64,000 bases of DNA from Solibacteraceae bacterium (GTDB taxonomy: Bacteria > Acidobacteriota > Terriglobia > Bryobacterales > Bryobacteraceae): assembly GCA_026984795.1 (NCBI GenBank), contig JALSRK010000077.1, positions 1 through 64,000 on the forward strand. Reading direction: 5' to 3'. Each line of letters opens with the position of its first letter. Within the stretch, counting starts at the first letter, position 1. The notes below the pieces were generated by a model. That model searched no databases. It was not told the DNA's origin and saw only the letters and a program-made list of their open reading frames with translations. The translations under genes were made by a program, and so were the position numbers. Below, in pieces: positions 1 through 64,000 of this stretch.

Positions 1-32
1 CGCCTGATCGACTCGACATCGGTGCCAACGCT

Positions 33-605
33 ATGAGTTCCAGAGAGTTGCAGTTCGCCGGCGACTACAGAAAGAAGCTCCTCGAGACCATCGAGGCGAT
101 CGACATCGCCAAGGTGCGGCAGGCGATCGAATGGCTGCGGCAGGCCCGCGACGAGGGCCGCCAGATCTTCGTCTGCGGCAACGGCGGCAGCGCCTCCACC
201 GCCTCGCACTTCGTCTGCGACATGGTGAAGGGAGCGAGCTACGGCCGTGAGAAGCGTTTCCGCATCCTGGCCTTGACCGATTCGTTGCCCACCATCACCG
301 CCTACTCGAACGACGTGGCCTACGACTGCGTCTTCGTCGAGCAGTTGAAGAACTTCGCCCGGCCCGGCGACGTGGTGATGGCGCTGAGCGGCTCGGGGAA
401 CTCGGAGAACGTGATCCAGGCGGTGGAGTACGCCAACTCGATCGGCTGCCGGACGATCGGACTCACCGGCCGCGACGGCGGAAGGCTGGGCCGCGCCGCC
501 CAGCTCGAGATCAACGTTCCCGAGCCGCACATGGGCCGCATCGAGGACGCCCACCTGATCGTCTGCCACATGATCTGCTACTACTTCATGGACGCCGAGG
601 GGTAG
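33..605 (+). CDS. gmhA: Sedoheptulose 7-phosphate isomerase (SIS domain)
   Basis: Predicted cytosolic isomerase making D-glycero-D-manno-heptose 7-phosphate from sedoheptulose 7-phosphate, the first step to activated heptose. The 190-residue protein is essentially one SIS domain, the usual GmhA length. Visible motifs are the glycine-rich CGNGGSASTASHF loop (about residues 48-60), the LSGSGNSENV phosphosugar loop (about 118-127) and the C-terminal EDAHLIVCHMICYYF helix typical of GmhA. The later heptose enzymes (kinase, phosphatase, nucleotidyltransferase) are on the opposite strand about 3.3 kb away, which supports this role over other SIS isomerases (DiaA is the main alternative). Confidence 0.88.
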   Translation: MSSRELQFAGDYRKKLLETIEAIDIAKVRQAIEWLRQARDEGRQIFVCGNGGSASTASHFVCDMVKGASYGREKRFRILALTDSLPTITAYSNDVAYDCVFVEQLKNFARPGDVVMALSGSGNSENVIQAVEYANSIGCRTIGLTGRDGGRLGRAAQLEINVPEPHMGRIEDAHLIVCHMICYYFMDAEG

Positions 606-644
606 CGCCGCAGCGTCTCCGCCGGACCGCGCCGCGGCCTTCGC

Positions 645-650
645 TACAAT
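645..650 (+). promoter_or_regulatory. -10 box (TACAAT) for the penicillin-acylase gene
   Basis: TACAAT ends 9 bases before the GTG at 660, so transcription would start at or just before the start codon. No Shine-Dalgarno is seen. This fits a leaderless mRNA and supports the GTG start. Confidence 0.5.
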
Positions 651-659
651 CCAAGAGAC

Positions 660-2873
<2,214 letters not shown>

Positions 2874-2927
2874 TAAAAGATTTAGGAACGGGCCCGAGCC
2901 CCTCTGGTGTAGTACGCAGCCAGATCG

Positions 2928-3890
2928 ATGCGAATTCAAATCATCTGTCCCGCCTCCCCGATGACCGTCTACGGAAACCGGGTCACCGCCGTCCGCTGGT
3001 CGAAAATGCTTCGTCCGATGGGCCACAGCGTCGATATTTCCCAGCATTACGGCGGGACGATCAGCGACCTGATGGTCGCCATGCACGCCGCCCGCAGCGC
3101 CGATGCCATCCTCCAGTTCCGGAAACGGCACCCGGAAAAGCCTTCCGTTTTGGTCCTGACGGGCACCGACATCTACCGCGACGTGGCGAGGTCGGCCAAG
3201 GCGCGCGAAGCCATGCAGACAGCGGACCGGCTGCTGATCTTTCAGCCCCTCGCCAAGCAGGTCGTTCCGGAGGAGCTGAAACGAAAGGTCCGCCTCATCT
3301 ACCAGTCCGCCGAACAGACGGCCGATGCGCCGCCGCTCGACAGAAACGCTTTCGTCATCAGTGTCGTCGGGCACGTGCACGAGGTGAAGGATCCGCTGCG
3401 GGCGGCTATGGCCTCCCGGAAGCTCCCGAAGGAGTCCAGGATCCGGATCGTCCAGGCCGGCGACGCCGACGACGGCAACCTGATCCAGCGGGCGCGGGCC
3501 GAGGCTCTCAAGAACCCTCGCTACCGCTATCTCGGATCGATCCCCCGCTGGAAGGTTCGGAACCTGATTGCCGGCAGCCATTTGCTCGTACTCAGTTCCC
3601 GCATCGAAGGCGGAGCCAATGTTCTTTCCGAGGCGATCGTAGACTATGTGCCGGTTCTCGCTTCCCGCATTCCAGGCAACGTCGGGATCCTCGGCGAGGA
3701 TTATCCCGGCTACTTCGACCCCGGCGATACCGACAGGCTCACGGAACTGATGTACCGGACCGAGACCGACGAGGACTTCTACCAGGAACTCAAGACACGG
3801 TGCGCCCTGCTCGCGCGGCAGTTCCGGCCCGAGGCCGAGCGCCGGGCCTGGGAAAAACTCATCAAAGAGGTGAGCCGCATCAAGCACTGA
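2928..3890 (+). CDS. senB: SenB-like glycosyltransferase (TIGR04348 family)
   Basis: A 320-residue GT-B glycosyltransferase. The N-terminus (CPASP..YGNRVTAVRW.KMLR..GH), the central LVLTGTDIYRD and RLIYQSAE motifs, the VVGHVHEVKDPLRAAMASRKLP stretch and the nucleotide-sugar site LVLSSRIEGGANVLSEAI followed by VLASRIPGNVGILGEDYPGYF match, from memory, the family that includes SenB of selenoneine clusters. SenB joins selenophosphate to a UDP-sugar to make a selenosugar. Its usual partners SenA (EgtB-like) and SenC (selenophosphate synthetase) are not in this window, so the substrate here is open. It sits between the acylase gene and the converging heptose operon. Confidence 0.72.
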   Translation: MRIQIICPASPMTVYGNRVTAVRWSKMLRPMGHSVDISQHYGGTISDLMVAMHAARSADAILQFRKRHPEKPSVLVLTGTDIYRDVARSAKAREAMQTADRLLIFQPLAKQVVPEELKRKVRLIYQSAEQTADAPPLDRNAFVISVVGHVHEVKDPLRAAMASRKLPKESRIRIVQAGDADDGNLIQRARAEALKNPRYRYLGSIPRWKVRNLIAGSHLLVLSSRIEGGANVLSEAIVDYVPVLASRIPGNVGILGEDYPGYFDPGDTDRLTELMYRTETDEDFYQELKTRCALLARQFRPEAERRAWEKLIKEVSRIKH

Positions 3891-3916
3891 GGATGGCGGC
3901 GCCGCGGGCGCGCGCC

Positions 3917-4396
3917 TCACCGGCCGGGTTGCACCTCGACGATCCGTCCCTCCCGAACCTCGATATAGGTGATGCCCAGCCCCTTGGCCAGTTCCCGGTC
4001 CCGCATCGAGTCCCCAATAAGAATCGACGCCCCGAGATCGATTCCCCACTTCCGCACCGCCTCGAGCACCAGTCCCGGCTGAGGCTTCCGGCAGGAGCAG
4101 GTTCCCTCCTCGTGGGGGCAGCAGTAGACGTCGTCGACGGGCGCGCCCTTTTCGGCCAGAGCTTCCCGCATCCGCCGGTGGAGCTCTTCAAGATCGGCGG
4201 CCGGAAGCAGCCCCCGGGCCACGGCCCGCTGGTTCGTCACTACGATCACCAGATACCCGAGCGCCTTGAACAGCCGGATCCAATCCACCGTCTCCGGAAT
4301 GAACCGGAAGTCTTCCCAACGGGTGATGTACTCGCCCTCGGGCGGCGCGACGTTGATCACGCCGTCCCGGTCCAGAAAGACGCAGGGCCGCTTCAT
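3917..4396 (-). CDS. gmhB: D-glycero-D-manno-heptose 1,7-bisphosphate 7-phosphatase (HAD)
   Basis: A 159-residue HAD-IIIA phosphatase that removes the 7-phosphate from heptose 1,7-bisphosphate. The nucleophile motif FLDRDGVIN is near residues 7-15, the second motif is VVTNQRAVARG, and the zinc-binding CxH/CxC loop appears as YCCPHEEGTCSCRKP (about 90-104). The IGDSMRDRELAKGLGI motif supplies the last acidic residues. It is the last gene of the minus-strand heptose run and overlaps the upstream kinase stop by 4 bases (ATGA), so translation is likely coupled. Confidence 0.9.
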   Translation of the reverse strand: MKRPCVFLDRDGVINVAPPEGEYITRWEDFRFIPETVDWIRLFKALGYLVIVVTNQRAVARGLLPAADLEELHRRMREALAEKGAPVDDVYCCPHEEGTCSCRKPQPGLVLEAVRKWGIDLGASILIGDSMRDRELAKGLGITYIEVREGRIVEVQPGR

Positions 4397-5376
4397 CCGG
4401 TCAGGCCTCCGTGGTGGACGATCCGGGTGCCGTGCGGGCAGAAGGAGAAGGGCACCTCGGTGAGCTCGCCCAGAGTTTCCCGAAGGCGCGGCTGCGCTTC
4501 GGGTTCGCAGTAGAACAACAGGAATCCGCCGGCTCCGGCCCCCAGCAGCTTGCCGCCCAGGGCGCCGGCCTCGCGCCCCCGCCGATAGATGGCGTCCACG
4601 GCGTCGTTGCTGATGGACGCTTCGAGGGACTTCTTGCGCTGCCAGGACTCGTCGAGCAGCCGCCCGAACTCGCCCAGGTCCTTACCTTGAACCAGCACGT
4701 CCCTCATCCGCCGGGCGATCTCGCACAGCTCGGCCAGCACTCCCAGCTTCTCCGCGGTGTGGCGCTGCTGGCGCGCCAGCACCTCCCGGGCGCTCCGGGT
4801 GATGCCGGTGAAGAAGACGAGCAGCCGCCGGTCCAGCTCCCGGTAGACCTCCTTCGAGCAGGCCACCGGCTCCACCTGCACCCGGCCGTCCTGATGGAAC
4901 TGAATGAACTGGAGCCCGCCGTAGGCGGCGATGTACTGGTCCTGCTTGCCGATCGGCTCGCCCAGCCGCTCGATCTCGATGTGGCAGGCCTCCTCGGCCA
5001 GCACGTTCGGCGTCACGACTTCATCTCGGAAGGCATAGAGGGCGTGGAGCAGCCCCACGGTGAAGCTGCTCGAGGACCCCATCCCCGCCTGAGCCGGCAG
5101 GTCGGCCATCGAGACGATCTCCAGCGGCCTCTCGACCCCCACCAGCTTCAGGCACTCGCGCACGATGGGGTGCTGGATGCCGTCGATGGTCTCGGAATAC
5201 TCCGTACGGGAGTAGCTCACCCGGAAGGAGCGGCCGAAGTGTTCCTTGACGGCCAGGTACATGTACTTGTCGATGGCCGTGCACAGCACCGCCCCGGGCT
5301 GGCGGGCGTAGGAGGCCCTCAGGTCCGAGCCGCCGCCGGCGAAGCTGATGCGGAATGGCGTGCGCGTGATGATCAT
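4393..5376 (-). CDS. hddA: D-glycero-alpha-D-manno-heptose 7-phosphate kinase (GHMP kinase)
   Basis: A 327-residue GHMP-family kinase phosphorylating C1 of heptose 7-phosphate. The N-terminus TRTPFRISFAGGGSDL is characteristic of HddA/fucokinase-type enzymes. The ATP loop PAQAGMGSSSSFTVGLL lies near residues 93-109, and the C-terminal GGKLLGAGAGGFLLFYC motif is intact. Its position between a nucleotidyltransferase and GmhB, each with a 4-base overlap, favours the heptose kinase over fucokinase. The alpha-anomer route ending in GDP-heptose is inferred from the partner genes. Confidence 0.87.
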   Translation of the reverse strand: MIITRTPFRISFAGGGSDLRASYARQPGAVLCTAIDKYMYLAVKEHFGRSFRVSYSRTEYSETIDGIQHPIVRECLKLVGVERPLEIVSMADLPAQAGMGSSSSFTVGLLHALYAFRDEVVTPNVLAEEACHIEIERLGEPIGKQDQYIAAYGGLQFIQFHQDGRVQVEPVACSKEVYRELDRRLLVFFTGITRSAREVLARQQRHTAEKLGVLAELCEIARRMRDVLVQGKDLGEFGRLLDESWQRKKSLEASISNDAVDAIYRRGREAGALGGKLLGAGAGGFLLFYCEPEAQPRLRETLGELTEVPFSFCPHGTRIVHHGGLTG

Positions 5377-6089
5377 CCCTGGAAGAACTCCTCCACGATC
5401 TTCAGCCGCTCCGGCGTGCCGATGTCATAGAACCGCTGCCGGACCTCCAGCCCGTAGAGCTCGCCCCGGGCGATCAGACGGGTGTAGATCTCCTTCTCCA
5501 GGGAGAACCTCGGCGGGCCGTCCCAGTCCTCGAGCGCGCGGCGGCGCAGCGCCGCCACGCCCGCGTCCACGTGAGTGAGCCCGGCGGTCTGGGGCGCGCC
5601 CTTCTCGTAGCGCGTGATGCGGCCGTCCGGCGCCACGGCGACGTTGTTTGCGACGCCCGTGTCGCCGTGGCGGTTGTCGTAGATGACCAGGACGCCGGAG
5701 CAGCCCGTCTCGCGCAGCCGCTGCACTGCTAGCGGATAGTCCATCGGCAGGTAGGAGTCGCCGTAGATGAGGACGAAATCCTCGGCCAGCAGGGGCAAAG
5801 CCCGGACCAGCGCGCCGCCGGTGCCCAACGGCTCGGGCTCGCGGGAATACCGGATCCGGAGGCCCAGCGCCGAGCCGTCGCCGAAATGGCTTTCGATCTG
5901 TTCGCCCAACCAGCCGGTCAGCAGCACCACGTCTCGGATCCCTTGCCTCGCCAGCTCCCGCAACTGGTGCTCCAGGTAGGGCTTGCCGGCCACCGGGACC
6001 ATCGGTTTGGGGATCTCGAGCGTCAGGGGACGCAGCCGGACGCCAAGGCCTCCGGCCAGAATCACCGCCTGGATGCCGCTCTCGCTCAT
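5373..6089 (-). CDS. hddC: Sugar-1-phosphate nucleotidyltransferase (HddC-like)
   Basis: A 238-residue nucleotidyltransferase with the N-terminal pyrophosphorylase signature ILAGGLGVRLRPLT followed by PKPMVPVAGKPYLEH. It would couple heptose 1-phosphate to a nucleotide, GDP by analogy with HddC; the base cannot be proved from sequence. YGDSYLP is the metal-binding motif and FYDIGTPERL closes the catalytic domain. A longer frame runs upstream inside the epimerase gene; the ATG at 6089 was chosen because it makes a 4-base overlap with the epimerase stop and removes an arginine/alanine-rich shadow sequence. Confidence 0.8.
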   Translation of the reverse strand: MSESGIQAVILAGGLGVRLRPLTLEIPKPMVPVAGKPYLEHQLRELARQGIRDVVLLTGWLGEQIESHFGDGSALGLRIRYSREPEPLGTGGALVRALPLLAEDFVLIYGDSYLPMDYPLAVQRLRETGCSGVLVIYDNRHGDTGVANNVAVAPDGRITRYEKGAPQTAGLTHVDAGVAALRRRALEDWDGPPRFSLEKEIYTRLIARGELYGLEVRQRFYDIGTPERLKIVEEFFQG

Positions 6090-7036
6090 GGCTTCCGCTC
6101 CAGCAGTTGCCGGATCGCCTCCCGCACGCTCTCTTCCGAGTTCAGCCGGGCCCGCCAGCCGAGCCGCCCCAGCCGCGTGACGTCGAGCGTGAAGCGGGGC
6201 ACGTCGCCGGGCCAGCCCCCTTCGCCGCCGGTGTAGCGGAATCGCACGCCCTCGAGGCCCATCGCCTCCGCCACCAGCTCCGCGATCCGGGTGACGGTGA
6301 CGGCGTCCCGCCCCCCGAGATTGTAAATGTTCAGCGGCTCCCGGGCGTGATCGACGACGAAGAGCATGGCCTCGATGCACTCGGCGGCCGTCAGGTACGA
6401 CTTCCGCTGCCGCCCGTCACCCAGGATGAGCAGCTCCTGCGGGTTCTCCTTCAGGCGCGCGATGAAGTCCCCGATCACCGTGCGGCCGCGCTTGCGCACC
6501 TTCGGCCCGACGATGTTGGCGAACCGCAGGATCCAGGCCTGGATGCCGAACAGGTGCGAAAAGGCCGAGATCAGCGCCTCGCCGGCGAGCTTGGCCGCGC
6601 CGTAGAGCGAGATCGGCCGGCAGGGGGCGTCCTCAGGGATCGGCAGGCGCTCCTGGATGCCGTAGACCGCCGACGTAGAGGCGAAAGCGATACGCCGGAC
6701 GCCGGCTTTGCGCATTGCCTCGAGCACGTTGTAGGTGGCCAGCGTGTTCTGCTTCAAGTCGAGATCGGTGGGGCTCTCCGGGGTGAACTTCACGTCCGGG
6801 TTGGCGGCCAGGTGCCAGACGATCTCCGCGCCGTTGACGGCGCGCTCCACCGTGGCGGCATCCAGCAGGTCGCCCTCGATCAATCTAAAGCCAGGCTGCC
6901 GGATGAGCGGCTCGATGTGCTCCCGGCGGCCGCTCGAGAAGTTGTCGAGGACGGCGACCTCGTCGCCGCGCTCCAGCAAGGCGGCGGCGAGGTCCGATCC
7001 GATACAGCCTGCACCGCCGGTGATGAGCGCCCGCAC
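6086..7036 (-). CDS. NAD-dependent epimerase/dehydratase (UDP-glucose 4-epimerase-like)
   Basis: A 316-residue extended short-chain dehydrogenase. The NAD site LITGGAGCIGSDLA starts at residue 4; the catalytic Ser-Tyr-Lys appears as FASTSAVYG and then SLYGAAKLAGE (YxxxK). RFANIVGPKVR is the substrate-loop region. It acts on a nucleotide sugar, and the family includes GalE and heptose or dTDP-sugar epimerases. It is inside the minus-strand heptose run, 10 bases after the glycosyltransferase stop and overlapping hddC by 4 bases, so it probably modifies the sugar made by this operon. Confidence 0.82.
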   Translation of the reverse strand: MRALITGGAGCIGSDLAAALLERGDEVAVLDNFSSGRREHIEPLIRQPGFRLIEGDLLDAATVERAVNGAEIVWHLAANPDVKFTPESPTDLDLKQNTLATYNVLEAMRKAGVRRIAFASTSAVYGIQERLPIPEDAPCRPISLYGAAKLAGEALISAFSHLFGIQAWILRFANIVGPKVRKRGRTVIGDFIARLKENPQELLILGDGRQRKSYLTAAECIEAMLFVVDHAREPLNIYNLGGRDAVTVTRIAELVAEAMGLEGVRFRYTGGEGGWPGDVPRFTLDVTRLGRLGWRARLNSEESVREAIRQLLERKP

Positions 7037-7046
7037 CTGATCCAGT

Positions 7047-8219
7047 TTAGCGGCCGGCAGGGTCCGGTTTCGACGCGGCCGGAATCAGGCGGCCTTCGGC
7101 CCCCAGCCGGTACCGCCGCCCGCGCCAGACGATCGTGTTGCCGAAGAAGGCCGCCAGCCAGCTCAGCCAGCTCACGACATCCTGCAGCGGCAGCAGCCAC
7201 CACCAGCGCCGGAAGAGCGGATCCCGCAGCGCCGGGCCGGCCACCGCCCAGGCGGCCACATAGCGCGCGGCCGCCGCCAGCGCCGCCAAGGGCCACCACG
7301 AGGGCGCGGCGAGCAGAAGCAGCAGCGCCATGGGGATCGGGAAGGTGAAGGCCTGCCCGTAGTAGCCCGCCGGACGCGAAAAGCGCGTGCCCCGCTGCCA
7401 CATCACCCGGTGCTTGATGTTCTTCCAGAACGGCTGGCTGCCGATACGGTGCTCGATGACGTAAGCGGAAAGCTCGGTGCGGAAACCCGCCTCGGCGGCG
7501 TACCTGCCCAGCAGGAAGTCGTCGATGTAGGAATCCTTCACCCGGGAGAAGCCGCCGATGGCCTCGAGCGCCTCCCGCCGCATCACCATCGTCGGTCCCA
7601 CGCCGAACTTCATGCCCTCCACCAGCCGCGCCACCAGCACCCCGGCCATGAACTCGGTGTTCATGCCCAGCGCTTCGAGACGTGTCCAGAAGCTCCGCCC
7701 GGGCACGGCCCGGTAAGGGCAGGTGAGGCAGCCCAGCTCCGGGTCGGCGAACTCGGCCGCCAGCGTGCGCAGCATCTCCGGCCCGACGCGGATGTCGCTG
7801 TCGCTCATGACGAGGATGTCGTGGCGCGCCTCGGCGGCCATGCGCTCCAGGCTGTAGTCCTTGGGATTGCGGTACGGCGATTCACCGGTGACGAGAATCC
7901 GCGACGGCACGTTCGGGAACTCCCGGCGAACCGCCTCGGCGACCGGAAGAGCGGGGTCGTCTTCGGTGTCGATGCCGAGCAGGATCTCGAAGTGCGGGTA
8001 GTCCTGCCGGAAGAAGCTGCGGAGATTCTCTTCCAGGCCGTCGTCGAGCCCGCGCAGCGGCTTCAGGATGGAGAAGGCCGGCTGCGGATGCGTTCCGGGT
8101 GCGGGCAGCCGCGCCGCCCGGCGGCGGTAGCTCACCACCGCCGCGCAGACCATGCCGCAGTAGACGACGGCCCCGGCGGCCAGCGGCAGCAGCAGGAACA
8201 GGGGGGCAGGGAACTCCAC
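7047..8219 (-). CDS. GT21-type glycosyltransferase (ceramide glucosyltransferase/HpnI-like)
   Basis: A 390-residue membrane glycosyltransferase. An N-terminal membrane segment (about 7-30) is followed by a GT-A domain with SILKPLRGLDDGLEENLRSF, the DxD-like VMSDSDIRVGP and the acceptor-site motif MWQRGTRFSR, then three or more C-terminal hydrophobic helices. This arrangement matches GT21 enzymes such as HpnI, which adds N-acetylglucosamine to bacteriohopanetetrol, and ceramide glucosyltransferases. No other hopanoid gene is seen here, so the lipid acceptor is uncertain. It starts 3 bases after the thrS stop codon and is likely co-transcribed with it. Confidence 0.8.
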   Translation of the reverse strand: MEFPAPLFLLLPLAAGAVVYCGMVCAAVVSYRRRAARLPAPGTHPQPAFSILKPLRGLDDGLEENLRSFFRQDYPHFEILLGIDTEDDPALPVAEAVRREFPNVPSRILVTGESPYRNPKDYSLERMAAEARHDILVMSDSDIRVGPEMLRTLAAEFADPELGCLTCPYRAVPGRSFWTRLEALGMNTEFMAGVLVARLVEGMKFGVGPTMVMRREALEAIGGFSRVKDSYIDDFLLGRYAAEAGFRTELSAYVIEHRIGSQPFWKNIKHRVMWQRGTRFSRPAGYYGQAFTFPIPMALLLLLAAPSWWPLAALAAAARYVAAWAVAGPALRDPLFRRWWWLLPLQDVVSWLSWLAAFFGNTIVWRGRRYRLGAEGRLIPAASKPDPAGR

Positions 8220-8222
8220 GAG

Positions 8223-10163
8223 CTACTCGACCGGCGTCTTCTCCTCGATCAGCTTCCGGATTTCGGCCAGAAACTCGGCTACCGGCTTGGCTCCTTGGTC
8301 GCCGTGCCGGCGGTTGCGCACCGCCACCGTGCCGGCCTGGGCCTCGCGGTCGCCGATCACCAGCATGTAGGGGATCTTCTGCACCTGCGCCTCGCGGATC
8401 TTGAAGTTCACCTTCTCGTTGCGGTCGTCCAGCCAGACGCGGATGCCGGCCTCCTCGAGCTGCCGGGTCACCTGGCGGGCGTACTCCAGGTTCCGGTCGG
8501 TGATCGGCAGCACAGCGGCCTGGATCGGGGCCAGCCAGACCGGGAAGGCCCCGGCGTAGTGCTCGATGAGAATGCCGAAGAAGCGCTCCACCGACCCGAA
8601 CAAGGCCCGGTGGACCATCACCGGCTGGTGCGGCTTGCCGTCCTCGCCGATGTACTCCATCTCGAAGCGCCTCGGCAGGTTGAAGTCGAACTGGATGGTC
8701 GAGAGCTGCCAGGTGCGTCCGATGGCGTCCACCAGCTTGACGTCGATCTTCGGCCCGTAGAAGGCCGCCTCGCCGCGCTCGAGCTTCGCCTCCAGGCCCG
8801 CCCGCCGGCAGGCCTCCTCGAGGGCGTCCTCGGCCAGCTTCCACTGATCGGCCGATCCCAGGTACTTGCCCGCCTCTTCCGGGTCCCACGTGGAGAGCTC
8901 GGCCGTGTATTCGTCGAAGCCGAAGGTCTTCATCGTGTGCAGGGCGAAGTCCAGGCAGCCGACGATCTCCTCTTCCACCTGTTCCGGCGTGCAGAAGATG
9001 TGGGCGTCGTCCTGGGTGAAGCCGCGCACCCGCAGCAACCCGTGGGTGACGCCGGAGCGCTCGTGGCGGTAGACCGTGCCCAGCTCGCCCATGCGGATCG
9101 GCAGGTCGCGGTAGCTGCGGAGCCGGTCTTTGTAGATCAGGATGTGGAACGGACAGTTCATCGGCTTGAGCTGGTACTCGGCGTCGTCCATCTCCATGCG
9201 CTTGAACATGTCCGAGGCGTAGTACTCGTAGTGGCCGGAGGTCTTCCAGAGGTCGGCGCGGGCGATGTGGGGGGTGAAGACGAGCGAGTAGCCGCGCTTG
9301 AGGTACTCCTCGCGCATCCAGTCCTCCATCACCTTGCGGACCATGGCGCCCTTGGGGTGGAAGAAGACCAGTCCCGGGCCGGCCGCCTCCTGGATGCTGA
9401 ACAGGTCCAGCTCCTTGCCGAGCTTGCGGTGGTCCCGCTTCTTGGCCTCTTCGAGCTGCTTCAGGTAGGCCTCGAGATCCTTCTTGGTGAAGAAGGCCGT
9501 GCCGTAGATGCGCTGCATCTGCTGGTTCTTTTCGTCGCCTTTCCAATAGGCGCCGGCGATCGAGAGCAGCTTGAAGGCCTTGATGCGCTTCGTCGAGGGC
9601 ACGTGGGGCCCGCGGCAGAAGTCGATGAAATGATTTCCCAGCGTGTATTCGCTGAAGACCTCGCCGGCCTTCTCGTCGATGAGCTCGCACTTCATCTGCT
9701 CGCCCATCTCGGCGTACTTCTTCAGGCCCTCCTGCTTCGGGGTGAGAATCCGCCGGTAGGGCAGGTCCTTCTTCTGCAGCTCCCACATCTTGGCCTCGAT
9801 CTTCTCGAGGTCTTCGGGGGTGAACTTCTCTTCCCGGTAGAAGTCGTAGAAGAAGCCGGTGTCGGTGGGCGGGCCGATGCCGAGTTTCGTCTCCGGGTAG
9901 AGCTCGAGGACGGCGGCGGCCAGCAGGTGGGCGGCCGAGTGCCGGTAGACTTCCAGGGCCTCGGGATCCTTCGGGGTGAGGATCTCGAGTCTGGCGTCCT
10001 CGGTGAGCGGGCGCGTCAGGTCCCAGAGCTCGCCGTTGACGCGCGCCACCACGGCGTCTTCGGCCAGCCGCCGCCCGATGGAGCGGGCGATCTCGAGCGG
10101 CGTGGCGCCTTTCGGAACCTTCTTCTGACTGCCGTCGGGAAGCGTGATCGTAATTTCGTCCAT
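8223..10163 (-). CDS. thrS: Threonyl-tRNA synthetase
   Basis: Full-length (646 residues) class II synthetase charging tRNA-Thr. Domain order: TGS domain (about 1-62, [23 protein letters not shown]), the editing N2 domain with the HxxxH motif HSAAHLL (about 76-82), the catalytic core with motif 2 RHERSG, the zinc ligands including MNCPFH, motif 3 around [21 protein letters not shown], and a C-terminal anticodon-binding domain. It is the first gene of the minus-strand run that continues into envelope sugar genes. No T-box leader was found upstream. Confidence 0.97.
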
Positions 10164-10475
10164 GGTCGTGAGCTGAAAGGCAGAGCCGCCCGCGGTTCGG
10201 GTCTGGCGCGGCCTTCGGGGATGGTCGCCGCCACGCCGGCGTACCGCGTGCGCCGGATTACACGGAAGAGCCCTCGCGGAACAACCGCGGGAAGCCGAGC
10301 GGCGTCCTTGCCTGGGACGGCCTGCTTAAGTTCTAGCCTAACAGACGCGCCTTTGAACGATCAGTGCCGTGGGCCGGCCCGGCCATCTCCTTCATTCGCC
10401 GTGGCCGTTTGGTATACAATGCCTCGAAGAGAATCAGGGTTTGCTCTTTGAATCTCTATTACGGATTCTCACGCG
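10164..10475. other. Divergent intergenic region between thrS and adk
   Basis: No gene is supported. Bases 10271-10291 can form a bulged GC-rich hairpin (GCGG/CCGC around AACAA, extended by CCC/GGG) in the thrS leader direction. The adk promoter lies at its right end. A T-box consensus (AGGGTGGAACCGCG) is absent. Confidence 0.5.
10413..10420 (+). promoter_or_regulatory. Extended -10 box (TATACAAT) upstream of adk
   Basis: TATACAAT lies 55 bases before the adk ATG. No good -35 is visible at the normal spacing (TTCATT is the nearest candidate). Confidence 0.4.
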
Positions 10476-11084
10476 ATGCATAAATATATCCTGATCGGCC
10501 CCCAGGGCTCCGGGAAAGGCACCCAGGCCCGCCTCCTGTGCCGCGATTATGACTTCGAGCACATCTCCATCGGCGACATCTTCCGCTGGAACATGGCCCA
10601 CCATACCAAGCTCGCCGCCCGGATTCGCCGGATTATGAATCAGGGACTTCTTGTCCCCGATGAGATCGTCGAAGAGGTGGTCCGCCGCCGTCTCGAGGAA
10701 CACGACTGGAATTACGGCTTCGTCCTCGACGGCTTCCCCCGCACGCGCTCTCAGGCCGAGTACCTGTTCGAGAACTACAACCTGGACAAGGCGATCTACC
10801 TCGACATCCCCGAAGACGTCGTCTACCAGCGTGTGATGCACCGCGCCAAGGTCGGCGAAGGCGACGGTTTCACCAAGCGCGCCGACGACAACGTCGAAAC
10901 ATTGAAAGTCCGCCTCCGCGAATACTTCGAGAAGACCGTCCCCCTGCTCGAACTTTTCGAAAGCAAACAGATGCTCGTGCGCGTCGACGGCACTGGCGCC
11001 ATCGAGGAGGTCTACGCCGCCATCCGCAAGGCCTTGAATCTGCCCGAGCCGCCCCCGGGAGCCGCCGCGTCGGGAGAGAAGTAA
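10476..11084 (+). CDS. adk: Adenylate kinase (short-LID form)
   Basis: A 202-residue nucleoside monophosphate kinase interconverting AMP, ATP and ADP. The P-loop GPQGSGKGT is at residues 8-16, the AMP-binding part holds ISIGDIFRWN and the DGFPRT motif is near 87-92. The LID is short and lacks the four-cysteine zinc knuckle. After DDNVETLKVRLREYFEKTVPLLE the C-terminus ends in a proline/alanine tail. No strong Shine-Dalgarno precedes the ATG. It stands alone between thrS and a converging gene. Confidence 0.92.
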   Translation: MHKYILIGPQGSGKGTQARLLCRDYDFEHISIGDIFRWNMAHHTKLAARIRRIMNQGLLVPDEIVEEVVRRRLEEHDWNYGFVLDGFPRTRSQAEYLFENYNLDKAIYLDIPEDVVYQRVMHRAKVGEGDGFTKRADDNVETLKVRLREYFEKTVPLLELFESKQMLVRVDGTGAIEEVYAAIRKALNLPEPPPGAAASGEK

Positions 11085-11103
11085 GTCCAGCCGCCTGCGC
11101 CGG

Positions 11104-12015
11104 TCAGGAGTTCTTCAGGATCGTCTCCCGGTAGATGCGGTCGAGCTCCCGCCGGGCGATCGCCGCCCAGGGGCTGCCCGGATCCAGCTTCAAGTACGCC
11201 TTCCAGTGCCGCACAGCTTTCAGGGGCTGCCCTCCCGACTGGTAGAGCAGGGCGATGTTGTAGTGAGCGTCCGCATAGTGCGGATTGAATTTGAGCGCCA
11301 GTTGGTACTCCGCCAGTGCCTCGGCCCTCTTGCCCAGCTCCTCGTACAGATTCCCCAGATTGAAGTGCGCCAGCGCGTAATGCCTGTCCACTTCCACCGC
11401 CCGCCGGTAGTATTCCTCGGCCTTGCCTAGCTCCCGCGCTGTGAAGTAGATCGTTCCCAGGTTCACGTACGCCCCGGCAAACCCGGGGTCAGCCGCAATC
11501 ACCTCTTCGTAGGCTTGGATCGCCCCCTCGATGTCCCCGGCGCCTTCCATCTCCACTCCCCGCTGGAAGAGCAGCTCCGCCCGCAGCGTCTCCCCGGCCT
11601 GCCGACCGGTCTTGGAGCGCCGCGCGTCCGCCACCGGGAACGAGACCAGCCGCCGCATCTCGTCTCGGTCGAAGTCCAGCAGCAACTGCCCGGAAACCGG
11701 CTCCATTGTCTGGTTGCCGACTTGAACGAAGACCTTCCGCCCCTCACTGAACACCCGAAGCTCGACCAGAGGATTCTCGATCCCTTCCAGCTTCCTGCGG
11801 ACCGCCTCCAGCGCTCGCCGGATCTCCGGCGCCCGGACCCGCCCTTGCTGCAGCTTGGCGATCGTCCGCAGCGTAACCAGATCGACGAAATCGTACTCCT
11901 CAGCCGGCTCGATCAGCCCCTGTTCTTCCCATCGCTTGAGCTGCCGTTCGCTCAGGTTCAGTAGCCGGCGCACATCCCGCCGCGTGTAACGCTGCTTCGG
12001 AGGATCGCCGATCAC
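11104..12015 (-). CDS. MerR-type HTH plus TPR-repeat protein
   Basis: A 303-residue protein with an N-terminal MerR-like winged helix (YTRRDVRRLLNLSERQLKRWEEQGLI) and a C-terminal array of about four TPR units (YVNLGTIYFTARELGKAEEYYRRAV and following). A DNA-binding head on TPRs suggests a regulator that reads a protein partner, but the target is unknown. The frame is open to 12111, but the GTG at 12015 was chosen because TACAAT lies 7 bases upstream of it and the extra 32 residues are low-complexity. The join is also seen, from general knowledge, in other Acidobacteriota. Confidence 0.75.
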   Translation of the reverse strand: MIGDPPKQRYTRRDVRRLLNLSERQLKRWEEQGLIEPAEEYDFVDLVTLRTIAKLQQGRVRAPEIRRALEAVRRKLEGIENPLVELRVFSEGRKVFVQVGNQTMEPVSGQLLLDFDRDEMRRLVSFPVADARRSKTGRQAGETLRAELLFQRGVEMEGAGDIEGAIQAYEEVIAADPGFAGAYVNLGTIYFTARELGKAEEYYRRAVEVDRHYALAHFNLGNLYEELGKRAEALAEYQLALKFNPHYADAHYNIALLYQSGGQPLKAVRHWKAYLKLDPGSPWAAIARRELDRIYRETILKNS

Positions 12016-12022
12016 GCGACAG

Positions 12023-12028
12023 ATTGTA
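12023..12028 (-). promoter_or_regulatory. -10 box (TACAAT, minus strand) for the MerR-TPR gene
   Basis: Reads TACAAT on the minus strand, 7 bases before the GTG at 12015. This would give a leaderless mRNA. Confidence 0.45.
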
Positions 12029-12137
12029 GCACGACGCCGCCGCGCCGCGATTCCGCCCGGCGCCCCGTCCGCCGTCCTGCTCCACCAGCCTGTACGCCCG
12101 GGTTGCGTCACGAGAGAATCAGTTCCTAAACTAGTGC

Positions 12138-12167
12138 TTGACGGCGGCCGCCGCCACCGGTCATACT
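12138..12167 (+). promoter_or_regulatory. feoAB promoter (TTGACG - 18 bp - CATACT)
   Basis: The -35 TTGACG (12138-12143) and -10 CATACT (12162-12167) are 18 bases apart. The predicted start falls at about the GTG at 12174. No Fur-box inverted repeat is obvious. Confidence 0.55.
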
Positions 12168-12173
12168 GGTGGT

Positions 12174-12473
12174 GTGCTGCAACTCATTTTCAAAAACGAA
12201 ACCGGCAGCGTGAAATCATCCGGCACTTCATCCCTGATGGATCTCCCCCGCGGCCGCGAGGGCGTGATCCTCGATCTCGACCTGCCCGAGGACGTCGCCA
12301 GGCGATTGATGGAGCTTGGCTTCGTTCCCGGCAATACCGTCGTCCCCGCTCGCAGCGCCCCCGGCGGCGACCCCCGCGTCTACCGTGTGGACGGCTCCGA
12401 GGTGGCCCTGCGGCGGGAAACCGCGGTTCACATCCGGATCCGGGACCGCAACGACTGCTTCTCCGACGAGTGA
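12174..12473 (+). CDS. feoA: Ferrous iron transport protein A
   Basis: Small SH3-like FeoA domain, the cytosolic accessory of the FeoB ferrous iron transporter. The core (SLMDLPRGREGVILDLDL, ARRLMELGFVPGNTV, GDPRVYRVDGSEVALRRE) is typical and covers the C-terminal 75 residues. The GTG at 12174 (99 residues) was chosen because the -10 box places transcription there; TTG 12138 lies inside the -35 and ATG 12237 would start right at the conserved strand. Its stop overlaps the feoB start (TGATG). Confidence 0.85.
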   Translation: MLQLIFKNETGSVKSSGTSSLMDLPRGREGVILDLDLPEDVARRLMELGFVPGNTVVPARSAPGGDPRVYRVDGSEVALRRETAVHIRIRDRNDCFSDE

Positions 12474-14374
12474 TGGCCAATATCTGCGGCTGCGAGTTAC
12501 AGGCGCACCGGCCCGAACAAGCGCCGAAGCAACCCCACACCCACCTCCACCGCGTCGCCATCGTCGGCCCCCCGAATTCAGGTAAGTCAACTCTGTTCAA
12601 TAAGTTAACCGGACTCCGGCAGAAGGTCGCCAACTACCCCGGCGTCACCGTCGAACAGCGGACCGGCCGTATCCGCCTGGCCCACAACCGCGAGGTCGAG
12701 CTCATCGACCTGCCCGGCATCTATAGCCTCGACCCGCGCAGCGAGGACGAGCGCGTCACCCACGACGTCCTCACCGGCCGCATGCCCGGCGTGTCCCGCC
12801 CGGACGCCGTCATCCTCATCCTGGATTCCACCAACCTCAGCCGCCACCTCATTCTGGCCGCCCCCGTGCTCAGCCTCGGGCTGCCTACCCTGGTCGTTCT
12901 CAATATGGCCGACGCGCTCCGCGAGGGCGGCGGCGCCCTCGATACCAGCGCCCTCGCCGCCCGGCTCGGAGCCCCTGTCGTTCTCGCCTCCGCAGCCAAA
13001 GGCGAAGGGCTGGAACCCGTTCACGAGTTCCTGAACCGTCAGTTCGCCGTCCCCCACCCGGTGCAACTGCCTGTCATCCAGGACATCCCCAAGTGCCGCG
13101 CCTGGGCCTCGCGGATCGGCGCCGAAGCCTCCTATCGCGCTCCGGCCCCGCCCGTCTGGACCCGCCGCCTGGATGCCGTCTTCCTCCACCCCCTCTTCGG
13201 ACCCCTCGTCTTCATCCTCGTCGTGCTGGCCGTCTTCCAGACCATCTTCGTCGGCGCCGAGCCGCTGATGAATGCCGTCGAGGCCGCCATCACCTGGTCC
13301 GGGAGCGAAATCGGCCGTCTGCTCCCCGCCTCGCCGGTCCGTGACCTCATCGTCGAAGGCGTCTGGGGCGGTGTCGGCTCGGTCATCGTCTTCTTGCCCC
13401 AGATCCTGCTCCTCTTCCTCTTCATCGGCATCCTCGAAGACTCCGGTTATCTGGCCCGCGCCGCCCTCATCGCCGACCGCACCATGGCCAAGGTCGGCCT
13501 CCAGGGCAAGAGCTTCATCCCCCTGCTCTCGGCCTACGCCTGCGCCGTGCCCGCCATCATGGCCACTCGGACCATCGAGAACAAGCGGGACCGCATCGCT
13601 ACCATCCTCATTGCGCCCTTCATGACCTGCTCGGCCCGCTTGCCCGTCTACACCCTCTTCATCGCCGCCTTCATCTCTGAAGGACCCTTCCTCGGCCCCT
13701 TCGTCGGCCGCCGCACCGCCGCTATGGTCGGACTCTACATTCTGGGCTTCTTGGCCGCGTTCGCCACCGCCCGCCTGCTGAAGTCCTCCATCCTCAAGAG
13801 CGAACGCACCCCCTTCGTCCTCGAATTGCCGCCCTACCGCCGCCCCACCCTCCGCTCCCTGGGCCTCCGGCTCTACGACCGCGCCCGCATCTTCCTCCGC
13901 CGCGCCGGCACCGTCATCCTCACCGCCGTCGTCATCTTGTGGATCCTGGCCCACGTTCCCCTCATCGATGGACACGCTCCGCCCATCGAGCACAGCGCCG
14001 CCGGTACCCTCGGCCGCGCCCTCGAGCCCCTCATCGCGCCCTTGGGCTTCAATTGGAAAATCGGTATCGGCCTCATCAGTTCCCTGGCCGCCCGCGAGAC
14101 CATCGTCGGCACCCTGGGCACCATCTACGGTATCCAGGGCGATGAGAGCGCCCCGGGCCTCCAGGCCGCCTTGCACCGCGACCTCACCCCCGGCGGGGCC
14201 GTCGCCTTGCTCGTCTTCTTCGCCTTCGCCATGCAGTGCATGTCCACCGTCGCCGTCGTCCGCCGCGAAACCGGCGGCTGGAAGTGGCCCGTGCTCCAGT
14301 TTGTTTACATGGGTTCGCTGGCCTACTTGGGCGCGCTGGCAGCCAACTGGATCGTGACCGCCTGGATTTCCTGA
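12473..14374 (+). CDS. feoB: Ferrous iron transport protein B
   Basis: A 633-residue membrane GTPase for Fe(II) uptake. The G domain comes first (P-loop GPPNSGKST, G3 DLPG, NMAD as the base-specificity motif), followed by two Gate regions in a long multi-span membrane part. It is shorter than the E. coli protein (about 770) but within the family range. The short N-terminus MANICGCELQAHRPEQ holds two cysteines and histidines that could bind metal. Start ATG at 12473 overlaps the feoA stop. The frame is open far upstream, but that portion is a shadow of feoA. Confidence 0.95.
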   Translation: MANICGCELQAHRPEQAPKQPHTHLHRVAIVGPPNSGKSTLFNKLTGLRQKVANYPGVTVEQRTGRIRLAHNREVELIDLPGIYSLDPRSEDERVTHDVLTGRMPGVSRPDAVILILDSTNLSRHLILAAPVLSLGLPTLVVLNMADALREGGGALDTSALAARLGAPVVLASAAKGEGLEPVHEFLNRQFAVPHPVQLPVIQDIPKCRAWASRIGAEASYRAPAPPVWTRRLDAVFLHPLFGPLVFILVVLAVFQTIFVGAEPLMNAVEAAITWSGSEIGRLLPASPVRDLIVEGVWGGVGSVIVFLPQILLLFLFIGILEDSGYLARAALIADRTMAKVGLQGKSFIPLLSAYACAVPAIMATRTIENKRDRIATILIAPFMTCSARLPVYTLFIAAFISEGPFLGPFVGRRTAAMVGLYILGFLAAFATARLLKSSILKSERTPFVLELPPYRRPTLRSLGLRLYDRARIFLRRAGTVILTAVVILWILAHVPLIDGHAPPIEHSAAGTLGRALEPLIAPLGFNWKIGIGLISSLAARETIVGTLGTIYGIQGDESAPGLQAALHRDLTPGGAVALLVFFAFAMQCMSTVAVVRRETGGWKWPVLQFVYMGSLAYLGALAANWIVTAWIS

Positions 14375-14447
14375 GCCTGGCTCCCTGGAACGGACATCCA
14401 ATGAATCTGGCCCGCTACGGCCGTGCTAGCATAATTCCCTGAACCTT

Positions 14448-14454
14448 AAGGAGG
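14448..14454 (+). promoter_or_regulatory. Strong ribosome binding site of trxB
   Basis: AAGGAGG lies 14 bases before the ATG at 14469, one of the few classical Shine-Dalgarno sequences in this part of the window. A CATAAT -10-like hexamer lies about 15 bases further upstream. Confidence 0.5.
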
Positions 14455-14468
14455 TCCCTTCGTATCCC

Positions 14469-15392
14469 ATGCGCAACGTAATCATCATCGGCTCCGGCTG
14501 TGCTGGAAACACGGCGGCCATCTACACCGCCCGGGCCAACCTCGGGCCCCTCGTCGTCTCCGGGCATGAGCCGGGCGGCCAGCTCTCGCTCACTACCCTG
14601 GTCGAGAACTATCCCGGCTTCCCCGACGGCATCGACGGGCCCGTACTGGTCGAGAACATGAAGAAACAGGCCGAGAAGTTCGGCGCCCAATACCTGCAGG
14701 GCACCGTCAATCAGGTGGACTTCACCCAGCGCCCCTTCCAGGTCGCCGTCGACGGCGAGTGGATGGAGACCCGCTCGGTCATCATCGCCTCCGGCGCCTC
14801 GGCCCGCTGGCTGGGCCTGGAATCCGAGCAGAAGCTCATCGGACACGGCGTCAGCTCCTGCGCCACCTGCGACGGCTTCTTCTACCGGGGCAAGAAGGTC
14901 ATCGTGGTCGGCGGCGGCGACTCGGCCATGGAAGAGGCCATCTTCCTCACCCGGTTCGCCTCCGAGGTCACCATCGTCCATCGCCGCAATGAGTTCCGGG
15001 CCTCCAGGATCATGCTCGACCGCGCCAAGGCCAACCCCAAAATCCGGTTCGTGACCCCCGCGGTAGTGGATGAAGTCTATGACGTGAATCAGGGCGTCGT
15101 CACCGGCGTCCGGCTCCGAAACGTCCACACCGGCGAGACCTGGGATCATGAGATCGACGGCCTCTTCGTCGCCATCGGCCACATCCCCAATACGGCCGTC
15201 TTCAAAGGCCAGATCGAGCTCGACGAGGCCGGCTACATCGTCTCCCACGGGGGCGCCAGGACCAGCGTCGAAGGGATCTTTCACGCCGGCGACGTCCAGG
15301 ACAAGGTCTATCGCCAGGCCGTCACCGCCGCCGGGGCGGGCTGCATGGCCGCCATCGAGTGCGAGCGCTACCTCGAATCCCTCGGGGATTGA
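14469..15392 (+). CDS. trxB: Thioredoxin reductase
   Basis: A 307-residue FAD/NADPH disulfide reductase recycling thioredoxin. The FAD motif IIGSGCAGNTAAIYTARA is at residues 5-22, the redox pair CATC at Cys131-Cys134 (SSCATCDGFFY), the NADPH motif VVGGGDSAMEEA follows, and the C-terminal FAD contact GIFHAGDVQDKVYRQAVTAAGAGCMAA is intact. Length and motif order match low-molecular-weight TrxB. It stands alone after feoAB, with its own RBS. Confidence 0.95.
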   Translation: MRNVIIIGSGCAGNTAAIYTARANLGPLVVSGHEPGGQLSLTTLVENYPGFPDGIDGPVLVENMKKQAEKFGAQYLQGTVNQVDFTQRPFQVAVDGEWMETRSVIIASGASARWLGLESEQKLIGHGVSSCATCDGFFYRGKKVIVVGGGDSAMEEAIFLTRFASEVTIVHRRNEFRASRIMLDRAKANPKIRFVTPAVVDEVYDVNQGVVTGVRLRNVHTGETWDHEIDGLFVAIGHIPNTAVFKGQIELDEAGYIVSHGGARTSVEGIFHAGDVQDKVYRQAVTAAGAGCMAAIECERYLESLGD

Positions 15393-15459
15393 GCTTACTC
15401 CCGGCCCCCGGTCTTCGTCGCCGGCCGGTTGCCTCTGGTCCGCCCGGCCCGGCCGCCGA

Positions 15460-16779
15460 CTACCCGCCCGAGGGCAGCACTTTCTGTATGTCGTTGTAGA
15501 GAACGAAGGCGACAACGATCATCAGGAACACGAACCCCACCTTGATCACCGCCTCCTTCACCGGCAGGCTCAAATCGCGCCCCATCGCCATCTCGACCAG
15601 CAGCAGCAGGATCACCCCGCCGTCCAGGATCGGTATCGGCAGCAGGTTGAACACCGCCAGGTTCAGGCTCACCATCGCCATCAGCCCGATGAAGGCGAAC
15701 GCCCCTTCCCGCGCCGCGTCCCCGGAAAGCTGCGCGATCCGGATCGGTCCCTCCAGCGACTTCGCCGACATCCGGCGCTCGATCACCCCTTCCACGAACC
15801 GGAAGATCAGCGTCGCGCTCCGCAGGTTGTGCCGCACCGATTCGGCCAGCGCCTCCGGAAACGCCAGCTTCGTGTACGTCACCCGGCGCCGCAGCTCCAC
15901 GCCGATCATGTAGCGCTCTTCGCCCTCCATCTTCGTCATCTTCGGCTCCAGCACCACTTTGCCCCGCTCGCCGTTCCGCGAGTAGATCACTTCCACCGGC
16001 TTGCCCCCGCTCTCCCGGATCACCTCCTGGATCGCCCTCGCCGACCGCACCGGCCGCCCGTTCACGCTGATCAGAATGTCACCCGGTTTCAACCCGGCCC
16101 GCTCCGCCGCCATGCCTTCGATCAGCCCGGCGATCTCGATCTCCTGCTCCTCCGACCAGCCGGCATAGCCGACGCCGGTGCGCTCGTCCAGGATCGGCGT
16201 CAAGGTGAACTCCAGCCTCCGCCCGTTCCGCTCCACCGTCACGTGTAACGGCCTCTTGGCGCTGGCGAACTCCTTCAGCAGAATGTCGTCCCAGCCCGGG
16301 TTCTCCACCCCGCCGATCTCCACGATCCGGTCGCCCGCGCGGATGCCCGCCTCCGCCGCCGGCGAGCCCGGCGCCACGTAACCGATCGCTCCAGGCTCCG
16401 CATCCGGAGGCTTCGGATACTTCACCATATACAGTCCTGCCAGCAGCGCCACCGCCAGCACGACGTTCATCGCCGGCCCGGCGAAGACGATGATCAGCCG
16501 CTGCCACCGCGGCTTCGCAAGGAAACTCCGTGGATCGTCCGCCGGCTCGCCCGGCTGCTCCCCCAGCATCTTCACGTAACCGCCGAACAGGATCAGCGAG
16601 AACCGGAAATCCGTGTCTCCCCGGCGGAATCCGAACAGGCGGGGACCGAAGCCGAAGCTGAACGTCTCCACCTGAACGTCGAAGAACCGCGCCGCCCAGA
16701 AATGCCCCAGCTCGTGGACCATGATCATGACCCCGATCAGGACCAGGAGCCACCAGATGTTCTCGAAGAAAATCATCAT
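15460..16779 (-). CDS. rseP: RIP metalloprotease RseP (site-2 protease)
   Basis: A 439-residue inner-membrane zinc protease that cuts membrane-anchored substrates such as anti-sigma factors. The first helix carries HELGH (His22-Glu23-His26). Two PDZ domains follow, starting near APGSPAAEAGIRAGDRI and GMAAERAGLKPGDILI. The third metal ligand is in NLLPIPILDGG near residue 390. It lies 46 bases downstream of dxr on the same strand, the common dxr-rseP order. The zf-HC2 membrane protein at 53.8 kb would be one conceivable type of substrate. Confidence 0.95.
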   Translation of the reverse strand: MMIFFENIWWLLVLIGVMIMVHELGHFWAARFFDVQVETFSFGFGPRLFGFRRGDTDFRFSLILFGGYVKMLGEQPGEPADDPRSFLAKPRWQRLIIVFAGPAMNVVLAVALLAGLYMVKYPKPPDAEPGAIGYVAPGSPAAEAGIRAGDRIVEIGGVENPGWDDILLKEFASAKRPLHVTVERNGRRLEFTLTPILDERTGVGYAGWSEEQEIEIAGLIEGMAAERAGLKPGDILISVNGRPVRSARAIQEVIRESGGKPVEVIYSRNGERGKVVLEPKMTKMEGEERYMIGVELRRRVTYTKLAFPEALAESVRHNLRSATLIFRFVEGVIERRMSAKSLEGPIRIAQLSGDAAREGAFAFIGLMAMVSLNLAVFNLLPIPILDGGVILLLLVEMAMGRDLSLPVKEAVIKVGFVFLMIVVAFVLYNDIQKVLPSGG

Positions 16780-16825
16780 CCAAGCCTCGCGCCCCCCGCC
16801 GCCCTCCTGCGCCCGGCGCGCCCCA

Positions 16826-18034
16826 CTACTCTCTTACCATGCACGTCCTGCCCCGCGCTCCAACGCCTTCCGCAATCAACCGCCGCGCCACCGCCCGGCT
16901 CTCGCGGTCCACCTCCAGCACCTCGGGGATCGAGCCCGGCTCCCGGTGCGGCATCCGCGCCAGCGTCTCTTCGGCCACCGCGGCGATCCCGGGGAACGAC
17001 AGCTTCCCCTCCAGGAACGCCTCCACCGCCACTTCATCGGCCGCGTTCAACGTGCAGGTCGCTGCTCCCCCGGCTTCGAGCGCCTCGTAAGCCAACCGCA
17101 GCAGCGGGAATTTCTTCAGGTCCGGCGGCTCGAACTCCCAGACGTGCACGCGCGCCCAGTCGTAGCGCTCCACCGGCGCCTCGATCCGCTCCGGATAGGT
17201 CAGCGCGTACTGGATCGGCATCCGCATGTCGGTCACCGACACCTGCGCCACGATGCTGCCGTCGTTGTATTCCACCAGCGCATGCACCGACGACTGCGGG
17301 TGCACCACCACGTCGATCTGCTCCGGCTTCAGCCCGAAAAGCCATCGCGCCTCGATCACCTCGAAGCCCTTGTTCATCAGCGTCGCCGAATCGATGGTGA
17401 TCCGCCGGCCCATCTTCCAGGTTGGATGCCGCAGCGCCTCTTCCGGCGTCACCCGCGCCAGTGCTTCGGCCGGCGTCCTCCGGAACGGCCCGCCCGAAGC
17501 CGTCAGGATCAGCCGCCGCACCTCGGCCCGGCGGCCCGCTTTCAGGCACTGGTGGGCGCCGTTGTGCTCGCTGTCCACCGGAATCAGCTCCGTCTGCGCT
17601 TTCCGGGCCGCCTCCATCACCAGCCCGCCGCCGGCCACCAGCACTTCCTTGTTCGCCAGCCCGATCTTCTTGCCCAGCCGCACCGCCTCGTAGGTCGCCT
17701 CCAGCCCGGCCACCCCCACGATCGCCGACATCACGAAGTCCACTTCCGCCGCTGTCGCCGCCGCCACCCGGGCCTCCGGGCCCACGCTGATCTCCGGCCA
17801 CTCGCTCCGCTCCAGGCCCAGTTCCTCGAGCCGCCCGGCGAGCTTGGCGCGAACCTTTTCGTTCACCACCACCGCGACCCGCGGCCGGAACTCCAGGATC
17901 TGCTCCGCCAGGCGCGCGTGGTTCTTTCCCGCCACCAGCGCGTGCACCGAGAACCGCTCCCGGTGCCGCCGTACCACGTCCAGCGTGCTGACTCCGATGG
18001 AACCCGTTGATCCTAGGATGGTTATCTTCTGCAT
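16826..18034 (-). CDS. dxr: 1-deoxy-D-xylulose 5-phosphate reductoisomerase
   Basis: A 402-residue NADPH enzyme forming methylerythritol 4-phosphate, the committed step of the MEP isoprenoid pathway. The N-terminal ILGSTGSIGVSTLDVVRRH binds NADPH; VDSEHNGAHQCL gives the metal and substrate ligands; LTASGGPFR, NKGFEVIEA and HPQSSVHALV are the remaining family motifs. A TATGAT box lies about 30 bases before the ATG. Followed directly by rseP. Confidence 0.96.
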   Translation of the reverse strand: MQKITILGSTGSIGVSTLDVVRRHRERFSVHALVAGKNHARLAEQILEFRPRVAVVVNEKVRAKLAGRLEELGLERSEWPEISVGPEARVAAATAAEVDFVMSAIVGVAGLEATYEAVRLGKKIGLANKEVLVAGGGLVMEAARKAQTELIPVDSEHNGAHQCLKAGRRAEVRRLILTASGGPFRRTPAEALARVTPEEALRHPTWKMGRRITIDSATLMNKGFEVIEARWLFGLKPEQIDVVVHPQSSVHALVEYNDGSIVAQVSVTDMRMPIQYALTYPERIEAPVERYDWARVHVWEFEPPDLKKFPLLRLAYEALEAGGAATCTLNAADEVAVEAFLEGKLSFPGIAAVAEETLARMPHREPGSIPEVLEVDRESRAVARRLIAEGVGARGRTCMVRE

Positions 18035-18122
18035 TCCGGCTCATTCGACGGGAAAGCGCTACGACAGGAATCATACCATCCCCACCGTCCGCCTTCCCAC
18101 TATCCTGATGAAACGACGGGCG

Positions 18123-19175
18123 CTATCGGCTCGATGTTCCAGGGATTTCCGAACTCCGCGGCTGGTACCGCCACCCTTGCGGCAGCGCCAGCCGGAAGGC
18201 ATGGGCCTTCGTCTTCCCGTGAGCCTCGTGCACCAGCAACAGTTGTTTTCCTTCTCTGTACCAGCACAATCCTTCCCAGTTGGCCCGCGCCAGCTCCGGC
18301 GGCACGAAATCGGCCAGATGCAGCGGTTCGCCCACCGGCGTCCCGTCCACCCGGAAGCGCTGGAGCCAGTGGTGCAGATATTCGGGCGGCTTCACCCTGT
18401 TCTGCGAGCTGATCAGCACCAGGAACCCCCACTGCTCTTCCCCGGTCCCTTCCGGGAAGCGGTACCACACCAGATCCGGCGCCCGGAACCGTTGCACCTC
18501 CGGCTCTTTGCCTTCCAGAATCGGCACCTGCAGGAACGCGTGCCCCACGCCTTCGTTCCACCGCACCCGGCCCGGCCGCGCCCCCGGCGCGATGTCGTGG
18601 ATAAACACGATCGGCGACAGCGGCCGCCCGCCGGTCTGCCGCTCCAACTGCGGGTTCAGCGACCCCAGGTCCGGATAGCCCCCCTCCCACAACACCGCCA
18701 CCCGGGAAGAACCGTCCGGCAGCGCCCGCACCGCCAGCCCCTCCAGACCCCGCCGCCCGTACTCCGTCAGCGGGTAGTCATACTCCACCACCAGCCCTTT
18801 GTCGTCGGCCAGTCCCCGCAGCCGCTCCGAAAGCACCACCATCCGCCCGTCCGCCAGCCGCCCGATCGATTCCAGATCCACCCAGATCCCCAGCGGCAGC
18901 CGCACCGCCTCCGGATGCAGGCTGTTCAGATCCAGCAGCGGACCCGCCCCCGGCGGCATCCGGATACGGAAGTAGGCGTTCGGCACCGAGTCGTCCACCA
19001 CGCAGATCCAGCCGTCCTCCATCGCCACCCCGGAAGCCTCCCGGATCGGCGCCGCCGGCGAAGGCTCCGGCGCCGGCACACCCCGGCTGCCGCTGCACGC
19101 CACCGCCCCCGCCAGCAGGGCCGCCGTCAGCCCCCGCCGCGCCGCGTTGGGAACCGTGGCCTTCGAGCGGCTCAT
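18123..19175 (-). CDS. Exported lipoprotein, possible phytase-like beta-propeller
   Basis: A 350-residue protein with an N-terminal signal ending in a lipobox-like GAVACSG (Cys about residue 27). The mature part has repeated strand-rich blocks (EASGVAMEDGWICVVDD, WVDLESIGRLADGRMVVLSE, LEGLAVRALPDGSSRVAVLWEGG, ANWEGLCWYREGKQLLLVHE), resembling the esterase-like domain of phytase or SdiA-regulated propellers. The WVDLESIGRL/GLEGLAV/NWEGLCW pattern is the best hint. Start overlaps the hemQ stop by one base (TGATG), implying coupling. Function unknown. Confidence 0.7.
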   Translation of the reverse strand: MSRSKATVPNAARRGLTAALLAGAVACSGSRGVPAPEPSPAAPIREASGVAMEDGWICVVDDSVPNAYFRIRMPPGAGPLLDLNSLHPEAVRLPLGIWVDLESIGRLADGRMVVLSERLRGLADDKGLVVEYDYPLTEYGRRGLEGLAVRALPDGSSRVAVLWEGGYPDLGSLNPQLERQTGGRPLSPIVFIHDIAPGARPGRVRWNEGVGHAFLQVPILEGKEPEVQRFRAPDLVWYRFPEGTGEEQWGFLVLISSQNRVKPPEYLHHWLQRFRVDGTPVGEPLHLADFVPPELARANWEGLCWYREGKQLLLVHEAHGKTKAHAFRLALPQGWRYQPRSSEIPGTSSR

Positions 19176-20035
19176 CAGCGCTCCGGAACGCGTCCAGCCA
19201 AAAACACAGAGAGTTGCGTCGCCGGGAATCGAATCCCCACCCAGAACGGCCCGAACACCGCATAGTCGGCGCTCGCCTCGTCGAACCGCATCTCGTAGAT
19301 CAGCTTCTTGAAGATCAGCGGGTCATCGGCGAACAGGTCCACCCCCCACTCCCAGTCGTCGAAGCCGATCGAGCCGGAGATGATCTGTTTCACCGCCCCC
19401 GCATACTTGCGGCCCACCAGCCCGTGCTCGGCCATCATCCGCTGCCTCTCCCGGATCGGCAGCCGATACCAGTTCTTGGTCTCCCCCCGCCGCCGGTCCA
19501 TCGGGTAGAAACACAGGTACCTCGCCGGCGGGATCTCCGGCTCCAGCCGCGGCGCCATCGCCGCCCGCTGCCGCTCCAGCGTCTCCTCCATCGCCTGGCG
19601 CCACTCCTCGCTTCCCGGGCTCACGCCCCGCTCAGCCAGGCTGTCCAGCAGCTTCACCGTCGATTCATAAAGCCCCAGTTCCACCACCGAGACGTACGAA
19701 CTCCTCGGCTCCAGGTACCGCCATAGCCCCAGTTGGGCCAGCCGCAACTCGGTTGCATTCAGCTCCTCGAAGTCGGGCCGGAAGTGCACCAGCATCAAAT
19801 CGCCCTTGTGCCCGACTACTGAATAGGCCGCCGTTCCGCTCCCTTCCAGGCTCGCCAGCGTCCCCGCCGCTTCTTCGGTGATCGCACGCCGGCGCTCTTC
19901 TTCCAGCCCGTTCCACTCCTCCCAGCGGACGCGGAACATCTGGTGCAGGATGGCCGACCCTTCCAGCGTCAGCGGCACTTCCGGATTGATAGGAATCCCC
20001 GGGTTCTTGTCCCCGGCCGGTCTGTGGTTCTGCAT
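19175..20035 (-). CDS. hemQ: Coproheme decarboxylase (HemQ, chlorite-dismutase family)
   Basis: A 286-residue protein converting coproheme to heme b by oxidative decarboxylation, the last step of the coproporphyrin-dependent heme pathway. The signature runs ARYLCFYPMDRRR, NWYRLPIRERQRMM, then EHGLVGRKYAG with the proximal His, and GSIGFDDWEWGVDLFADD followed by FKKLIYEMRFDEASA. These separate HemQ from true chlorite dismutases, which carry a distal Arg in this area. A TAAAAT box is about 20 bases before the start. No other heme gene is nearby. Confidence 0.9.
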   Translation of the reverse strand: MQNHRPAGDKNPGIPINPEVPLTLEGSAILHQMFRVRWEEWNGLEEERRRAITEEAAGTLASLEGSGTAAYSVVGHKGDLMLVHFRPDFEELNATELRLAQLGLWRYLEPRSSYVSVVELGLYESTVKLLDSLAERGVSPGSEEWRQAMEETLERQRAAMAPRLEPEIPPARYLCFYPMDRRRGETKNWYRLPIRERQRMMAEHGLVGRKYAGAVKQIISGSIGFDDWEWGVDLFADDPLIFKKLIYEMRFDEASADYAVFGPFWVGIRFPATQLSVFLAGRVPER

Positions 20036-20086
20036 AGGCCTCGCTCGTGCCTTCCATTTTAGCCCGCGCGCAGGCCGCCCCCGCGG

Positions 20087-20887
20087 CTACGCCACCCGTC
20101 CCCCGCCCGCCGCGCCGGACTCCCACTCCTGGGGCCACTCGAAACAGCGCAGCTTCAGTCCCCTCGCCCGGATCGCCACCGCCCCCGTGTAACCCGGCTC
20201 CGGCTCCACCCGCCACAGCGTCCACCGCTGCGCCTCCTCCCGGTCTCCCGCGATCTCCACCACCTCGAAACGCTCCCCCACCGCCACCGTGAATCTCTGC
20301 AGCCCGAACTCCAGCCCCGCCCCTTGCGCCTTCACGAACGCCTCCTTCGCCGTCCAGATCCGGTAGAACTCCTCCTCCCGTTCGGCCCCTTCCAGCCCCC
20401 GCAGCCCCGCAGCCTCCGCCGGAGAGAAGAACTTTTCCGCGATCCCGCCCGCCGCAATCCCTCTCCGGCGCCGCTCGACGTCCACGCCAACCTCCAGCTC
20501 CGGGTGCACCGCCGCCAGCGCCAACTCGCCCGAGTGGGCCAGGTTGAATTGCAAAACGGGCGGTTCCCCTTCGAGGTACGGCTTGCCCTTCGGTCCGTTC
20601 CGGAACCGCAGCTCCGCCGGATCCCACCCCAGATACCGCCCTAGCAGCAGCCGTAGCCGCCCCGGCGCCGCGATCCTCCGCCGGCGCTCATCCTCCACCA
20701 CGGCACGCTCCGCCCGCTCCCGCTCCTCCGCCGAGAGGATCCGGTACAGCTCTGGCGCTGTTTCCAAATCGAGAGAAAGAGGCATCCGCCAGACGTGGAC
20801 CTCCCCCGCCCGGGCGGCAGGCGTTCCCGGCGGAGTCTCCCAGGACGCCTCCGAAGCGGCCGGTCGCTCAGTCCGCGCTCGCGGCAC
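20087..20887 (-). CDS. 4'-phosphopantetheinyl transferase (Sfp type)
   Basis: A 266-residue Sfp-like transferase that attaches phosphopantetheine from CoA to carrier proteins. Visible motifs are FNLAHSGELALAAV, the metal-binding GVDVERRRR and the helix FYRIWTAKEAFVKAQGAGL. About 200 bases upstream on the same strand ends a gene with a carrier-protein domain, its obvious substrate. The start overlaps the end of the small 105-residue ORF by 20 bases; a slightly later start is possible because the first 30 residues are proline/alanine-rich. Confidence 0.88.
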   Translation of the reverse strand: MPRARTERPAASEASWETPPGTPAARAGEVHVWRMPLSLDLETAPELYRILSAEERERAERAVVEDERRRRIAAPGRLRLLLGRYLGWDPAELRFRNGPKGKPYLEGEPPVLQFNLAHSGELALAAVHPELEVGVDVERRRRGIAAGGIAEKFFSPAEAAGLRGLEGAEREEEFYRIWTAKEAFVKAQGAGLEFGLQRFTVAVGERFEVVEIAGDREEAQRWTLWRVEPEPGYTGAVAIRARGLKLRCFEWPQEWESGAAGGGRVA

Positions 20888-21185
20888 GGCTCAGCTCACC
20901 GTCCTTGCCGGCGAAGTCACCGTCCCGCTCTTCCAGCAGCAGCCGGCGTAACATCCGCAGGTCGTTCAGGATCCGGCGGCTTCGTGAGGTGTGAAACGAC
21001 AGGCGCTCCAGCTTATGAGCCACCAGCCGCAGCGCCTCGGCCCGTCTCGCGGCGTTCAGCTTCGCCGCCTCGGCGATGTCCTCGTCCACCTCCCGGCGAA
21101 CTTCTTCAATCGTCTCGTATAGGAGCTCGACGAACTGGTGGGCTCCTTCGATGCTGTCGAAGGGAGTCTCGGGGTTGTAGCTCAC
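20868..21185 (-). CDS. Small helical hypothetical protein
   Basis: A 105-residue protein rich in charged residues, predicted mostly alpha-helical (EGAHQFVELLYETIEEVRREVDEDIAEAAKLNAARRAEALRL and on). No catalytic motif. It starts at GTG with AGGA about 9 bases before it, has a perfect TATAAT on its strand about 30 bases upstream, and overlaps the phosphopantetheinyl transferase, so the two are probably one operon. I do not recognise the family. Confidence 0.7.
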   Translation of the reverse strand: MSYNPETPFDSIEGAHQFVELLYETIEEVRREVDEDIAEAAKLNAARRAEALRLVAHKLERLSFHTSRSRRILNDLRMLRRLLLEERDGDFAGKDGELSRAASAD

Positions 21186-21213
21186 ACTGCTGTTCCTTTT
21201 GACGAACGCTTTG

Positions 21214-21219
21214 ATTATA
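21214..21219 (-). promoter_or_regulatory. Perfect -10 box (TATAAT, minus strand)
   Basis: TATAAT on the minus strand, about 29 bases before the GTG at 21185 and just after the stop of the AMP-ligase gene. It suggests that the small protein/Sfp/hemQ group has its own promoter. No clear -35. Confidence 0.45.
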
Positions 21220-21227
21220 ACCCCGTT

Positions 21228-23900
21228 TTACCCTTGCATCGCCTCCCGTTTCCCCCTCACCGCGTACCGGTCTAGTACCTCCCGGAACTCCTTCGCCAGC
21301 CGCTCCACCGCCGGCGGCCGGAACATCCCCGCCGCGCTTCCCGGCAGCCGGCGCACTTCCACCCGCCCCGCCACCCGGCTCCAGAACACCCGCGGATCCA
21401 GATGCGCCTCTTCCTCGCCCTGGAAGACCACCACCCGCCCGGAAAACCTTCCCGGACGGTACCGCCGGTTCGCCCTCCGGTGGACCGCATGAAGATACCG
21501 CGCCCGCAACTCCGCCGGCGCCGGCCGCCCGTCCGCCCCGAACGCCCGCCCGGCCGCCTCCAGGATCCGCGACCCGACCCACCCGGCCCGATACCGTGCC
21601 CGCTCCCACACATACGCCGCCTTCGCCCGCACTCCCTTTCTGGCTGCCAGGTGCTTCCAGTGGTACCGCAGGCTGTCGGCCGCCGACTCCAGCGTCCGCC
21701 ATGCCCCGTCCGCTCCCAATGAGGCCACGAACAGCACCTGCTTGCCTTCTCTTTCGAGCCGGCAGGCCATCTCCAGCGCGATGTAGGCTCCCACGCAGTA
21801 GCCGCCCAGGATGTACGGCCCGAGAGGCTGCACGCGCCGGATCTCTTCTATATATCGCTCCGCCATCGCCTCCACCGTCTCGAGCGGCGCCGAGCCGTCC
21901 AGCCCCACGCTCTGCAACGCATAGACCGGCTGCTCCGGCCCCAGCCGCTCCGCCAGCTCCCGGTAGAACAACACGTTGCCCCAGTGCCCGTGCACCAGGA
22001 ACACCGGTGTCCGGCTCCCGCTCCGCCGCAGGGCCACCAGCGGCGACCACCGCGCCCCGTCCCGCCCCTCGCGCAGCCGCTCCGCCAGCCCCCGCACCGT
22101 CGGCGCCTCGAACAGCGTCGCCAGCGGCAGCTTCGCTCCGAACTCCTCCTCGATCCGCAGGAACAGCCGCGCCGCCGTCACCGAATCGCCGCCCAGCCCG
22201 AAGAAATCGTCCTCCACCCCCACCCGCTCCACATCGAGCAGCTCCGCCCACATCGCGCAGAGCCGCTTCTCCTCTTCCGTCTCCGGCCGCACGTACCCCC
22301 GCCCGGCCTCGCGCCGCCCCCCGGTCAGCCCCAGTTTCTCGGCCAGCCCTATCCGCTGGATCTTTCCCGTCGGCCCCTTCGGGATCTCCTCCAACAGAAC
22401 GATCCGCCGCGGCACCTTGAAATCCGCCAGCTTCTTAGCCGCGAACTCCTGCAGCTCGAGCTCCGTCGCCCGCTCGCCCGGGCGCAGCACGACCGCCGCC
22501 GCCACGTCCTCGCCCAGCCGCTCGTCCGGCAGTGCGAACGCCACCGCCTGCGCCACCGCCGGATGCTCCAGCAGGACCTCGTCCACCTCCCGCGGCGCGA
22601 TCTTCTCCCCGCCCCGGTTGATGATCTCCTTGATCCGCCCCGTCAGGAACAGGTAGCCGTCCTCGTCGAAGTAGCCCTGATCGCCCGTGCGGAACCAGCC
22701 GTTGGTGAACGCCCCCGCGTTCGCCTCCGGGTTCCTATCATAGCCCGCCGTCACGTTCGGCCCCCGGATCACCACCTCGCCCGTCCGCCCCGCCGGCAGC
22801 AGCCTCCCCGCCTCGTCCATCACCGCGACTTCCGGGCCCGCCGGCAGACCCACCGACCCCGGCTTCCTCACCCCCGGCGGCAGCGGATTGCTCGTCATCT
22901 GGTGCGCGGCTTCCGTCATCCCGTAGGACTCGATCACCGGCGCCCCGAAGGCCTCCTCGAGCCGCTTCATCACCTGCGGCGCCAGCGCCGACGAAGACGA
23001 CCGGAGGAACCGCAGCCCCGCCCGCCGCGCCGCTTCCGGCCGCTTCTCCGCCTGCGCCAGAACCGCCTGGTGCATCGTCGGCACCGCCGTGTACCACGTC
23101 GGCCGGAACTCCTCCAGCCACTCGAAGAACCGCCGCGCCTCGAAGCCCGGCGTCGAGGCCACGCTGCCGCCCGCCGCCATCGTCGCCAGCACCGCCCCGA
23201 CGAGCCCATGGATGTGGAACAGCGGCATTACGTTCAGGCAGCGGTCCTCCGGACCCAGCCCGAGCGCCTCCCGGATGTGCCCCGCCGAAGCCGTCAGGTT
23301 GGCGTGCGTCAGCGGCACGATCTTCGGCCGCGCCGTCGTCCCCGAGGTATGGAGCACCAGCGCCACGTCGTCCGGCTGGGCGAAATCCACCGCTCCTCCG
23401 GCGGCCTCCGTCCCCCGCCAGACGAGGCGCCCCGCCGGCCCCCGGGGTTCCGCCTCCACCTCGATCACCGGGATTCCCAGCCGCGCCGCCGCCTCCCGCG
23501 CCGGAGAATCGCTGCCCGCTTCCAGAACCACCGCCTTGGCGCGCAGGTCTTCGAGGTAGAAGGTGAACTCCTCGGTCCGGTAGGCCGGATTCAGCGGCGC
23601 GTATGTCGCCCCCGCGGCAATCCCCAGAAACGCCGTGGCCGCCGCCGGACCGTTCGGCAGCACTACCGCCACCCGGTTCCCGCGCCCGATCCCCGCCCCC
23701 CGCAGCGCCCGCACGGCGTCTTCGATGGTCCGCGCCAGCTCCCCATAGGTCAGCGCAGGTACACCACCCCCCAAGACCGCCGCCGCTTGCGGCCGGGCGC
23801 CGGCCTGCCGGCCTACGAGCGTATGAATCGTTTCGCCCACCCTTCCCAGTCGATAGGCGTCACCGCCGCGCCCCGCCATCCCAGGCGGCGGATCTCCCAC
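21228..23900 (-). CDS. AMP-ligase / carrier / thioesterase one-module protein
   Basis: An 890-residue NRPS-like protein without a condensation domain. Adenylation domain (about 1-520): VLHTSGTTARPKIVPLTHANL, ESYGMTEAAHQM, RTGDQGYFDEDGYLFLTGRIKE and PKGPTGKIQR; it resembles acyl-CoA ligases of the oxalyl-CoA/AAE3 kind. Carrier domain (about 545-620): FGLGGDSV, with phosphopantetheine Ser573. Thioesterase-like domain (about 635-880): VFLVHGHWGN and GGYCVGAY, so the nucleophile is Cys701 rather than Ser, and the usual GxH near the end is replaced by GSAAGMF. The product is unknown; the Sfp-type enzyme downstream would activate it. Start codon GTG. Confidence 0.88.
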   Translation of the reverse strand: MGDPPPGMAGRGGDAYRLGRVGETIHTLVGRQAGARPQAAAVLGGGVPALTYGELARTIEDAVRALRGAGIGRGNRVAVVLPNGPAAATAFLGIAAGATYAPLNPAYRTEEFTFYLEDLRAKAVVLEAGSDSPAREAAARLGIPVIEVEAEPRGPAGRLVWRGTEAAGGAVDFAQPDDVALVLHTSGTTARPKIVPLTHANLTASAGHIREALGLGPEDRCLNVMPLFHIHGLVGAVLATMAAGGSVASTPGFEARRFFEWLEEFRPTWYTAVPTMHQAVLAQAEKRPEAARRAGLRFLRSSSSALAPQVMKRLEEAFGAPVIESYGMTEAAHQMTSNPLPPGVRKPGSVGLPAGPEVAVMDEAGRLLPAGRTGEVVIRGPNVTAGYDRNPEANAGAFTNGWFRTGDQGYFDEDGYLFLTGRIKEIINRGGEKIAPREVDEVLLEHPAVAQAVAFALPDERLGEDVAAAVVLRPGERATELELQEFAAKKLADFKVPRRIVLLEEIPKGPTGKIQRIGLAEKLGLTGGRREAGRGYVRPETEEEKRLCAMWAELLDVERVGVEDDFFGLGGDSVTAARLFLRIEEEFGAKLPLATLFEAPTVRGLAERLREGRDGARWSPLVALRRSGSRTPVFLVHGHWGNVLFYRELAERLGPEQPVYALQSVGLDGSAPLETVEAMAERYIEEIRRVQPLGPYILGGYCVGAYIALEMACRLEREGKQVLFVASLGADGAWRTLESAADSLRYHWKHLAARKGVRAKAAYVWERARYRAGWVGSRILEAAGRAFGADGRPAPAELRARYLHAVHRRANRRYRPGRFSGRVVVFQGEEEAHLDPRVFWSRVAGRVEVRRLPGSAAGMFRPPAVERLAKEFREVLDRYAVRGKREAMQG

Positions 23901-24144
23901 GGGCGCAGCGGCGTCTCTGAGTTTACGGTTGCCAGTCTACCATCCGCCGCCAACCCGGCGGCGGGCACGCGGGATCAGCCGCAGCTTCTCAGAGACGTGC
24001 GGTTTGTCCCCGGCCGCCGCGGCATGCCCCCTTCGGGCCTGGCGGGCCGAACACACCCGGAAATGTGGGCGAAATGCGGCCACTGCCATCAGCCGCCCGG
24101 GAACCTCGTGTGACACCTGGCGAGCCCGTGCCGTGATCCCCCCG

Positions 24145-24567
24145 TCAGCGTTTCCTGCGGCGCAATGCTTCTTTCGGCAACAGGGATCGAAGGTGCTTGC
24201 GCACGCGCCGGGCCAGCTTCACCGCCTCCTGGGCTTCCGCCAGCGGCACGTCTCTCCAGCCCGGGTAGCGGGTCCCGACCGCGTATTCCGTCAGCAAGGC
24301 CTGCTCCTCGAGGCTCAGGGCGGGCCGGGTGTCAACCGGCATCCGCGCGACCAGCTCCTCGATCTCGTGCGTTTTGGGAAATGGCGTTCCTTGCGACGCC
24401 AAATACGCCTTCAGATACTTCTCGACGGCCTGCTGTGCGTGGAAGCAGACGGTGCTCGTGGGGCACGACTGCCCGAGCTTCAGCGTGTGCGCCGCCGTCG
24501 TAAGGTCCTCTTCGGCCTTCGCCACCCATTCGGCCACCACGAGGTTTGTCGCTTCAGCGCCGCGCAT
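24145..24567 (-). CDS. HEPN-domain protein (partner of MNT nucleotidyltransferase)
   Basis: A 140-residue HEPN protein (AEWVAKAEEDLTTAAHTLK, CFHAQQAVEKYLKAYLASQG, FPKTHEIEELVARM). HEPN proteins are often toxins or RNases encoded beside a minimal nucleotidyltransferase. The RX4-6H catalytic motif of active HEPN RNases is not clear here: TRYPGWRDV lacks the His. So it may be inactive or use another residue. Start overlaps the end of the MNT gene by 14 bases, as expected for a coupled pair. Confidence 0.85.
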   Translation of the reverse strand: MRGAEATNLVVAEWVAKAEEDLTTAAHTLKLGQSCPTSTVCFHAQQAVEKYLKAYLASQGTPFPKTHEIEELVARMPVDTRPALSLEEQALLTEYAVGTRYPGWRDVPLAEAQEAVKLARRVRKHLRSLLPKEALRRRKR

Positions 24568-24904
24568 AGAGGACTCTGCCCTCCCGAACGGCCGGGTACT
24601 CGATGGTGCCGGCGACGTCTTTGCGCCAGGCGAACTCCTCTGGCGTGGTGACGATGATGTCCTTGGGAACCCTGATATCGTGCAACAGGACCCGGATCTC
24701 GGCCTGTTTGCGGTGCTTCGGACCCTGGACCGGCATCACCACCAGCAGGTCCACGTCACTCTCCGGGCCGCCCTCGCCGCGCGCGTGTGAACCGAACAGA
24801 ATGATGCGCTCCGGCTCAAACTCGCGCACGATCCGCTCGACCATTCGTCGAATGGCGCGGTCGATGCTCCGCGTCTTCTTGCGCACCGCTGTTCCTTTCG
24901 GCAT
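24554..24904 (-). CDS. Minimal nucleotidyltransferase (MNT) of a HEPN/MNT pair
   Basis: A 116-residue nucleotidyltransferase-fold protein with the GSxxRG...SDxDL motif (ILFGSHARGEGGPESDVDLLVVM). In characterised systems the MNT partner AMPylates and silences the HEPN toxin. The frame is open to 24973; ATG 24904 was chosen to drop a poor leader. GTG 24886 is an alternative because AAAGGA lies 6 bases before it. Confidence 0.83.
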   Translation of the reverse strand: MPKGTAVRKKTRSIDRAIRRMVERIVREFEPERIILFGSHARGEGGPESDVDLLVVMPVQGPKHRKQAEIRVLLHDIRVPKDIIVTTPEEFAWRKDVAGTIEYPAVREGRVLYARR

Positions 24905-25239
24905 CGCGTCCGGCGGCTGTTTCTCCTCGTCGCCTCTCCGATACACTACCGCAAAAGCGCGCGCAAGTCGCAAAGAGTACGGCCCGCGTTCTTGCCCGCC
25001 CTCGAGCGCCAGACGAGCCGGAGCATGAGGACGGCCGGCGGACCCGGACTGCGGAATACGCGAAGCGCACGGACTGCCGCCACTTGCCCGCGCCCAAACG
25101 CCCCCACCGGCCCAGAGCCCGCAATTGGCCGACTGCCGGCGTACTCCCGGCAGCCGCCGCCCGGGCTAGCGCAGGCACGTAAAAGCAGTCCCTGCCCACC
25201 CGCTGTGGTCAAGCCCTGGGACAGGTCCGCAATCAGGCG
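24905..25239. other. Intergenic stretch between two HEPN/MNT pairs
   Basis: No convincing gene, RNA or repeat seen. The open frames here are GC-driven shadows. The stretch includes the C-terminal, frame-shifted read-through tail of the longer hepT frame (25166-25239). Confidence 0.5.
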
Positions 25240-25597
25240 TCAACAGGATCCATCTTCCGGCTCCTCCAACTCCTGCAACAGCCTTTCGATGGCCGGCTTC
25301 AGCAGCGGCGCATCCCGCGCGGCCGCTTCCCACAACGATCTCAGTGTCAATCTCGAAGTAGCCATGCACGAGTACGTGGCGCATCCCGATCATTTTGACC
25401 CATGGAATTTCCGGCGCCAGTGCGCGAACTTCCTCTGGCAGGGCTCTTGCCGCCTCTCCAATAATTTGCAGGTTGCGGACGAACCATCCCTGGAGCAGTT
25501 CGTCATGCTCGAATGCGGTCCTGCCGCGATCGAGATGGCGCTGAATGGCTTCGATGGCGGCGAGGATGTCGCACAGGCGCTCTTTGGGGTCTCTCAC
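25240..25597 (-). pseudogene. hepT: HepT-like toxin with a one-base frameshift
   Basis: HepT/DUF86 HEPN toxin. Residues 1-88 read normally (MRDPKERLCDILAAIEAIQ) and keep the RX4HXY motif as RHVLVHGY. After DTEIV the frame needs one base fewer: skipping the base near 25333 restores the family C-terminus, WEAAARDAPLLKP followed by AIERLLQELEE, with a stop at 25240-25242, giving about 118 residues, normal for HepT. Without the shift the frame runs on to 25166 in unrelated sequence. It could be a true mutation, an assembly error or, less likely, programmed. Overlaps mntA by ATGA. Confidence 0.82.
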
Positions 25598-25884
25598 AGC
25601 GGGGTCGCCTCGTGGAGCACCCGGTCGCGGATGCGCTTCTTCAGACCCTTGGCCGTCGTCACATCGACGTGGCAGCCTAGTATCTGCTGAAGCTCGTACT
25701 GCACGCCGCCCAAATCGAAAAGACTTCGCCCGGACTCCATCTCGACCAGCAGATCGATGTCGCTGTGCTCGTCAGCCTCCCCGCGGACGACGGACCCGAA
25801 CACCCGGACGTTCCAGGCTCCGTACTTCGCACAAATCCGCAGGATCTCCTCACGTTTCTCCCCGAGGACTCTTCCGAGCTTCAT
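25594..25884 (-). CDS. mntA: MntA-like minimal nucleotidyltransferase antitoxin
   Basis: A 96-residue nucleotidyltransferase, upstream partner of hepT in the usual order and with the usual 4-base overlap. Motif VFGSVVRGEADEHSDIDLLVEM gives the catalytic GSX10DXD. In known MntA/HepT systems it AMPylates a Tyr next to the RX4HXY motif of HepT. The open frame extends to 25980; ATG 25884 (MKLGRVLGEKREEIL) gives the standard family N-terminus. Confidence 0.87.
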   Translation of the reverse strand: MKLGRVLGEKREEILRICAKYGAWNVRVFGSVVRGEADEHSDIDLLVEMESGRSLFDLGGVQYELQQILGCHVDVTTAKGLKKRIRDRVLHEATPL

Positions 25885-26240
25885 CGCCTGGCTTTCGGCT
25901 TTCCTATCCTGCTTTACTGCGCCGCTCCGGCGACCGTTCGGCGGCTGGGTCTCCGCGGTTCCCTGGCGTTGCCCCGGCATCGGTTACACACCCCCGTCCG
26001 CCATCAATGATACCAGGGCGCTCCCACGGTTTCCGCCGGCCGGCGTGTCGGGGAAATGGGGGATTGCCGTCAACTACTCGCGCCTGGACGCCACGCCAAC
26101 CCAGCGAGCCGCGACTAGCTGGCTGTCACTGGATTTCCCACAGTGAGCCGCAGTTGGCTGGCTTTCCCCGCATTTCACATTCCCTTGCCCCCGCCGCCTT
26201 CCCCGTGCTGAAATAGACTCCACTCGATCAGGAGGCAACC
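25885..26240. other. Intergenic region upstream of the histone-like gene
   Basis: No gene supported. It must hold the promoters of mntA (minus) and of the histone-like gene (plus); neither shows a strong consensus hexamer pair. AGGAGG at 26230-26235 is the RBS of the latter. Confidence 0.4.
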
Positions 26241-26540
26241 ATGGCCACGAAGACCGCGAAGAAGACCACCAGGAAAGCTGCCCGCAAGACCACCAAACCT
26301 GCTGCGAAGAAGACCGTGAAGAAGGCCGCCAAGAAGACGGCGGCGAAGAAGACCGCAGCGTCCGCCAAGACCGAAGAACTCCTCACCGCCGCCAAGATCG
26401 CCCAGAAGCTAGGCGTCAAGCCCGCCGAAGTCAAGAAGGCCATCGCCGCCGCCGGCCTCGCCCCCGACGTCAAGCGAGGCGCCTGCGCTTACTACAAACC
26501 CACCACCGTCAAGAAGATCCAGAAGGCGCTGAAGGGCTGA
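26241..26540 (+). CDS. Lysine/alanine-rich histone H1-like DNA-binding protein
   Basis: A 99-residue very basic protein. Residues 1-45 are KK/TAAKK repeats like the tail of eukaryotic H1 and bacterial Hc1-like proteins. Residues 46-99 form a compact domain (ELLTAAKIAQKLGVKPAEVKKAIAAAG, then KRGACAYYKPTTVKKIQKALK) with a helix-turn-helix look. Likely a nucleoid protein. Good RBS (AGGAGG, 5 bases before the ATG). It stands between two toxin-antitoxin loci, but nothing links it to them functionally. Confidence 0.85.
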   Translation: MATKTAKKTTRKAARKTTKPAAKKTVKKAAKKTAAKKTAASAKTEELLTAAKIAQKLGVKPAEVKKAIAAAGLAPDVKRGACAYYKPTTVKKIQKALKG

Positions 26541-26858
26541 AAGCTGGGACTCTGATTGTTCGGGCCCGCTGCGCCGGGCCTCCAGCCTGAGTTACAGTAA
26601 CTTCTCCACACACCGGGAAGACTTGCCGCACGCCCGGCTTTCGGGGTCGGCGCCATGGCGACGGGGATCACGAAAGGCACCGGCGATCTGCACTGGGCGA
26701 CAGCCTCATTATTGTGGCTACCAAGCGGGACGAAACACGCGTACCAAGTCTTCCCCAACGGGTTTGCGAGATGTGCTCTGCCGAGACCGCCTCACGGATC
26801 TCAGCAGCCCAGCGGCAGTCACTGTGTTCTGAAGTGGCTCGCTGAGTAGAATCGGAGA
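26541..26858. other. Intergenic region with a terminator-like hairpin
   Basis: GGCCCG/CGGGCC (26563-26580) forms a 6-bp GC stem with a 6-base loop about 20 bases after the histone-like stop; no T-run follows. The rest holds only weak open frames that do not look coding, plus the -10 box at 26847. Confidence 0.45.
26847..26852 (+). promoter_or_regulatory. -10 box (TAGAAT) at the head of the DarTG operon
   Basis: TAGAAT ends 6 bases before the TTG at 26859, the same geometry as other apparent leaderless starts in this window (660, 54503, 58362). Confidence 0.45.
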
Positions 26859-27083
26859 TTGAGGGCGCGCGGGCCGCAAGGGCGCGACGACCGCGGCAAG
26901 ACCATGACAACCTGGACCCAGCCCCTGGATTGCAGCCTCATCGTCAGGGAGCCCTTCGACGGTGGTCACCACTGCTCCCTCCGCGCCCGTCAACCGGCCT
27001 TCACCTGCAAGCCGGCTCGCGGAGCACGAAGCGTGGACCCCGATTTCGAGAAACTGCTCCAACGCGTGGAGGGGTCCGCATGA
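26859..27083 (+). CDS. Small unknown ORF leading the DarTG operon
   Basis: A 74-residue ORF with no recognised family. Two facts favour it being real: TAGAAT lies 6 bases before its TTG start, and its stop overlaps the darT start as ATGA. An internal ATG at codon 16 (MTTWTQPLDCSLIVREPF) is an alternative start. The middle has His/Cys (GGHHCSLRARQPAFTCK) that could hold a metal. It may be a third component, a leader that couples darT translation, or a remnant. Confidence 0.4.
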   Translation: MRARGPQGRDDRGKTMTTWTQPLDCSLIVREPFDGGHHCSLRARQPAFTCKPARGARSVDPDFEKLLQRVEGSA

Positions 27084-27730
27084 GCCGGCCTCCCAGGAAC
27101 CCGAAGATCTACCACATCACGCACGTCGACAACCTTACTGATATCGCCGCCAATGGCGGACTGTTCTCGGACGCCGCACTCCTGGAGTTGGGCATTTCGC
27201 CGCGATCGGTAGGAATGTCGGTCATCAAGCGACGTAGGCTCGAGGAACTCGATGTTACGTGTCACGCGGGAACCAAAGTGGGTGAGTACGTTCCGTTCTA
27301 CTTCTGCCCTCGCTCGGTCATGCTCTATGTACTCTATCGCGGCAATCATCCTGAGCTGACTTACCAAGGAGGGCAGGACCCCATCGTCCACTTGGAAGCC
27401 GACCTTCACGGGGTCGTTCGATGGGCCGATACCAACGGAGTGCGTTGGGCTTTTTCGCTCTCGAACGCAGGCGCCCGTTACGCCGAATTTCGTTCTCGCC
27501 TGGATCACCTCGGAGATCTGGACTGGGACGCCATTGCCGCCAGAGACTTCCGCGACCCCGACGTGAAAGAAGGCAAGCAGGCGGAATTCCTTATCCACCG
27601 GTTCTTCCCGCTCAGTCTTGTCGAACGGATCGGGACTCGAACGTCATCCGTGCAGAAACGCGCGCTGCACGCGCTCTCGGCCGCACGGCGCCACCCCCTG
27701 GTGGAGGCGTGTCCGGAATGGTACTTTTGA
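27080..27730 (+). CDS. darT: DarT ssDNA thymidine ADP-ribosyltransferase toxin (DUF4433)
   Basis: A 216-residue PARP-like toxin that ADP-ribosylates thymidine in single-stranded DNA using NAD. Motifs: IYHITHVDNLTDIAANGGL near the N-terminus (NAD site), VPFYFCPRSVMLYV in the middle, and KQAEFLIHRFFPL carrying the catalytic Glu (about residue 173). Length is normal for DarT. The ATG at 27080 overlaps the preceding small ORF; the frame is open upstream, but that part is a shadow. darG follows after one base. Confidence 0.92.
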   Translation: MSRPPRNPKIYHITHVDNLTDIAANGGLFSDAALLELGISPRSVGMSVIKRRRLEELDVTCHAGTKVGEYVPFYFCPRSVMLYVLYRGNHPELTYQGGQDPIVHLEADLHGVVRWADTNGVRWAFSLSNAGARYAEFRSRLDHLGDLDWDAIAARDFRDPDVKEGKQAEFLIHRFFPLSLVERIGTRTSSVQKRALHALSAARRHPLVEACPEWYF

Positions 27731-27731
27731 G

Positions 27732-28802
27732 ATGGAGACACGGCAAGCCGTGATCGAGTATAGGACCGGCAACATCCTGGAAGCGGATGCCGAGGCGCTC
27801 GTCAACTCGGTGAATTGCGTCGGATTCATGGGCCGCGGAGTCGCTCTCCAATTCAAGAAGGCCTGGCCCGAGAACTTCAAAGCCTACGCGGCAGCTTGCC
27901 GCCGCAAGGAAGTCCAGCCAGGGAAGATGTTCGTCTTCGAGACGGGCCGCCTGACCAACCCCCGCTATATCATCAACTTCCCAACGAAGCGACACTGGCG
28001 CGGCAAGTCGCGGATGGAGGACATCGAGACGGGCCTCAGCGCACTGGTCGAGGAGATCCGCACGCGCGGCATTCGCTCCATTGCATTGCCGCCTCTCGGC
28101 TGTGGATTGGGCGGCCTCCATTGGCCCGACGTCCGCCGCCGCATCGAGGAAGCGCTTGGTGCTCTCGATCAGGTCAAGATCATCGTGTACGAGCCCACGG
28201 AAACTGAACCGCTTCCCAGAAGCATGCGCCGGGGCGCGACTCCGCGAATGACTCGTGGACGCGCGGCGCTTGTCGTGTTGATGGATCGCTACCTGAGAGG
28301 ACTGCTCGATCCATTCGTCTCGCTGCTCGAGCTCCACAAGCTGATGTATTTTCTCCAGGAAGCGGGCGAGCCGCTGAAGCTGCGATTCGTTGAAGGTCCG
28401 TACGGCCCTTACGCCGAGAATCTCCGACACGTCTTGCACGCTATCGAGGGCTACTTCATCTCCGGTTTTGGCGCGGGTGGCGACCAGCCGAACAAAGTTC
28501 TCGAACTCGTTCCTGGCGCCGTAGAGGATGCCCAGCGAACCCTGGCCCAGACACCGAAAACCCGCCTGCGCTTGCAACGGGTGGGCCGGCTGGTGGAGGG
28601 ATTCGAATCTCCATACGGATTGGAGTTGCTGGCCACAGTGCATTGGATCGTGACACGCCGGAATCCGGCCACTGCGGATGAAGTCGTCCGGCGGTTCTAT
28701 GGGTGGGCGCCCCGGAAGCGAACTTTCAGCCAAAGCCAGATACTGCTGGCCCTCGAGGTTCTCAAACGGCAAGAATGGATTGAGGGCCCCTCAGTTCAGT
28801 AA
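27732..28802 (+). CDS. darG: DarG macrodomain antitoxin
   Basis: A 356-residue antitoxin. The N-terminal macrodomain (about 1-155: VIEYRTGNILEADAEALVNSVNCVG, FMGRGVALQFKKAWPENF, ALPPLGCGLGGL) removes ADP-ribose from DNA. The C-terminal domain (about 180-350: FVSLLELHKLMYFLQEAGEPLKLRF, EGPYGPYAENLRHVLH, GYFISGFG) is the DarT-binding module. Start ATG 27732, one base after the darT stop. The longer upstream frame overlaps darT and was rejected. Both domains are intact, so the system looks functional. Confidence 0.93.
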   Translation: METRQAVIEYRTGNILEADAEALVNSVNCVGFMGRGVALQFKKAWPENFKAYAAACRRKEVQPGKMFVFETGRLTNPRYIINFPTKRHWRGKSRMEDIETGLSALVEEIRTRGIRSIALPPLGCGLGGLHWPDVRRRIEEALGALDQVKIIVYEPTETEPLPRSMRRGATPRMTRGRAALVVLMDRYLRGLLDPFVSLLELHKLMYFLQEAGEPLKLRFVEGPYGPYAENLRHVLHAIEGYFISGFGAGGDQPNKVLELVPGAVEDAQRTLAQTPKTRLRLQRVGRLVEGFESPYGLELLATVHWIVTRRNPATADEVVRRFYGWAPRKRTFSQSQILLALEVLKRQEWIEGPSVQ

Positions 28803-28817
28803 GCAGGGCAACTTCGG

Positions 28818-28836
28818 GCTGTTCCTGGAACAGCCG
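28818..28836. terminator. Perfect palindrome after darG
   Basis: GGCTGTTCC-T-GGAACAGCC, a 9-bp perfect inverted repeat 15 bases after the darG stop. It can fold as a 7-bp stem with a 5-base loop. No T-run follows, so it may be a weak terminator, an mRNA 3' stabiliser or a protein-binding site. Confidence 0.4.
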
Positions 28837-28902
28837 CGGGTGCCCAACTGCCGACGGATCAGTTCTGGTCGCGCCGATCCGCGCCGCTGGTAGAGCCGCC
28901 CC

Positions 28903-30252
28903 TCACCTCCCCTGCACCAGCCGCTCCAACTCCGCCTTCAACCTCTCGAGGTCGTCCCGGGCCGCCGGGTCGCGGATCAAGTTCTTCAATTCGTAGGGGT
29001 CCTCGCGCAGGTTGTAGAGCTCGTCGGAGCCCCGGGCCTCCTCCTGCGTGTAGTGGATGTACTTCCACCCGTTCGTCCGCACCGCCTTCCAGCTCAGGAT
29101 GTACGGGTACCGCGCTTCCTGTTCATATTCGAGCAGCAGCGACGTCCGCCAGCCCCGCATACGGCCCCGCCACAGCGGCGCCAGCGACCGCCCCTGGACC
29201 TGCTTCCGCCGCCGCGCCCGGCCGACTTCCAGCACCGTCGGCCCGATATCGATGTTCGCCACGAGCTGGTCGATCACCGTCCCCGGGCGGATCAGCCTCG
29301 GGTACCGCATGAGTAGCGGAATCCGCACCGAGTCCTCGTAGGCGGCGCGTTTGTCCCGCAACCCGTGCTCGTTCCAGAAGTAGCCGTTGTCGCTGGTATA
29401 GATCAGCAGCGTGTCGTCCAGCGCGCCGGTCTCTTCCAGGGCCTCGAAGACTCGTCCCAGCCCCTCGTCCACCGCCGCCAGCGCCCGCATCTGGTCGCGG
29501 ATCTTCTCCTCCGGGAACCCCGTCGGGCGCCCACCCCGTCCCCCGGCGCTCGCCGGCCGCTGGAGCATCGGCTTGCCCGCGAGCGTGTCCTTCACTGCCG
29601 GCGAGTAGGGGATCGGCTCCGTCGTGTAGAGGTGCCGGTGCCGCTGGGCCGGCGTGAAGGGCGCATGGACGGCCTTGTGCCCCAGGTACAGGCAGAAGGG
29701 CCTCTTGTGCTCCTGCCGGAGGAACTCCACCGCGTAATCCGTCAGAATGTCGGTGACGTAGCCTTTCTCCTGGACGCGCTTGCCGTTGATGTTCAACCGC
29801 GGGTCGTAGTAGCGGCCCTGGCCTTTGAGACCCACCCAGCGGTCGAAGCCCGGCCGCGGCGTATCGTCGTCGCCCATGTGCCACTTGCCGATGAAGGCCG
29901 TCTCGTAGCCCGCCCCGTGCAACAGGCGCGGGGAGGTGACCAGCCGGTGGCTCCGCTCGTTGTTGCCGGCCTGGTTGTCGATCACCCCGTGCCGGTGCGC
30001 GTACTGCCCCGTCAGGAAGCTGGCCCGGCTCGGCGAACACAGCGGCGTAGTGACGAAGGCGTTGCGGAACATGGCCCCCTCGCGGGCGATGCGGTCCATG
30101 TTCGGTGTCTTCAACACCGGATGGCCGGCGCAGCTCATCCCGTCCCAGCGCTGGTCGTCGGTGATGATGAAGACGATGTTCGGCCGCTGATGGGCCGGCC
30201 GCGCCACGAGCGCCCACGCCCCGGCTCCCGAGAGGAAATCTCTCCGCCGCAT
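28903..30252 (-). CDS. Tat-exported sulfatase (arylsulfatase A family)
   Basis: A 449-residue sulfatase. The N-terminus MRRRDFLSGAGAWALVA is a twin-arginine signal. NIVFIITDDQRWDGMSC gives the metal-binding Asp pair; CSPSR (Cys72) is the formylglycine site with the following ASFLTGQ; GKWHMGDD and YTSDNGYFWNEHGLRDKR complete the active site. ATG 30252 was chosen over the longer frame because it puts the Tat motif at the N-terminus. Substrate unknown, probably a sulfated polysaccharide. A maturase is not seen in the window. Confidence 0.9.
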   Translation of the reverse strand: MRRRDFLSGAGAWALVARPAHQRPNIVFIITDDQRWDGMSCAGHPVLKTPNMDRIAREGAMFRNAFVTTPLCSPSRASFLTGQYAHRHGVIDNQAGNNERSHRLVTSPRLLHGAGYETAFIGKWHMGDDDTPRPGFDRWVGLKGQGRYYDPRLNINGKRVQEKGYVTDILTDYAVEFLRQEHKRPFCLYLGHKAVHAPFTPAQRHRHLYTTEPIPYSPAVKDTLAGKPMLQRPASAGGRGGRPTGFPEEKIRDQMRALAAVDEGLGRVFEALEETGALDDTLLIYTSDNGYFWNEHGLRDKRAAYEDSVRIPLLMRYPRLIRPGTVIDQLVANIDIGPTVLEVGRARRRKQVQGRSLAPLWRGRMRGWRTSLLLEYEQEARYPYILSWKAVRTNGWKYIHYTQEEARGSDELYNLREDPYELKNLIRDPAARDDLERLKAELERLVQGR

Positions 30253-30311
30253 CTCTGGTTCCTCGGCCAATACGACACCCCTTCCCCGCCCGCACCGCAC
30301 CTTCCCCAATT

Positions 30312-30792
30312 CGGTGACAGTCTACGCAAACACTTATCTCCACTAATACCAATACCGCCCCGCATCCGCACCGCCGGATCTCACAAATCGGTGGCAGTCT
30401 ACACAAATCGGTGACAGTCTACGCAACCACCTATCTCCGCCAACACCGCCCTAGACCGCCGGATCTCGGCGACGGTGGGCCCGCGATGTGTCAGCAACCA
30501 CCCGATCGTGCACAGTGGGCCGGCGCAGCGCTCGCATTCGGGGGAAACGGTGACTGTCCCCGTTTTGTCGTCCCCGTTTTGTCCCGTTTTGTCCGCAAAT
30601 CGGTGACAGTCTACGCATATCGGTGACAGTCTACGCAAACACTTATCTCCGCCAACACCGCCCTAGACCACCGGATCTCGGCGACAGCGGGCCTGCAATG
30701 CGTCAGCAACCACCCGATCGTGCACAGTGGGCCGGCGCAGCGCTCGCATTCGGGGGAAACGGTGACTGTCCCCGTTTTGTCCCGTTTTGTCT
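30312..30792. repeat. Short-unit and duplicated repeat block
   Basis: A roughly 20-base unit, CGGTGACAGTCTACGCA plus 3-4 bases, occurs at 30312, 30389 (variant), 30409, 30601 and 30621, twice as direct tandem pairs. Two larger copies of about 180 bases (30409-30594 and 30621-30792) match almost base for base and end in GGTGACTGTCCCCG followed by CCGTTTTGTC runs. The GGTGAC[AT]GTC core in several places resembles REP-type sequences. No transposase ORF lies inside or beside it. Confidence 0.75.
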
Positions 30793-31449
30793 CCACGGAC
30801 CCGCCTGTGGGCCTCCGTCGCCTGAATCCCGGTCACACCGCTTCGCCGCGCCCCATCTGGAACCAGCCGCGCGACTTACGCCCACCAGCTCCAGCGTTCT
30901 TCCCCCACCCCGCGCTAGAACGGAATCAGGCAGACCGCCCCGCGGTGCCACCGCCGATCTTTGAAAACCGAACACTCATGACACCCAAAGTGTGCCCGCA
31001 TCCCGGCCCGCGGCCTCGCGGCCGGCAAACGCCCTCTCGGCTTCGCCGTCTCTTCGCGTTAACACACCGCCCGCGGGTGGTGGCGCTCAACCGTCGGGAG
31101 CCGTCACACCTCTTTGCAACCCACAGAAAACACGCGCCTTGTGCGTTTCACTCCTTTCGCTCGAAATCCCGCCACCCGTCACGCCACAACCGCCGCTGTC
31201 CGTTCTGCTCCGGCCCTTGACCGGCGTCCCGGAGGAACTCGAGGCGGGCCGGCATTTCGAGCCGGCCACCGTCGCGCAACACTTCAACGACGTGCCCGCC
31301 TGGGCCCCGAGGCCGTAATCGCCCCGTTACCCCGCGCTTGCGGCCCGATGTATTCCCTCTCTTTCGCCAGGGAAATGGAGCGAACTCGTCCCGCCGCCGA
31401 TAAGAAGCCCGAGGCGCGGGCCTCGGCCTGCCACGCTTGGTGGTAGACA
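30793..31449. other. Non-coding stretch between repeat block and SBBP gene
   Basis: No gene supported; open frames are short shadows with no recognisable protein sequence. No tRNA or clear hairpin terminator seen. Confidence 0.4.
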
Positions 31450-34400
31450 ATGATGACTGCTCTTCGCCGCACGCTGGCCGCGCTCGCGGTCCTGGCCGGC
31501 TGGAATCCGCTGCTGTTTTCCAGTCCCGCCGCCGGCACGACAATTCGATGGAAATCCGGGCCTGGCTCCCCGTTCGGGGATCGCCTGATCTTCGAGGAAA
31601 ACGTCGGCCAGGCGCCTTCCCGCTTCCGGTATCTCGCCCGGGGGCCGGGCTATCGCCTGCTGCTGGATGGACAAGGAGCCGTCCTCGCCTTGGCTGACGG
31701 TTCCGGCCGGTGGACATCGGCAAGGCTCCAACTGCTGGCGAGCCGTCCAGCCGCGGCTCAGGGCTTGGAACCGCTTCCCTCCCGCAGCCACTATTTCCTT
31801 GGGAAGGAGCCGGCGGCGGCCTCCGCCCGGCACTTCGCCCGGGTCCGCTACCAGGAGGTCTACCCCGGCATCGACCTCGTCTTCTACGGCCGCCGGCGCA
31901 GCCTGGAGTTCGACTTCCTGGTCCGGCCGGGAGCCGATCCCTCCCGGATCGCCTGGCGCTATGCGGGCACGGCGCAGCCCGCGCTCGACGAAGACGGAGG
32001 CCTCATCGTCGAGACACCTGCTGGCAAGATCCGCCAGCGCCCGCCGGTCGCTTACCAGGAATCCGGCGGCCGGCGATGGCCGGTCGAGTGCCGGTATCTG
32101 GTCGAGGACGGCGGCGCCGTAAGGCTCGCCCTCGGCGAGTACCGCCGGCGCCTGCCGCTGGTCATCGATCCGGTGGTCACCTACGCCACCTACTTCGGTG
32201 ACGCCGGGGCCGACTTCGTCACGGCAATGACGGTGGACTCGGCGGGCTACGTCTACTTGACCGGCTACACCCGCTCGCCGAGCCTGCCCGGGCTGAACGG
32301 CTATCAGCAGTTCCAGGCCGGTCTCGACGATGTCTTCGTCGCCAAGCTGAGCCCGGACGGCAAGTCCCTTGTCTTCGTAACCTACCTGGGCGGCAGCGCT
32401 TGGGACTACGGCCGCGCCATCGCCGTCGATGCTGCAGGGAACGTCTACGTGGCCGGGGAGAGCTGGTCCTCCGGGTACCCGGTGACGTTGGACTCCTACC
32501 GGCCCTTTTGCTGCGGCGTCTTCGTCACCAAACTCGACCCCTCCGGCGCCGCGCTTGTCTATTCCACCTTCGTCGGCTCGGGCTCCGCCGCCGCCCTCGC
32601 CGTGGACGCCGCTGGCCAGGCTTACGTCGGCGGGTGGACGAAAGCCGCCTTCCCGACCACCGCTGGAGCCTTTCAGGAAACTCCTGGCGGGATGGAAGAC
32701 GGCTTCCTGGCCAGGATTTCGGTCGACGGCGCCGCCCTCGAATACGCCACTTACGTCGGCGGCGGCGGCAACGACCGTATTCTGGACATCGCGCTGGATC
32801 CCGCCGGCTCGGTCCACGCGGCGGGCTTCACCGAGTCAGCCGACTTCCCCGTGACGGCGAAGGCCGTCCAAACAGGGCCTGCCGGACTGCGGGACGCTTT
32901 CCTGCTGAAGATCTCGGGCGCACTCGATACCCTTCAGTACTCCAGCTACCTCGGGGGCGCGGGCCTCGATTACGCGGCGTCGGTCGAGGTAGGAAACACC
33001 GGGAGGATCTACGTCGCGGGCGCCACCGAGTCGAGCGACTTCCCAACCACCGCCGGTTCTTTCCAGGTCTTCCCCTCCGGCAGCCCTCCCTGGGGCTTCG
33101 TCACCGCCGTGGATCCGGCGGCCGGCTCCTTTGTCTATTCCACGTACTTCGGCCAGCGGATCGAGAACGGCGGCATCCACCTCGCCGTGGACGGCTCCGG
33201 GGCCGCGTTTCTGACGGGGACCACCACGGCGGCGGTCTTTCCTACTACGCCGGACGCCTTCCAGTCGTCGCCCATCGGGGGCCGCGACGGCTTTCTGGCC
33301 CGGATCGACGCCGCCGGCGCAAACCTGCCCTTCTCCACCCGCTACGGCGGCAGCCAGGACGACTATATATATGGTGTCGAACTCGGCCCGCCCGGCAGCG
33401 TCTTCTTGGCCGGCATCACCCGCTCGGCCGACCTCTCCGCTACATCCGCCGCCCAGACCTCCCTCGGCGGCGGCACGGACACGTTCCTGGTCCGGCTGGA
33501 TGCCTTCCCATCGCCGGAGTGCGCTTACCAGGTCTCTCCCACGAACGCCTCGTTTCCCGCCGCCGGCGGAACGGGTGCAATCACCGTAACGACGGACCCT
33601 GCTTGCACCTGGTCCGCCGACACCGCCGCCGCGTGGATCACCATCACCTCCCCCGCCGCCGCTACCGGCAGTGGGACGATCACTTACGCCGTGGCTGCGA
33701 ATCCATCAGCGAGCCCGCGGAGCGCTGCCATCGACGTCACCGGTGAGTCGGTGGCCGTCACCCAGTCCGGCGCCGCCGTTGCTCCTCCTGCCGCCCCCGC
33801 CGGACCCACCGTCGGCGTCGCCGGTCATACCTATACCTATGCCGCCGCTGACAGCTCCGGCACACAAGGCTACGAATACCGCTTCGATTGGGGCGACGGT
33901 CGCCTCACGGACTGGGGACCCGCTACGGCTACGGCGTCCTGGCCCGCCCCTGGAACCTATCCCGTCCGCGTCCAAGCCCGCCAAGCGGCGGCCCCGGCGA
34001 ACGTCTCGGCGTGGTCAGACCCCTTGAACGTCGACATCGTCCCGGCAACGCCTCTAAACGACAACGGCAAGTTTGTGGAGCAGTGTTATCTCGATATACT
34101 GAACCGGGGTCCTGACGCCGGCGGTTATAACTATTTCCTGAACCTCCTGAACGACGATCTCCTTACCCGGGGAGACTTAGTGGCGACTCTTCTCCGCGGG
34201 AAGGAGTTCAATTCCTTCGGCGGCTTTCTGGTGCGCCTATACCGCGTCCTGCTCCAACGGCGTCCCGATATCGGCGGATGGCTCTACTGGTATCAGCGCC
34301 TTCGCAGTGGCCTTACGCCCACCGCAGCGACTGCCGCAGTGTTGAACGGCGCCGAGTTTCAGAACCGACACGGTGACCTTACCGACTCGCAGTTTGTCAC

Positions 34401-34719
34401 TCTGATTTACCAGAACGCTCTTGGCCGCCCCCCTACTTCGGACGAGTCTTCCTACTGGACCACCCAATTGTCATCGCAAGCGACAAGCCGGGCAACATTC
34501 GCCACAAACATGATCACCCCCGTTCCCACCGACGCGGCAACCCTCAACGGGGATCTCGTCACAGACCTCTACCTCACTCTACTGAGACGCGCTCCCGATC
34601 CACAAGGGTACAACTACCACTACCAGAACCTGTTTGCGTACTCACTGGCAGAGGAGGCCACTCGGATCCTCAACGGAACCGAATACCGATCCCGGTTTTC
34701 CAGTTCAACCCCGCAGTAG
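31450..34719 (+). CDS. Secreted SBBP beta-propeller / BACON / DUF4214 protein
   Basis: A 1089-residue exported protein. Order: signal peptide (about 1-29); an N-terminal domain (about 45-240) with FEENVGQAPSRFRYLARG and VRYQEVYPGIDLVFYG; SBBP repeats (about 240-690) with recurring Y(S/A)TYxGG, AVDxAGxxYVAGxT units; a BACON domain (about 695-775, WITITSPAAATGSGTITY); a PKD/FN3-like domain (about 780-865, YEYRFDWGDG); and C-terminal DUF4214 helices (about 870-1089, CYLDILNRGPDAGGYNYFLN). Probably an extracellular adhesin or matrix protein. The last 650 bases are clearly less GC-rich than the front. Confidence 0.88.
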   Translation: MMTALRRTLAALAVLAGWNPLLFSSPAAGTTIRWKSGPGSPFGDRLIFEENVGQAPSRFRYLARGPGYRLLLDGQGAVLALADGSGRWTSARLQLLASRPAAAQGLEPLPSRSHYFLGKEPAAASARHFARVRYQEVYPGIDLVFYGRRRSLEFDFLVRPGADPSRIAWRYAGTAQPALDEDGGLIVETPAGKIRQRPPVAYQESGGRRWPVECRYLVEDGGAVRLALGEYRRRLPLVIDPVVTYATYFGDAGADFVTAMTVDSAGYVYLTGYTRSPSLPGLNGYQQFQAGLDDVFVAKLSPDGKSLVFVTYLGGSAWDYGRAIAVDAAGNVYVAGESWSSGYPVTLDSYRPFCCGVFVTKLDPSGAALVYSTFVGSGSAAALAVDAAGQAYVGGWTKAAFPTTAGAFQETPGGMEDGFLARISVDGAALEYATYVGGGGNDRILDIALDPAGSVHAAGFTESADFPVTAKAVQTGPAGLRDAFLLKISGALDTLQYSSYLGGAGLDYAASVEVGNTGRIYVAGATESSDFPTTAGSFQVFPSGSPPWGFVTAVDPAAGSFVYSTYFGQRIENGGIHLAVDGSGAAFLTGTTTAAVFPTTPDAFQSSPIGGRDGFLARIDAAGANLPFSTRYGGSQDDYIYGVELGPPGSVFLAGITRSADLSATSAAQTSLGGGTDTFLVRLDAFPSPECAYQVSPTNASFPAAGGTGAITVTTDPACTWSADTAAAWITITSPAAATGSGTITYAVAANPSASPRSAAIDVTGESVAVTQSGAAVAPPAAPAGPTVGVAGHTYTYAAADSSGTQGYEYRFDWGDGRLTDWGPATATASWPAPGTYPVRVQARQAAAPANVSAWSDPLNVDIVPATPLNDNGKFVEQCYLDILNRGPDAGGYNYFLNLLNDDLLTRGDLVATLLRGKEFNSFGGFLVRLYRVLLQRRPDIGGWLYWYQRLRSGLTPTAATAAVLNGAEFQNRHGDLTDSQFVTLIYQNALGRPPTSDESSYWTTQLSSQATSRATFATNMITPVPTDAATLNGDLVTDLYLTLLRRAPDPQGYNYHYQNLFAYSLAEEATRILNGTEYRSRFSSSTPQ

Positions 34720-34820
34720 TTAAGCCACCGGCTGGACCATATCCGCCGCCGCAGCCGTGACACCACCCATCGCCCTGCTCACTCACTTGAGAGCTGCTCC
34801 GCCGAACCGCGACCTGCCTT

Positions 34821-36755
34821 CTATTTGGACTTCAATTCATCCAGCTTGAGGTACTTCACGTATACTCCGAGCATCCGATGGTCGGAAGATTGGCCGAAGT
34901 GCGAAGGCGAGCGCGCAGCCGGAGCCCGGAATACGATCCGCGTCGTTGAATTGAGGTATCGGCCCGAAACCGGGAGCCGATGGAGTTCCCGGCCAGGCCA
35001 CAAACTTCCCACGGGGTGGTCATTCACGAGAACGGGAACGACTTGGTCCCGGAAAGTCCTGCCGGCAATCACCAGTTCGAAGTTCCTGCTCTTTAACTCG
35101 TCAGTGAAGCCGGAAATCCGAAACCATACGAGAGCCTCCTCTCCGTCAGTCCAGCGGAAACCTGAGTTCTCTCCGTTGCCCCAGCCGTAAGGTAGATATA
35201 GATCTCCCTCGTCAAGGCCGACCGGCAACCGATCCCCAATGCTATACAGCGGTACGGAAAACTGCTTTTGTTGAACGTCTCCTGACTTATCGACACTTGC
35301 GCTGACGTAGCCCAAGGACCTCAAGCGCTGCAGTTGCTTTAGCTGGCTCTTGGTGGGTCGTGGCGAGGCCCCAATGTGACCAACGGTTTTTCTGTACTCG
35401 TCCAGAATGCTCCGTAACCGGCGCGCGACCGAGGGATGTTTAACAATGAGGTTTCTTTCCTCCCGCGGATCCGCAGTCAGGTCGTACAATTCCTCCTTCA
35501 TCACCGGACCCCAGTAGTCGAGTTTGAAGCCCCTGAACTTTAGTAGTGACAGCCAGTCCCTCTCGACGTCCACATCGTGAACCCGATCCCGGGTGTTCTG
35601 CCATCGGACGGATGATATGTACTTCCACCGCCCGTCGATGACACATCTGGAGATCGCGCGATCACTCATCAAGACCTCAGAAATCAAGGGACGGGCGGCG
35701 GACGCGCCGGCAGTGGTTAGAAGGTTGCGTTCGCTCACTGCGTCGGCGCTGGCGACGCCCGTCAAGGCAAGGAGCGTAGGGGGGAGGTCCACTGTAGAGA
35801 CCCATCTCGAAATGCGCTGTGGTCGCAGGACGTCGGGCGCCCAGATAATCAGAGGCACATGCAGCACCTCCTGGTAGAGTGTGTATGCATGGTCCCCGAA
35901 GCCGTGCTCCAGGAACTCTTCGCCATGATCAGCAACAACGACCAGGATCGTCCTTCCCGCACGGCCGGACTCATCCAGCGCAGCAACGATTTCCCGGACG
36001 TAGCGGTCTACGTCAACAATGAGCGCGTCGTACCGGGCAACCACATCCTCGAACCGTGCATCGCCCGGCCCAAGTCCTATCTCGTTCCGTCGTGGCGCCA
36101 GCGCCGTCAGGGAACCGATGCTTCGCGGTGACTCCCATGGAAGAATCCCCAACTTCAGATGAGCCTCCCTAGGAGCTTCGAAAGGCTGGTGTGGCGCGAG
36201 AAAATGTACGTACAAAAAGAACGGCGCCTCTGATACCTCCTTAATGAATCGAATCGCATTTAGAGCCTCATGTTTGTTCCTATGGGCGCCGCCGATCCGC
36301 GTCTCTGCGAACACCTCGCTGAACCCCCGGTGAAATGCCTTGTCTTTGAGTACCGGCTGCCGCGCAACGAAACCTGTCCTGTAGCCCGCCGCTTTGAACT
36401 CCTCTGCCAGTACCTTGACATCTTGGGGAGGTCGAGACGACCACTCTGCCACGCCCAGCCGGGACGGTAACTCGCCAGTGAAGAGCGACGACACTGCTTG
36501 TCCGGTGTACGTCGACGGTGTGACGGCGTTCTCGAACATAACGCCTGAGGCTGCCAGGCTGTCAATGAAGGGCGAGGTGTTTCGGTGATAACCGTAGCAT
36601 CCCAAATGGTCCGCGCGGAGCGCGTCCGCCAGGACAATGACCACGTTGTAGCCGGTTGGATTCCGCAGCGTCGGACCGCTTCCGCACCCAGCGAAAGCGC
36701 AAATCCAAACCGCTGTGACCAGAGAAACTAGAGTTGTTACGCCTATTCGCTTCAC
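34821..36755 (-). CDS. Sulfatase-fold lipoprotein with Thr in place of the FGly Cys
   Basis: A 644-residue alkaline-phosphatase-fold protein. The N-terminal signal ends in the lipobox FAGC (Cys24). VVIVLADALRADHLGCYGY supplies the metal Asp; where sulfatases have CxPxR, this one has STYTGQAVSSLFTG, aligning Thr84 with the Cys. Thr at this place is the nucleophile of phosphoglycerol/phosphoethanolamine transferases, so a hydrolase or transferase of phospho-groups on glycans is as likely as a sulfatase. VVADHGEEFLEHGFGDHAYTLYQEVLHVPL is intact. Residues about 480-640 form an extra strand-rich domain. Base composition is less GC-rich than the flanks. Confidence 0.8.
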   Translation of the reverse strand: MKRIGVTTLVSLVTAVWICAFAGCGSGPTLRNPTGYNVVIVLADALRADHLGCYGYHRNTSPFIDSLAASGVMFENAVTPSTYTGQAVSSLFTGELPSRLGVAEWSSRPPQDVKVLAEEFKAAGYRTGFVARQPVLKDKAFHRGFSEVFAETRIGGAHRNKHEALNAIRFIKEVSEAPFFLYVHFLAPHQPFEAPREAHLKLGILPWESPRSIGSLTALAPRRNEIGLGPGDARFEDVVARYDALIVDVDRYVREIVAALDESGRAGRTILVVVADHGEEFLEHGFGDHAYTLYQEVLHVPLIIWAPDVLRPQRISRWVSTVDLPPTLLALTGVASADAVSERNLLTTAGASAARPLISEVLMSDRAISRCVIDGRWKYISSVRWQNTRDRVHDVDVERDWLSLLKFRGFKLDYWGPVMKEELYDLTADPREERNLIVKHPSVARRLRSILDEYRKTVGHIGASPRPTKSQLKQLQRLRSLGYVSASVDKSGDVQQKQFSVPLYSIGDRLPVGLDEGDLYLPYGWGNGENSGFRWTDGEEALVWFRISGFTDELKSRNFELVIAGRTFRDQVVPVLVNDHPVGSLWPGRELHRLPVSGRYLNSTTRIVFRAPAARSPSHFGQSSDHRMLGVYVKYLKLDELKSK

Positions 36756-37132
36756 AGTCTACTCCCGCACAAGAACAGCGAAGACCCAGCGAGGTGTTGA
36801 TGTCCACGCCCTCCTGTAGTCCTACTGGATGATCAGATAGATATAGCCGATAAACAATTGTGTGCCGGAAGTTCTACAAACTGGTTTCTCGCTCAGCCAT
36901 CCTTCCAAGGCCTGCGGGCCGACTGGTGGCCGGCCGAGGCAGGGCCGGGTTCGACCCGGCGCAAAGGGCCACCGCATTTCGTTACCGTTGCTGTGCCGAT
37001 GAGCAGCCAGAATCACTTCCTCTCGGTTCCGAGGCCACCGTTCGGATTCCCAGTGGAGGCTAAAGACTTTAGAACAGGAGCGCGTCGAAATCGTGCGCCG
37101 GAACGACTGCACGGCATCGTGGGACGCCACCT
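36756..37132. other. Intergenic, AT-richer stretch
   Basis: No gene, tRNA or strong hairpin recognised. It separates two minus-strand genes and should contain the promoter of the sulfatase-fold gene near 36760-36820, but no consensus box stands out. Confidence 0.35.
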
Positions 37133-39574
37133 TTATGACTTCGCCTCCGCTGAAGTCCGTGGGGGACCTTCAGCCCTCGCCAGGACGCGGCGAACGGCAT
37201 CGGCCAACGTACGGGCGATGCTGTCCCAAGAAAAACGGGTTTCGACCAGGACGCGAGCATTGCACACCATTTCTTCCAGGGCCACCTCACTGGTGTCCGC
37301 CACACGCTGGATCACGTCGGGAAAATCGACGAGTGATGCGATGTGAGCATGGACGCCGTCTTGAAGTCCGAGTCCGCGAGCACCAAACGGCGTGGTCAAC
37401 ACAGGCACTCCCGAGGCCAGATACTCCAGCATTTTGAGGTTGGTGCCGGAACCGGTCTCCACGGGATTGACGGCCAGATCGGCTGTTCCGAGGAGGTCCA
37501 GCTTTACATGGTCTTCGACGACCCCCACTAACTCCATATTCGCCGGCATGGGACAATGCCACCGTCTAAAGTATTCACAGACGCTTCCCACTACAACGAA
37601 CCGGCTCCATGGTGTCCGACGTGCAACCTCCATCAACGTCAGCACCGCATCGATATTGGGGCCGTGCCAGCTACCCAAGAACAACACCGTGAAGCGCGGA
37701 ACTCCATTGTCGCTGGGCCGACGTCTCCGCTCGACGACCGAGCGAAAGGGAATCGACTCCGCGTCCACACCGTTCGGCACGACGACCATCTTGTCCGGGC
37801 TGACACCGAACATCCTCGATAGAGACGTGGCGTCTTCCTCGCAGCACGCCAGCACACGGTGGCTCAACTGGCAAGCCAGCCTTTCCACCGACTCCGTCAG
37901 CCGGAGAAAGTATCGTCCCAGGGGATTGTCCGGCAAAATAGCACGTTTCAGAGCGACCTCAACATCCTGGGCTTCGTAGATGAAGGGCTGCGCACCGCTT
38001 ACCTCTTGTAGCGCCGGGAACACGTAAGGATGACTTGCGATGAGTACGCTGGCGCTCGATGCTAACTGTCGCAGTGTCTCGACATATTCCGGCGTATAAG
38101 CGTACAGCTTCGGCATCGCCACATCGGTGATGGGGATACCTCCCAGTCTGCAGGAAAGCCGCCATTCCTTATCGGCATGCGCCGCCGTCTTGGCGACCCG
38201 GACCTCGGCGACATGTGGCGCCACGTCGATGCGCCGCGCCGACTGATCGGGTTCCGCCAAGGAAAGGATCTCGATGTCAAACTCGTCGGCGAGCCGCCGG
38301 CACAGCTGGTGCACTCTCACCTGCCCACCGCCGCGCGGCGGCCACACGGGAAATGTGGTCGTGACTACTACTTTCCGCCTCCCCGTCCGCGACACACACA
38401 AGCCCGCCGAGGTTCGCCGCTGTTCTTCGCAGAGAGTTTCCACCACCCGCTGCCACCCGATCTTGGCCACCCGACGGCGACACTCCTCACTCATCTCCAC
38501 TACCGCCTCAGGGTGGTCGTCTACAAACTCGAGCACATCGGCGATCGCCTTGGCGTCGGGCGGCACTACAAATCCAGAAACACCGTCCTCGACGAACTCC
38601 CTCACGCCACCTGAGTCCGTAGTTGTGATCACTGCCTTACCACACTGCATCGCCTCCACCGTGACGAGCCCGTAGTCCTCGTCGTATGGCACATAGAGCA
38701 CCGCCAGCGCCCGGCTGTACAGCTTCTCTACCTCCGCATCGCTGACATATCCAAGGAATTCGATTCTCGGATCTCCGTGTGCCTGGGCTCTCAACCGCGC
38801 CAGCTCCGGACCGGTCCCCGCCACCTTCAACTTCCGCTGCGTTTTCGAGCTCAAGACCGCGTCGATGAGCATTCCGATCCGCTTGGCCGAATCCAGCCGG
38901 CCCACCGTGAGGAAATACTCCCGACTCACATCGCCGACGGCATTTATGTTCGACGGATGGTGCACCACCACCGGTCGGACTCCCGCCGGAAAGTAGCCGG
39001 ACCGGCTTGCAACAGTTCTCGAGATTGCGGCGTACCGGTATATCCTGGAGGGGTGCAGCGCGCCGTCGTCCAGAAACCGCACTACAGACCGCGCCAACGG
39101 GCCCGGAAACGAGAACACCCCCGGAGGAACGTCTTCGTCGCCACGCAACGCTTCCAGCCGGTCGAAAAGGGGCCCTAACGCCTGCGGATCACCTCGTTTC
39201 CCTTGAAGGAACTTGACCAGGTCGGCTACCGCCGGGTGGGAAGTATCAACCTCGGACCCTTGGCCGGACAAACTATAGGTATCGTACAGTCCACGCAATC
39301 GGTGTTGCAGGTACACTACATGGCGTTCATGCCGGGCCATCCACGCTGGATATTTCGACGTGATGACTAGATCGAAGTGCTGCAGGTCCACACACGAAAA
39401 CGCGTGGTAACTATCAACCAAGTCCCAAAAAGTATGTTCCCGCGTTGGGATCTTGATCAACTCGGCGTGGTGCCTTGTCGTTTCATTGATGTAGCGCTGC
39501 AACCCCCACCAGAGCTTCTCAGCTCCACCGACGCAGAAAGGCACAGGACTCGGCGCTAAAATGGCGATGTCCAT
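37133..39574 (-). CDS. Tandem GT4-GT4 glycosyltransferase fusion
   Basis: An 813-residue protein with two complete GT-B glycosyltransferases. First unit (about 1-395): LAPSPVPFCVGGAEKLWWGL at the N-terminus and YDEDYGLVTVEAMQCGKAVITT as the E-x7-E nucleotide-sugar site. Second unit (about 400-800): VVVTTTFPVWPPRGGGQVRV as a new N-terminus, NPVETGSGTNLKMLEYLASGVPV as its donor region. It would add two sugars in succession to a glycan. It begins 7 bases after the next GT4 gene, in one operon. Less GC-rich than the flanking chromosome. Confidence 0.9.
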   Translation of the reverse strand: MDIAILAPSPVPFCVGGAEKLWWGLQRYINETTRHHAELIKIPTREHTFWDLVDSYHAFSCVDLQHFDLVITSKYPAWMARHERHVVYLQHRLRGLYDTYSLSGQGSEVDTSHPAVADLVKFLQGKRGDPQALGPLFDRLEALRGDEDVPPGVFSFPGPLARSVVRFLDDGALHPSRIYRYAAISRTVASRSGYFPAGVRPVVVHHPSNINAVGDVSREYFLTVGRLDSAKRIGMLIDAVLSSKTQRKLKVAGTGPELARLRAQAHGDPRIEFLGYVSDAEVEKLYSRALAVLYVPYDEDYGLVTVEAMQCGKAVITTTDSGGVREFVEDGVSGFVVPPDAKAIADVLEFVDDHPEAVVEMSEECRRRVAKIGWQRVVETLCEEQRRTSAGLCVSRTGRRKVVVTTTFPVWPPRGGGQVRVHQLCRRLADEFDIEILSLAEPDQSARRIDVAPHVAEVRVAKTAAHADKEWRLSCRLGGIPITDVAMPKLYAYTPEYVETLRQLASSASVLIASHPYVFPALQEVSGAQPFIYEAQDVEVALKRAILPDNPLGRYFLRLTESVERLACQLSHRVLACCEEDATSLSRMFGVSPDKMVVVPNGVDAESIPFRSVVERRRRPSDNGVPRFTVLFLGSWHGPNIDAVLTLMEVARRTPWSRFVVVGSVCEYFRRWHCPMPANMELVGVVEDHVKLDLLGTADLAVNPVETGSGTNLKMLEYLASGVPVLTTPFGARGLGLQDGVHAHIASLVDFPDVIQRVADTSEVALEEMVCNARVLVETRFSWDSIARTLADAVRRVLARAEGPPRTSAEAKS

Positions 39575-39581
39575 CGTTTCT

Positions 39582-40610
39582 TCAACTCAACAACTGAGCG
39601 ACAACCCGGTCCCATGATATCCCGAGCTGCCGGTACCTTTCTCGACCTGCATGGCCGAGGTCGACGGCCAGCGAGCGGCTATCCACCAACCGTTCGATCG
39701 CCGCCGCGACTGCTTGGGGCTCGGGCTCGACCACGAGGCCGGTTTGTCCGTCACGGACAAACTCCAGCGGCCCGCCGGAATCCGTGCAAGTGATCACTGG
39801 TTTGGCCGACAGCATAGCTTCCAGAGTTACGTAACCGTAGTCCTCGTCGCGAGGCCCGAAGAAAACACCCAGGCTGCACGCGTAGTAGCTCGGCATATCG
39901 TCGTCAGGAATCCGCCCGAGCAGGCGGACACGGTCGGAGACGCCCAAATCCTCGATCAGCCTGGCGAGTCGTTCCCTGGCGCCCCCCTCGCCGGCGATCA
40001 GGGCGAACACCCGTGAACGCGTGTGGCGCATCGCTCGAATCAAGAGATCCTGGCGCTTGAGGTCCTCGAGGCGGCTGGGGCAGAAGATGTAGGGTTGAGG
40101 TGGAAGCGTATAATACGACTCAGGTCTGGGCGGTGGGTGATACAGCGGCTCAGCGTCGATACCGTTGAATTCCTTCAAACGTCTGCTGACCGTTCTGGAT
40201 TCGGTCCGAAGCGTGTTAGCTTCCGAGAGGTAAAGTGTGTCCTTCCGGATGATCTTCCGCCGCATGGCACGGGCGGATGGGTCGCGAGCGTTCTCATCGG
40301 TCCAAAGGTCATACACCTGGCGGTGCTGGTGGATTAGCCAGACGATCTTATTATCGTGACGTGTGTAATAAGCTGGGAACTTCAGGCAGATGACGCGGTC
40401 CGGCTGGTAGCCGTTGAGGTTGGTGAAATCTTCAGATTCCCACATATCCATGCATCTGAGGACGGCATCGGGAGGTGAGAATCGAAACGGAAACGTCACC
40501 AAGTCAACCTGATGACCGTGATTTTTCAAGGCCGCCACGAGGCCGCTCGCCTGCGCTTCCGCGCCACCTCGGACGAAGGGCACCTGAACAGTGAGAACCA
40601 GCGCTCGCAT
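39582..40610 (-). CDS. GT4 family glycosyltransferase
   Basis: A 342-residue retaining GT-B enzyme, related to the first half of the downstream fusion (both have VPFVRGGAEAQ/VPFCVGGAEKL N-termini, a KFPAYYTRHDNKIVWLIHQHR/KYPAWMARHERHVVYLQHR block and a DEDYGxVTxEAM donor motif). FGPRDEDYGYVTLEAMLSAKPVITCTDSGG is the nucleotide-sugar site. This similarity suggests the fusion arose by duplication. Probably builds the repeat of a surface polysaccharide. Confidence 0.9.
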   Translation of the reverse strand: MRALVLTVQVPFVRGGAEAQASGLVAALKNHGHQVDLVTFPFRFSPPDAVLRCMDMWESEDFTNLNGYQPDRVICLKFPAYYTRHDNKIVWLIHQHRQVYDLWTDENARDPSARAMRRKIIRKDTLYLSEANTLRTESRTVSRRLKEFNGIDAEPLYHPPPRPESYYTLPPQPYIFCPSRLEDLKRQDLLIRAMRHTRSRVFALIAGEGGARERLARLIEDLGVSDRVRLLGRIPDDDMPSYYACSLGVFFGPRDEDYGYVTLEAMLSAKPVITCTDSGGPLEFVRDGQTGLVVEPEPQAVAAAIERLVDSRSLAVDLGHAGRERYRQLGISWDRVVAQLLS

Positions 40611-40926
40611 AACTTAACGTGTTCGACAAGTTGATAAAAGCCAAGAAAGCGTAGCGGCTCATGTAAGGCCCCGAGACACTAACTGTTCTGCTTTCCTGTG
40701 TTACTGTCCCGGTTTGGAAGGCCGCAGCGCGAGCCGCAGACTTGCGAGTCCCGGCGGGCCGGGTGAAACCGGTCTTGCGCCGGGTCGATCTCGTGCGTTG
40801 TAGTGTGCTCCTGCGGGAAGGAGTTTTGCAAAGCCGCAGGAGATCCCAGGAGCAGATCGCACCCTGGAGCGCGACGTTTCCAAAGATATGGCTGCTCCGC
40901 CGCTCATATAGTCCATCGGTGTCCGT
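40611..40926. other. Intergenic stretch in the polysaccharide locus
   Basis: No convincing gene. The open frames here are antisense or out of frame with the DUF4214 gene. It likely holds the GT4 promoter; no consensus is obvious. Confidence 0.35.
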
Positions 40927-41865
40927 TCATCGTCGGGGCGCAGTAGCCTGCCGGGGGGCCGGTGATGAAGGGGACAGCGTCTGCAGGAGGCGCACAATCT
41001 GCCGTTGGCATTCTTCGAGGGACGCTTCGCAGGCGTTGAGGCGTTCGCTGACGCGGTCGAGACTGCTTCGATCCGCTTTCGTGAACGCCATTCTAGACAG
41101 GAGTCGCATTTGCTCATCGAGTCTGGGTGTCAGTTTACTAACTGCATCCTCGATCGCACCGAGCCGCCGGGCGTAGCTCTCGAGTGTGGGCCCACTCGCC
41201 GTATCCGGCCCGGGAGCCCCTGCCGCCGCTTTCGCAAAGCCCCTCCCGGGCGCGGCGGGCGTTTCTTCCGGCTGGTATCGAGATGCTGGGCGACCGGCTC
41301 CGGAGGAAACAGCCAGAAAGCGGCGTCTGTGCTCCCACCAGGCTAACCGCGCGATTGTGGGTAGCACCCGGAGAGCATCGCTAACGAGCTCACGGACTGC
41401 GCGCTGCCGCAATTGCCGTCCAAGCCTGCTTCGAAATGCGCGCCACCACAACCCGCGGAGTCCGATCCCAATAGCTATGCCTTCGGCAGAGTAACGCAAT
41501 AGCCACAACAGCTCAGCCCGGGTCAAGCGCTGCGCCCGCAGCAGTTCCGTGTAATGCAGGAATCCCTGCCGGTCCGGTGCACGCCGCAGCACGTTTTCGT
41601 AAGCGCGCCGCACAAATGTGGGGTCATTTCCGGCAAGGAGCCGAGACACAGGATCCTTCTGGACAACCGCGCAACCTGAGCGATCCGTGGAACGCGATGT
41701 CGGATGCGCGTATGATTCTCCCTCCGCCGGCACAGTGCCATCCTTCCGACGGCTGCACTCGCTCTGGATTTCCTGAAGCAGCTCTTCAAGCGACACAGCC
41801 GGTTTCGTCACCCCAGTTCGAACCTGGAGAGCACCCGCCAGATCAGTATCCGTATTGGAAAGCAC
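40927..41865 (-). CDS. DUF4214-domain protein with C-terminal coiled coil
   Basis: A 312-residue protein. The DUF4214 motif (FVRRAYENVLRRAPDRQGFLHYTELLRAQRLTRAELLWLLRYSAEG) is at about residues 83-130. A basic, Trp/Arg-rich segment with possible membrane contact follows (about 130-185), and the end (about 230-300) is a predicted coiled coil (LGAIEDAVSKLTPRLDEQMRLLSRM). DUF4214 occurs in polysaccharide loci and in the large secreted protein at 31.4 kb. Possibly a scaffold for the glycosyltransferases; the function is not known. Confidence 0.75.
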   Translation of the reverse strand: MLSNTDTDLAGALQVRTGVTKPAVSLEELLQEIQSECSRRKDGTVPAEGESYAHPTSRSTDRSGCAVVQKDPVSRLLAGNDPTFVRRAYENVLRRAPDRQGFLHYTELLRAQRLTRAELLWLLRYSAEGIAIGIGLRGLWWRAFRSRLGRQLRQRAVRELVSDALRVLPTIARLAWWEHRRRFLAVSSGAGRPASRYQPEETPAAPGRGFAKAAAGAPGPDTASGPTLESYARRLGAIEDAVSKLTPRLDEQMRLLSRMAFTKADRSSLDRVSERLNACEASLEECQRQIVRLLQTLSPSSPAPRQATAPRR

Positions 41866-41938
41866 CCTTGTCTCCCCCTTTGGTCACTCACTTGTTGCCC
41901 TCGAGCGGCCGGTTTCGCCCGCTGCTTCCAGACGCCCT

Positions 41939-42949
41939 TTAGGAGGCACCGATGGACTCTGGAGATTGGATCGGCGTCTCAATGATATGACAGTCGTATT
42001 CCACCATCTCCCGGACCAGATCCGCGAACCGGGTTCGCGCTTTCCAGCCCAGTTTGGCTTCCGCTTTGGCCGGATCCCCGATCAGCACGTCCACCTCCGC
42101 CGGGCGGTAGAAGCGCTCGTCGATCACCACGTAATCCCGGTAATCGAGGCCAACGGCGCCGAACGCCAGCTCGGCGAACTCCCGGACCGAATGGGTCTCG
42201 CCGGTGGCGATCACGTAATCGTCGGGCTCATCCTGCTGCAGCATCAGCCACATCGCTTCCACGTATTCTCTGGCGTGGCCCCAGTCCCGGCGAGCCTCGA
42301 GATTACCCAGCCGCAGCTCCCTGGCTTCGCCGGCCAGGATGCGGGCCACTCCCGAAGTGATCTTGCGCGTCACGAACTCATAGCCGCGCCGGGGCGACTC
42401 GTGGTTGAACAGGATGCCGCTCGAGGCGTGAAGACCATACGCCTCGCGGTAGTTGCGGGTCAGCTCAAAACCCGCCACCTTACTGATGCCGTAGCTGGAA
42501 CGGGGGTGGAAACGCGTTCGCTCGTTCTGCGGCACTTCCTCGACGCGGCCGAACATCTCGCTCGATCCGGCGAAGTAGAAGCGGCAGGCCGGCGCGCACT
42601 CCTTCAATGCCGCCAACAGGAAATGCGTGCCGTCGATGTTCGTCTGCAGCGTCGAGAACTCGTCTTCGAACGAATAGGTAACGAAGCTCTGCGCCGCCAG
42701 GTGATAACACTCGTCAGGCATCACCCGGCCTACCGCCTGGAAGAGGCTCGGGAAGCTCTCCAGCGAACCCGCGTGGAGGACCACGTCGTCCAGCAGATGC
42801 TGAATCCGCGACAGCCGATGCGCCGGATCTTCCAGGGCCACCCGGCGCACCACCCCGTGCACCTCATAGCCCTTTTCCAGCAGCAGCTCGGCCAGGTACG
42901 AACCGTCCTGCCCACTGATGCCCGTAATCAGCGCCTTTCTTTTTGTCAT
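41939..42949 (-). CDS. gmd: GDP-mannose 4,6-dehydratase
   Basis: A 336-residue short-chain dehydrogenase making GDP-4-keto-6-deoxymannose, the precursor of GDP-rhamnose or GDP-fucose. ALITGISGQDGSYLAELLLEKGYEVHGVVRR is the NADP site, SSYGISKVAG holds the YxxxK pair, SGILFNHESPRRG and RDWGHAREYVEAMW are Gmd signatures. The start at 42949 (MTKRKALITG) was chosen; the frame is open further upstream but there it is antisense to a tRNA. A 4-reductase is not in the window. Confidence 0.93.
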   Translation of the reverse strand: MTKRKALITGISGQDGSYLAELLLEKGYEVHGVVRRVALEDPAHRLSRIQHLLDDVVLHAGSLESFPSLFQAVGRVMPDECYHLAAQSFVTYSFEDEFSTLQTNIDGTHFLLAALKECAPACRFYFAGSSEMFGRVEEVPQNERTRFHPRSSYGISKVAGFELTRNYREAYGLHASSGILFNHESPRRGYEFVTRKITSGVARILAGEARELRLGNLEARRDWGHAREYVEAMWLMLQQDEPDDYVIATGETHSVREFAELAFGAVGLDYRDYVVIDERFYRPAEVDVLIGDPAKAEAKLGWKARTRFADLVREMVEYDCHIIETPIQSPESIGAS

Positions 42950-43170
42950 GACCGAATTCCACCGCTCGCCAGTCGGCCGGCGACCTCCTTGTAAATAGTA
43001 AGCATAGTACCAGAGAAATCTCTCGTCAGCAAACCGTTCATCCCGCCTATTTCGTTCCGGACATCCAGGCTCCGGCCAAGCGCCCGGCGCAGGGCCGGGC
43101 GGCTGGCGGGGAATCTCGAGGTGTCCGGCCGGGGCCGGAGGTGCCCGCTGAGGCCGAGCGGTCATTTCGC

Positions 43171-43176
43171 TAGAAT
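43171..43176 (+). promoter_or_regulatory. -10 box (TAGAAT) for tRNA-Pro
   Basis: TAGAAT ends 10 bases before the tRNA. The same hexamer followed by TG occurs before tRNA-Ala (44800) and before the small zinc-ribbon gene (45188). Confidence 0.5.
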
Positions 43177-43186
43177 TGATAAGGGT

Positions 43187-43263
43187 CGGGGCGTGGCGCA
43201 GCCTGGTAGCGCACCTGCCTTGGGCGCAGGGGGTCGCAGGTTCGAATCCTGCCGCCCCGACCA
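43187..43263 (+). tRNA. tRNA-Pro (anticodon GGG)
   Basis: A complete 77-base cloverleaf: acceptor CGGGGCG pairs with CGCCCCG; the anticodon loop TTGGGCG is closed by CTGC/GCAG; the T-loop is GGTTCGAATCC; CCA is encoded. The anticodon GGG reads CCC and CCT. Confidence 0.96.
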
Positions 43264-43843
43264 ATGAGCGCAGTGGCCTGCTCCCCCGCTGCGGGCGCGG
43301 CGATCGATGAGAGGACCGCCGCTACAGCGGCTCCCATTCTTTGAATTGCGTGAGCTCCGCCGTCGCCGGGCCCCCTGCTCTACCGCCCCACGGCCGGGGC
43401 CTGTAGGGGTTCTGAGCGGCTCACTTTTCTCAGCAAGAGCACAACAGCGGAGATTCGAGTGGTCACCCTATCTGCAAACCAGGTGGTTGCCAATCGTTGC
43501 AGCCCGCTCGCCGGGTCTCGGAGCAGCCCAGCGACAACCTGCAAGCCGATCCGAGTAAACCGTCGGCGGCTGTCTCAGGAAACCCGGGACCGACCGGTCC
43601 GGCGCCGCTCTGGAGCGGACGGCTTCCTTGACCTTCACCTCCAGCGAGACCCGAGGGAACAGACTCCCTGCTTTCCGGAGTATCGCTGCGGCCCGGTCAC
43701 GCATCTGACAGACACAGACGAATGTGAGCGAGAATGGGAGGCACCGGTGAGCGTGCGCCGGTTCGGGCACGAGACAGCCGGCGCCGTTTGCCGGCGCTGG
43801 AGCCGGGTGAGCCACACCCTCGCGTGAGCTTTAGGAGGAACCA
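43264..43843. other. Intergenic, no gene seen
   Basis: About 580 bases with no supported gene. The only structure noted is the RBS AGGAGGA (43833-43839) before the glycine-zipper lipoprotein. Open frames across it have no recognisable protein features. Confidence 0.4.
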
Positions 43844-44653
43844 ATGCGAATCGGAACACTGAGCGCAATCCTGGCAGGCGTACTGCTGGCTGCCGGATGC
43901 GGGAAGCTGACCAAGAGCACCGACACCGGCGTCACCGAACAGGACGTCGCCAAGGCCGAAGAAGAGCTGGCCCGAATGAAGGAAAAGCTGGCTCAGGAAA
44001 AAGCCGCCACCGAAAAGGCCGAAGGGGCCCAACCAGCCCGGCGGGAAGCGGCCGGTGGCGCTCCGGCCGGCCAGACCGCGGCTGCGAAGAAGCCTCCGCA
44101 GAAGGCCCCGGCGCCGCCGCCGGTGAAGACGATCACTTTGGAGCCGGGCACGCCCATCGTGGTGCGCACCACCAGCACCATTTCAACGAAAGCCGCTCGC
44201 ACCGGTGAGCGCTTCACCGCTACTCTCGAAGAGCCGTTGATGGCTGGCATGGAAATGATTGCCCCGAAGGGGGCGCTGGTAGAAGGGGTCGTCGTCGAGT
44301 CGAAGAGAGGAGGTCGGATCAAGGGCAAGGCGGTGCTCGCGGTGACCCTCAGCGCGATTACCACCGACACCGGCCAGCGCATCGAGATTGCGACGAACAC
44401 CATCGGCAATCAGGCAAAATCGGCGAAGAAGAAAGACGCGGCCAAAATCGGCATTGGGGCCGCCGCCGGAGCCGTGATCGGCGCCATCGCCGGGGGAGGT
44501 AAGGGAGCGGCCATCGGCGCCGGTGTCGGCGCGGGTGCGGGCACAGCCGGCGTGCTGCTCACCCGCGGCAACGCCGCAGAGATTCCGTCGGAAACAATCC
44601 TCCATTTCGAACTCGCCCAGCCCGTCTCGGTGACCTTGGAGCGAAGCCGGTGA
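43844..44653 (+). CDS. Glycine-zipper lipoprotein
   Basis: A 269-residue exported protein: signal with lipobox LLAAGC (Cys19), a charged coiled coil (about 28-60), a proline/alanine linker, a strand-rich domain (TITLEPGTPIVVRTTSTISTKAARTG with an ERFTATLEEPL continuation) and a glycine zipper (about 202-236: IGIGAAAGAVIGAIAGGGKG, AAIGAGVGAGAGTAG) that probably inserts into or packs on the membrane. Good RBS. Likely outer-membrane stress or envelope protein; no specific function known. Confidence 0.82.
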   Translation: MRIGTLSAILAGVLLAAGCGKLTKSTDTGVTEQDVAKAEEELARMKEKLAQEKAATEKAEGAQPARREAAGGAPAGQTAAAKKPPQKAPAPPPVKTITLEPGTPIVVRTTSTISTKAARTGERFTATLEEPLMAGMEMIAPKGALVEGVVVESKRGGRIKGKAVLAVTLSAITTDTGQRIEIATNTIGNQAKSAKKKDAAKIGIGAAAGAVIGAIAGGGKGAAIGAGVGAGAGTAGVLLTRGNAAEIPSETILHFELAQPVSVTLERSR

Positions 44654-44799
44654 CCGGAGGAATGCCGGGAATGGGCTCCGGGCGCCTCGCGGCCCCCCGG
44701 GAAGCTATCAGCGGCCCCCTCTCCCTACAGTGGTCTCGGTACCCCGCCGCTGCAGCGGGTGTGGCGTGGTTTCGTTGCGGCTGAGTTGCCATGTTATAT

Positions 44800-44805
44800 T
44801 AGAAT
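44800..44805 (+). promoter_or_regulatory. -10 box (TAGAAT) for tRNA-Ala
   Basis: TAGAAT ends 12 bases before the tRNA; TTGCGG at 44775-44780 is a possible -35 with 19-base spacing. Confidence 0.5.
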
Positions 44806-44817
44806 TGACGCGCCGGT

Positions 44818-44893
44818 GGGCGGCTAGCTCAGTTGGGAGAGCACGGCGTTCGCAACGCCGGGGTCGTGGGTTCGAGTCCCATGCCGTCCACCA
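44818..44893 (+). tRNA. tRNA-Ala (anticodon CGC)
   Basis: A 76-base cloverleaf: acceptor GGGCGGC pairs with GCCGTCC (one G-U); anticodon stem CGGCG/CGCCG closes the loop TTCGCAA; T-loop GGTTCGAGTCC; encoded CCA. It reads GCG. Confidence 0.96.
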
Positions 44894-45244
44894 AGCATCC
44901 GCATCCGGCGGCCACCAGAGTCGCGCTTTCTTCCCCCGGCGAACCTATGCAGGAAAGTCTTGCTTGCTGCAGGCATGGGCGAGGCGAGTTCCCTGTGTCG
45001 GCGTGCCCGCGGCCGGTACAGGAACAAGCCACAACCCGCGGCGCCCGTGGCCGCAGCCCAGGTGGGATGCAGCGCAGGGTCCGGACGCCGCCGCCTCCCC
45101 CACGCTTTTCCGCCTAATCTTCGCCGGTTCTTCGATCCCTGCCTCGGCCGCGACGCCGAAATTTCATCCGCGAAACGAAAATCGGGCTAGAATTGGGTAG
45201 GCTCTCATACCCTCAGCACGGGTAGCGCAAAGGAGGACCAGGCG
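44894..45244. other. Intergenic, promoter of the zinc-ribbon gene
   Basis: No gene. TAGAAT at 45188-45193 and GGAGG at 45233-45237 serve the following small gene. The minus-strand open frames here are antisense to tRNA-Ala. Confidence 0.45.
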
Positions 45245-45457
45245 ATGGGCAACCCTGCAACTCGGCCACAGCCGACTCCAAGCTGGGAGCATATGCTCTC
45301 CGGACAGCAACTCGCGCGCCTCGGAGTGCGCCTGCTGAACCGTTTCGACCTCGAGCTGGAGTGCCGCGTCTGCGGCGAGAGGTGGATGTCCCGGCGGCTT
45401 CCGAACGGGCGGCTCGCCCCTGGCTACTGGAAGTGCCCGAACCGGTGCAACTGGTGA
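45245..45457 (+). CDS. Small zinc-ribbon protein
   Basis: A 70-residue protein with a CxxC...CxxxC pair (CRVCGERW about 40-47 and CPNRCNW at the end), a likely zinc knuckle. The first 35 residues look helical (LSGQQLARLGVRLLNRFDLELE). It has a good RBS (AAAGGAGG) and its own -10 box, so it is very probably expressed. I do not recognise the family; similar tiny zinc ribbons bind nucleic acid or regulate transcription. Confidence 0.72.
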   Translation: MGNPATRPQPTPSWEHMLSGQQLARLGVRLLNRFDLELECRVCGERWMSRRLPNGRLAPGYWKCPNRCNW

Positions 45458-45614
45458 GGCCGGTCCGGGGCAGCGCCGCCGGCGGTCTGAGGGAGCCGAA
45501 CGTGCAAAGTCAGAGTCCGTGTGGCCTTCCCCGTCTGTAGCGCTCCAGTGGGCGAACCACCCGATGCGGCACGGTTGGGCTGCTACGGGGCGAGATCTCT
45601 GCGGCCGGGCCCCG

Positions 45615-46064
45615 TCATCCTGGATACCGGCCGGTGATGTAAGCGTGGAGGTGCCCGATCGTCGCCGCCTGTTCATCGACGATCGAGCGGACCAAATCCC
45701 CGATCGAGACGACCCCCACGACCCGTCCCTCCTCGAGCACCGGGAGGTGGCGGATCCGCTTGTTGGTCATAATCGACATCGCTTCACTGACCGTGCAATC
45801 CGGAACAACCACCTGCACGGGGCTGCTCATGATCTCGCGGACGGGGGTTTGCTTCGATGACTTGCCCTTGAGAATCACCTTCCGCGCGTAGTCGCGTTCG
45901 CTGATGATGCCGACCAGCTCTTCCCCATCCATGACGAGGAGGGCGCCCACGCTGTTCTCGGCCATGATCTTGATCGCTTCGAAAACGGTCGCATCCGGCG
46001 GCAGCGAGAAGACCTTATGCCCCTTCTTTTGAAGGATCTCGCGAATCGTCGTCTTGGCTTGCAT
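45615..46064 (-). CDS. CBS-domain pair protein
   Basis: A 149-residue protein made of two CBS domains (VFEAIKIMAENSVGALLVMDGEELVGIISERDYARKV and VSEAMSIMTNKRIRHLPVLEEGRVVGVVSIGDLVRS). CBS pairs bind adenosyl nucleotides and sense energy state. The SERDYARK motif is common in stand-alone regulators of this type. A TATGAG hexamer (46071-46076) ends 6 bases before the ATG, which may mean a leaderless start. Confidence 0.9.
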   Translation of the reverse strand: MQAKTTIREILQKKGHKVFSLPPDATVFEAIKIMAENSVGALLVMDGEELVGIISERDYARKVILKGKSSKQTPVREIMSSPVQVVVPDCTVSEAMSIMTNKRIRHLPVLEEGRVVGVVSIGDLVRSIVDEQAATIGHLHAYITGRYPG

Positions 46065-46261
46065 AGGACTCTCATACCACGTTTCCGTGACCTGGAGCCA
46101 CCTCCGGCGCCGCCGGTTCCGTCCCGCGCAACGCCGTCTGGACAGCCGCCGAGACCCGCCGGCGGACTACCCGTCGGCCGGAGGTGACCACATAGAAGCT
46201 CCGGCCCACCGATGCCGGGGTTGCGCAGCTAAACTGCCGGCCCCGAGTTTCGACCCCCGCT

Positions 46262-49200
46262 TTACTGGTGCGCCCTGGCCGTGTCGAGCTGGGCTTCGTG
46301 GACCGCCAGACGGGCAGCCCGCGGGTTCTGAGCGAGGGCCAGCTTCAGCTCTTTGGCGGCCCCTTCTTTGTCGCCCCGCTCCGCCAGCACCAGCGAGAGC
46401 AGGTAATGTCCGATCGTCTCCGGCGTCCCGCGATATTCAAACGCTCCGGAAGTGCGCTTCCGCGCTTCTTTCTCCAGGGCGTCGAGCAGCGTCCGGTACC
46501 GCTCCATGTCTCCCAGTTGCTTCGCCGCCAGCGCCTGGTAGTAGTAGCCCAGGTGAGGCTTGCTATATTTCTCGGCCAGGATCTTGCGGAGCAGCTCTTC
46601 GGCTTCTTGGCGCTTACCCATGGCGAGCTTCACCCGGGCCAGGTTCCAGTAGACATGCGCGCGGAAGTCCGGCGTCCGCGGCGCCACTTCCAGATTGGCC
46701 GGGTATTCGGTGGCCCGCTGGAAGTACTCGAGAGCGGTCTGGTAGTCCTTCTGTTCCATGGCGAGCTCGCCGAGGCGGGTGTTGACCTCGACCCAAGCAT
46801 GGTGAATGCTGTAGCGCCCTTCCCAGCTATGGAAGTGGTGGTCGCGGAGCATCTCGTAAGCGGCTTTGAGGTTCGGCGTGCCGCCGAGCTGGAGCCGCAG
46901 GTCGACCATGCGGGCGATGAGATCGTCCCGGGTCTCAGCGGCCTCCTTGTGTGCATCGAGGAACGCCAGCCGCTTCCCGGGAGCGACGCCCACTGCTTCG
47001 GCGACCTCATCCATCTCGAGCAAGATTCGGGCGTCGTGGGGCGCCAGCCGCGCCGCCTGCTGGTAGGCTTGGTAAGACTTTTCGAAATCCTTTTTCAGAT
47101 ACCGGTAACCATAGCCGATGTTCCGCCAGGCGAACGAGAGTCCCGGCTCCAGTTCTGCCGCTTTCCGCCAGTGCTTGAATCCTTCCTCCCGCCGCCCTTT
47201 GGCGTAAAGGACATTGCCGAGGAAGAGGTGGGCGTGGGAATCGGAAGGATCCCGGCGGAGGGCCGCCGTGAGCGCCGCGACGGCCTCGAGCCGGTGCGGG
47301 TTCGTGTAAGCGACCGGCCCGCGCCGGGCCTGCTGGTAGAAGTGGGCCGCCTTCGCCGGGTCGCCGGAAAGCTCCCGGTAGTAACCCCGGTAGTAGTTCA
47401 CCATCGGGTGGATCTTCTCGGCCGGCCGGCCGTCCGAATAAAGGTCCAGGACGCGGCCCGCGTCTTCGTACAGCCCCGCCGCCGCATAGGCCGCCGCCAG
47501 TTCCATGTAGTTCTGCGGTTCGTCGCGCATGTAGCCGCGCCAGGTCTTCTCCCAATCCGATCCCTTGCCTTGATGGCGGAGGCACAAGAGAAGTTCATAT
47601 CCACCCATGAAGTGCATGGGATCCAGGGCGAGAGCCCGGCGCGCCGCCTTTTCGGCAGCGCTGAACTCGCCGAGTTTGCGCCATGCGGCGGCCTTCAATG
47701 CCGGGATGCCGGCGAACTTCCGGTTGTCCGCCGCAGCCTCTCCGAGCTTCGTAAGCGCCTGGCGGTAATCGCCCCGCCGCATGTCGATCTTCGCCAGGTT
47801 GTAATAGGAGGCTGAGAAGTCCTCATAGCTGTACGTAGCGCGGTAGAATTCGTCGTACGCCGCGTCGTAGTCGCCGCGTCCGAGTTTCGCCACCGCTTCG
47901 CCGAAGTACAAACGCGTATTGTCGCTGTCGCGTTCGAGGGCCGCCTCGAGCCGGTGCAGCGCTTCGTCCCAACGCCCCTGTTTCAGCGCCAGGAAGCCCA
48001 AAGCGGCGTTCACGCGGCTATCGCCGGCGTCACGCCGGAGAGCCTCCTTGTAGTAGACCATCGCCTCAGGGACCCGCCGGAACCGTTCCAGCCACTCACC
48101 GGCGTGGTAAAGCTCATCCGGTTTCATTTTCTTGGGATCGCCCGGTTCCTCGAGCCCCTCCGGCAGTTCTACCTGCTTCGGCGGATGCTGCTGGACTGCG
48201 ATCACCTCGTTGCCGGCCATGTCGCGCACCGAGAGCCGGAGATCATAGACGGTAGCCCCTTCCGGAGCCGGTACTTGCACCGTGTACGGTTTGTCCGGCG
48301 AAATGGAAACCACGGCATCGCTGAGCACCCGGCCGGTTCTGGTGTCTTCGAGAACCACGCGATAGCCGGTGACGGGCGCCGTGGAATAGACGCCGCCGAA
48401 GGCTTGCCCGTTCTTCAAGTCGGTGTTGACGGCGAAGTCTTTCGTCGCGTTGTGGAAGCCGCGGATGTCCCGCACTGGATACCAGTAGTCGTGGGCCGTC
48501 TTCACTTCGATGGGCGACATCCAGTGATAATCCGGCTGGTTGTCACTCCAGGCGCCTGCCTGAGGCTCGAAGTAAGGGCCGCCGCCGTCCGAGAGTATGT
48601 CTTCCCAGATCCGGCCCGACGGTCCGGACCCCCAAGTCCAGAGTTTTTTCCCGGGCATGATGTGGTGGTTCGCCACGTGAACCATGCCGCCCTGGGCGCG
48701 GTGGTCGTAGGTGCCGAACCAGTCCGACGGGTTGTTGAAAGCGAAGAAGCTGCTCGCGTTCGGCACATTCTTCCACCAGGTCAGATCCACGCCTTCGTGA
48801 ATCGGCCAGTGCCAGAACTGGTGTTTGCCGTGGCCGGTCACCATGTCGCCCGGGTACTGCGCCTGGGCATATTCATTCGCATGTGTGGCGGAGGTGGCCC
48901 AGAACATGAAGGAGTGGCGATGGTTCGTCGGGTTCACGAAGATGTAGTCACAACGGAGGTAGCTGCGGCCCGGGTAGAGTGTCATCCCGACGAGCCAGCG
49001 CATGCGGAAGATCGGTTCCGTCTCTCCGACCCAGACCGTGGCGCTGCCGTCGGGATGGTGCACGATGCGATAGTCCACCGGCATGAAGCAGGAGGGCCGG
49101 TGCCCGTGGGGGAAGTTCCACTCGATGCCGCCGGAGATCCACGCCCCGGTCATGCTGATCAGGCCCGGCTTGATCGTTTTTTGCCAGTAGAGCCAGACGT

Positions 49201-49525
49201 AGCCGTTGGTCTTGTCGAGAGCGCCGTGCAGGCGGCCGCCGATCTCGGGCAGGATCAGGATCTTGACGTATTCGTTCTCGAGAAACACGCCGTGATAGGT
49301 TTTGTCGACCTTCCGGTCGGTCAGCGTTTCATTGAGCGTGTAGGGATAGATATCCCGGCCGGAGTCCGGGAACAGGGGGTGGATCTGCGCCGGCCCGATC
49401 TCCCAAGTGGGCATTGTCACCGGCTGCTCATACGCTTTGACTTCCGTTCGCGCAGCGGGGGCCGCGCTCAGAAAGATGACCGCTCCGACGACGACCGGGA
49501 AGAATCCACCGCAAATGACTCGCAC
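46262..49525 (-). CDS. DUF5107 and TPR-repeat exported protein
   Basis: A 1087-residue protein with a signal peptide (about 1-27). Residues about 40-450 are DUF5107, a galactose-mutarotase-like beta-sandwich (IGGRLHGALDKTNGYVWLYWQ, GIEWNFPHGHRPSCFMPVDY, WKNVPNASSFFAFNNPSDWFG). From about 480 to the end there are many TPR units (YYKEALRRDAGDSRVNAALG, LHRLEAALERDSDNTRLYFG). Such proteins occur with carbohydrate catabolism genes, and are probably periplasmic sugar-binding scaffolds. GTG start with GGAGG five bases before it. Confidence 0.9.
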   Translation of the reverse strand: MRVICGGFFPVVVGAVIFLSAAPAARTEVKAYEQPVTMPTWEIGPAQIHPLFPDSGRDIYPYTLNETLTDRKVDKTYHGVFLENEYVKILILPEIGGRLHGALDKTNGYVWLYWQKTIKPGLISMTGAWISGGIEWNFPHGHRPSCFMPVDYRIVHHPDGSATVWVGETEPIFRMRWLVGMTLYPGRSYLRCDYIFVNPTNHRHSFMFWATSATHANEYAQAQYPGDMVTGHGKHQFWHWPIHEGVDLTWWKNVPNASSFFAFNNPSDWFGTYDHRAQGGMVHVANHHIMPGKKLWTWGSGPSGRIWEDILSDGGGPYFEPQAGAWSDNQPDYHWMSPIEVKTAHDYWYPVRDIRGFHNATKDFAVNTDLKNGQAFGGVYSTAPVTGYRVVLEDTRTGRVLSDAVVSISPDKPYTVQVPAPEGATVYDLRLSVRDMAGNEVIAVQQHPPKQVELPEGLEEPGDPKKMKPDELYHAGEWLERFRRVPEAMVYYKEALRRDAGDSRVNAALGFLALKQGRWDEALHRLEAALERDSDNTRLYFGEAVAKLGRGDYDAAYDEFYRATYSYEDFSASYYNLAKIDMRRGDYRQALTKLGEAAADNRKFAGIPALKAAAWRKLGEFSAAEKAARRALALDPMHFMGGYELLLCLRHQGKGSDWEKTWRGYMRDEPQNYMELAAAYAAAGLYEDAGRVLDLYSDGRPAEKIHPMVNYYRGYYRELSGDPAKAAHFYQQARRGPVAYTNPHRLEAVAALTAALRRDPSDSHAHLFLGNVLYAKGRREEGFKHWRKAAELEPGLSFAWRNIGYGYRYLKKDFEKSYQAYQQAARLAPHDARILLEMDEVAEAVGVAPGKRLAFLDAHKEAAETRDDLIARMVDLRLQLGGTPNLKAAYEMLRDHHFHSWEGRYSIHHAWVEVNTRLGELAMEQKDYQTALEYFQRATEYPANLEVAPRTPDFRAHVYWNLARVKLAMGKRQEAEELLRKILAEKYSKPHLGYYYQALAAKQLGDMERYRTLLDALEKEARKRTSGAFEYRGTPETIGHYLLSLVLAERGDKEGAAKELKLALAQNPRAARLAVHEAQLDTARAHQ

Positions 49526-49780
49526 GACAACCTCCTTTGTTCAATCTTCGAGACCAAGCAACCTTCCTGCTGGCGTGATTATACTCCGATCGGGATACCG
49601 ATCTGCCGTCCGGACCAGTTCCGCCGGGGCCGATTCGGCGGCGGGGCGTCCACGCAGAGTGCGGCCGGCACGGACCTTGAGCCCGTTATTGGCTGGTGCT
49701 AGCATGAGGACAGAGGTATGAGGGCCGCGGGCGAAAGCCTTTCGCACGGGCGGGGCCGGCGGCGCAGGGGGCAGTAGCGG

Positions 49781-49856
<76 letters not shown>

Positions 49857-50334
49857 ATTCTCTCGACGCCTTAGGAATCACCCACGGAGTCTTGGCCAAG
49901 AACGGGGCGGGCGCTCAGTCTCGATCCATTCCCGCCCACAGGATCTTCACTCGCATCCGGTAGTCCAAGAGGTTGCCCCGGCCGCGGGTCTTCTCCCGGA
50001 GTAGCCATCTGGTTGTAACATTCCTGGCTGAACACCCCGGCACTTGCCGCGCTTGCCCAAGAGGAGGCGGGTTTGGCAACACCTGGGCGCTGGGTCCTTC
50101 ACCACTGGCCCCGGGCAGGCTCGAGGACGCGCGCGCCGCAGCGTTCAGGCCCGTCCCGGCCGTAGTGGGAACGCAGCCGCCGAGCGTGCGGAAGCAGATT
50201 CACACCTGGTTGTAGTTTTGTAAGTGTTTTATTCTCAGTAGGTTACGGGAATCGCTTGGAACCCTGATCCACCGGCTCCCCTTAGTTTGGAGGCAGGCCG
50301 GGCGCAATGCCCGGCAGAAAGGAAAAGGGAGATC
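49857..50334. other. Intergenic region before the CHAT cluster
   Basis: No standard gene. Bases 50297-50315 hold a strong 7-bp stem, GCCGGGC/GCCCGGC, with the loop GCAAT, followed by purine-rich AGAAAGGAAAAGGGAGATC that acts as an RBS for the micro-ORF at 50335. Confidence 0.5.
50297..50315 (+). promoter_or_regulatory. GC-rich hairpin ahead of a micro-ORF
   Basis: Perfect 7-bp inverted repeat GCCGGGC-GCAAT-GCCCGGC, 19 bases before the ATG at 50335. It could be a terminator stem without a U-run, an RNA 5' stabiliser or part of a structured leader. Confidence 0.45.
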
Positions 50335-50382
50335 ATGGATCAGCGTCCGATCATCATCTGGCCCATCACCGGTCTGTGGTAG
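50335..50382 (+). CDS. 15-residue micro-ORF (possible short peptide or leader)
   Basis: ATG-to-TAG frame encoding MDQRPIIIWPITGLW. It has a purine-rich RBS (AAAAGGGAG, 4 bases before the ATG) and a hairpin just upstream. The sequence is hydrophobic, with three Ile in a row, two Trp and two Pro. No RiPP maturase is nearby. It lies 188 bases before the CHAT gene on the same strand. Its translation cannot be proved from one sequence; it may be a secreted/regulatory peptide, a CHAT substrate or an attenuation leader. Confidence 0.35.
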   Translation: MDQRPIIIWPITGLW

Positions 50383-50482
50383 CCGTTAGGCACTGATCGC
50401 AATCGAGCGATTCCCCTCGCCTTCCACAGAGGCGTGTATACAATCGTCCACATTTTCGGAACTAAACGAAGGAAAAGTCTGG

Positions 50483-50522
50483 TATGATGCTAGGAGTACC
50501 GCGAGACGTGGTACTCCTAGCA
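50483..50522 (+). promoter_or_regulatory. TATGAT -10 box plus 13-bp inverted repeat before the CHAT gene
   Basis: TATGAT (50483-50488) is followed by TGCTAGGAGTACC (50488-50500), a 9-base loop and the exact reverse complement (50510-50522). Placed at the expected transcription start, it is either an operator or a 5'-UTR hairpin. A second candidate -10, TATACAAT, is at 50437-50444. Confidence 0.6.
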
Positions 50523-50570
50523 CTATCACTCGGCTAAAGCATATGGAGTAAGCCGTATCGCCCCGGGCCA

Positions 50571-53027
50571 ATGAGAGCCGCCCTGGTTGCTGGCGCCGTC
50601 CTTTTAGTGCTCGTCGTTGGGTCGGCAACGGTGAGCCGTTCGACACTTTTCGGTGGTGCGCGAGTCACCCGCCGCCTAGACGGGCGGGGGGAGCACGATC
50701 AGCAACTGGAACGGCTCCGGGACGAGGGCGTAGCGCTGGCCCGGGCCGGCCGGCTGACCGAGGCGCAGCAGTGCTTCCGCTCCGGGCTGCAACAGGCAAG
50801 ACGGGGCGGCCACCTTTCCTACGAAGTTCGTTTTCTCGCCAACCTGGCCAACACAGAGCTCCAATTGCGGCAATACGCCGACGCCATGGATGCTTACCTC
50901 AAAGCGCGGCGGTTGGCGCACCGCACCGGCGATCCGTTATTGGAAGCCGCGCTCGGGCTGAACATCTCCAGCGTCTACATGGCCACCGGCGCGTGGAGCG
51001 ACGCTGCGGTGGCGCTCGATCAAGCGCTCGCCGAGCTGCCGCCGGACGCCCCCGCCAACTATACTGCCGCGCTGTTGGGGCAGCGGTCGCTTCTAGCCGC
51101 CCGGCGGGACTTGTGGGAGCAAGCCTGGTCTTCCTATGGGGAAGCTATGGAAACCGCCGACGCGGGCGGCTTGTGGGGGCTCGAAGCCGACATTCTTGAC
51201 GGCTTCGGGTACGAACTGTTTCGAGCCGGGGACCGGCGGGATGCGGAAACGCTCTTTTTGAACGCCTTCCGTATTCGGCGGCTCCATTCGATCCCCGTTC
51301 CGGCGCACAGCTACCGCAATCTCGGCCTGATGTCGGCGGCCGAGGGCGATCTTAGTCGGGCGTTACGATTTCTGGATACGGCGGTCCGGGAAGCGCTGCG
51401 GCGGCCGGATGCTACACCGTTGTGGAGCCTCTACTACCAGCGGGCGCTGCTCTATGAACAATCGGGGAACCTGCAGGAGGCCATGGCGGACGTAGAACGT
51501 TCGCTCGACGTGATTCAGCGTTTGCGGGCGGAGCTGCTGCCGGCGGAGTACGTCCGCCGTTGGAGTGACGTGGGCCTGCACGACGTCTTCCGACGGGGTG
51601 TGGCCTTGGCGGCCGAGCTCTACCACAAGACCGGTTCTGAATCCTGGATTCGGCGAAGCTTCGAGATCGCGGCCCGGGAACAAGCGGCGGGTCTGGCAGC
51701 GAGTCTTGGAGAAGCCGAGCGCGTGCGGAAGCGCCTGTCACCGGAGTACTGGGAGTTGCTCCACCGCGTCGCCGCGGCCGAGACAGCCGGGCTGGCGGGC
51801 AAGCAGCCCCCTGCCGAGCTGGCCCGGTGGCGCCACCGGCTCGGCGAGATGGAAATCGAAGCCGGGCTCCAGTTCCGTGAAACGGCCGGCGGGCGCCCCG
51901 TCTCGGTAGAGCGGCTGCAGCGCGCGCTCGGCCCCGCTGAGGCCTGTCTGCTGTTCCACGTCGCGGAACCCACTTCCTACTTGTGGGTTCTGACGCGGGA
52001 TTCGCTGTGGATGCGGGAGCTGCCCGGGCGAGCCGCGCTACGAAGAAGGGTAGCGGCCTTCCGGGAAGCGGTGGCGCGGTCGGCGCCGGAGGCTCGCAGG
52101 CTTGGGGCGGCACTCTACAGTCTGCTAATCGGGCAAGGTTCCCCGGCGGCCGCCCGTCCCGAGTGGACGTTATTGGTTGAGGATGCGTTGTTCGAACTGC
52201 CCTTTGCCGCCCTGGTGTTGCGCGGGCCGCGTGACAAGTTCCGCTATCTGATCGAAGAACACACTTTGCGGCTCGTTCCCAGCGCGGTGCTGCTCACCTC
52301 CCCCCGCCGCCGCTATTGGCGAGGGGGCCTGCTGGCCGTGGGGGACCCCGTTTACAACCGCGCCGATCCGCGTTGGCGGGACTCGGCCCCCGGCCGGCCG
52401 GGCAGAGCGCTCCAGCGGGTGAGGTGGAAAGTGGACACCATACAGCTTCCGCGCCTGGGGGGCGCCGGGCGGGAAATTGCCGTGTGCCTCCGCCGCTGGC
52501 GCGAAAGCGGCGGAAAAGCCACCGCGCTTACCGGACTCCGCGCGAACCGGCAAACCCTGGCCGAGACCTTGAGCGAGCACCCGGCAGTGTTGCATTTCGC
52601 GACCCATGTGCTTGCCCCCCGGGGAGAGCGAAAAGGTGGATTCGTGGCCCTGAGCCTCCAGCCTGACGGCAGACTAGACCTGCTCGGGAGCACTGAGATC
52701 CGCGCCCTTGCCTGCCGGGCCGGGCTGATCGTGCTGAGCGGCTGCAGTAGCGGCGCCGGAGAGGTGCTCCCCGGCTCTGGCCTTCTAGGCCTGACCCGCG
52801 CCTGGCTGCGAGCCGGAGCCCGGGACGTCGTGGCGACGCTGTGGCCCGTTCGCGACGACGGAGGGAAGCTGTGGGACGTGTTCTACCAACACCTGGGAAC
52901 TCTCGGCGAGGACGGCTTCGCAGTACCGCCGCACCGGGCGCTTCAGGCCGCCCAGGTGAGCCTGATACACGAGCCTGGACGGTCTCCGGCCGACTGGGCC
53001 GGCTATTTCTTGATTTCCACGGGATGA
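50571..53027 (+). CDS. Membrane-anchored TPR-CHAT protease-like protein
   Basis: An 818-residue protein: N-terminal membrane segment (about 2-20), TPR-like repeats (about 45-330: LARAGRLTEAQQCFRSGLQQAR, YRNLGLMSAAEGDLSRALRF), and a C-terminal CHAT caspase-fold domain (about 540-818). The catalytic pair is intact: His679 in VLHFATHV and Cys725 in LIVLSGCSSGAG. CHAT proteins cleave target proteins after specific residues. A sigma factor, a zf-HC2 protein and a micro-ORF surround it. The conserved order suggests proteolysis of a regulator or peptide, but the substrate is unknown. The start has no clear RBS. Confidence 0.9.
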   Translation: MRAALVAGAVLLVLVVGSATVSRSTLFGGARVTRRLDGRGEHDQQLERLRDEGVALARAGRLTEAQQCFRSGLQQARRGGHLSYEVRFLANLANTELQLRQYADAMDAYLKARRLAHRTGDPLLEAALGLNISSVYMATGAWSDAAVALDQALAELPPDAPANYTAALLGQRSLLAARRDLWEQAWSSYGEAMETADAGGLWGLEADILDGFGYELFRAGDRRDAETLFLNAFRIRRLHSIPVPAHSYRNLGLMSAAEGDLSRALRFLDTAVREALRRPDATPLWSLYYQRALLYEQSGNLQEAMADVERSLDVIQRLRAELLPAEYVRRWSDVGLHDVFRRGVALAAELYHKTGSESWIRRSFEIAAREQAAGLAASLGEAERVRKRLSPEYWELLHRVAAAETAGLAGKQPPAELARWRHRLGEMEIEAGLQFRETAGGRPVSVERLQRALGPAEACLLFHVAEPTSYLWVLTRDSLWMRELPGRAALRRRVAAFREAVARSAPEARRLGAALYSLLIGQGSPAAARPEWTLLVEDALFELPFAALVLRGPRDKFRYLIEEHTLRLVPSAVLLTSPRRRYWRGGLLAVGDPVYNRADPRWRDSAPGRPGRALQRVRWKVDTIQLPRLGGAGREIAVCLRRWRESGGKATALTGLRANRQTLAETLSEHPAVLHFATHVLAPRGERKGGFVALSLQPDGRLDLLGSTEIRALACRAGLIVLSGCSSGAGEVLPGSGLLGLTRAWLRAGARDVVATLWPVRDDGGKLWDVFYQHLGTLGEDGFAVPPHRALQAAQVSLIHEPGRSPADWAGYFLISTG

Positions 53028-53033
53028 TGCGGA

Positions 53034-53747
53034 ATGCCTGGCGCAGGTGCAAAGCGGCAAGAGCAAGAGCCCGACCCCCGGCCGGAGCCGGGAGGGGCCA
53101 GCGCGGATACCTCGGAAGCGGCGGTCCAACCCGCCCCGGAACCGCCGGCCGGGGTCCGGTGGGCGCTGTTGGTCCAGAAGATCCAGACCGGCGACCAGCA
53201 GGGGATGGAGGAGCTCTACAAGATCTTCTCCCGGGGTGTGAAGTTCTACGTGTGGCGGCATTTGGGGACGCGCGACCTGGACGACCGCATCCACGACATC
53301 TTCCTCCTCGTCGTCGAGGCGATCCGCAACGGCGATCTGCGGGATCCCGACAAGCTGCTGGCGTTCGTCCGCACCGTCGTGCGGCGGCAGGTGGCAGGGC
53401 AGATCAAGGGGATCGCCAGGCAGCGGCAACGGGAGACCGCCCTGGACACCAAAGCCTACCTGGCGGTGGATCCGGACAACCCGGAAGCCCAGGCTATGGC
53501 CAGGGAGCGGGTAGAGATCATGAAGGAGGTTCTGGACGGAATATCTCCCCGGGACCGCGAGATCCTCACGCGCTTCTATCTGCGGGGCCAGTCCGAGGAA
53601 CAGATCTGCCGCGAGATGGATCTCACCCACAACCAGTTCCGCATGCTGAAGTACCGTGCCAAGATGCGGTTCGGCGAGATGGGGAAGCGGCGCCTGAGAA
53701 AACGCCGGCTACAAGCCTTTTTCATGAGATTTTCCGGATCCCGGTAG
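53034..53747 (+). CDS. ECF-type RNA polymerase sigma factor
   Basis: A 237-residue sigma-70 family protein with an extra ~40-residue proline/glutamate-rich N-terminal extension. Region 2 (MEELYKIFSRGVKFYVWRHLGTRDLDDRIHDIFLLVVEAI) and region 4 (ISPRDREILTRFYLRGQSEEQICREMDLTHNQFRMLKYRAK) are clear. It starts 6 bases after the CHAT stop codon, so they should be one operon. The following zf-HC2 protein is the likely anti-sigma partner. Which promoters it reads is unknown. Confidence 0.9.
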   Translation: MPGAGAKRQEQEPDPRPEPGGASADTSEAAVQPAPEPPAGVRWALLVQKIQTGDQQGMEELYKIFSRGVKFYVWRHLGTRDLDDRIHDIFLLVVEAIRNGDLRDPDKLLAFVRTVVRRQVAGQIKGIARQRQRETALDTKAYLAVDPDNPEAQAMARERVEIMKEVLDGISPRDREILTRFYLRGQSEEQICREMDLTHNQFRMLKYRAKMRFGEMGKRRLRKRRLQAFFMRFSGSR

Positions 53748-53799
53748 ACACTAATCATGGCGGGGGAGATGTGCGGGCGGCCTCCCCCCGGAGGACAGC

Positions 53800-54459
53800 A
53801 TGAGCGCTGTGAGGATCGGCGAGAAGCCAGGGGAATCAAGGAACCACCCGTCGGAGGAGACGCTCGAGCGTTACGTGATGGACCGTCTCCAGGAGGCTGA
53901 GGAAGCTTGCGTGGAGGAGCACCTGCTTCTCTGTGAGGAGTGCCGGGGAAAAGTCGAGGAGACCGAAGACTATGTGCGGGCCATGCAAACGGCGCTGGCC
54001 GAGCTGGAACAACGGCGGAGCCGGGCTGCCCGGGAAGGTTCCGAAACCGGGAGAAAACGTCGGTGGGGGCTCCCCAGGCTGGCCTGGGCCGGCTCCCTGG
54101 CGGCGATCGCCGCGGCGATCGTGATGGTTGTGCCGAGGAACGGGAAGCAAGACGGCCCGGTGGAACTGCGGCTGACGGCGCTGCGCGGCCAGGCGGGCAT
54201 CTCGGCTCCGGCGGCGCCGGCCGGCCGCCGGTTGGTTCTCTCTCTGGACATTGAAGGCTTGCAGAGACGGCCGGCGTACGAGGTGCATCTCGTGGGTGCG
54301 GAAGGAGAGGTGCTGTTCGATAGGACGGCCGTGGCGGAGGCCGGTTCCCTGAAGATCGATCTCGCCGAGGGGTTGCCGGCGGGGCGGTACTGGGTGCGGG
54401 TCTTTCCGCCGGGCCATGCAAAGGTTCCCTTGCGGGAATTCGAATTTCTCATCGAGTGA
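53800..54459 (+). CDS. zf-HC2 membrane protein, probable anti-sigma factor
   Basis: A 219-residue protein. The N-terminal zinc-finger region has HPSEETLERYVMDRL and HLLLCEECR (H...CxxC pattern, about residues 16-50). One membrane helix is at about 98-113 (WAGSLAAIAAAIVMVV), then an exported strand-rich domain (RRLVLSLDIEGLQRRPAYEVHLVG and on). This topology fits an anti-sigma factor that holds the ECF sigma at the membrane. It has a potential RBS (GAGGACAGC) and follows the sigma gene by 52 bases. RseP at 15.5 kb is a possible general processor. Confidence 0.85.
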   Translation: MSAVRIGEKPGESRNHPSEETLERYVMDRLQEAEEACVEEHLLLCEECRGKVEETEDYVRAMQTALAELEQRRSRAAREGSETGRKRRWGLPRLAWAGSLAAIAAAIVMVVPRNGKQDGPVELRLTALRGQAGISAPAAPAGRRLVLSLDIEGLQRRPAYEVHLVGAEGEVLFDRTAVAEAGSLKIDLAEGLPAGRYWVRVFPPGHAKVPLREFEFLIE

Positions 54460-54490
54460 CCGCTCCGGGCCTTAGTTTCCCGGCGCGTCG

Positions 54491-54496
54491 TACAAT
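54491..54496 (+). promoter_or_regulatory. -10 box (TACAAT) for the TolB-like gene
   Basis: TACAAT ends 6 bases before the ATG at 54503; transcription would start at the ATG. It is a leaderless candidate and separates this gene from the CHAT/sigma operon. Confidence 0.5.
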
Positions 54497-54502
54497 TCTC
54501 GT

Positions 54503-55408
54503 ATGAGTCCGCGCTGGGGCTTCGTTCTTTTAGCGGCGGTGGTAGCCGCCCAGCCGCGGCCCCGGGTAACGAGCCTTGTGTCCGTGTATTCGCTCGAAAC
54601 GGGAGCGGCCCGAGTCGTCTACAGAGCTGAAAGGACGCGGTTCGAGGCGCCAAACTGGTCGCCGGACGGCCGTTACCTGCTGTTGAACTCCCGGGGAGGC
54701 CTCTGGAAGCTCGATCTGGAAAGGGGTTCGCCGGAGCTGGTCGATACCGGGCCGGTGACCCGGGTGAACAACGACCACGGCATCTCACCTGACGGCAGAT
54801 GGATCGTGATCTCGGCCGGGCGGATCTACATCCTTCCGGCGGCCGGCGGGGAACCTCGACCGGTCACGCGGCAGGAGCCCAGCTACTACCACGGCTGGTC
54901 GCCGGACGGGAAACGGCTGGCCTACTGCGCCCGCCGGGACGGCAATTACGATTTGTACGACATCGCCGTGGAGGGTGGGCCCGAGAGACGGCTGACGAGA
55001 GATCCCGGCTACGACGACGGGCCGGACTACTCGCCTGAGGGCCGCTGGATCTATTTCAACTCCGACCGCTCAGGCAGTTGGGACGTCTGGCGCATTCCTG
55101 CCGGCGGGGCTGGCCCGGGCGACCGGCTGGCCGAGCGGATCACGAACGACGCCTGGGAGGACTGGTTCCCCCACCCCTCTCCGGACGGCCGCTGGATCGT
55201 TTTCCTCTCCTATGCGGAGGGCACCGAGGGCCACCCGGCCAACCGCAATGTCGTACTGCGCCTCATACCCGTCGAAGACGGCGGGCCGGCCCCGGAGAAG
55301 ACCAAGGTGATCCACCGGCTCTTCGGCGGCCAGGGGACGATCAACGTCAACTCGTGGGCGCCCGACAGCTCCGCTTTTGCTTTCGTCAGCTACACGCTCG
55401 CCGAGTGA
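54503..55408 (+). CDS. Exported TolB/PD40-like beta-propeller
   Basis: A 301-residue protein with a signal peptide (about 1-17, AAVVAAQP cleavage region) and at least five PD40 blades marked by xWSPDGxx[37 protein letters not shown]. TolB-type propellers bind proteins or glycans in the periplasm. It is right after the zf-HC2 gene but has its own -10 box and no RBS. No enzymatic motif. Confidence 0.85.
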
Positions 55409-55420
55409 CGCGGGCGCCCG

Positions 55421-56871
<1,451 letters not shown>

Positions 56872-56878
<7 letters not shown>

Positions 56879-58251
56879 GGCAGCTTCTTCCGCTTCTCGG
56901 CCAGGAAGGCCGATTCGAGTTTCGGCACGACGTGTTCGAGGGCGAACAGGATCACACGATCGCCGGGCTCGATGGTGGAGTGTCCCCGGGGGATGATGAC
57001 GTCGCCACGGGTGCGGGCCACCGCGCCGACGATGGCGCCGGGCGGGAACTTGATCTCCTTCAGCTTCTTGCCCACGAAGGGCGAGTTCGGCGAGGCCACC
57101 AGCTCGATGGCCTCGGCCTCCTCCTCGCCGAAGCTGGTGACGGAGACGACGTGGCCTTTCCGCACGAACTGCAGGATGCGGTCCACCGTGGCCAGGCGCG
57201 GGCTGATCGTCGTATTGATGCCGAGCCGCTGGGCCATGGCGAGATAGCTGAGGCGATTGATCAAGGCGACCACTTTGCGGGCTTCCAACCGCCGCGCCAG
57301 CACCGCGGCGATCAAGTTCTCCTCGTCGTCGTGGGTCAGCGCCAGATAGGCGTTGATGCCGCGGATGTTCTCGGCCAGCAGCAGGTTGGCGTCGGTGCCG
57401 TCGGCGTTGACGACGATCGTCTCCTCGAGGATCTCGGCGATCTTGCGGCAGCGCCCGGCGTCCCGCTCGAACAGCTTCACGCTGACGCCCTGTTTCTCGA
57501 GCGCCTGGGCCACCGCGATCCCGATCTGCTTGCCGCCGAGGATGAAGACGCGCTCGAGACGTTCCTGGCGGCGGATGCCGAGGAACCGGAGCACGTCGTC
57601 GAACTCCTCGCTGCGGGTGACCACGTAGATGTGGTCCCCGGCCAGGATCTTCTCGCTGCCCCGGGGGATGATCACCTCCGAGCCGCGGAAGATCATGGCC
57701 ACCAGGGAGTTCGGCGGAGCGCCGCAGTCGGCGATCTCGATCAGCGTTTTGCCGACGGTCCAGTGGTCCGGTTCGATGTTCATCCCGAACAGCTTCACGC
57801 GGCCGGCGGCGAATTCGATGATGTCGGAGACGCCGGGGATGGGCAGGACCGGCTGCATCCGCTCGACGGCCAGGGACTCGGGATGGATGATCAGATCGAT
57901 CCGGACGCCGACTTGCTTGCAGATCCGCCGCCAGTGATCGACCTCGTGCGTGCGCACCCGCGCCACCTTCACTTTGGCGCCGGATTCCGCCTCGGCGATG
58001 AGGCAGGTGAGCAGGTTCACCTCGTCGGCGTTGGTCACCGCGATCACCATCTCGGCGTCGCGGATGCCGGCCTCGTGCAGCGTTACGACGCTGGCGGCGC
58101 TGCCCTGGACGATCTTGGCGTCCAGAGTCTCTTCCAGGCGGGCGCAGCGGGCAGCGTCTTGTTCGACGATGATCACCTCGTTGCCCTCGCGGATCAGGCG
58201 CGCCGCGGTCTGGGAAGCGACCTCTCCCCCGCCGGTGATCAGAATGCGCAT
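56872..58251 (-). CDS. trkA: Trk system regulatory subunit TrkA
   Basis: A 459-residue cytosolic gating subunit with two RCK units. Each has a Rossmann NAD site (ILITGGGEVASQTAARLI near residue 3; VFILGGKQIGIAVAQAL near residue 236) and a TrkA-C domain (one at about 135-220, one ending at 440). A minus-strand TATGAC (58261-58266) ends 9 bases before the ATG. Paired with trkH by an overlap. Confidence 0.94.
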
Positions 58252-58260
58252 GCGCAGAGA

Positions 58261-58266
58261 GTCATA
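58261..58266 (-). promoter_or_regulatory. -10 box (TATGAC, minus strand) for trkA
   Basis: Lies 9 bases upstream of the trkA ATG, giving an mRNA with a leader of only a few bases. Divergent with the box at 58350. Confidence 0.4.
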
Positions 58267-58349
58267 CCAGAATCTAGCATATCGGCGATCCCCGCCCTGG
58301 AAGCCGCAATTGCCCGCTCGCCGGCGGCCCGCGGACGTAGCTCTTCGGG

Positions 58350-58355
58350 TAGAAT
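58350..58355 (+). promoter_or_regulatory. -10 box (TAGAAT) for the oxidoreductase gene
   Basis: TAGAAT ends 6 bases before the GTG at 58362. It is a leaderless start candidate and a reason for choosing the GTG. Confidence 0.5.
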
Positions 58356-58361
58356 ACCGCC

Positions 58362-59441
58362 GTGGCGAGGAAGTATCGCGTGGCGGTGATCGGGCGGACC
58401 GGCCGGGGCAATTACGGCCATCTGCTGGACATAGCCGTCCGAACGTATCCCGGAATGGACGTCGTGGCAGCGGCCGACGAGGATCCCGAGGGGCTGCGCA
58501 GGGCGGCCGAGCGCTTGCGGGTAAAGAAGGCTTACGCGGATTGGCGCCGGATGCTCGAAGAGGTGCGCCCGGACATCGCCGTGATCGCTCCCCGCTGGGT
58601 GGACTGCCACCTGGAGATGGCCTTGGGCGCGGCCGAGGCCGGAGCCCATGTCTTCATGGAGAAGCCGATGGCGCGGACCCCGGCCGAGTGCGACCGGATC
58701 ATCGAGGCCTGCGACCGCAAGGGGCTGAAGATCGTCGTCGCCCACAACATGCGGGTTTCGCCCATCCTGGACGCCGTCGAGGCCAAGGTCCGCGACGGGA
58801 TGATCGGTGAGATCCAGGAGTTGCGCGGCCGGGGCAAGGAAGACCGCCGGGCGGGCGGCGAGGACCTCATCGTTCTGGGCACCCACATCTTCGACCTGAT
58901 GCGCCGCTTCGCCGGCGATCCGCTGTGGGCCTCGGGACGGGTGACCGTCCGGGGGCGGCCCATCACCGGGGCCGATGTCCGCCGCGATGCGCCCGAAGGG
59001 CTGGGAATGATCGCCGGCGACGCCGTGGCCGGGATGTTCGCCTTCCGGGACGGCCTTACCGGCTACTTCGGCTCCAAGCGCAGCTCGGAAACCAGCGGGA
59101 AACGCTACGGGTTGGACCTTTACGGCAGCCGCGGCATCATCGCCGTCCGCGCCGGGATGATCCCGCGCATCTGGTACACGGAGTCCGTCTCCTGGACCGC
59201 AAGCAAATGGAAGCCGTTCCCGCTGGAGCCGCTTACCCTGCCCCTGACGCGGCTCGAATCGGTCCACCTGCTGGTGCGGGACCTCGTCGAGGCCATCGAG
59301 CAGGACCGCGAGCCCGCCGCGTCGGGGCGCACGGCGCGGTGGACGATCGAGATGGCGATGTCGCTCTACGAGAGCCAGCGCCAGGGCCGGCGAGTCGCCT
59401 TTCCCCTCGAATTTCGCGGCCACCCGCTGGAGCGGTTCTGA
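58362..59441 (+). CDS. Gfo/Idh/MocA family oxidoreductase
   Basis: A 359-residue NAD(P)-dependent sugar oxidoreductase. N-terminal Rossmann domain with VAVIGRTGRGNYGHLLDIA, VVAAADEDPEGLRRAAERL and HVFMEKPMARTPAECDRII (EKP motif). The substrate domain has GTHIFDLMRRFAGD. It likely oxidises a sugar or inositol; the substrate is undetermined. It converges on the nucleoside hydrolase gene, with a 22-base gap. Confidence 0.9.
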   Translation: MARKYRVAVIGRTGRGNYGHLLDIAVRTYPGMDVVAAADEDPEGLRRAAERLRVKKAYADWRRMLEEVRPDIAVIAPRWVDCHLEMALGAAEAGAHVFMEKPMARTPAECDRIIEACDRKGLKIVVAHNMRVSPILDAVEAKVRDGMIGEIQELRGRGKEDRRAGGEDLIVLGTHIFDLMRRFAGDPLWASGRVTVRGRPITGADVRRDAPEGLGMIAGDAVAGMFAFRDGLTGYFGSKRSSETSGKRYGLDLYGSRGIIAVRAGMIPRIWYTESVSWTASKWKPFPLEPLTLPLTRLESVHLLVRDLVEAIEQDREPAASGRTARWTIEMAMSLYESQRQGRRVAFPLEFRGHPLERF

Positions 59442-59463
59442 GCGCCGGTGACCGCCGCCATGT

Positions 59464-60465
59464 TCAATCCAGCAGCCGGTCGATCAGGAAGGCGGTGAAA
59501 CGTTCTCCGTCGATCTTGACCGGCAGCCGCGCATTCGGCGCGACAGGCTCGGGATCTCCGCGCCGGATGAATTCGCCGGCGTCGATGCGAGGCCTCGCCG
59601 AAAGGCGCCGGTTGATGACCGTGGCCCCATAGGTGATCTCCCCGCGCGTCTCTACTTGCACGTTGGCGGACACGGTTTCGGTAGCGAACGAACGGTCGAT
59701 GGCCAGGCCCACGGCGAGCGGATCGTGGAGCGCCGCGGCATCGGCCCCGTGGGAGGCGGCGAAATCGAGGTAATAGGCGGCGAGGTGCGCGGCCGCCCGG
59801 GACACCGGCCCGCCTCCGCCGCGCAGACGCTCGAGGTGCTCCCGCCGCAAGGTAGCCTGCCGGGTGGCTTCGAGCGTCAGCAGGGTGATCTGGGCGCCGG
59901 AAGCGAACACCTTTTGCGCGGCTTCCGGATCGGCATAGACGTTGTACTCGGCCGCCGGGGTGGCGTTGCCGCCGCACTCGGAGCCGCCCATGACGATCAG
60001 CTCCTCGACCTGCCAGGCGAAGTCCGGGGCGGCTTCGAGGGCGAGTGCGATGTTGGTCAAGGGGCCGACGGCGACGACGGTGAGCGGTTCGGGATTCCCC
60101 AAGGCGGCTTGGGCCAGCACCTCCCAGGCGGGGCGCGGGTCTAGGCTCCGCGAAGGCGCCGGCAGTTCGAGGCCGCCCAGCCCGTCCGGGCCGTGGACGA
60201 AGTCGGCGAGTTCGAGCTTCCTCTCCAAGGGATGCGAGGCGCCGGCGGCTACTGGGAGGTCCGGACACCCCGCGAGTTCGGTCAGTTTGAGCGCATTTTC
60301 CGCGGTGCGCTCCAGCGGGACGTTGCCGGCCACGGCGGTGATGGCCTCGACACGGATCTCCGGGGACCGGAGAGCCAGCAGGATGGCCAGGGCGTCATCG
60401 ATGCCGGGATCGCAATCGAGGATCACCCGGCGCGGCTCGGGGCGGGCGGCGTTTCCCTCCGGCAT
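59464..60465 (-). CDS. Nucleoside hydrolase (IUNH family)
   Basis: A 333-residue N-ribosidase freeing the base from nucleosides. The calcium motif ILDCDPGIDDALAILLAL at residues 14-31 is diagnostic. NIALALEAAP, VMGGSECGGNATPAAEYN, ADPEAAQKVF and the C-terminal DPLAVGLAID motif complete the family pattern. Pyrimidine or purine preference cannot be read. It starts 12 bases after the rhomboid stop on the same strand. Confidence 0.93.
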   Translation of the reverse strand: MPEGNAARPEPRRVILDCDPGIDDALAILLALRSPEIRVEAITAVAGNVPLERTAENALKLTELAGCPDLPVAAGASHPLERKLELADFVHGPDGLGGLELPAPSRSLDPRPAWEVLAQAALGNPEPLTVVAVGPLTNIALALEAAPDFAWQVEELIVMGGSECGGNATPAAEYNVYADPEAAQKVFASGAQITLLTLEATRQATLRREHLERLRGGGGPVSRAAAHLAAYYLDFAASHGADAAALHDPLAVGLAIDRSFATETVSANVQVETRGEITYGATVINRRLSARPRIDAGEFIRRGDPEPVAPNARLPVKIDGERFTAFLIDRLLD

Positions 60466-60477
60466 AGAAGGCTTCCG

Positions 60478-61323
60478 TCAAACAGGCGGGCGGACCATAT
60501 AGGCCTGGAGATCCAGGAACATTCGCACGAAACAGAGAACAGTGATGCCGACCGCCGCCCAGGCGGCCCACCGCCAGACTTGCTCCCGGAAGTCCTCGAC
60601 GAGCCGCGGCGTGCCGGCAATATAACCGATGACGAAACCGCCGGCAAGTCCGCCGATGTGGGCGGCGTTGTCGATCATCGGGAACAAGAGGCCGAAGATG
60701 AGTCCATAGATCGCCCAACGGATGAACATCGATTTGATTGCCGCGCCGAGGCTCGTGCGATCCCGGATCCCCAGAGCGATCATCGCGCCGATCAGACCGA
60801 ACAGGGCCGCCGAGGCCCCGATGGAGATTCCGGGGTTCCAAAAGGAACTCAGCAGGAATCCGGTGACCGTGGAGACGAAATAGATCACCAGCATCCGGCG
60901 CGTGCCATAGAAATGCTCCACGGTGGTGCCGAGATCGAACAGCACCCAAGAGTTCATGAGGATGTGCAAGAGGCCGCCATGAAGGAACCCGGCGGTAACG
61001 AGGCGCCACCACTCGCCGTGTTCCAGCACGAGCAGGCCGTGTTTGGCGCCGAAGAGGACCAGCGTCCGCCCGTCCAGCGCCATGAATGCCTGGGAATTGC
61101 CCGATTTCATGCTGAAGACCACCGTCACCAGGTAGAGTCCGAAGTTGATCATCAGGATGACGACGGTGGTGAAGCGGGCGGCGGGTATGAGACCTCCCAG
61201 CAGATCCGAGGGATGGCGGCGATCCACGACGCGGGGGCCGAGCCGCACCTCGCAGTAGGGGCAGACCTTGTCCTTGACGGAGATGAAAGCCCGGCAGTTC
61301 GGGCACATGCGCCGCTTTTCCAC
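60478..61323 (-). CDS. Zinc-ribbon rhomboid intramembrane protease
   Basis: A 281-residue membrane serine protease. The first 25 residues have a CPNC...CPYC zinc ribbon. The rhomboid core has HGGLLHILMNSWVLFDLG, catalytic Ser in GASAALFGLIG and catalytic His in DNAAHIGGLAGG, with about seven membrane helices in total. It would cleave membrane helices. The zinc-ribbon head is a known bacterial variant. Its promoter region overlaps that of crcB (divergent). Confidence 0.92.
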   Translation of the reverse strand: MEKRRMCPNCRAFISVKDKVCPYCEVRLGPRVVDRRHPSDLLGGLIPAARFTTVVILMINFGLYLVTVVFSMKSGNSQAFMALDGRTLVLFGAKHGLLVLEHGEWWRLVTAGFLHGGLLHILMNSWVLFDLGTTVEHFYGTRRMLVIYFVSTVTGFLLSSFWNPGISIGASAALFGLIGAMIALGIRDRTSLGAAIKSMFIRWAIYGLIFGLLFPMIDNAAHIGGLAGGFVIGYIAGTPRLVEDFREQVWRWAAWAAVGITVLCFVRMFLDLQAYMVRPPV

Positions 61324-61334
61324 TGGCCACCATT

Positions 61335-61340
61335 GTACAA
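61335..61340 (+). promoter_or_regulatory. -10 box (TACAAT) for crcB
   Basis: TACAAT 33 bases before the chosen ATG. No fluoride riboswitch fits in the remaining short leader. Confidence 0.4.
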
Positions 61341-61373
61341 TTGTGGGTCCGGATTCTCCGGATTCGCCTCGAC

Positions 61374-61778
61374 ATGAAATCCCCTGCGCTTACCCTTTAC
61401 CTGGCGGTGGCCCTCGGAGCGGCTTTCGGCGGAGCCGGCCGTTTCTGGATGAGCGGCGCGGTGACGCGCCTTGTTGGTGAAACCTTTCCCTGGGGCACGC
61501 TGGCGGTAAACGTGCTGGGATCAGGAGTGCTCGCCTTCTTTGCGACGGTGACGGGCCCGGGAGGAAGGGCCTTTGCGCCGGGGCCGGTTCGTGTGTTCGT
61601 TGGGGTCGGGCTTTGCGGTGCTTTCACTACGTTTTCCACATTCAGTCTGGAGACTCTGAACCTGGTCCGGGAAGGCGAAACTGCCCGGGCGGTGGGCAAT
61701 ATCGGGGCGAACCTGTTTTTGTGTCTGGCCGGCGCCTGGCTCGGCTTCACCCTGGCGGGTGTGATCAATCAGCGATAA
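61374..61778 (+). CDS. crcB: Fluoride channel CrcB/Fluc
   Basis: A 134-residue four-helix membrane protein exporting fluoride as a dimer. GAAFGGAGRFWMSG, GTLAVNVLGSGVLAFF and the pore motif GLCGAFTTFSTFSLE are typical. The ATG at 61374 was preferred over the TTG at 61341, which sits right after the -10 box and would add 11 non-conserved residues. Followed by its DUF190 partner. Confidence 0.93.
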   Translation: MKSPALTLYLAVALGAAFGGAGRFWMSGAVTRLVGETFPWGTLAVNVLGSGVLAFFATVTGPGGRAFAPGPVRVFVGVGLCGAFTTFSTFSLETLNLVREGETARAVGNIGANLFLCLAGAWLGFTLAGVINQR

Positions 61779-61791
61779 GGAGGCTCGGCTC

Positions 61792-62124
61792 ATGACGGTT
61801 CCGCGCGACGCGTATCTGCTGCGGATCTTTCTCGGCGAGAACGACCGTTACGGCGGCCGGCCCTTATACGAAGCCATTGTGTTGAAGGCCCGCGAGATGC
61901 ACCTGGCCGGGGCGACGGTTCTGCGGGGCCTCGAGGGGTTCGGCCACTCCAGCCGCCTGCACACGGCGAAGCTGCTGCGGCTGTCGGAGGATTTGCCGAT
62001 CGTGGTGGAGATCGTCGACAGCGTGGAAAAGATCGAGGGGTTCTTGGCGGCGGCCGAAGAGATGATGGCCAGCGGGCTGGTGACGCTGGAAAAGGTAACA
62101 GTCTTGCAATACGGCGCCCCTTGA
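61792..62124 (+). CDS. DUF190 protein (CrcB-associated)
   Basis: A 110-residue PII-like DUF190 protein. YLLRIFLGENDRYGGRPLYEAIVLKAREMHLAGATVLRGLEGFG is the complete family signature. It is commonly linked to crcB and probably regulates the channel or senses a small ligand. AAGGAGG lies 6 bases before its ATG, and the crcB stop is 13 bases upstream: one operon. Confidence 0.93.
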   Translation: MTVPRDAYLLRIFLGENDRYGGRPLYEAIVLKAREMHLAGATVLRGLEGFGHSSRLHTAKLLRLSEDLPIVVEIVDSVEKIEGFLAAAEEMMASGLVTLEKVTVLQYGAP

Positions 62125-62244
62125 AATCTGCGGTCCCGGGGGCGAAGAGACCGGAAGAGGCCGCGGTGACGACCCCGGTCGCGGGCGGGCGGCCACGACC
62201 AGTGGCGCCTGGACGCACCTGGGGTGCGACGCCAATGCGTGTAG

Positions 62245-62250
62245 TAAAAT
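62245..62250 (+). promoter_or_regulatory. -10 box (TAAAAT) for tRNA-Thr
   Basis: TAAAAT ends 15 bases before the tRNA. No -35 consensus is seen. Confidence 0.4.
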
Positions 62251-62265
62251 GACTCATAGCAGCGG

Positions 62266-62341
62266 GCCACCCTAGCTCAGCTGGTAGAGCGGCTGATTCG
62301 TAATCAGCAGGTCGGGGGTTCGAGCCCCCCGGGTGGCTCCA
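62266..62341 (+). tRNA. tRNA-Thr (anticodon CGT)
   Basis: A 76-base cloverleaf: acceptor GCCACCC with GGGTGGC; anticodon stem GCTGA/TCAGC and loop TTCGTAA; T-loop GGTTCGAGCCC; encoded CCA. It reads ACG. The last bases overlap the start of a spurious extension of the next gene. Confidence 0.96.
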
Positions 62342-62542
62342 CTCCGGCCATTAACCTACGGCCCACCGGACCCACCCCCCGACGCCGGATGCGGACCGTT
62401 CTGCAGCGGCGGATCCAGGACCGGCGGGACGCTCGCCGACGCTTCACCATGCCCGGAGGCGACGGCGGGCAGCCGCTGTGGGATAATGCTTTCCTTGCCG
62501 CGTCGTGAGCCGGCGCGCGGGATCACAGGTCAGAAAACCTCG

Positions 62543-63814
62543 ATGGCGGAGCAGCCCCAGCGGAGTTATTGGCTCGTCGCACTCATCGCGCTGATCTTCT
62601 TTGTGATCTCTTTCCTGACGAACATCCTCGGCCCCATCATTCCCGACATCATCCGGAGCTTTCGGCTGAGCCTCACCCTGGCCTCGTTGCTGCCGTTCTC
62701 CTTCTTCATCGCCTATGGGCTGCTGTCGATCCCGGCCGGAATGGCGGTGGAGCGGTGGGGGGAAAAGCCGCTGCTGGTATTTGCGTTCTCTCTGGCGGTT
62801 GGGGGTTCGCTGGGGTTCGCGGTGCTGCAGAATTACCCGGCGGCGCTCACGTCGCTATTCGTCATTGGCTCCGGTATGGCGATGTTGCAGGTGGCTCTGA
62901 ATCCCCTGTTGCGGACCGCGGGCGGCGAAGAGCATTATGCCTTCAACATGGTCGTGATCCAGCTCGTCTTCGGACTGGCATCGTTCCTGAGTCCGAAGAT
63001 GTACACCTATCTGGTCACCAACCTGAGCGCGGGGGCGGATCAGCCGAACGCATTCCTGGGACTGTTGAGGCGCCTGACGCCCACGCAGATGGAATGGATC
63101 TCCGTCTATTGGATCTTCGCTGCGATCTCGGCGGTGATGCTGGCCGTCGCCGTCCTGCTGCGGTTGCCGAAGGTGGAGCTGGCCGAGAGCGAGCGGATCG
63201 GAGCGTGGGAAACGCCCCGGCTGCTACTGCGCAGACGGATCGTGGTCCTCTATTTCGTGGGAATCTTCTGCTATGTCGGCACCGAGCAGGGCATCGCCAA
63301 TTGGATGTCGAAGTTCCTGGCGGCCTACCACGGCCTGGATCCGCAGCGGGAGGGCGCCGCTGCCGTGTCGCACTTTTGGGGGTTGATGACGGTGGGTACG
63401 GTGGCCGGGCTGGTTCTGCTCAAACTGTTCGACAGCAGGCGAGTGTTGATCGGGTTTTCTCTCGCGTCGCTGGCGTGCTTCACGATCGCACTTGCAGGGT
63501 CTACACAGGCGGCGTCGGCGGCTCTTCCGCTGATGGGGTTCTTCATCTCCTCGATGTGGTCCATCGTCTTCTCGCTGGCTTTGAACTCGGTGGAAAAGTA
63601 TCATGGCGCTTTTTCCGGCATTCTGTGCACGGGAATCGTCGGCGGCGCGGTGACGCCGGTGATCATCGGGGCGCTGGGCGACCTGTTCGGACTCCGGGCG
63701 GGCCTGACGTTTCTCTACGCGACGCTGCTCTATATCCTGGGCATCGGTTTCTGGGCGCGGCCGCTGGTGGTGAACGAGACGATCTGGCGGCGGCGGAGGC
63801 AGCAGGCTGGTTGA
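62543..63814 (+). CDS. MFS transporter (FucP-like sugar permease)
   Basis: A 423-residue 12-helix transporter. N-terminal SYWLVALIALIFFVISFLTNILGPIIPDI, then SFFIAYGLLSIPAGMAVERWGEKPLLVFA and the loop YFVGIFCYVGTEQGIANWMSKFL characteristic of the FucP/glucose-galactose permease branch. ATG 62543 was chosen; a longer frame would overlap tRNA-Thr. It may serve the nearby sugar genes; the substrate is unknown. Confidence 0.87.
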   Translation: MAEQPQRSYWLVALIALIFFVISFLTNILGPIIPDIIRSFRLSLTLASLLPFSFFIAYGLLSIPAGMAVERWGEKPLLVFAFSLAVGGSLGFAVLQNYPAALTSLFVIGSGMAMLQVALNPLLRTAGGEEHYAFNMVVIQLVFGLASFLSPKMYTYLVTNLSAGADQPNAFLGLLRRLTPTQMEWISVYWIFAAISAVMLAVAVLLRLPKVELAESERIGAWETPRLLLRRRIVVLYFVGIFCYVGTEQGIANWMSKFLAAYHGLDPQREGAAAVSHFWGLMTVGTVAGLVLLKLFDSRRVLIGFSLASLACFTIALAGSTQAASAALPLMGFFISSMWSIVFSLALNSVEKYHGAFSGILCTGIVGGAVTPVIIGALGDLFGLRAGLTFLYATLLYILGIGFWARPLVVNETIWRRRRQQAG

Positions 63815-63828
63815 GGCGGCGTGGAGGC

Positions 63829-64000
63829 TCAAGGCAGCGAGCGCGGCAGAACGTTCCACCCGGAGACGACGATGACGGGCCGGAAGTGGCCCTCCCGCTT
63901 GCGCGGGCCGAGGGCCTCGGGTTCGCCGAGACCTTCGGGAGGCGGCAAGGCGAGATCTTGCCTGCGATAGGTGGCCGTCAACTCTCTGGTCTCGCCCGGC
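63829..64000 (-). CDS. C-terminal end of a probable glycoside hydrolase (cut by window edge)
   Basis: Minus-strand frame open to the window edge, 56 residues before the stop at 63829-63831. RELTATYRRQDL and VIVVSGWNV near the end resemble the last Ig-like domain of GH2-type enzymes such as exo-beta-glucosaminidase. Only the tail is visible, so the assignment is tentative. It converges with the transporter, 14 bases apart. Confidence 0.5.
   Translation of the reverse strand, partial: PGETRELTATYRRQDLALPPPEGLGEPEALGPRKREGHFRPVIVVSGWNVLPRSLP

Follow-up and report, generated by a model that had tools for sequence, protein, structure and literature searches.

A SenA-free branch of SenB-family glycosyltransferases in Bryobacteraceae, with a penicillin-acylase-family gene beside senB in three members

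Genes at the locus

The window, by which we mean the whole stretch of 64 000 nucleotides that was analysed, corresponds to bases 1-64000 of contig C77 in a Bryobacteraceae MAG (Acidobacteriota) of 5.23 Mb, assembled in 77 contigs and 96.8% complete. The open reading frame under study, at 2928-3890, lies among the following genes.

33..605, plus strand: SIS-domain isomerase, GmhA-like (GmhA 132 bits, cut-off 276); the contig starts 32 bases before it
660..2873, plus strand: penicillin-amidase-family (Ntn) hydrolase, 737 aa, 54 bases before senB
2928..3890, plus strand: SenB-family (TIGR04348) GT-B glycosyltransferase, 320 aa, ATG start
3917..4396, minus strand: HAD-IIIA phosphatase, GmhB-like (147 bits, cut-off 178), convergent with senB
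4393..5376, minus strand: GHMP kinase, HddA-like (156 bits, cut-off 600)
5373..6089, minus strand: nucleotidyltransferase, MurU/HddC-like (HddC 105 bits, cut-off 300; below cut-offs), its start picked by eye within ORF 5373-6380
6086..7036, minus strand: NAD-dependent epimerase/dehydratase
7047..8219, minus strand: HpnI glycosyltransferase (326 bits, cut-off 310), found directly after senB in locus L105
8223..10163, minus strand: threonyl-tRNA synthetase (thrS), after hpnI in the window and in L105

A promoter and terminator scan gave nothing informative. An earlier note on this DNA had tied senB to activated heptose, and GmhA-, GmhB-, HddA- and HddC-like genes do flank it, so that SenB might act in the adjoining heptose-like pathway with activated heptose as its donor. 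These neighbours are, however, recognised at the domain level, each candidate falling below its own NCBIfam heptose equivalog cut-off, and all except the GmhA-like gene are on the strand opposite to senB. Moreover, the neighbours differ among relatives. In L105, the closest relative (74% identity), whose contig begins inside senB, the order is senB-hpnI-thrS with no heptose genes between, and a further relative has neither set of genes; the GmhB-, HddA- and HddC-like genes are not conserved beside senB in relatives, and a search near senB in G531, G754, G755 and G763 yielded none of the heptose-like genes, generic sugar-nucleotide enzymes aside. In G531 a CNNM/CorC-type gene lies on one side of senB and dTDP-sugar-type genes further along the other. 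In addition, the SenB of V. paradoxus accepts UDP-sugars and not the GDP- or ADP-sugars tested, according to PMC10891094. The heptose link was rejected for want of conserved linkage; the window protein is unlikely to be a heptose enzyme, and we consider a place for it in the adjoining pathway very improbable.

Membership of the SenB family

The protein encoded at 2928-3890 is certainly a genuine SenB-family member, as the earlier note proposed. It scores 364 bits against the TIGR04348 SenB profile (curated cut-off 300), and its four top PDB matches by sequence are SenB entries (E 1e-61). An AlphaFold model built from 30 sequences (pLDDT 93) was used in a fold search, in which SenB crystal structures occupy ranks 1-15 with TM 0.85-0.93, the best match having a TM of about 0.92 and 38% identity to SenB. 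An ordinary GT4 identity is ruled out by the TIGR04348 score and the fold ranking; the profile check places the protein inside TIGR04348 and not in an ordinary GT4 group. The runner-up NCBIfam family, NF038229 (GPMC system family 4 glycosyltransferase), matches nearly the full length at 116 bits, far under its cut-off of 400. This weak likeness hints, as a separate matter, that the SenB and GPMC glycosyltransferase families are sisters.

The next folds after SenB are the BshA-type GT4 enzymes (E 7e-15) and MshA (E 3.5e-13), of the bacillithiol and mycothiol systems, with 16-19% identity to the window protein. BshA and MshA are GT4-type enzymes that put a sugar onto a small acid or sugar phosphate. 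The BshA model TIGR03999 gives 29.4 bits with the window protein, below its cut-off of 273.7, and the gene context differs from that of the BshA system in that no BshB-type deacetylase lies beside senB, the adjoining acylase being from another family.

At the residue level, the window protein retains the equivalents of N20, T23, H58, R61, T83, T85, D86, Q131, K158, E231 and E239 (V. paradoxus numbering), including the putative catalytic K158 and all three donor-selectivity residues, N20, T23 and E231. It resembles the V. paradoxus-type SenB (PDB 8jjn, 8jjq, 8jjt, 8fbx, 8k5u) in these positions, in fold and in score, but differs in having His for R155 (window residue 151), EGGANV for the EGGAHV motif, no SenA, and SelD on a separate contig. 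The motif mismatch was not taken as excluding SenB, because Asn stands there in 125 of 133 rows and is the rule outside the reference protein.

SenA and selenium genes in the host genome

A search with TIGR04373 for SenA matched nowhere, not even in the controls, and for this reason an alignment (A1) was made from 14 SenA proteins encoded next to SenB within the same phylum. NF041186 recognises every one of the 14 at E up to 1e-5, the first at 523 bits (cut-off 420). In the whole host genome the best match to A1 is 68.7 bits, in an FGE-like stretch of a protein kinase, and the same search gives 657-795 bits in 9 of 20 genomes, which served as positives. NF041186 reaches at best 51 bits in the host against its cut-off of 420, which 8 of 33 genomes pass. 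That SenA was overlooked through a weak profile was rejected, since both searches had positive genomes alongside. In other genomes the SenA profile picks up OvoA at about 150 bits and EgtB-like proteins at 292-346 bits, and of six such proteins examined five exceed the EgtB cut-off; when EgtB and OvoA were sought in the host by way of this profile, rather than their own models, the maximum was the same 68.7-bit kinase, and both are probably absent as well.

Selenophosphate supply, on the other hand, is not missing, since the host has SelD. The gene is on contig C52 (372 bits) and does not adjoin senB; it contains one in-frame TGA, which sits in a U-A-S-K motif and agrees with the UxxK motif that PMC13188914 gives for selenophosphate synthetase. 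SelA is encoded on contig C17 (511 bits), and SelD was therefore rejected as proof that SenB uses selenophosphate. A profile search of the host genome for YbbB/MnmH (TIGR03167) found none.

The description of senB as an orphan thus extends to the whole genome with respect to SenA. The suggestion that its partners lie elsewhere proved right for selenophosphate synthetase, which is on another contig, and is not borne out for SenA, EgtB and OvoA. The SenA-bearing Acidobacteria, with their sen cluster (senA-senB-senC), have the host's SelD in common with it, but unlike them the host has no SenA, and its senB neighbours are the acylase and sugar genes. The window gene is not a selenoneine gene.

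A SenA-free branch, probably under purifying selection

SenB is present in 10 of 237 genomes of the family. In four of these (G776, G794, G817 and G835) SenA lies beside senB; it was not found in the fetched senB flanks of G531, G754, G755 and G763, nor beside the window senB, and in the tenth genome, that of L105, the contig is cut upstream of senB. In a 131-row SenB tree of the kind proposed in the earlier note, built by a quick method, the proteins of the window, L105, G531, G763, G754 and G755 fall on one side of a branch with an SH-aLRT of 94, next to those of Acidobacteria that have SenA, the nearest relatives of the branch to do so. With NF041186, SenA was not found in the whole genomes of the host (G000), G531 and G648 (the genome of L105). 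G000 has SelD, and G531 has one that is truncated where a contig ends; none was found in G648, which is 91% complete (as G782). The TIGR04348 scores of the branch-mates are above the cut-off of 300 for G763 (341 bits), G531 (324) and the partial L105 (318), and below it for G754 (285) and G755 (267).

One explanation for these absences is that SenA is there but was missed through incomplete assembly, the host being an ordinary selenoneine producer. The host assembly is indeed 96.8% complete in 77 contigs, and the window's contig starts 32 bases before the GmhA-like gene. However, SenA is also absent from G531, listed as 100% complete, and from G648; and where the family has SenA, in 4 of the 10 genomes, it adjoins senB, whereas the window senB is flanked by other genes on both sides. 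A hidden SenA is scarcely credible on these grounds.

The senB reading frames of all six branch members are free of stops. Third-position changes exceed second-position changes in every pair, and among the four closer members the rough dN/dS is 0.09-0.25, with dS near saturation. The best reading of these sequences is that the branch is under purifying selection. Alternatively, SenB could be a relic drifting after loss of SenA, with no important function, as might be suggested by its patchy spread over 10 of 237 genomes and by the alteration, in all six members, of contacts that are otherwise near-invariant (below). We regard drift as improbable in view of the stop-free frames, the third-position excess and the dN/dS values, and also of the retained donor residues and the persistence of senB in five genera, with the partner gene kept in two.

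Changes in the selenophosphate pocket

The residues that contact selenophosphate in V. paradoxus SenB are N20, H58, R61, T83, T85 and R155, as described from a docked model and mutants in PMC10891094. The same text reports that the N20A/T85A, T83A/T85A and N20A/T83A/T85A mutants lost all activity and that substantial activity remains in R155A. Acceptors bind mainly to the N-terminal domain and nucleotide sugars to the C-terminal domain, according to PMC10702425.

The window protein keeps five of the six selenophosphate contacts, the only difference being R155H. The aligned rows are related, and counts over them are not independent; a change at N20, H58, T85 or R155 occurs in 6/6 branch rows, in 0/94 rows with SenA nearby and in 3/27 others (L163, G069 and G090). 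Counting R61 and T83 as well, with R or K accepted at the former and T or S at the latter, gives 6/6, 8/94 and 5/27. These counts cover 127 of the 131 rows, with V. paradoxus SenB and the short-flank L152, L159 and G314 excluded; identical rows and L193, a duplicate of the window, had been removed before the tree and the counts. L105 was reclassed from 'unknown' to 'no SenA' after the search of G648. A row counts as 'no SenA nearby' when its fetched flank gave no SenA match at a threshold of 100 or 150 bits, and six of the 27 other rows come from genomes with SenA over the cut-off elsewhere (G386, G476, G651, G654, G655 and G662), while one (G652) has a split SenA match of 402 + 110 bits.

Further changes are found in branch-mates: G531 combines N20S, H58R, R61K, T83N and T85R, and G755 combines N20D, H58G, R61A and T85P. 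Among near-invariant columns, 11 of 23 branch cells are changed at the four sites versus 31 of 278 at 47 other columns, the cells again not being independent. At D86, Q131, K158, E231 and E239 the branch shows a single alteration, E231D in G755. Three of the four changed sites are N-terminal, which fits a change of acceptor. The N-terminal domain diverges clearly faster when G754 and G755 are compared with the rest; in the four window-like members it is not clearly faster than in their SenA-bearing sisters (identity ratio 0.83-0.93 versus 0.86-1.00).

The earlier note had raised the possibility of a divergent member using another donor. The altered selenophosphate contacts of the branch strengthen this idea, the window protein being the least altered member.

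An acylase gene paired with senB

The gene at 660-2873 matches penicillin amidase PF01804, the family of D-succinylase, glutaryl-7-ACA acylase and PvdQ, over its length (674 bits). In the PDB it matches D-succinylase (284 bits), and the beta-chain Ser is at residue 220 (SNAW). An orthologue lies directly before senB in three of the six branch members, namely the window, G754 and G755, and in the latter two the acylase stop and the senB start overlap as ATGA. The G754 and G755 acylases score 687 and 656 bits with the window acylase, and the next best match in the six genomes searched, a paralogue in the host genome, scores 270 bits; therefore a single orthologous acylase gene is paired with senB. 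This conserved partner was missing from the earlier note.

Neither G531 nor G763 shows the acylase in the vicinity of senB, and the L105 contig ends before that point. A CNNM/CorC-type gene upstream is common to G754, G755 and G531, which makes loss of the acylase from G531 a possibility. Among the matches listed for 80 named SenB loci (flanks of up to 8 kb), none to the window acylase exceeds 60 bits. All three acylases have, by eye, a similar hydrophobic N-terminal segment, and would apparently be membrane-anchored with the catalytic part outside the cytoplasm. In the open literature we found no description of an acylase-SenB pair or of a SenA-free SenB, nor any described link between a PF01804 acylase and SenB.

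SenB at other loci

Several SenB genes outside the branch have features of their own. The senB genes of L052 (G011; 8980-9939, minus strand) and L054 (G052; 1975-2937, plus strand), which belong to two species of a single genus, carry TGA as the fourth codon, a position occupied by Cys in relatives (16 of 131 rows). They are 84.6% identical, and their differences are mostly at third positions, so that they look functional; they are candidates for a selenocysteine-containing SenB. The downstream hairpin is no better than shuffles in either (z -1.1 and -0.8). SelD with an in-frame TGA is present in G011, and none was found in G052. In the Poribacteria locus L151, an in-frame TGA occupies codon 145 of the match, a little ahead of R155/K158, in a column that is Cys in 98 of 131 rows; the hairpin is unremarkable (z 0.3), and the TGA may mark a further Sec position or a gene that is broken. 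L133 and L128 also have TGA, at non-Cys positions, which suggests error or decay.

Ten Planctomycetota genomes (G650, G653, G656, G657, G659, G660, G664, G665, G666 and G668; loci L109, L121, L143, L144, L156, L157, L164, L168, L169 and L176) have a SenB unchanged at N20, H58, T85 and R155. The SenA profile finds nothing above 114 bits in them, so that SenA, EgtB and OvoA are apparently all lacking. Nine of the ten have SelD, and they could be SenA-free makers of selenosugar or of other selenium metabolites. In G650, G657, G658, G664 and G666, SelD lies within an open frame of 740-756 codons with no in-frame stop, and is probably fused to another domain.

SelD directly adjoins SenB, with no SenA next to it, in L117, L138, L156 and G346:C128; SenA is encoded elsewhere in the genomes that carry L117 and L138, and G346 has EgtB (457 bits). 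In 18 loci without SenA nearby, mostly from Planctomycetota and Poribacteria, no SenB neighbour recurs in more than 3 of the 18, and SelD occurs in 3. A plasmid search gave three records at 36-42% identity and led nowhere. Finally, L308 (G669, the genome of L177) has SenB, no SenA over the cut-off, and a full OvoA with a methyltransferase domain (669 and 335 bits). Ovoselenol is named in PMC13188914, and an ovoselenol-type use of the selenosugar in G669 is possible.

What the SenA-free SenB may do

We consider two main scenarios for the function of the window protein. In the first, it would still be a true selenosugar synthase, combining a UDP-sugar with selenophosphate from SelD into a 1-seleno-sugar that serves as an end product, a storage form or a substrate of another enzyme, and not on the way to selenoneine. 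This would agree with the TIGR04348 score of 364 bits, the five of six selenophosphate contacts that remain together with K158, N20, T23 and E231, and the Sec-type SelD of the host; and the ten Planctomycetota genomes, with intact contacts, SelD in nine and no SenA-, EgtB- or OvoA-type match, indicate that SenA-free synthesis may be real elsewhere. On the other hand, contacts required for the reaction are gone from close orthologues (61-74% identity), the SelD of the host is accounted for by SelA, G648, to which the closest relative belongs, yielded no SelD, and no conserved selenium gene adjoins senB. Selenosugar synthesis is a serious if tentative candidate for the activity of the window's own protein, which may still carry it out.

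In the second scenario, to which we give a rough probability of 0.42, the SenA-free SenB branch is shifting to another acceptor and is linked to the acylase. SenB would have descended from an ordinary selenoneine cluster, SenA being lost in an ancestor within the Bryobacteraceae. Purifying selection would have kept the branch and the part of the active site that faces the UDP-sugar (the E231-E239 glutamates, lysine 158 and Gln131), and the acceptor pocket would have been released from selenophosphate, such that the sugar is placed on a different, small and probably anionic acceptor, or several acceptors are tolerated. SenB would also be linked to the penicillin-acylase-family hydrolase encoded just upstream. 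The data show the family membership, the lack of SenA in the three genomes searched in full, the single branch, the pairing with the acylase gene and the altered residues; a new acceptor, the identity of the sugar and a common role with the acylase are inferred.

Several observations weigh against the acceptor shift. The window protein differs only at R155, a position whose substitution by Ala leaves V. paradoxus SenB with substantial activity, and the published selenophosphate site is a docked model. The host has both SelD and SelA; R61 and T83 are variable even among rows with SenA nearby (8 of 94); and the window-like members do not have a clearly faster N-terminal domain. As for the acylase, it is apparently extracytoplasmic and need not meet the SenB product, and the link is further weakened by G531 and G763, where no acylase was seen near senB, and by L105, which is cut before that point. 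Nevertheless, we lean slightly towards the acceptor-shifted branch over the selenosugar synthase, because close orthologues of the same lineage no longer have contacts on which the selenium reaction depends. A fuller version of the acceptor shift, in which SenB, after the loss of SenA as its client, retained the UDP-sugar site, had its selenophosphate pocket remodelled to take a new acceptor and joined a two-gene acylase-glycosyltransferase module for an undescribed glycoside, is conceivable but rather doubtful.

Finally, the branch bears on how SenB genes are named. The TIGR04348 name 'selenoneine biosynthesis selenosugar synthase' is assigned on score alone, and four of the six branch members pass. 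That these are SenA-free (in their flanks and, for three, in the whole genome) with changing contacts calls for caution in naming selenoneine producers from SenB alone. The branch also offers a natural protein series for testing which residues set the use of selenophosphate by a glycosyltransferase. If the acceptor has indeed changed, the branch would show an enzyme in the course of leaving selenium metabolism.
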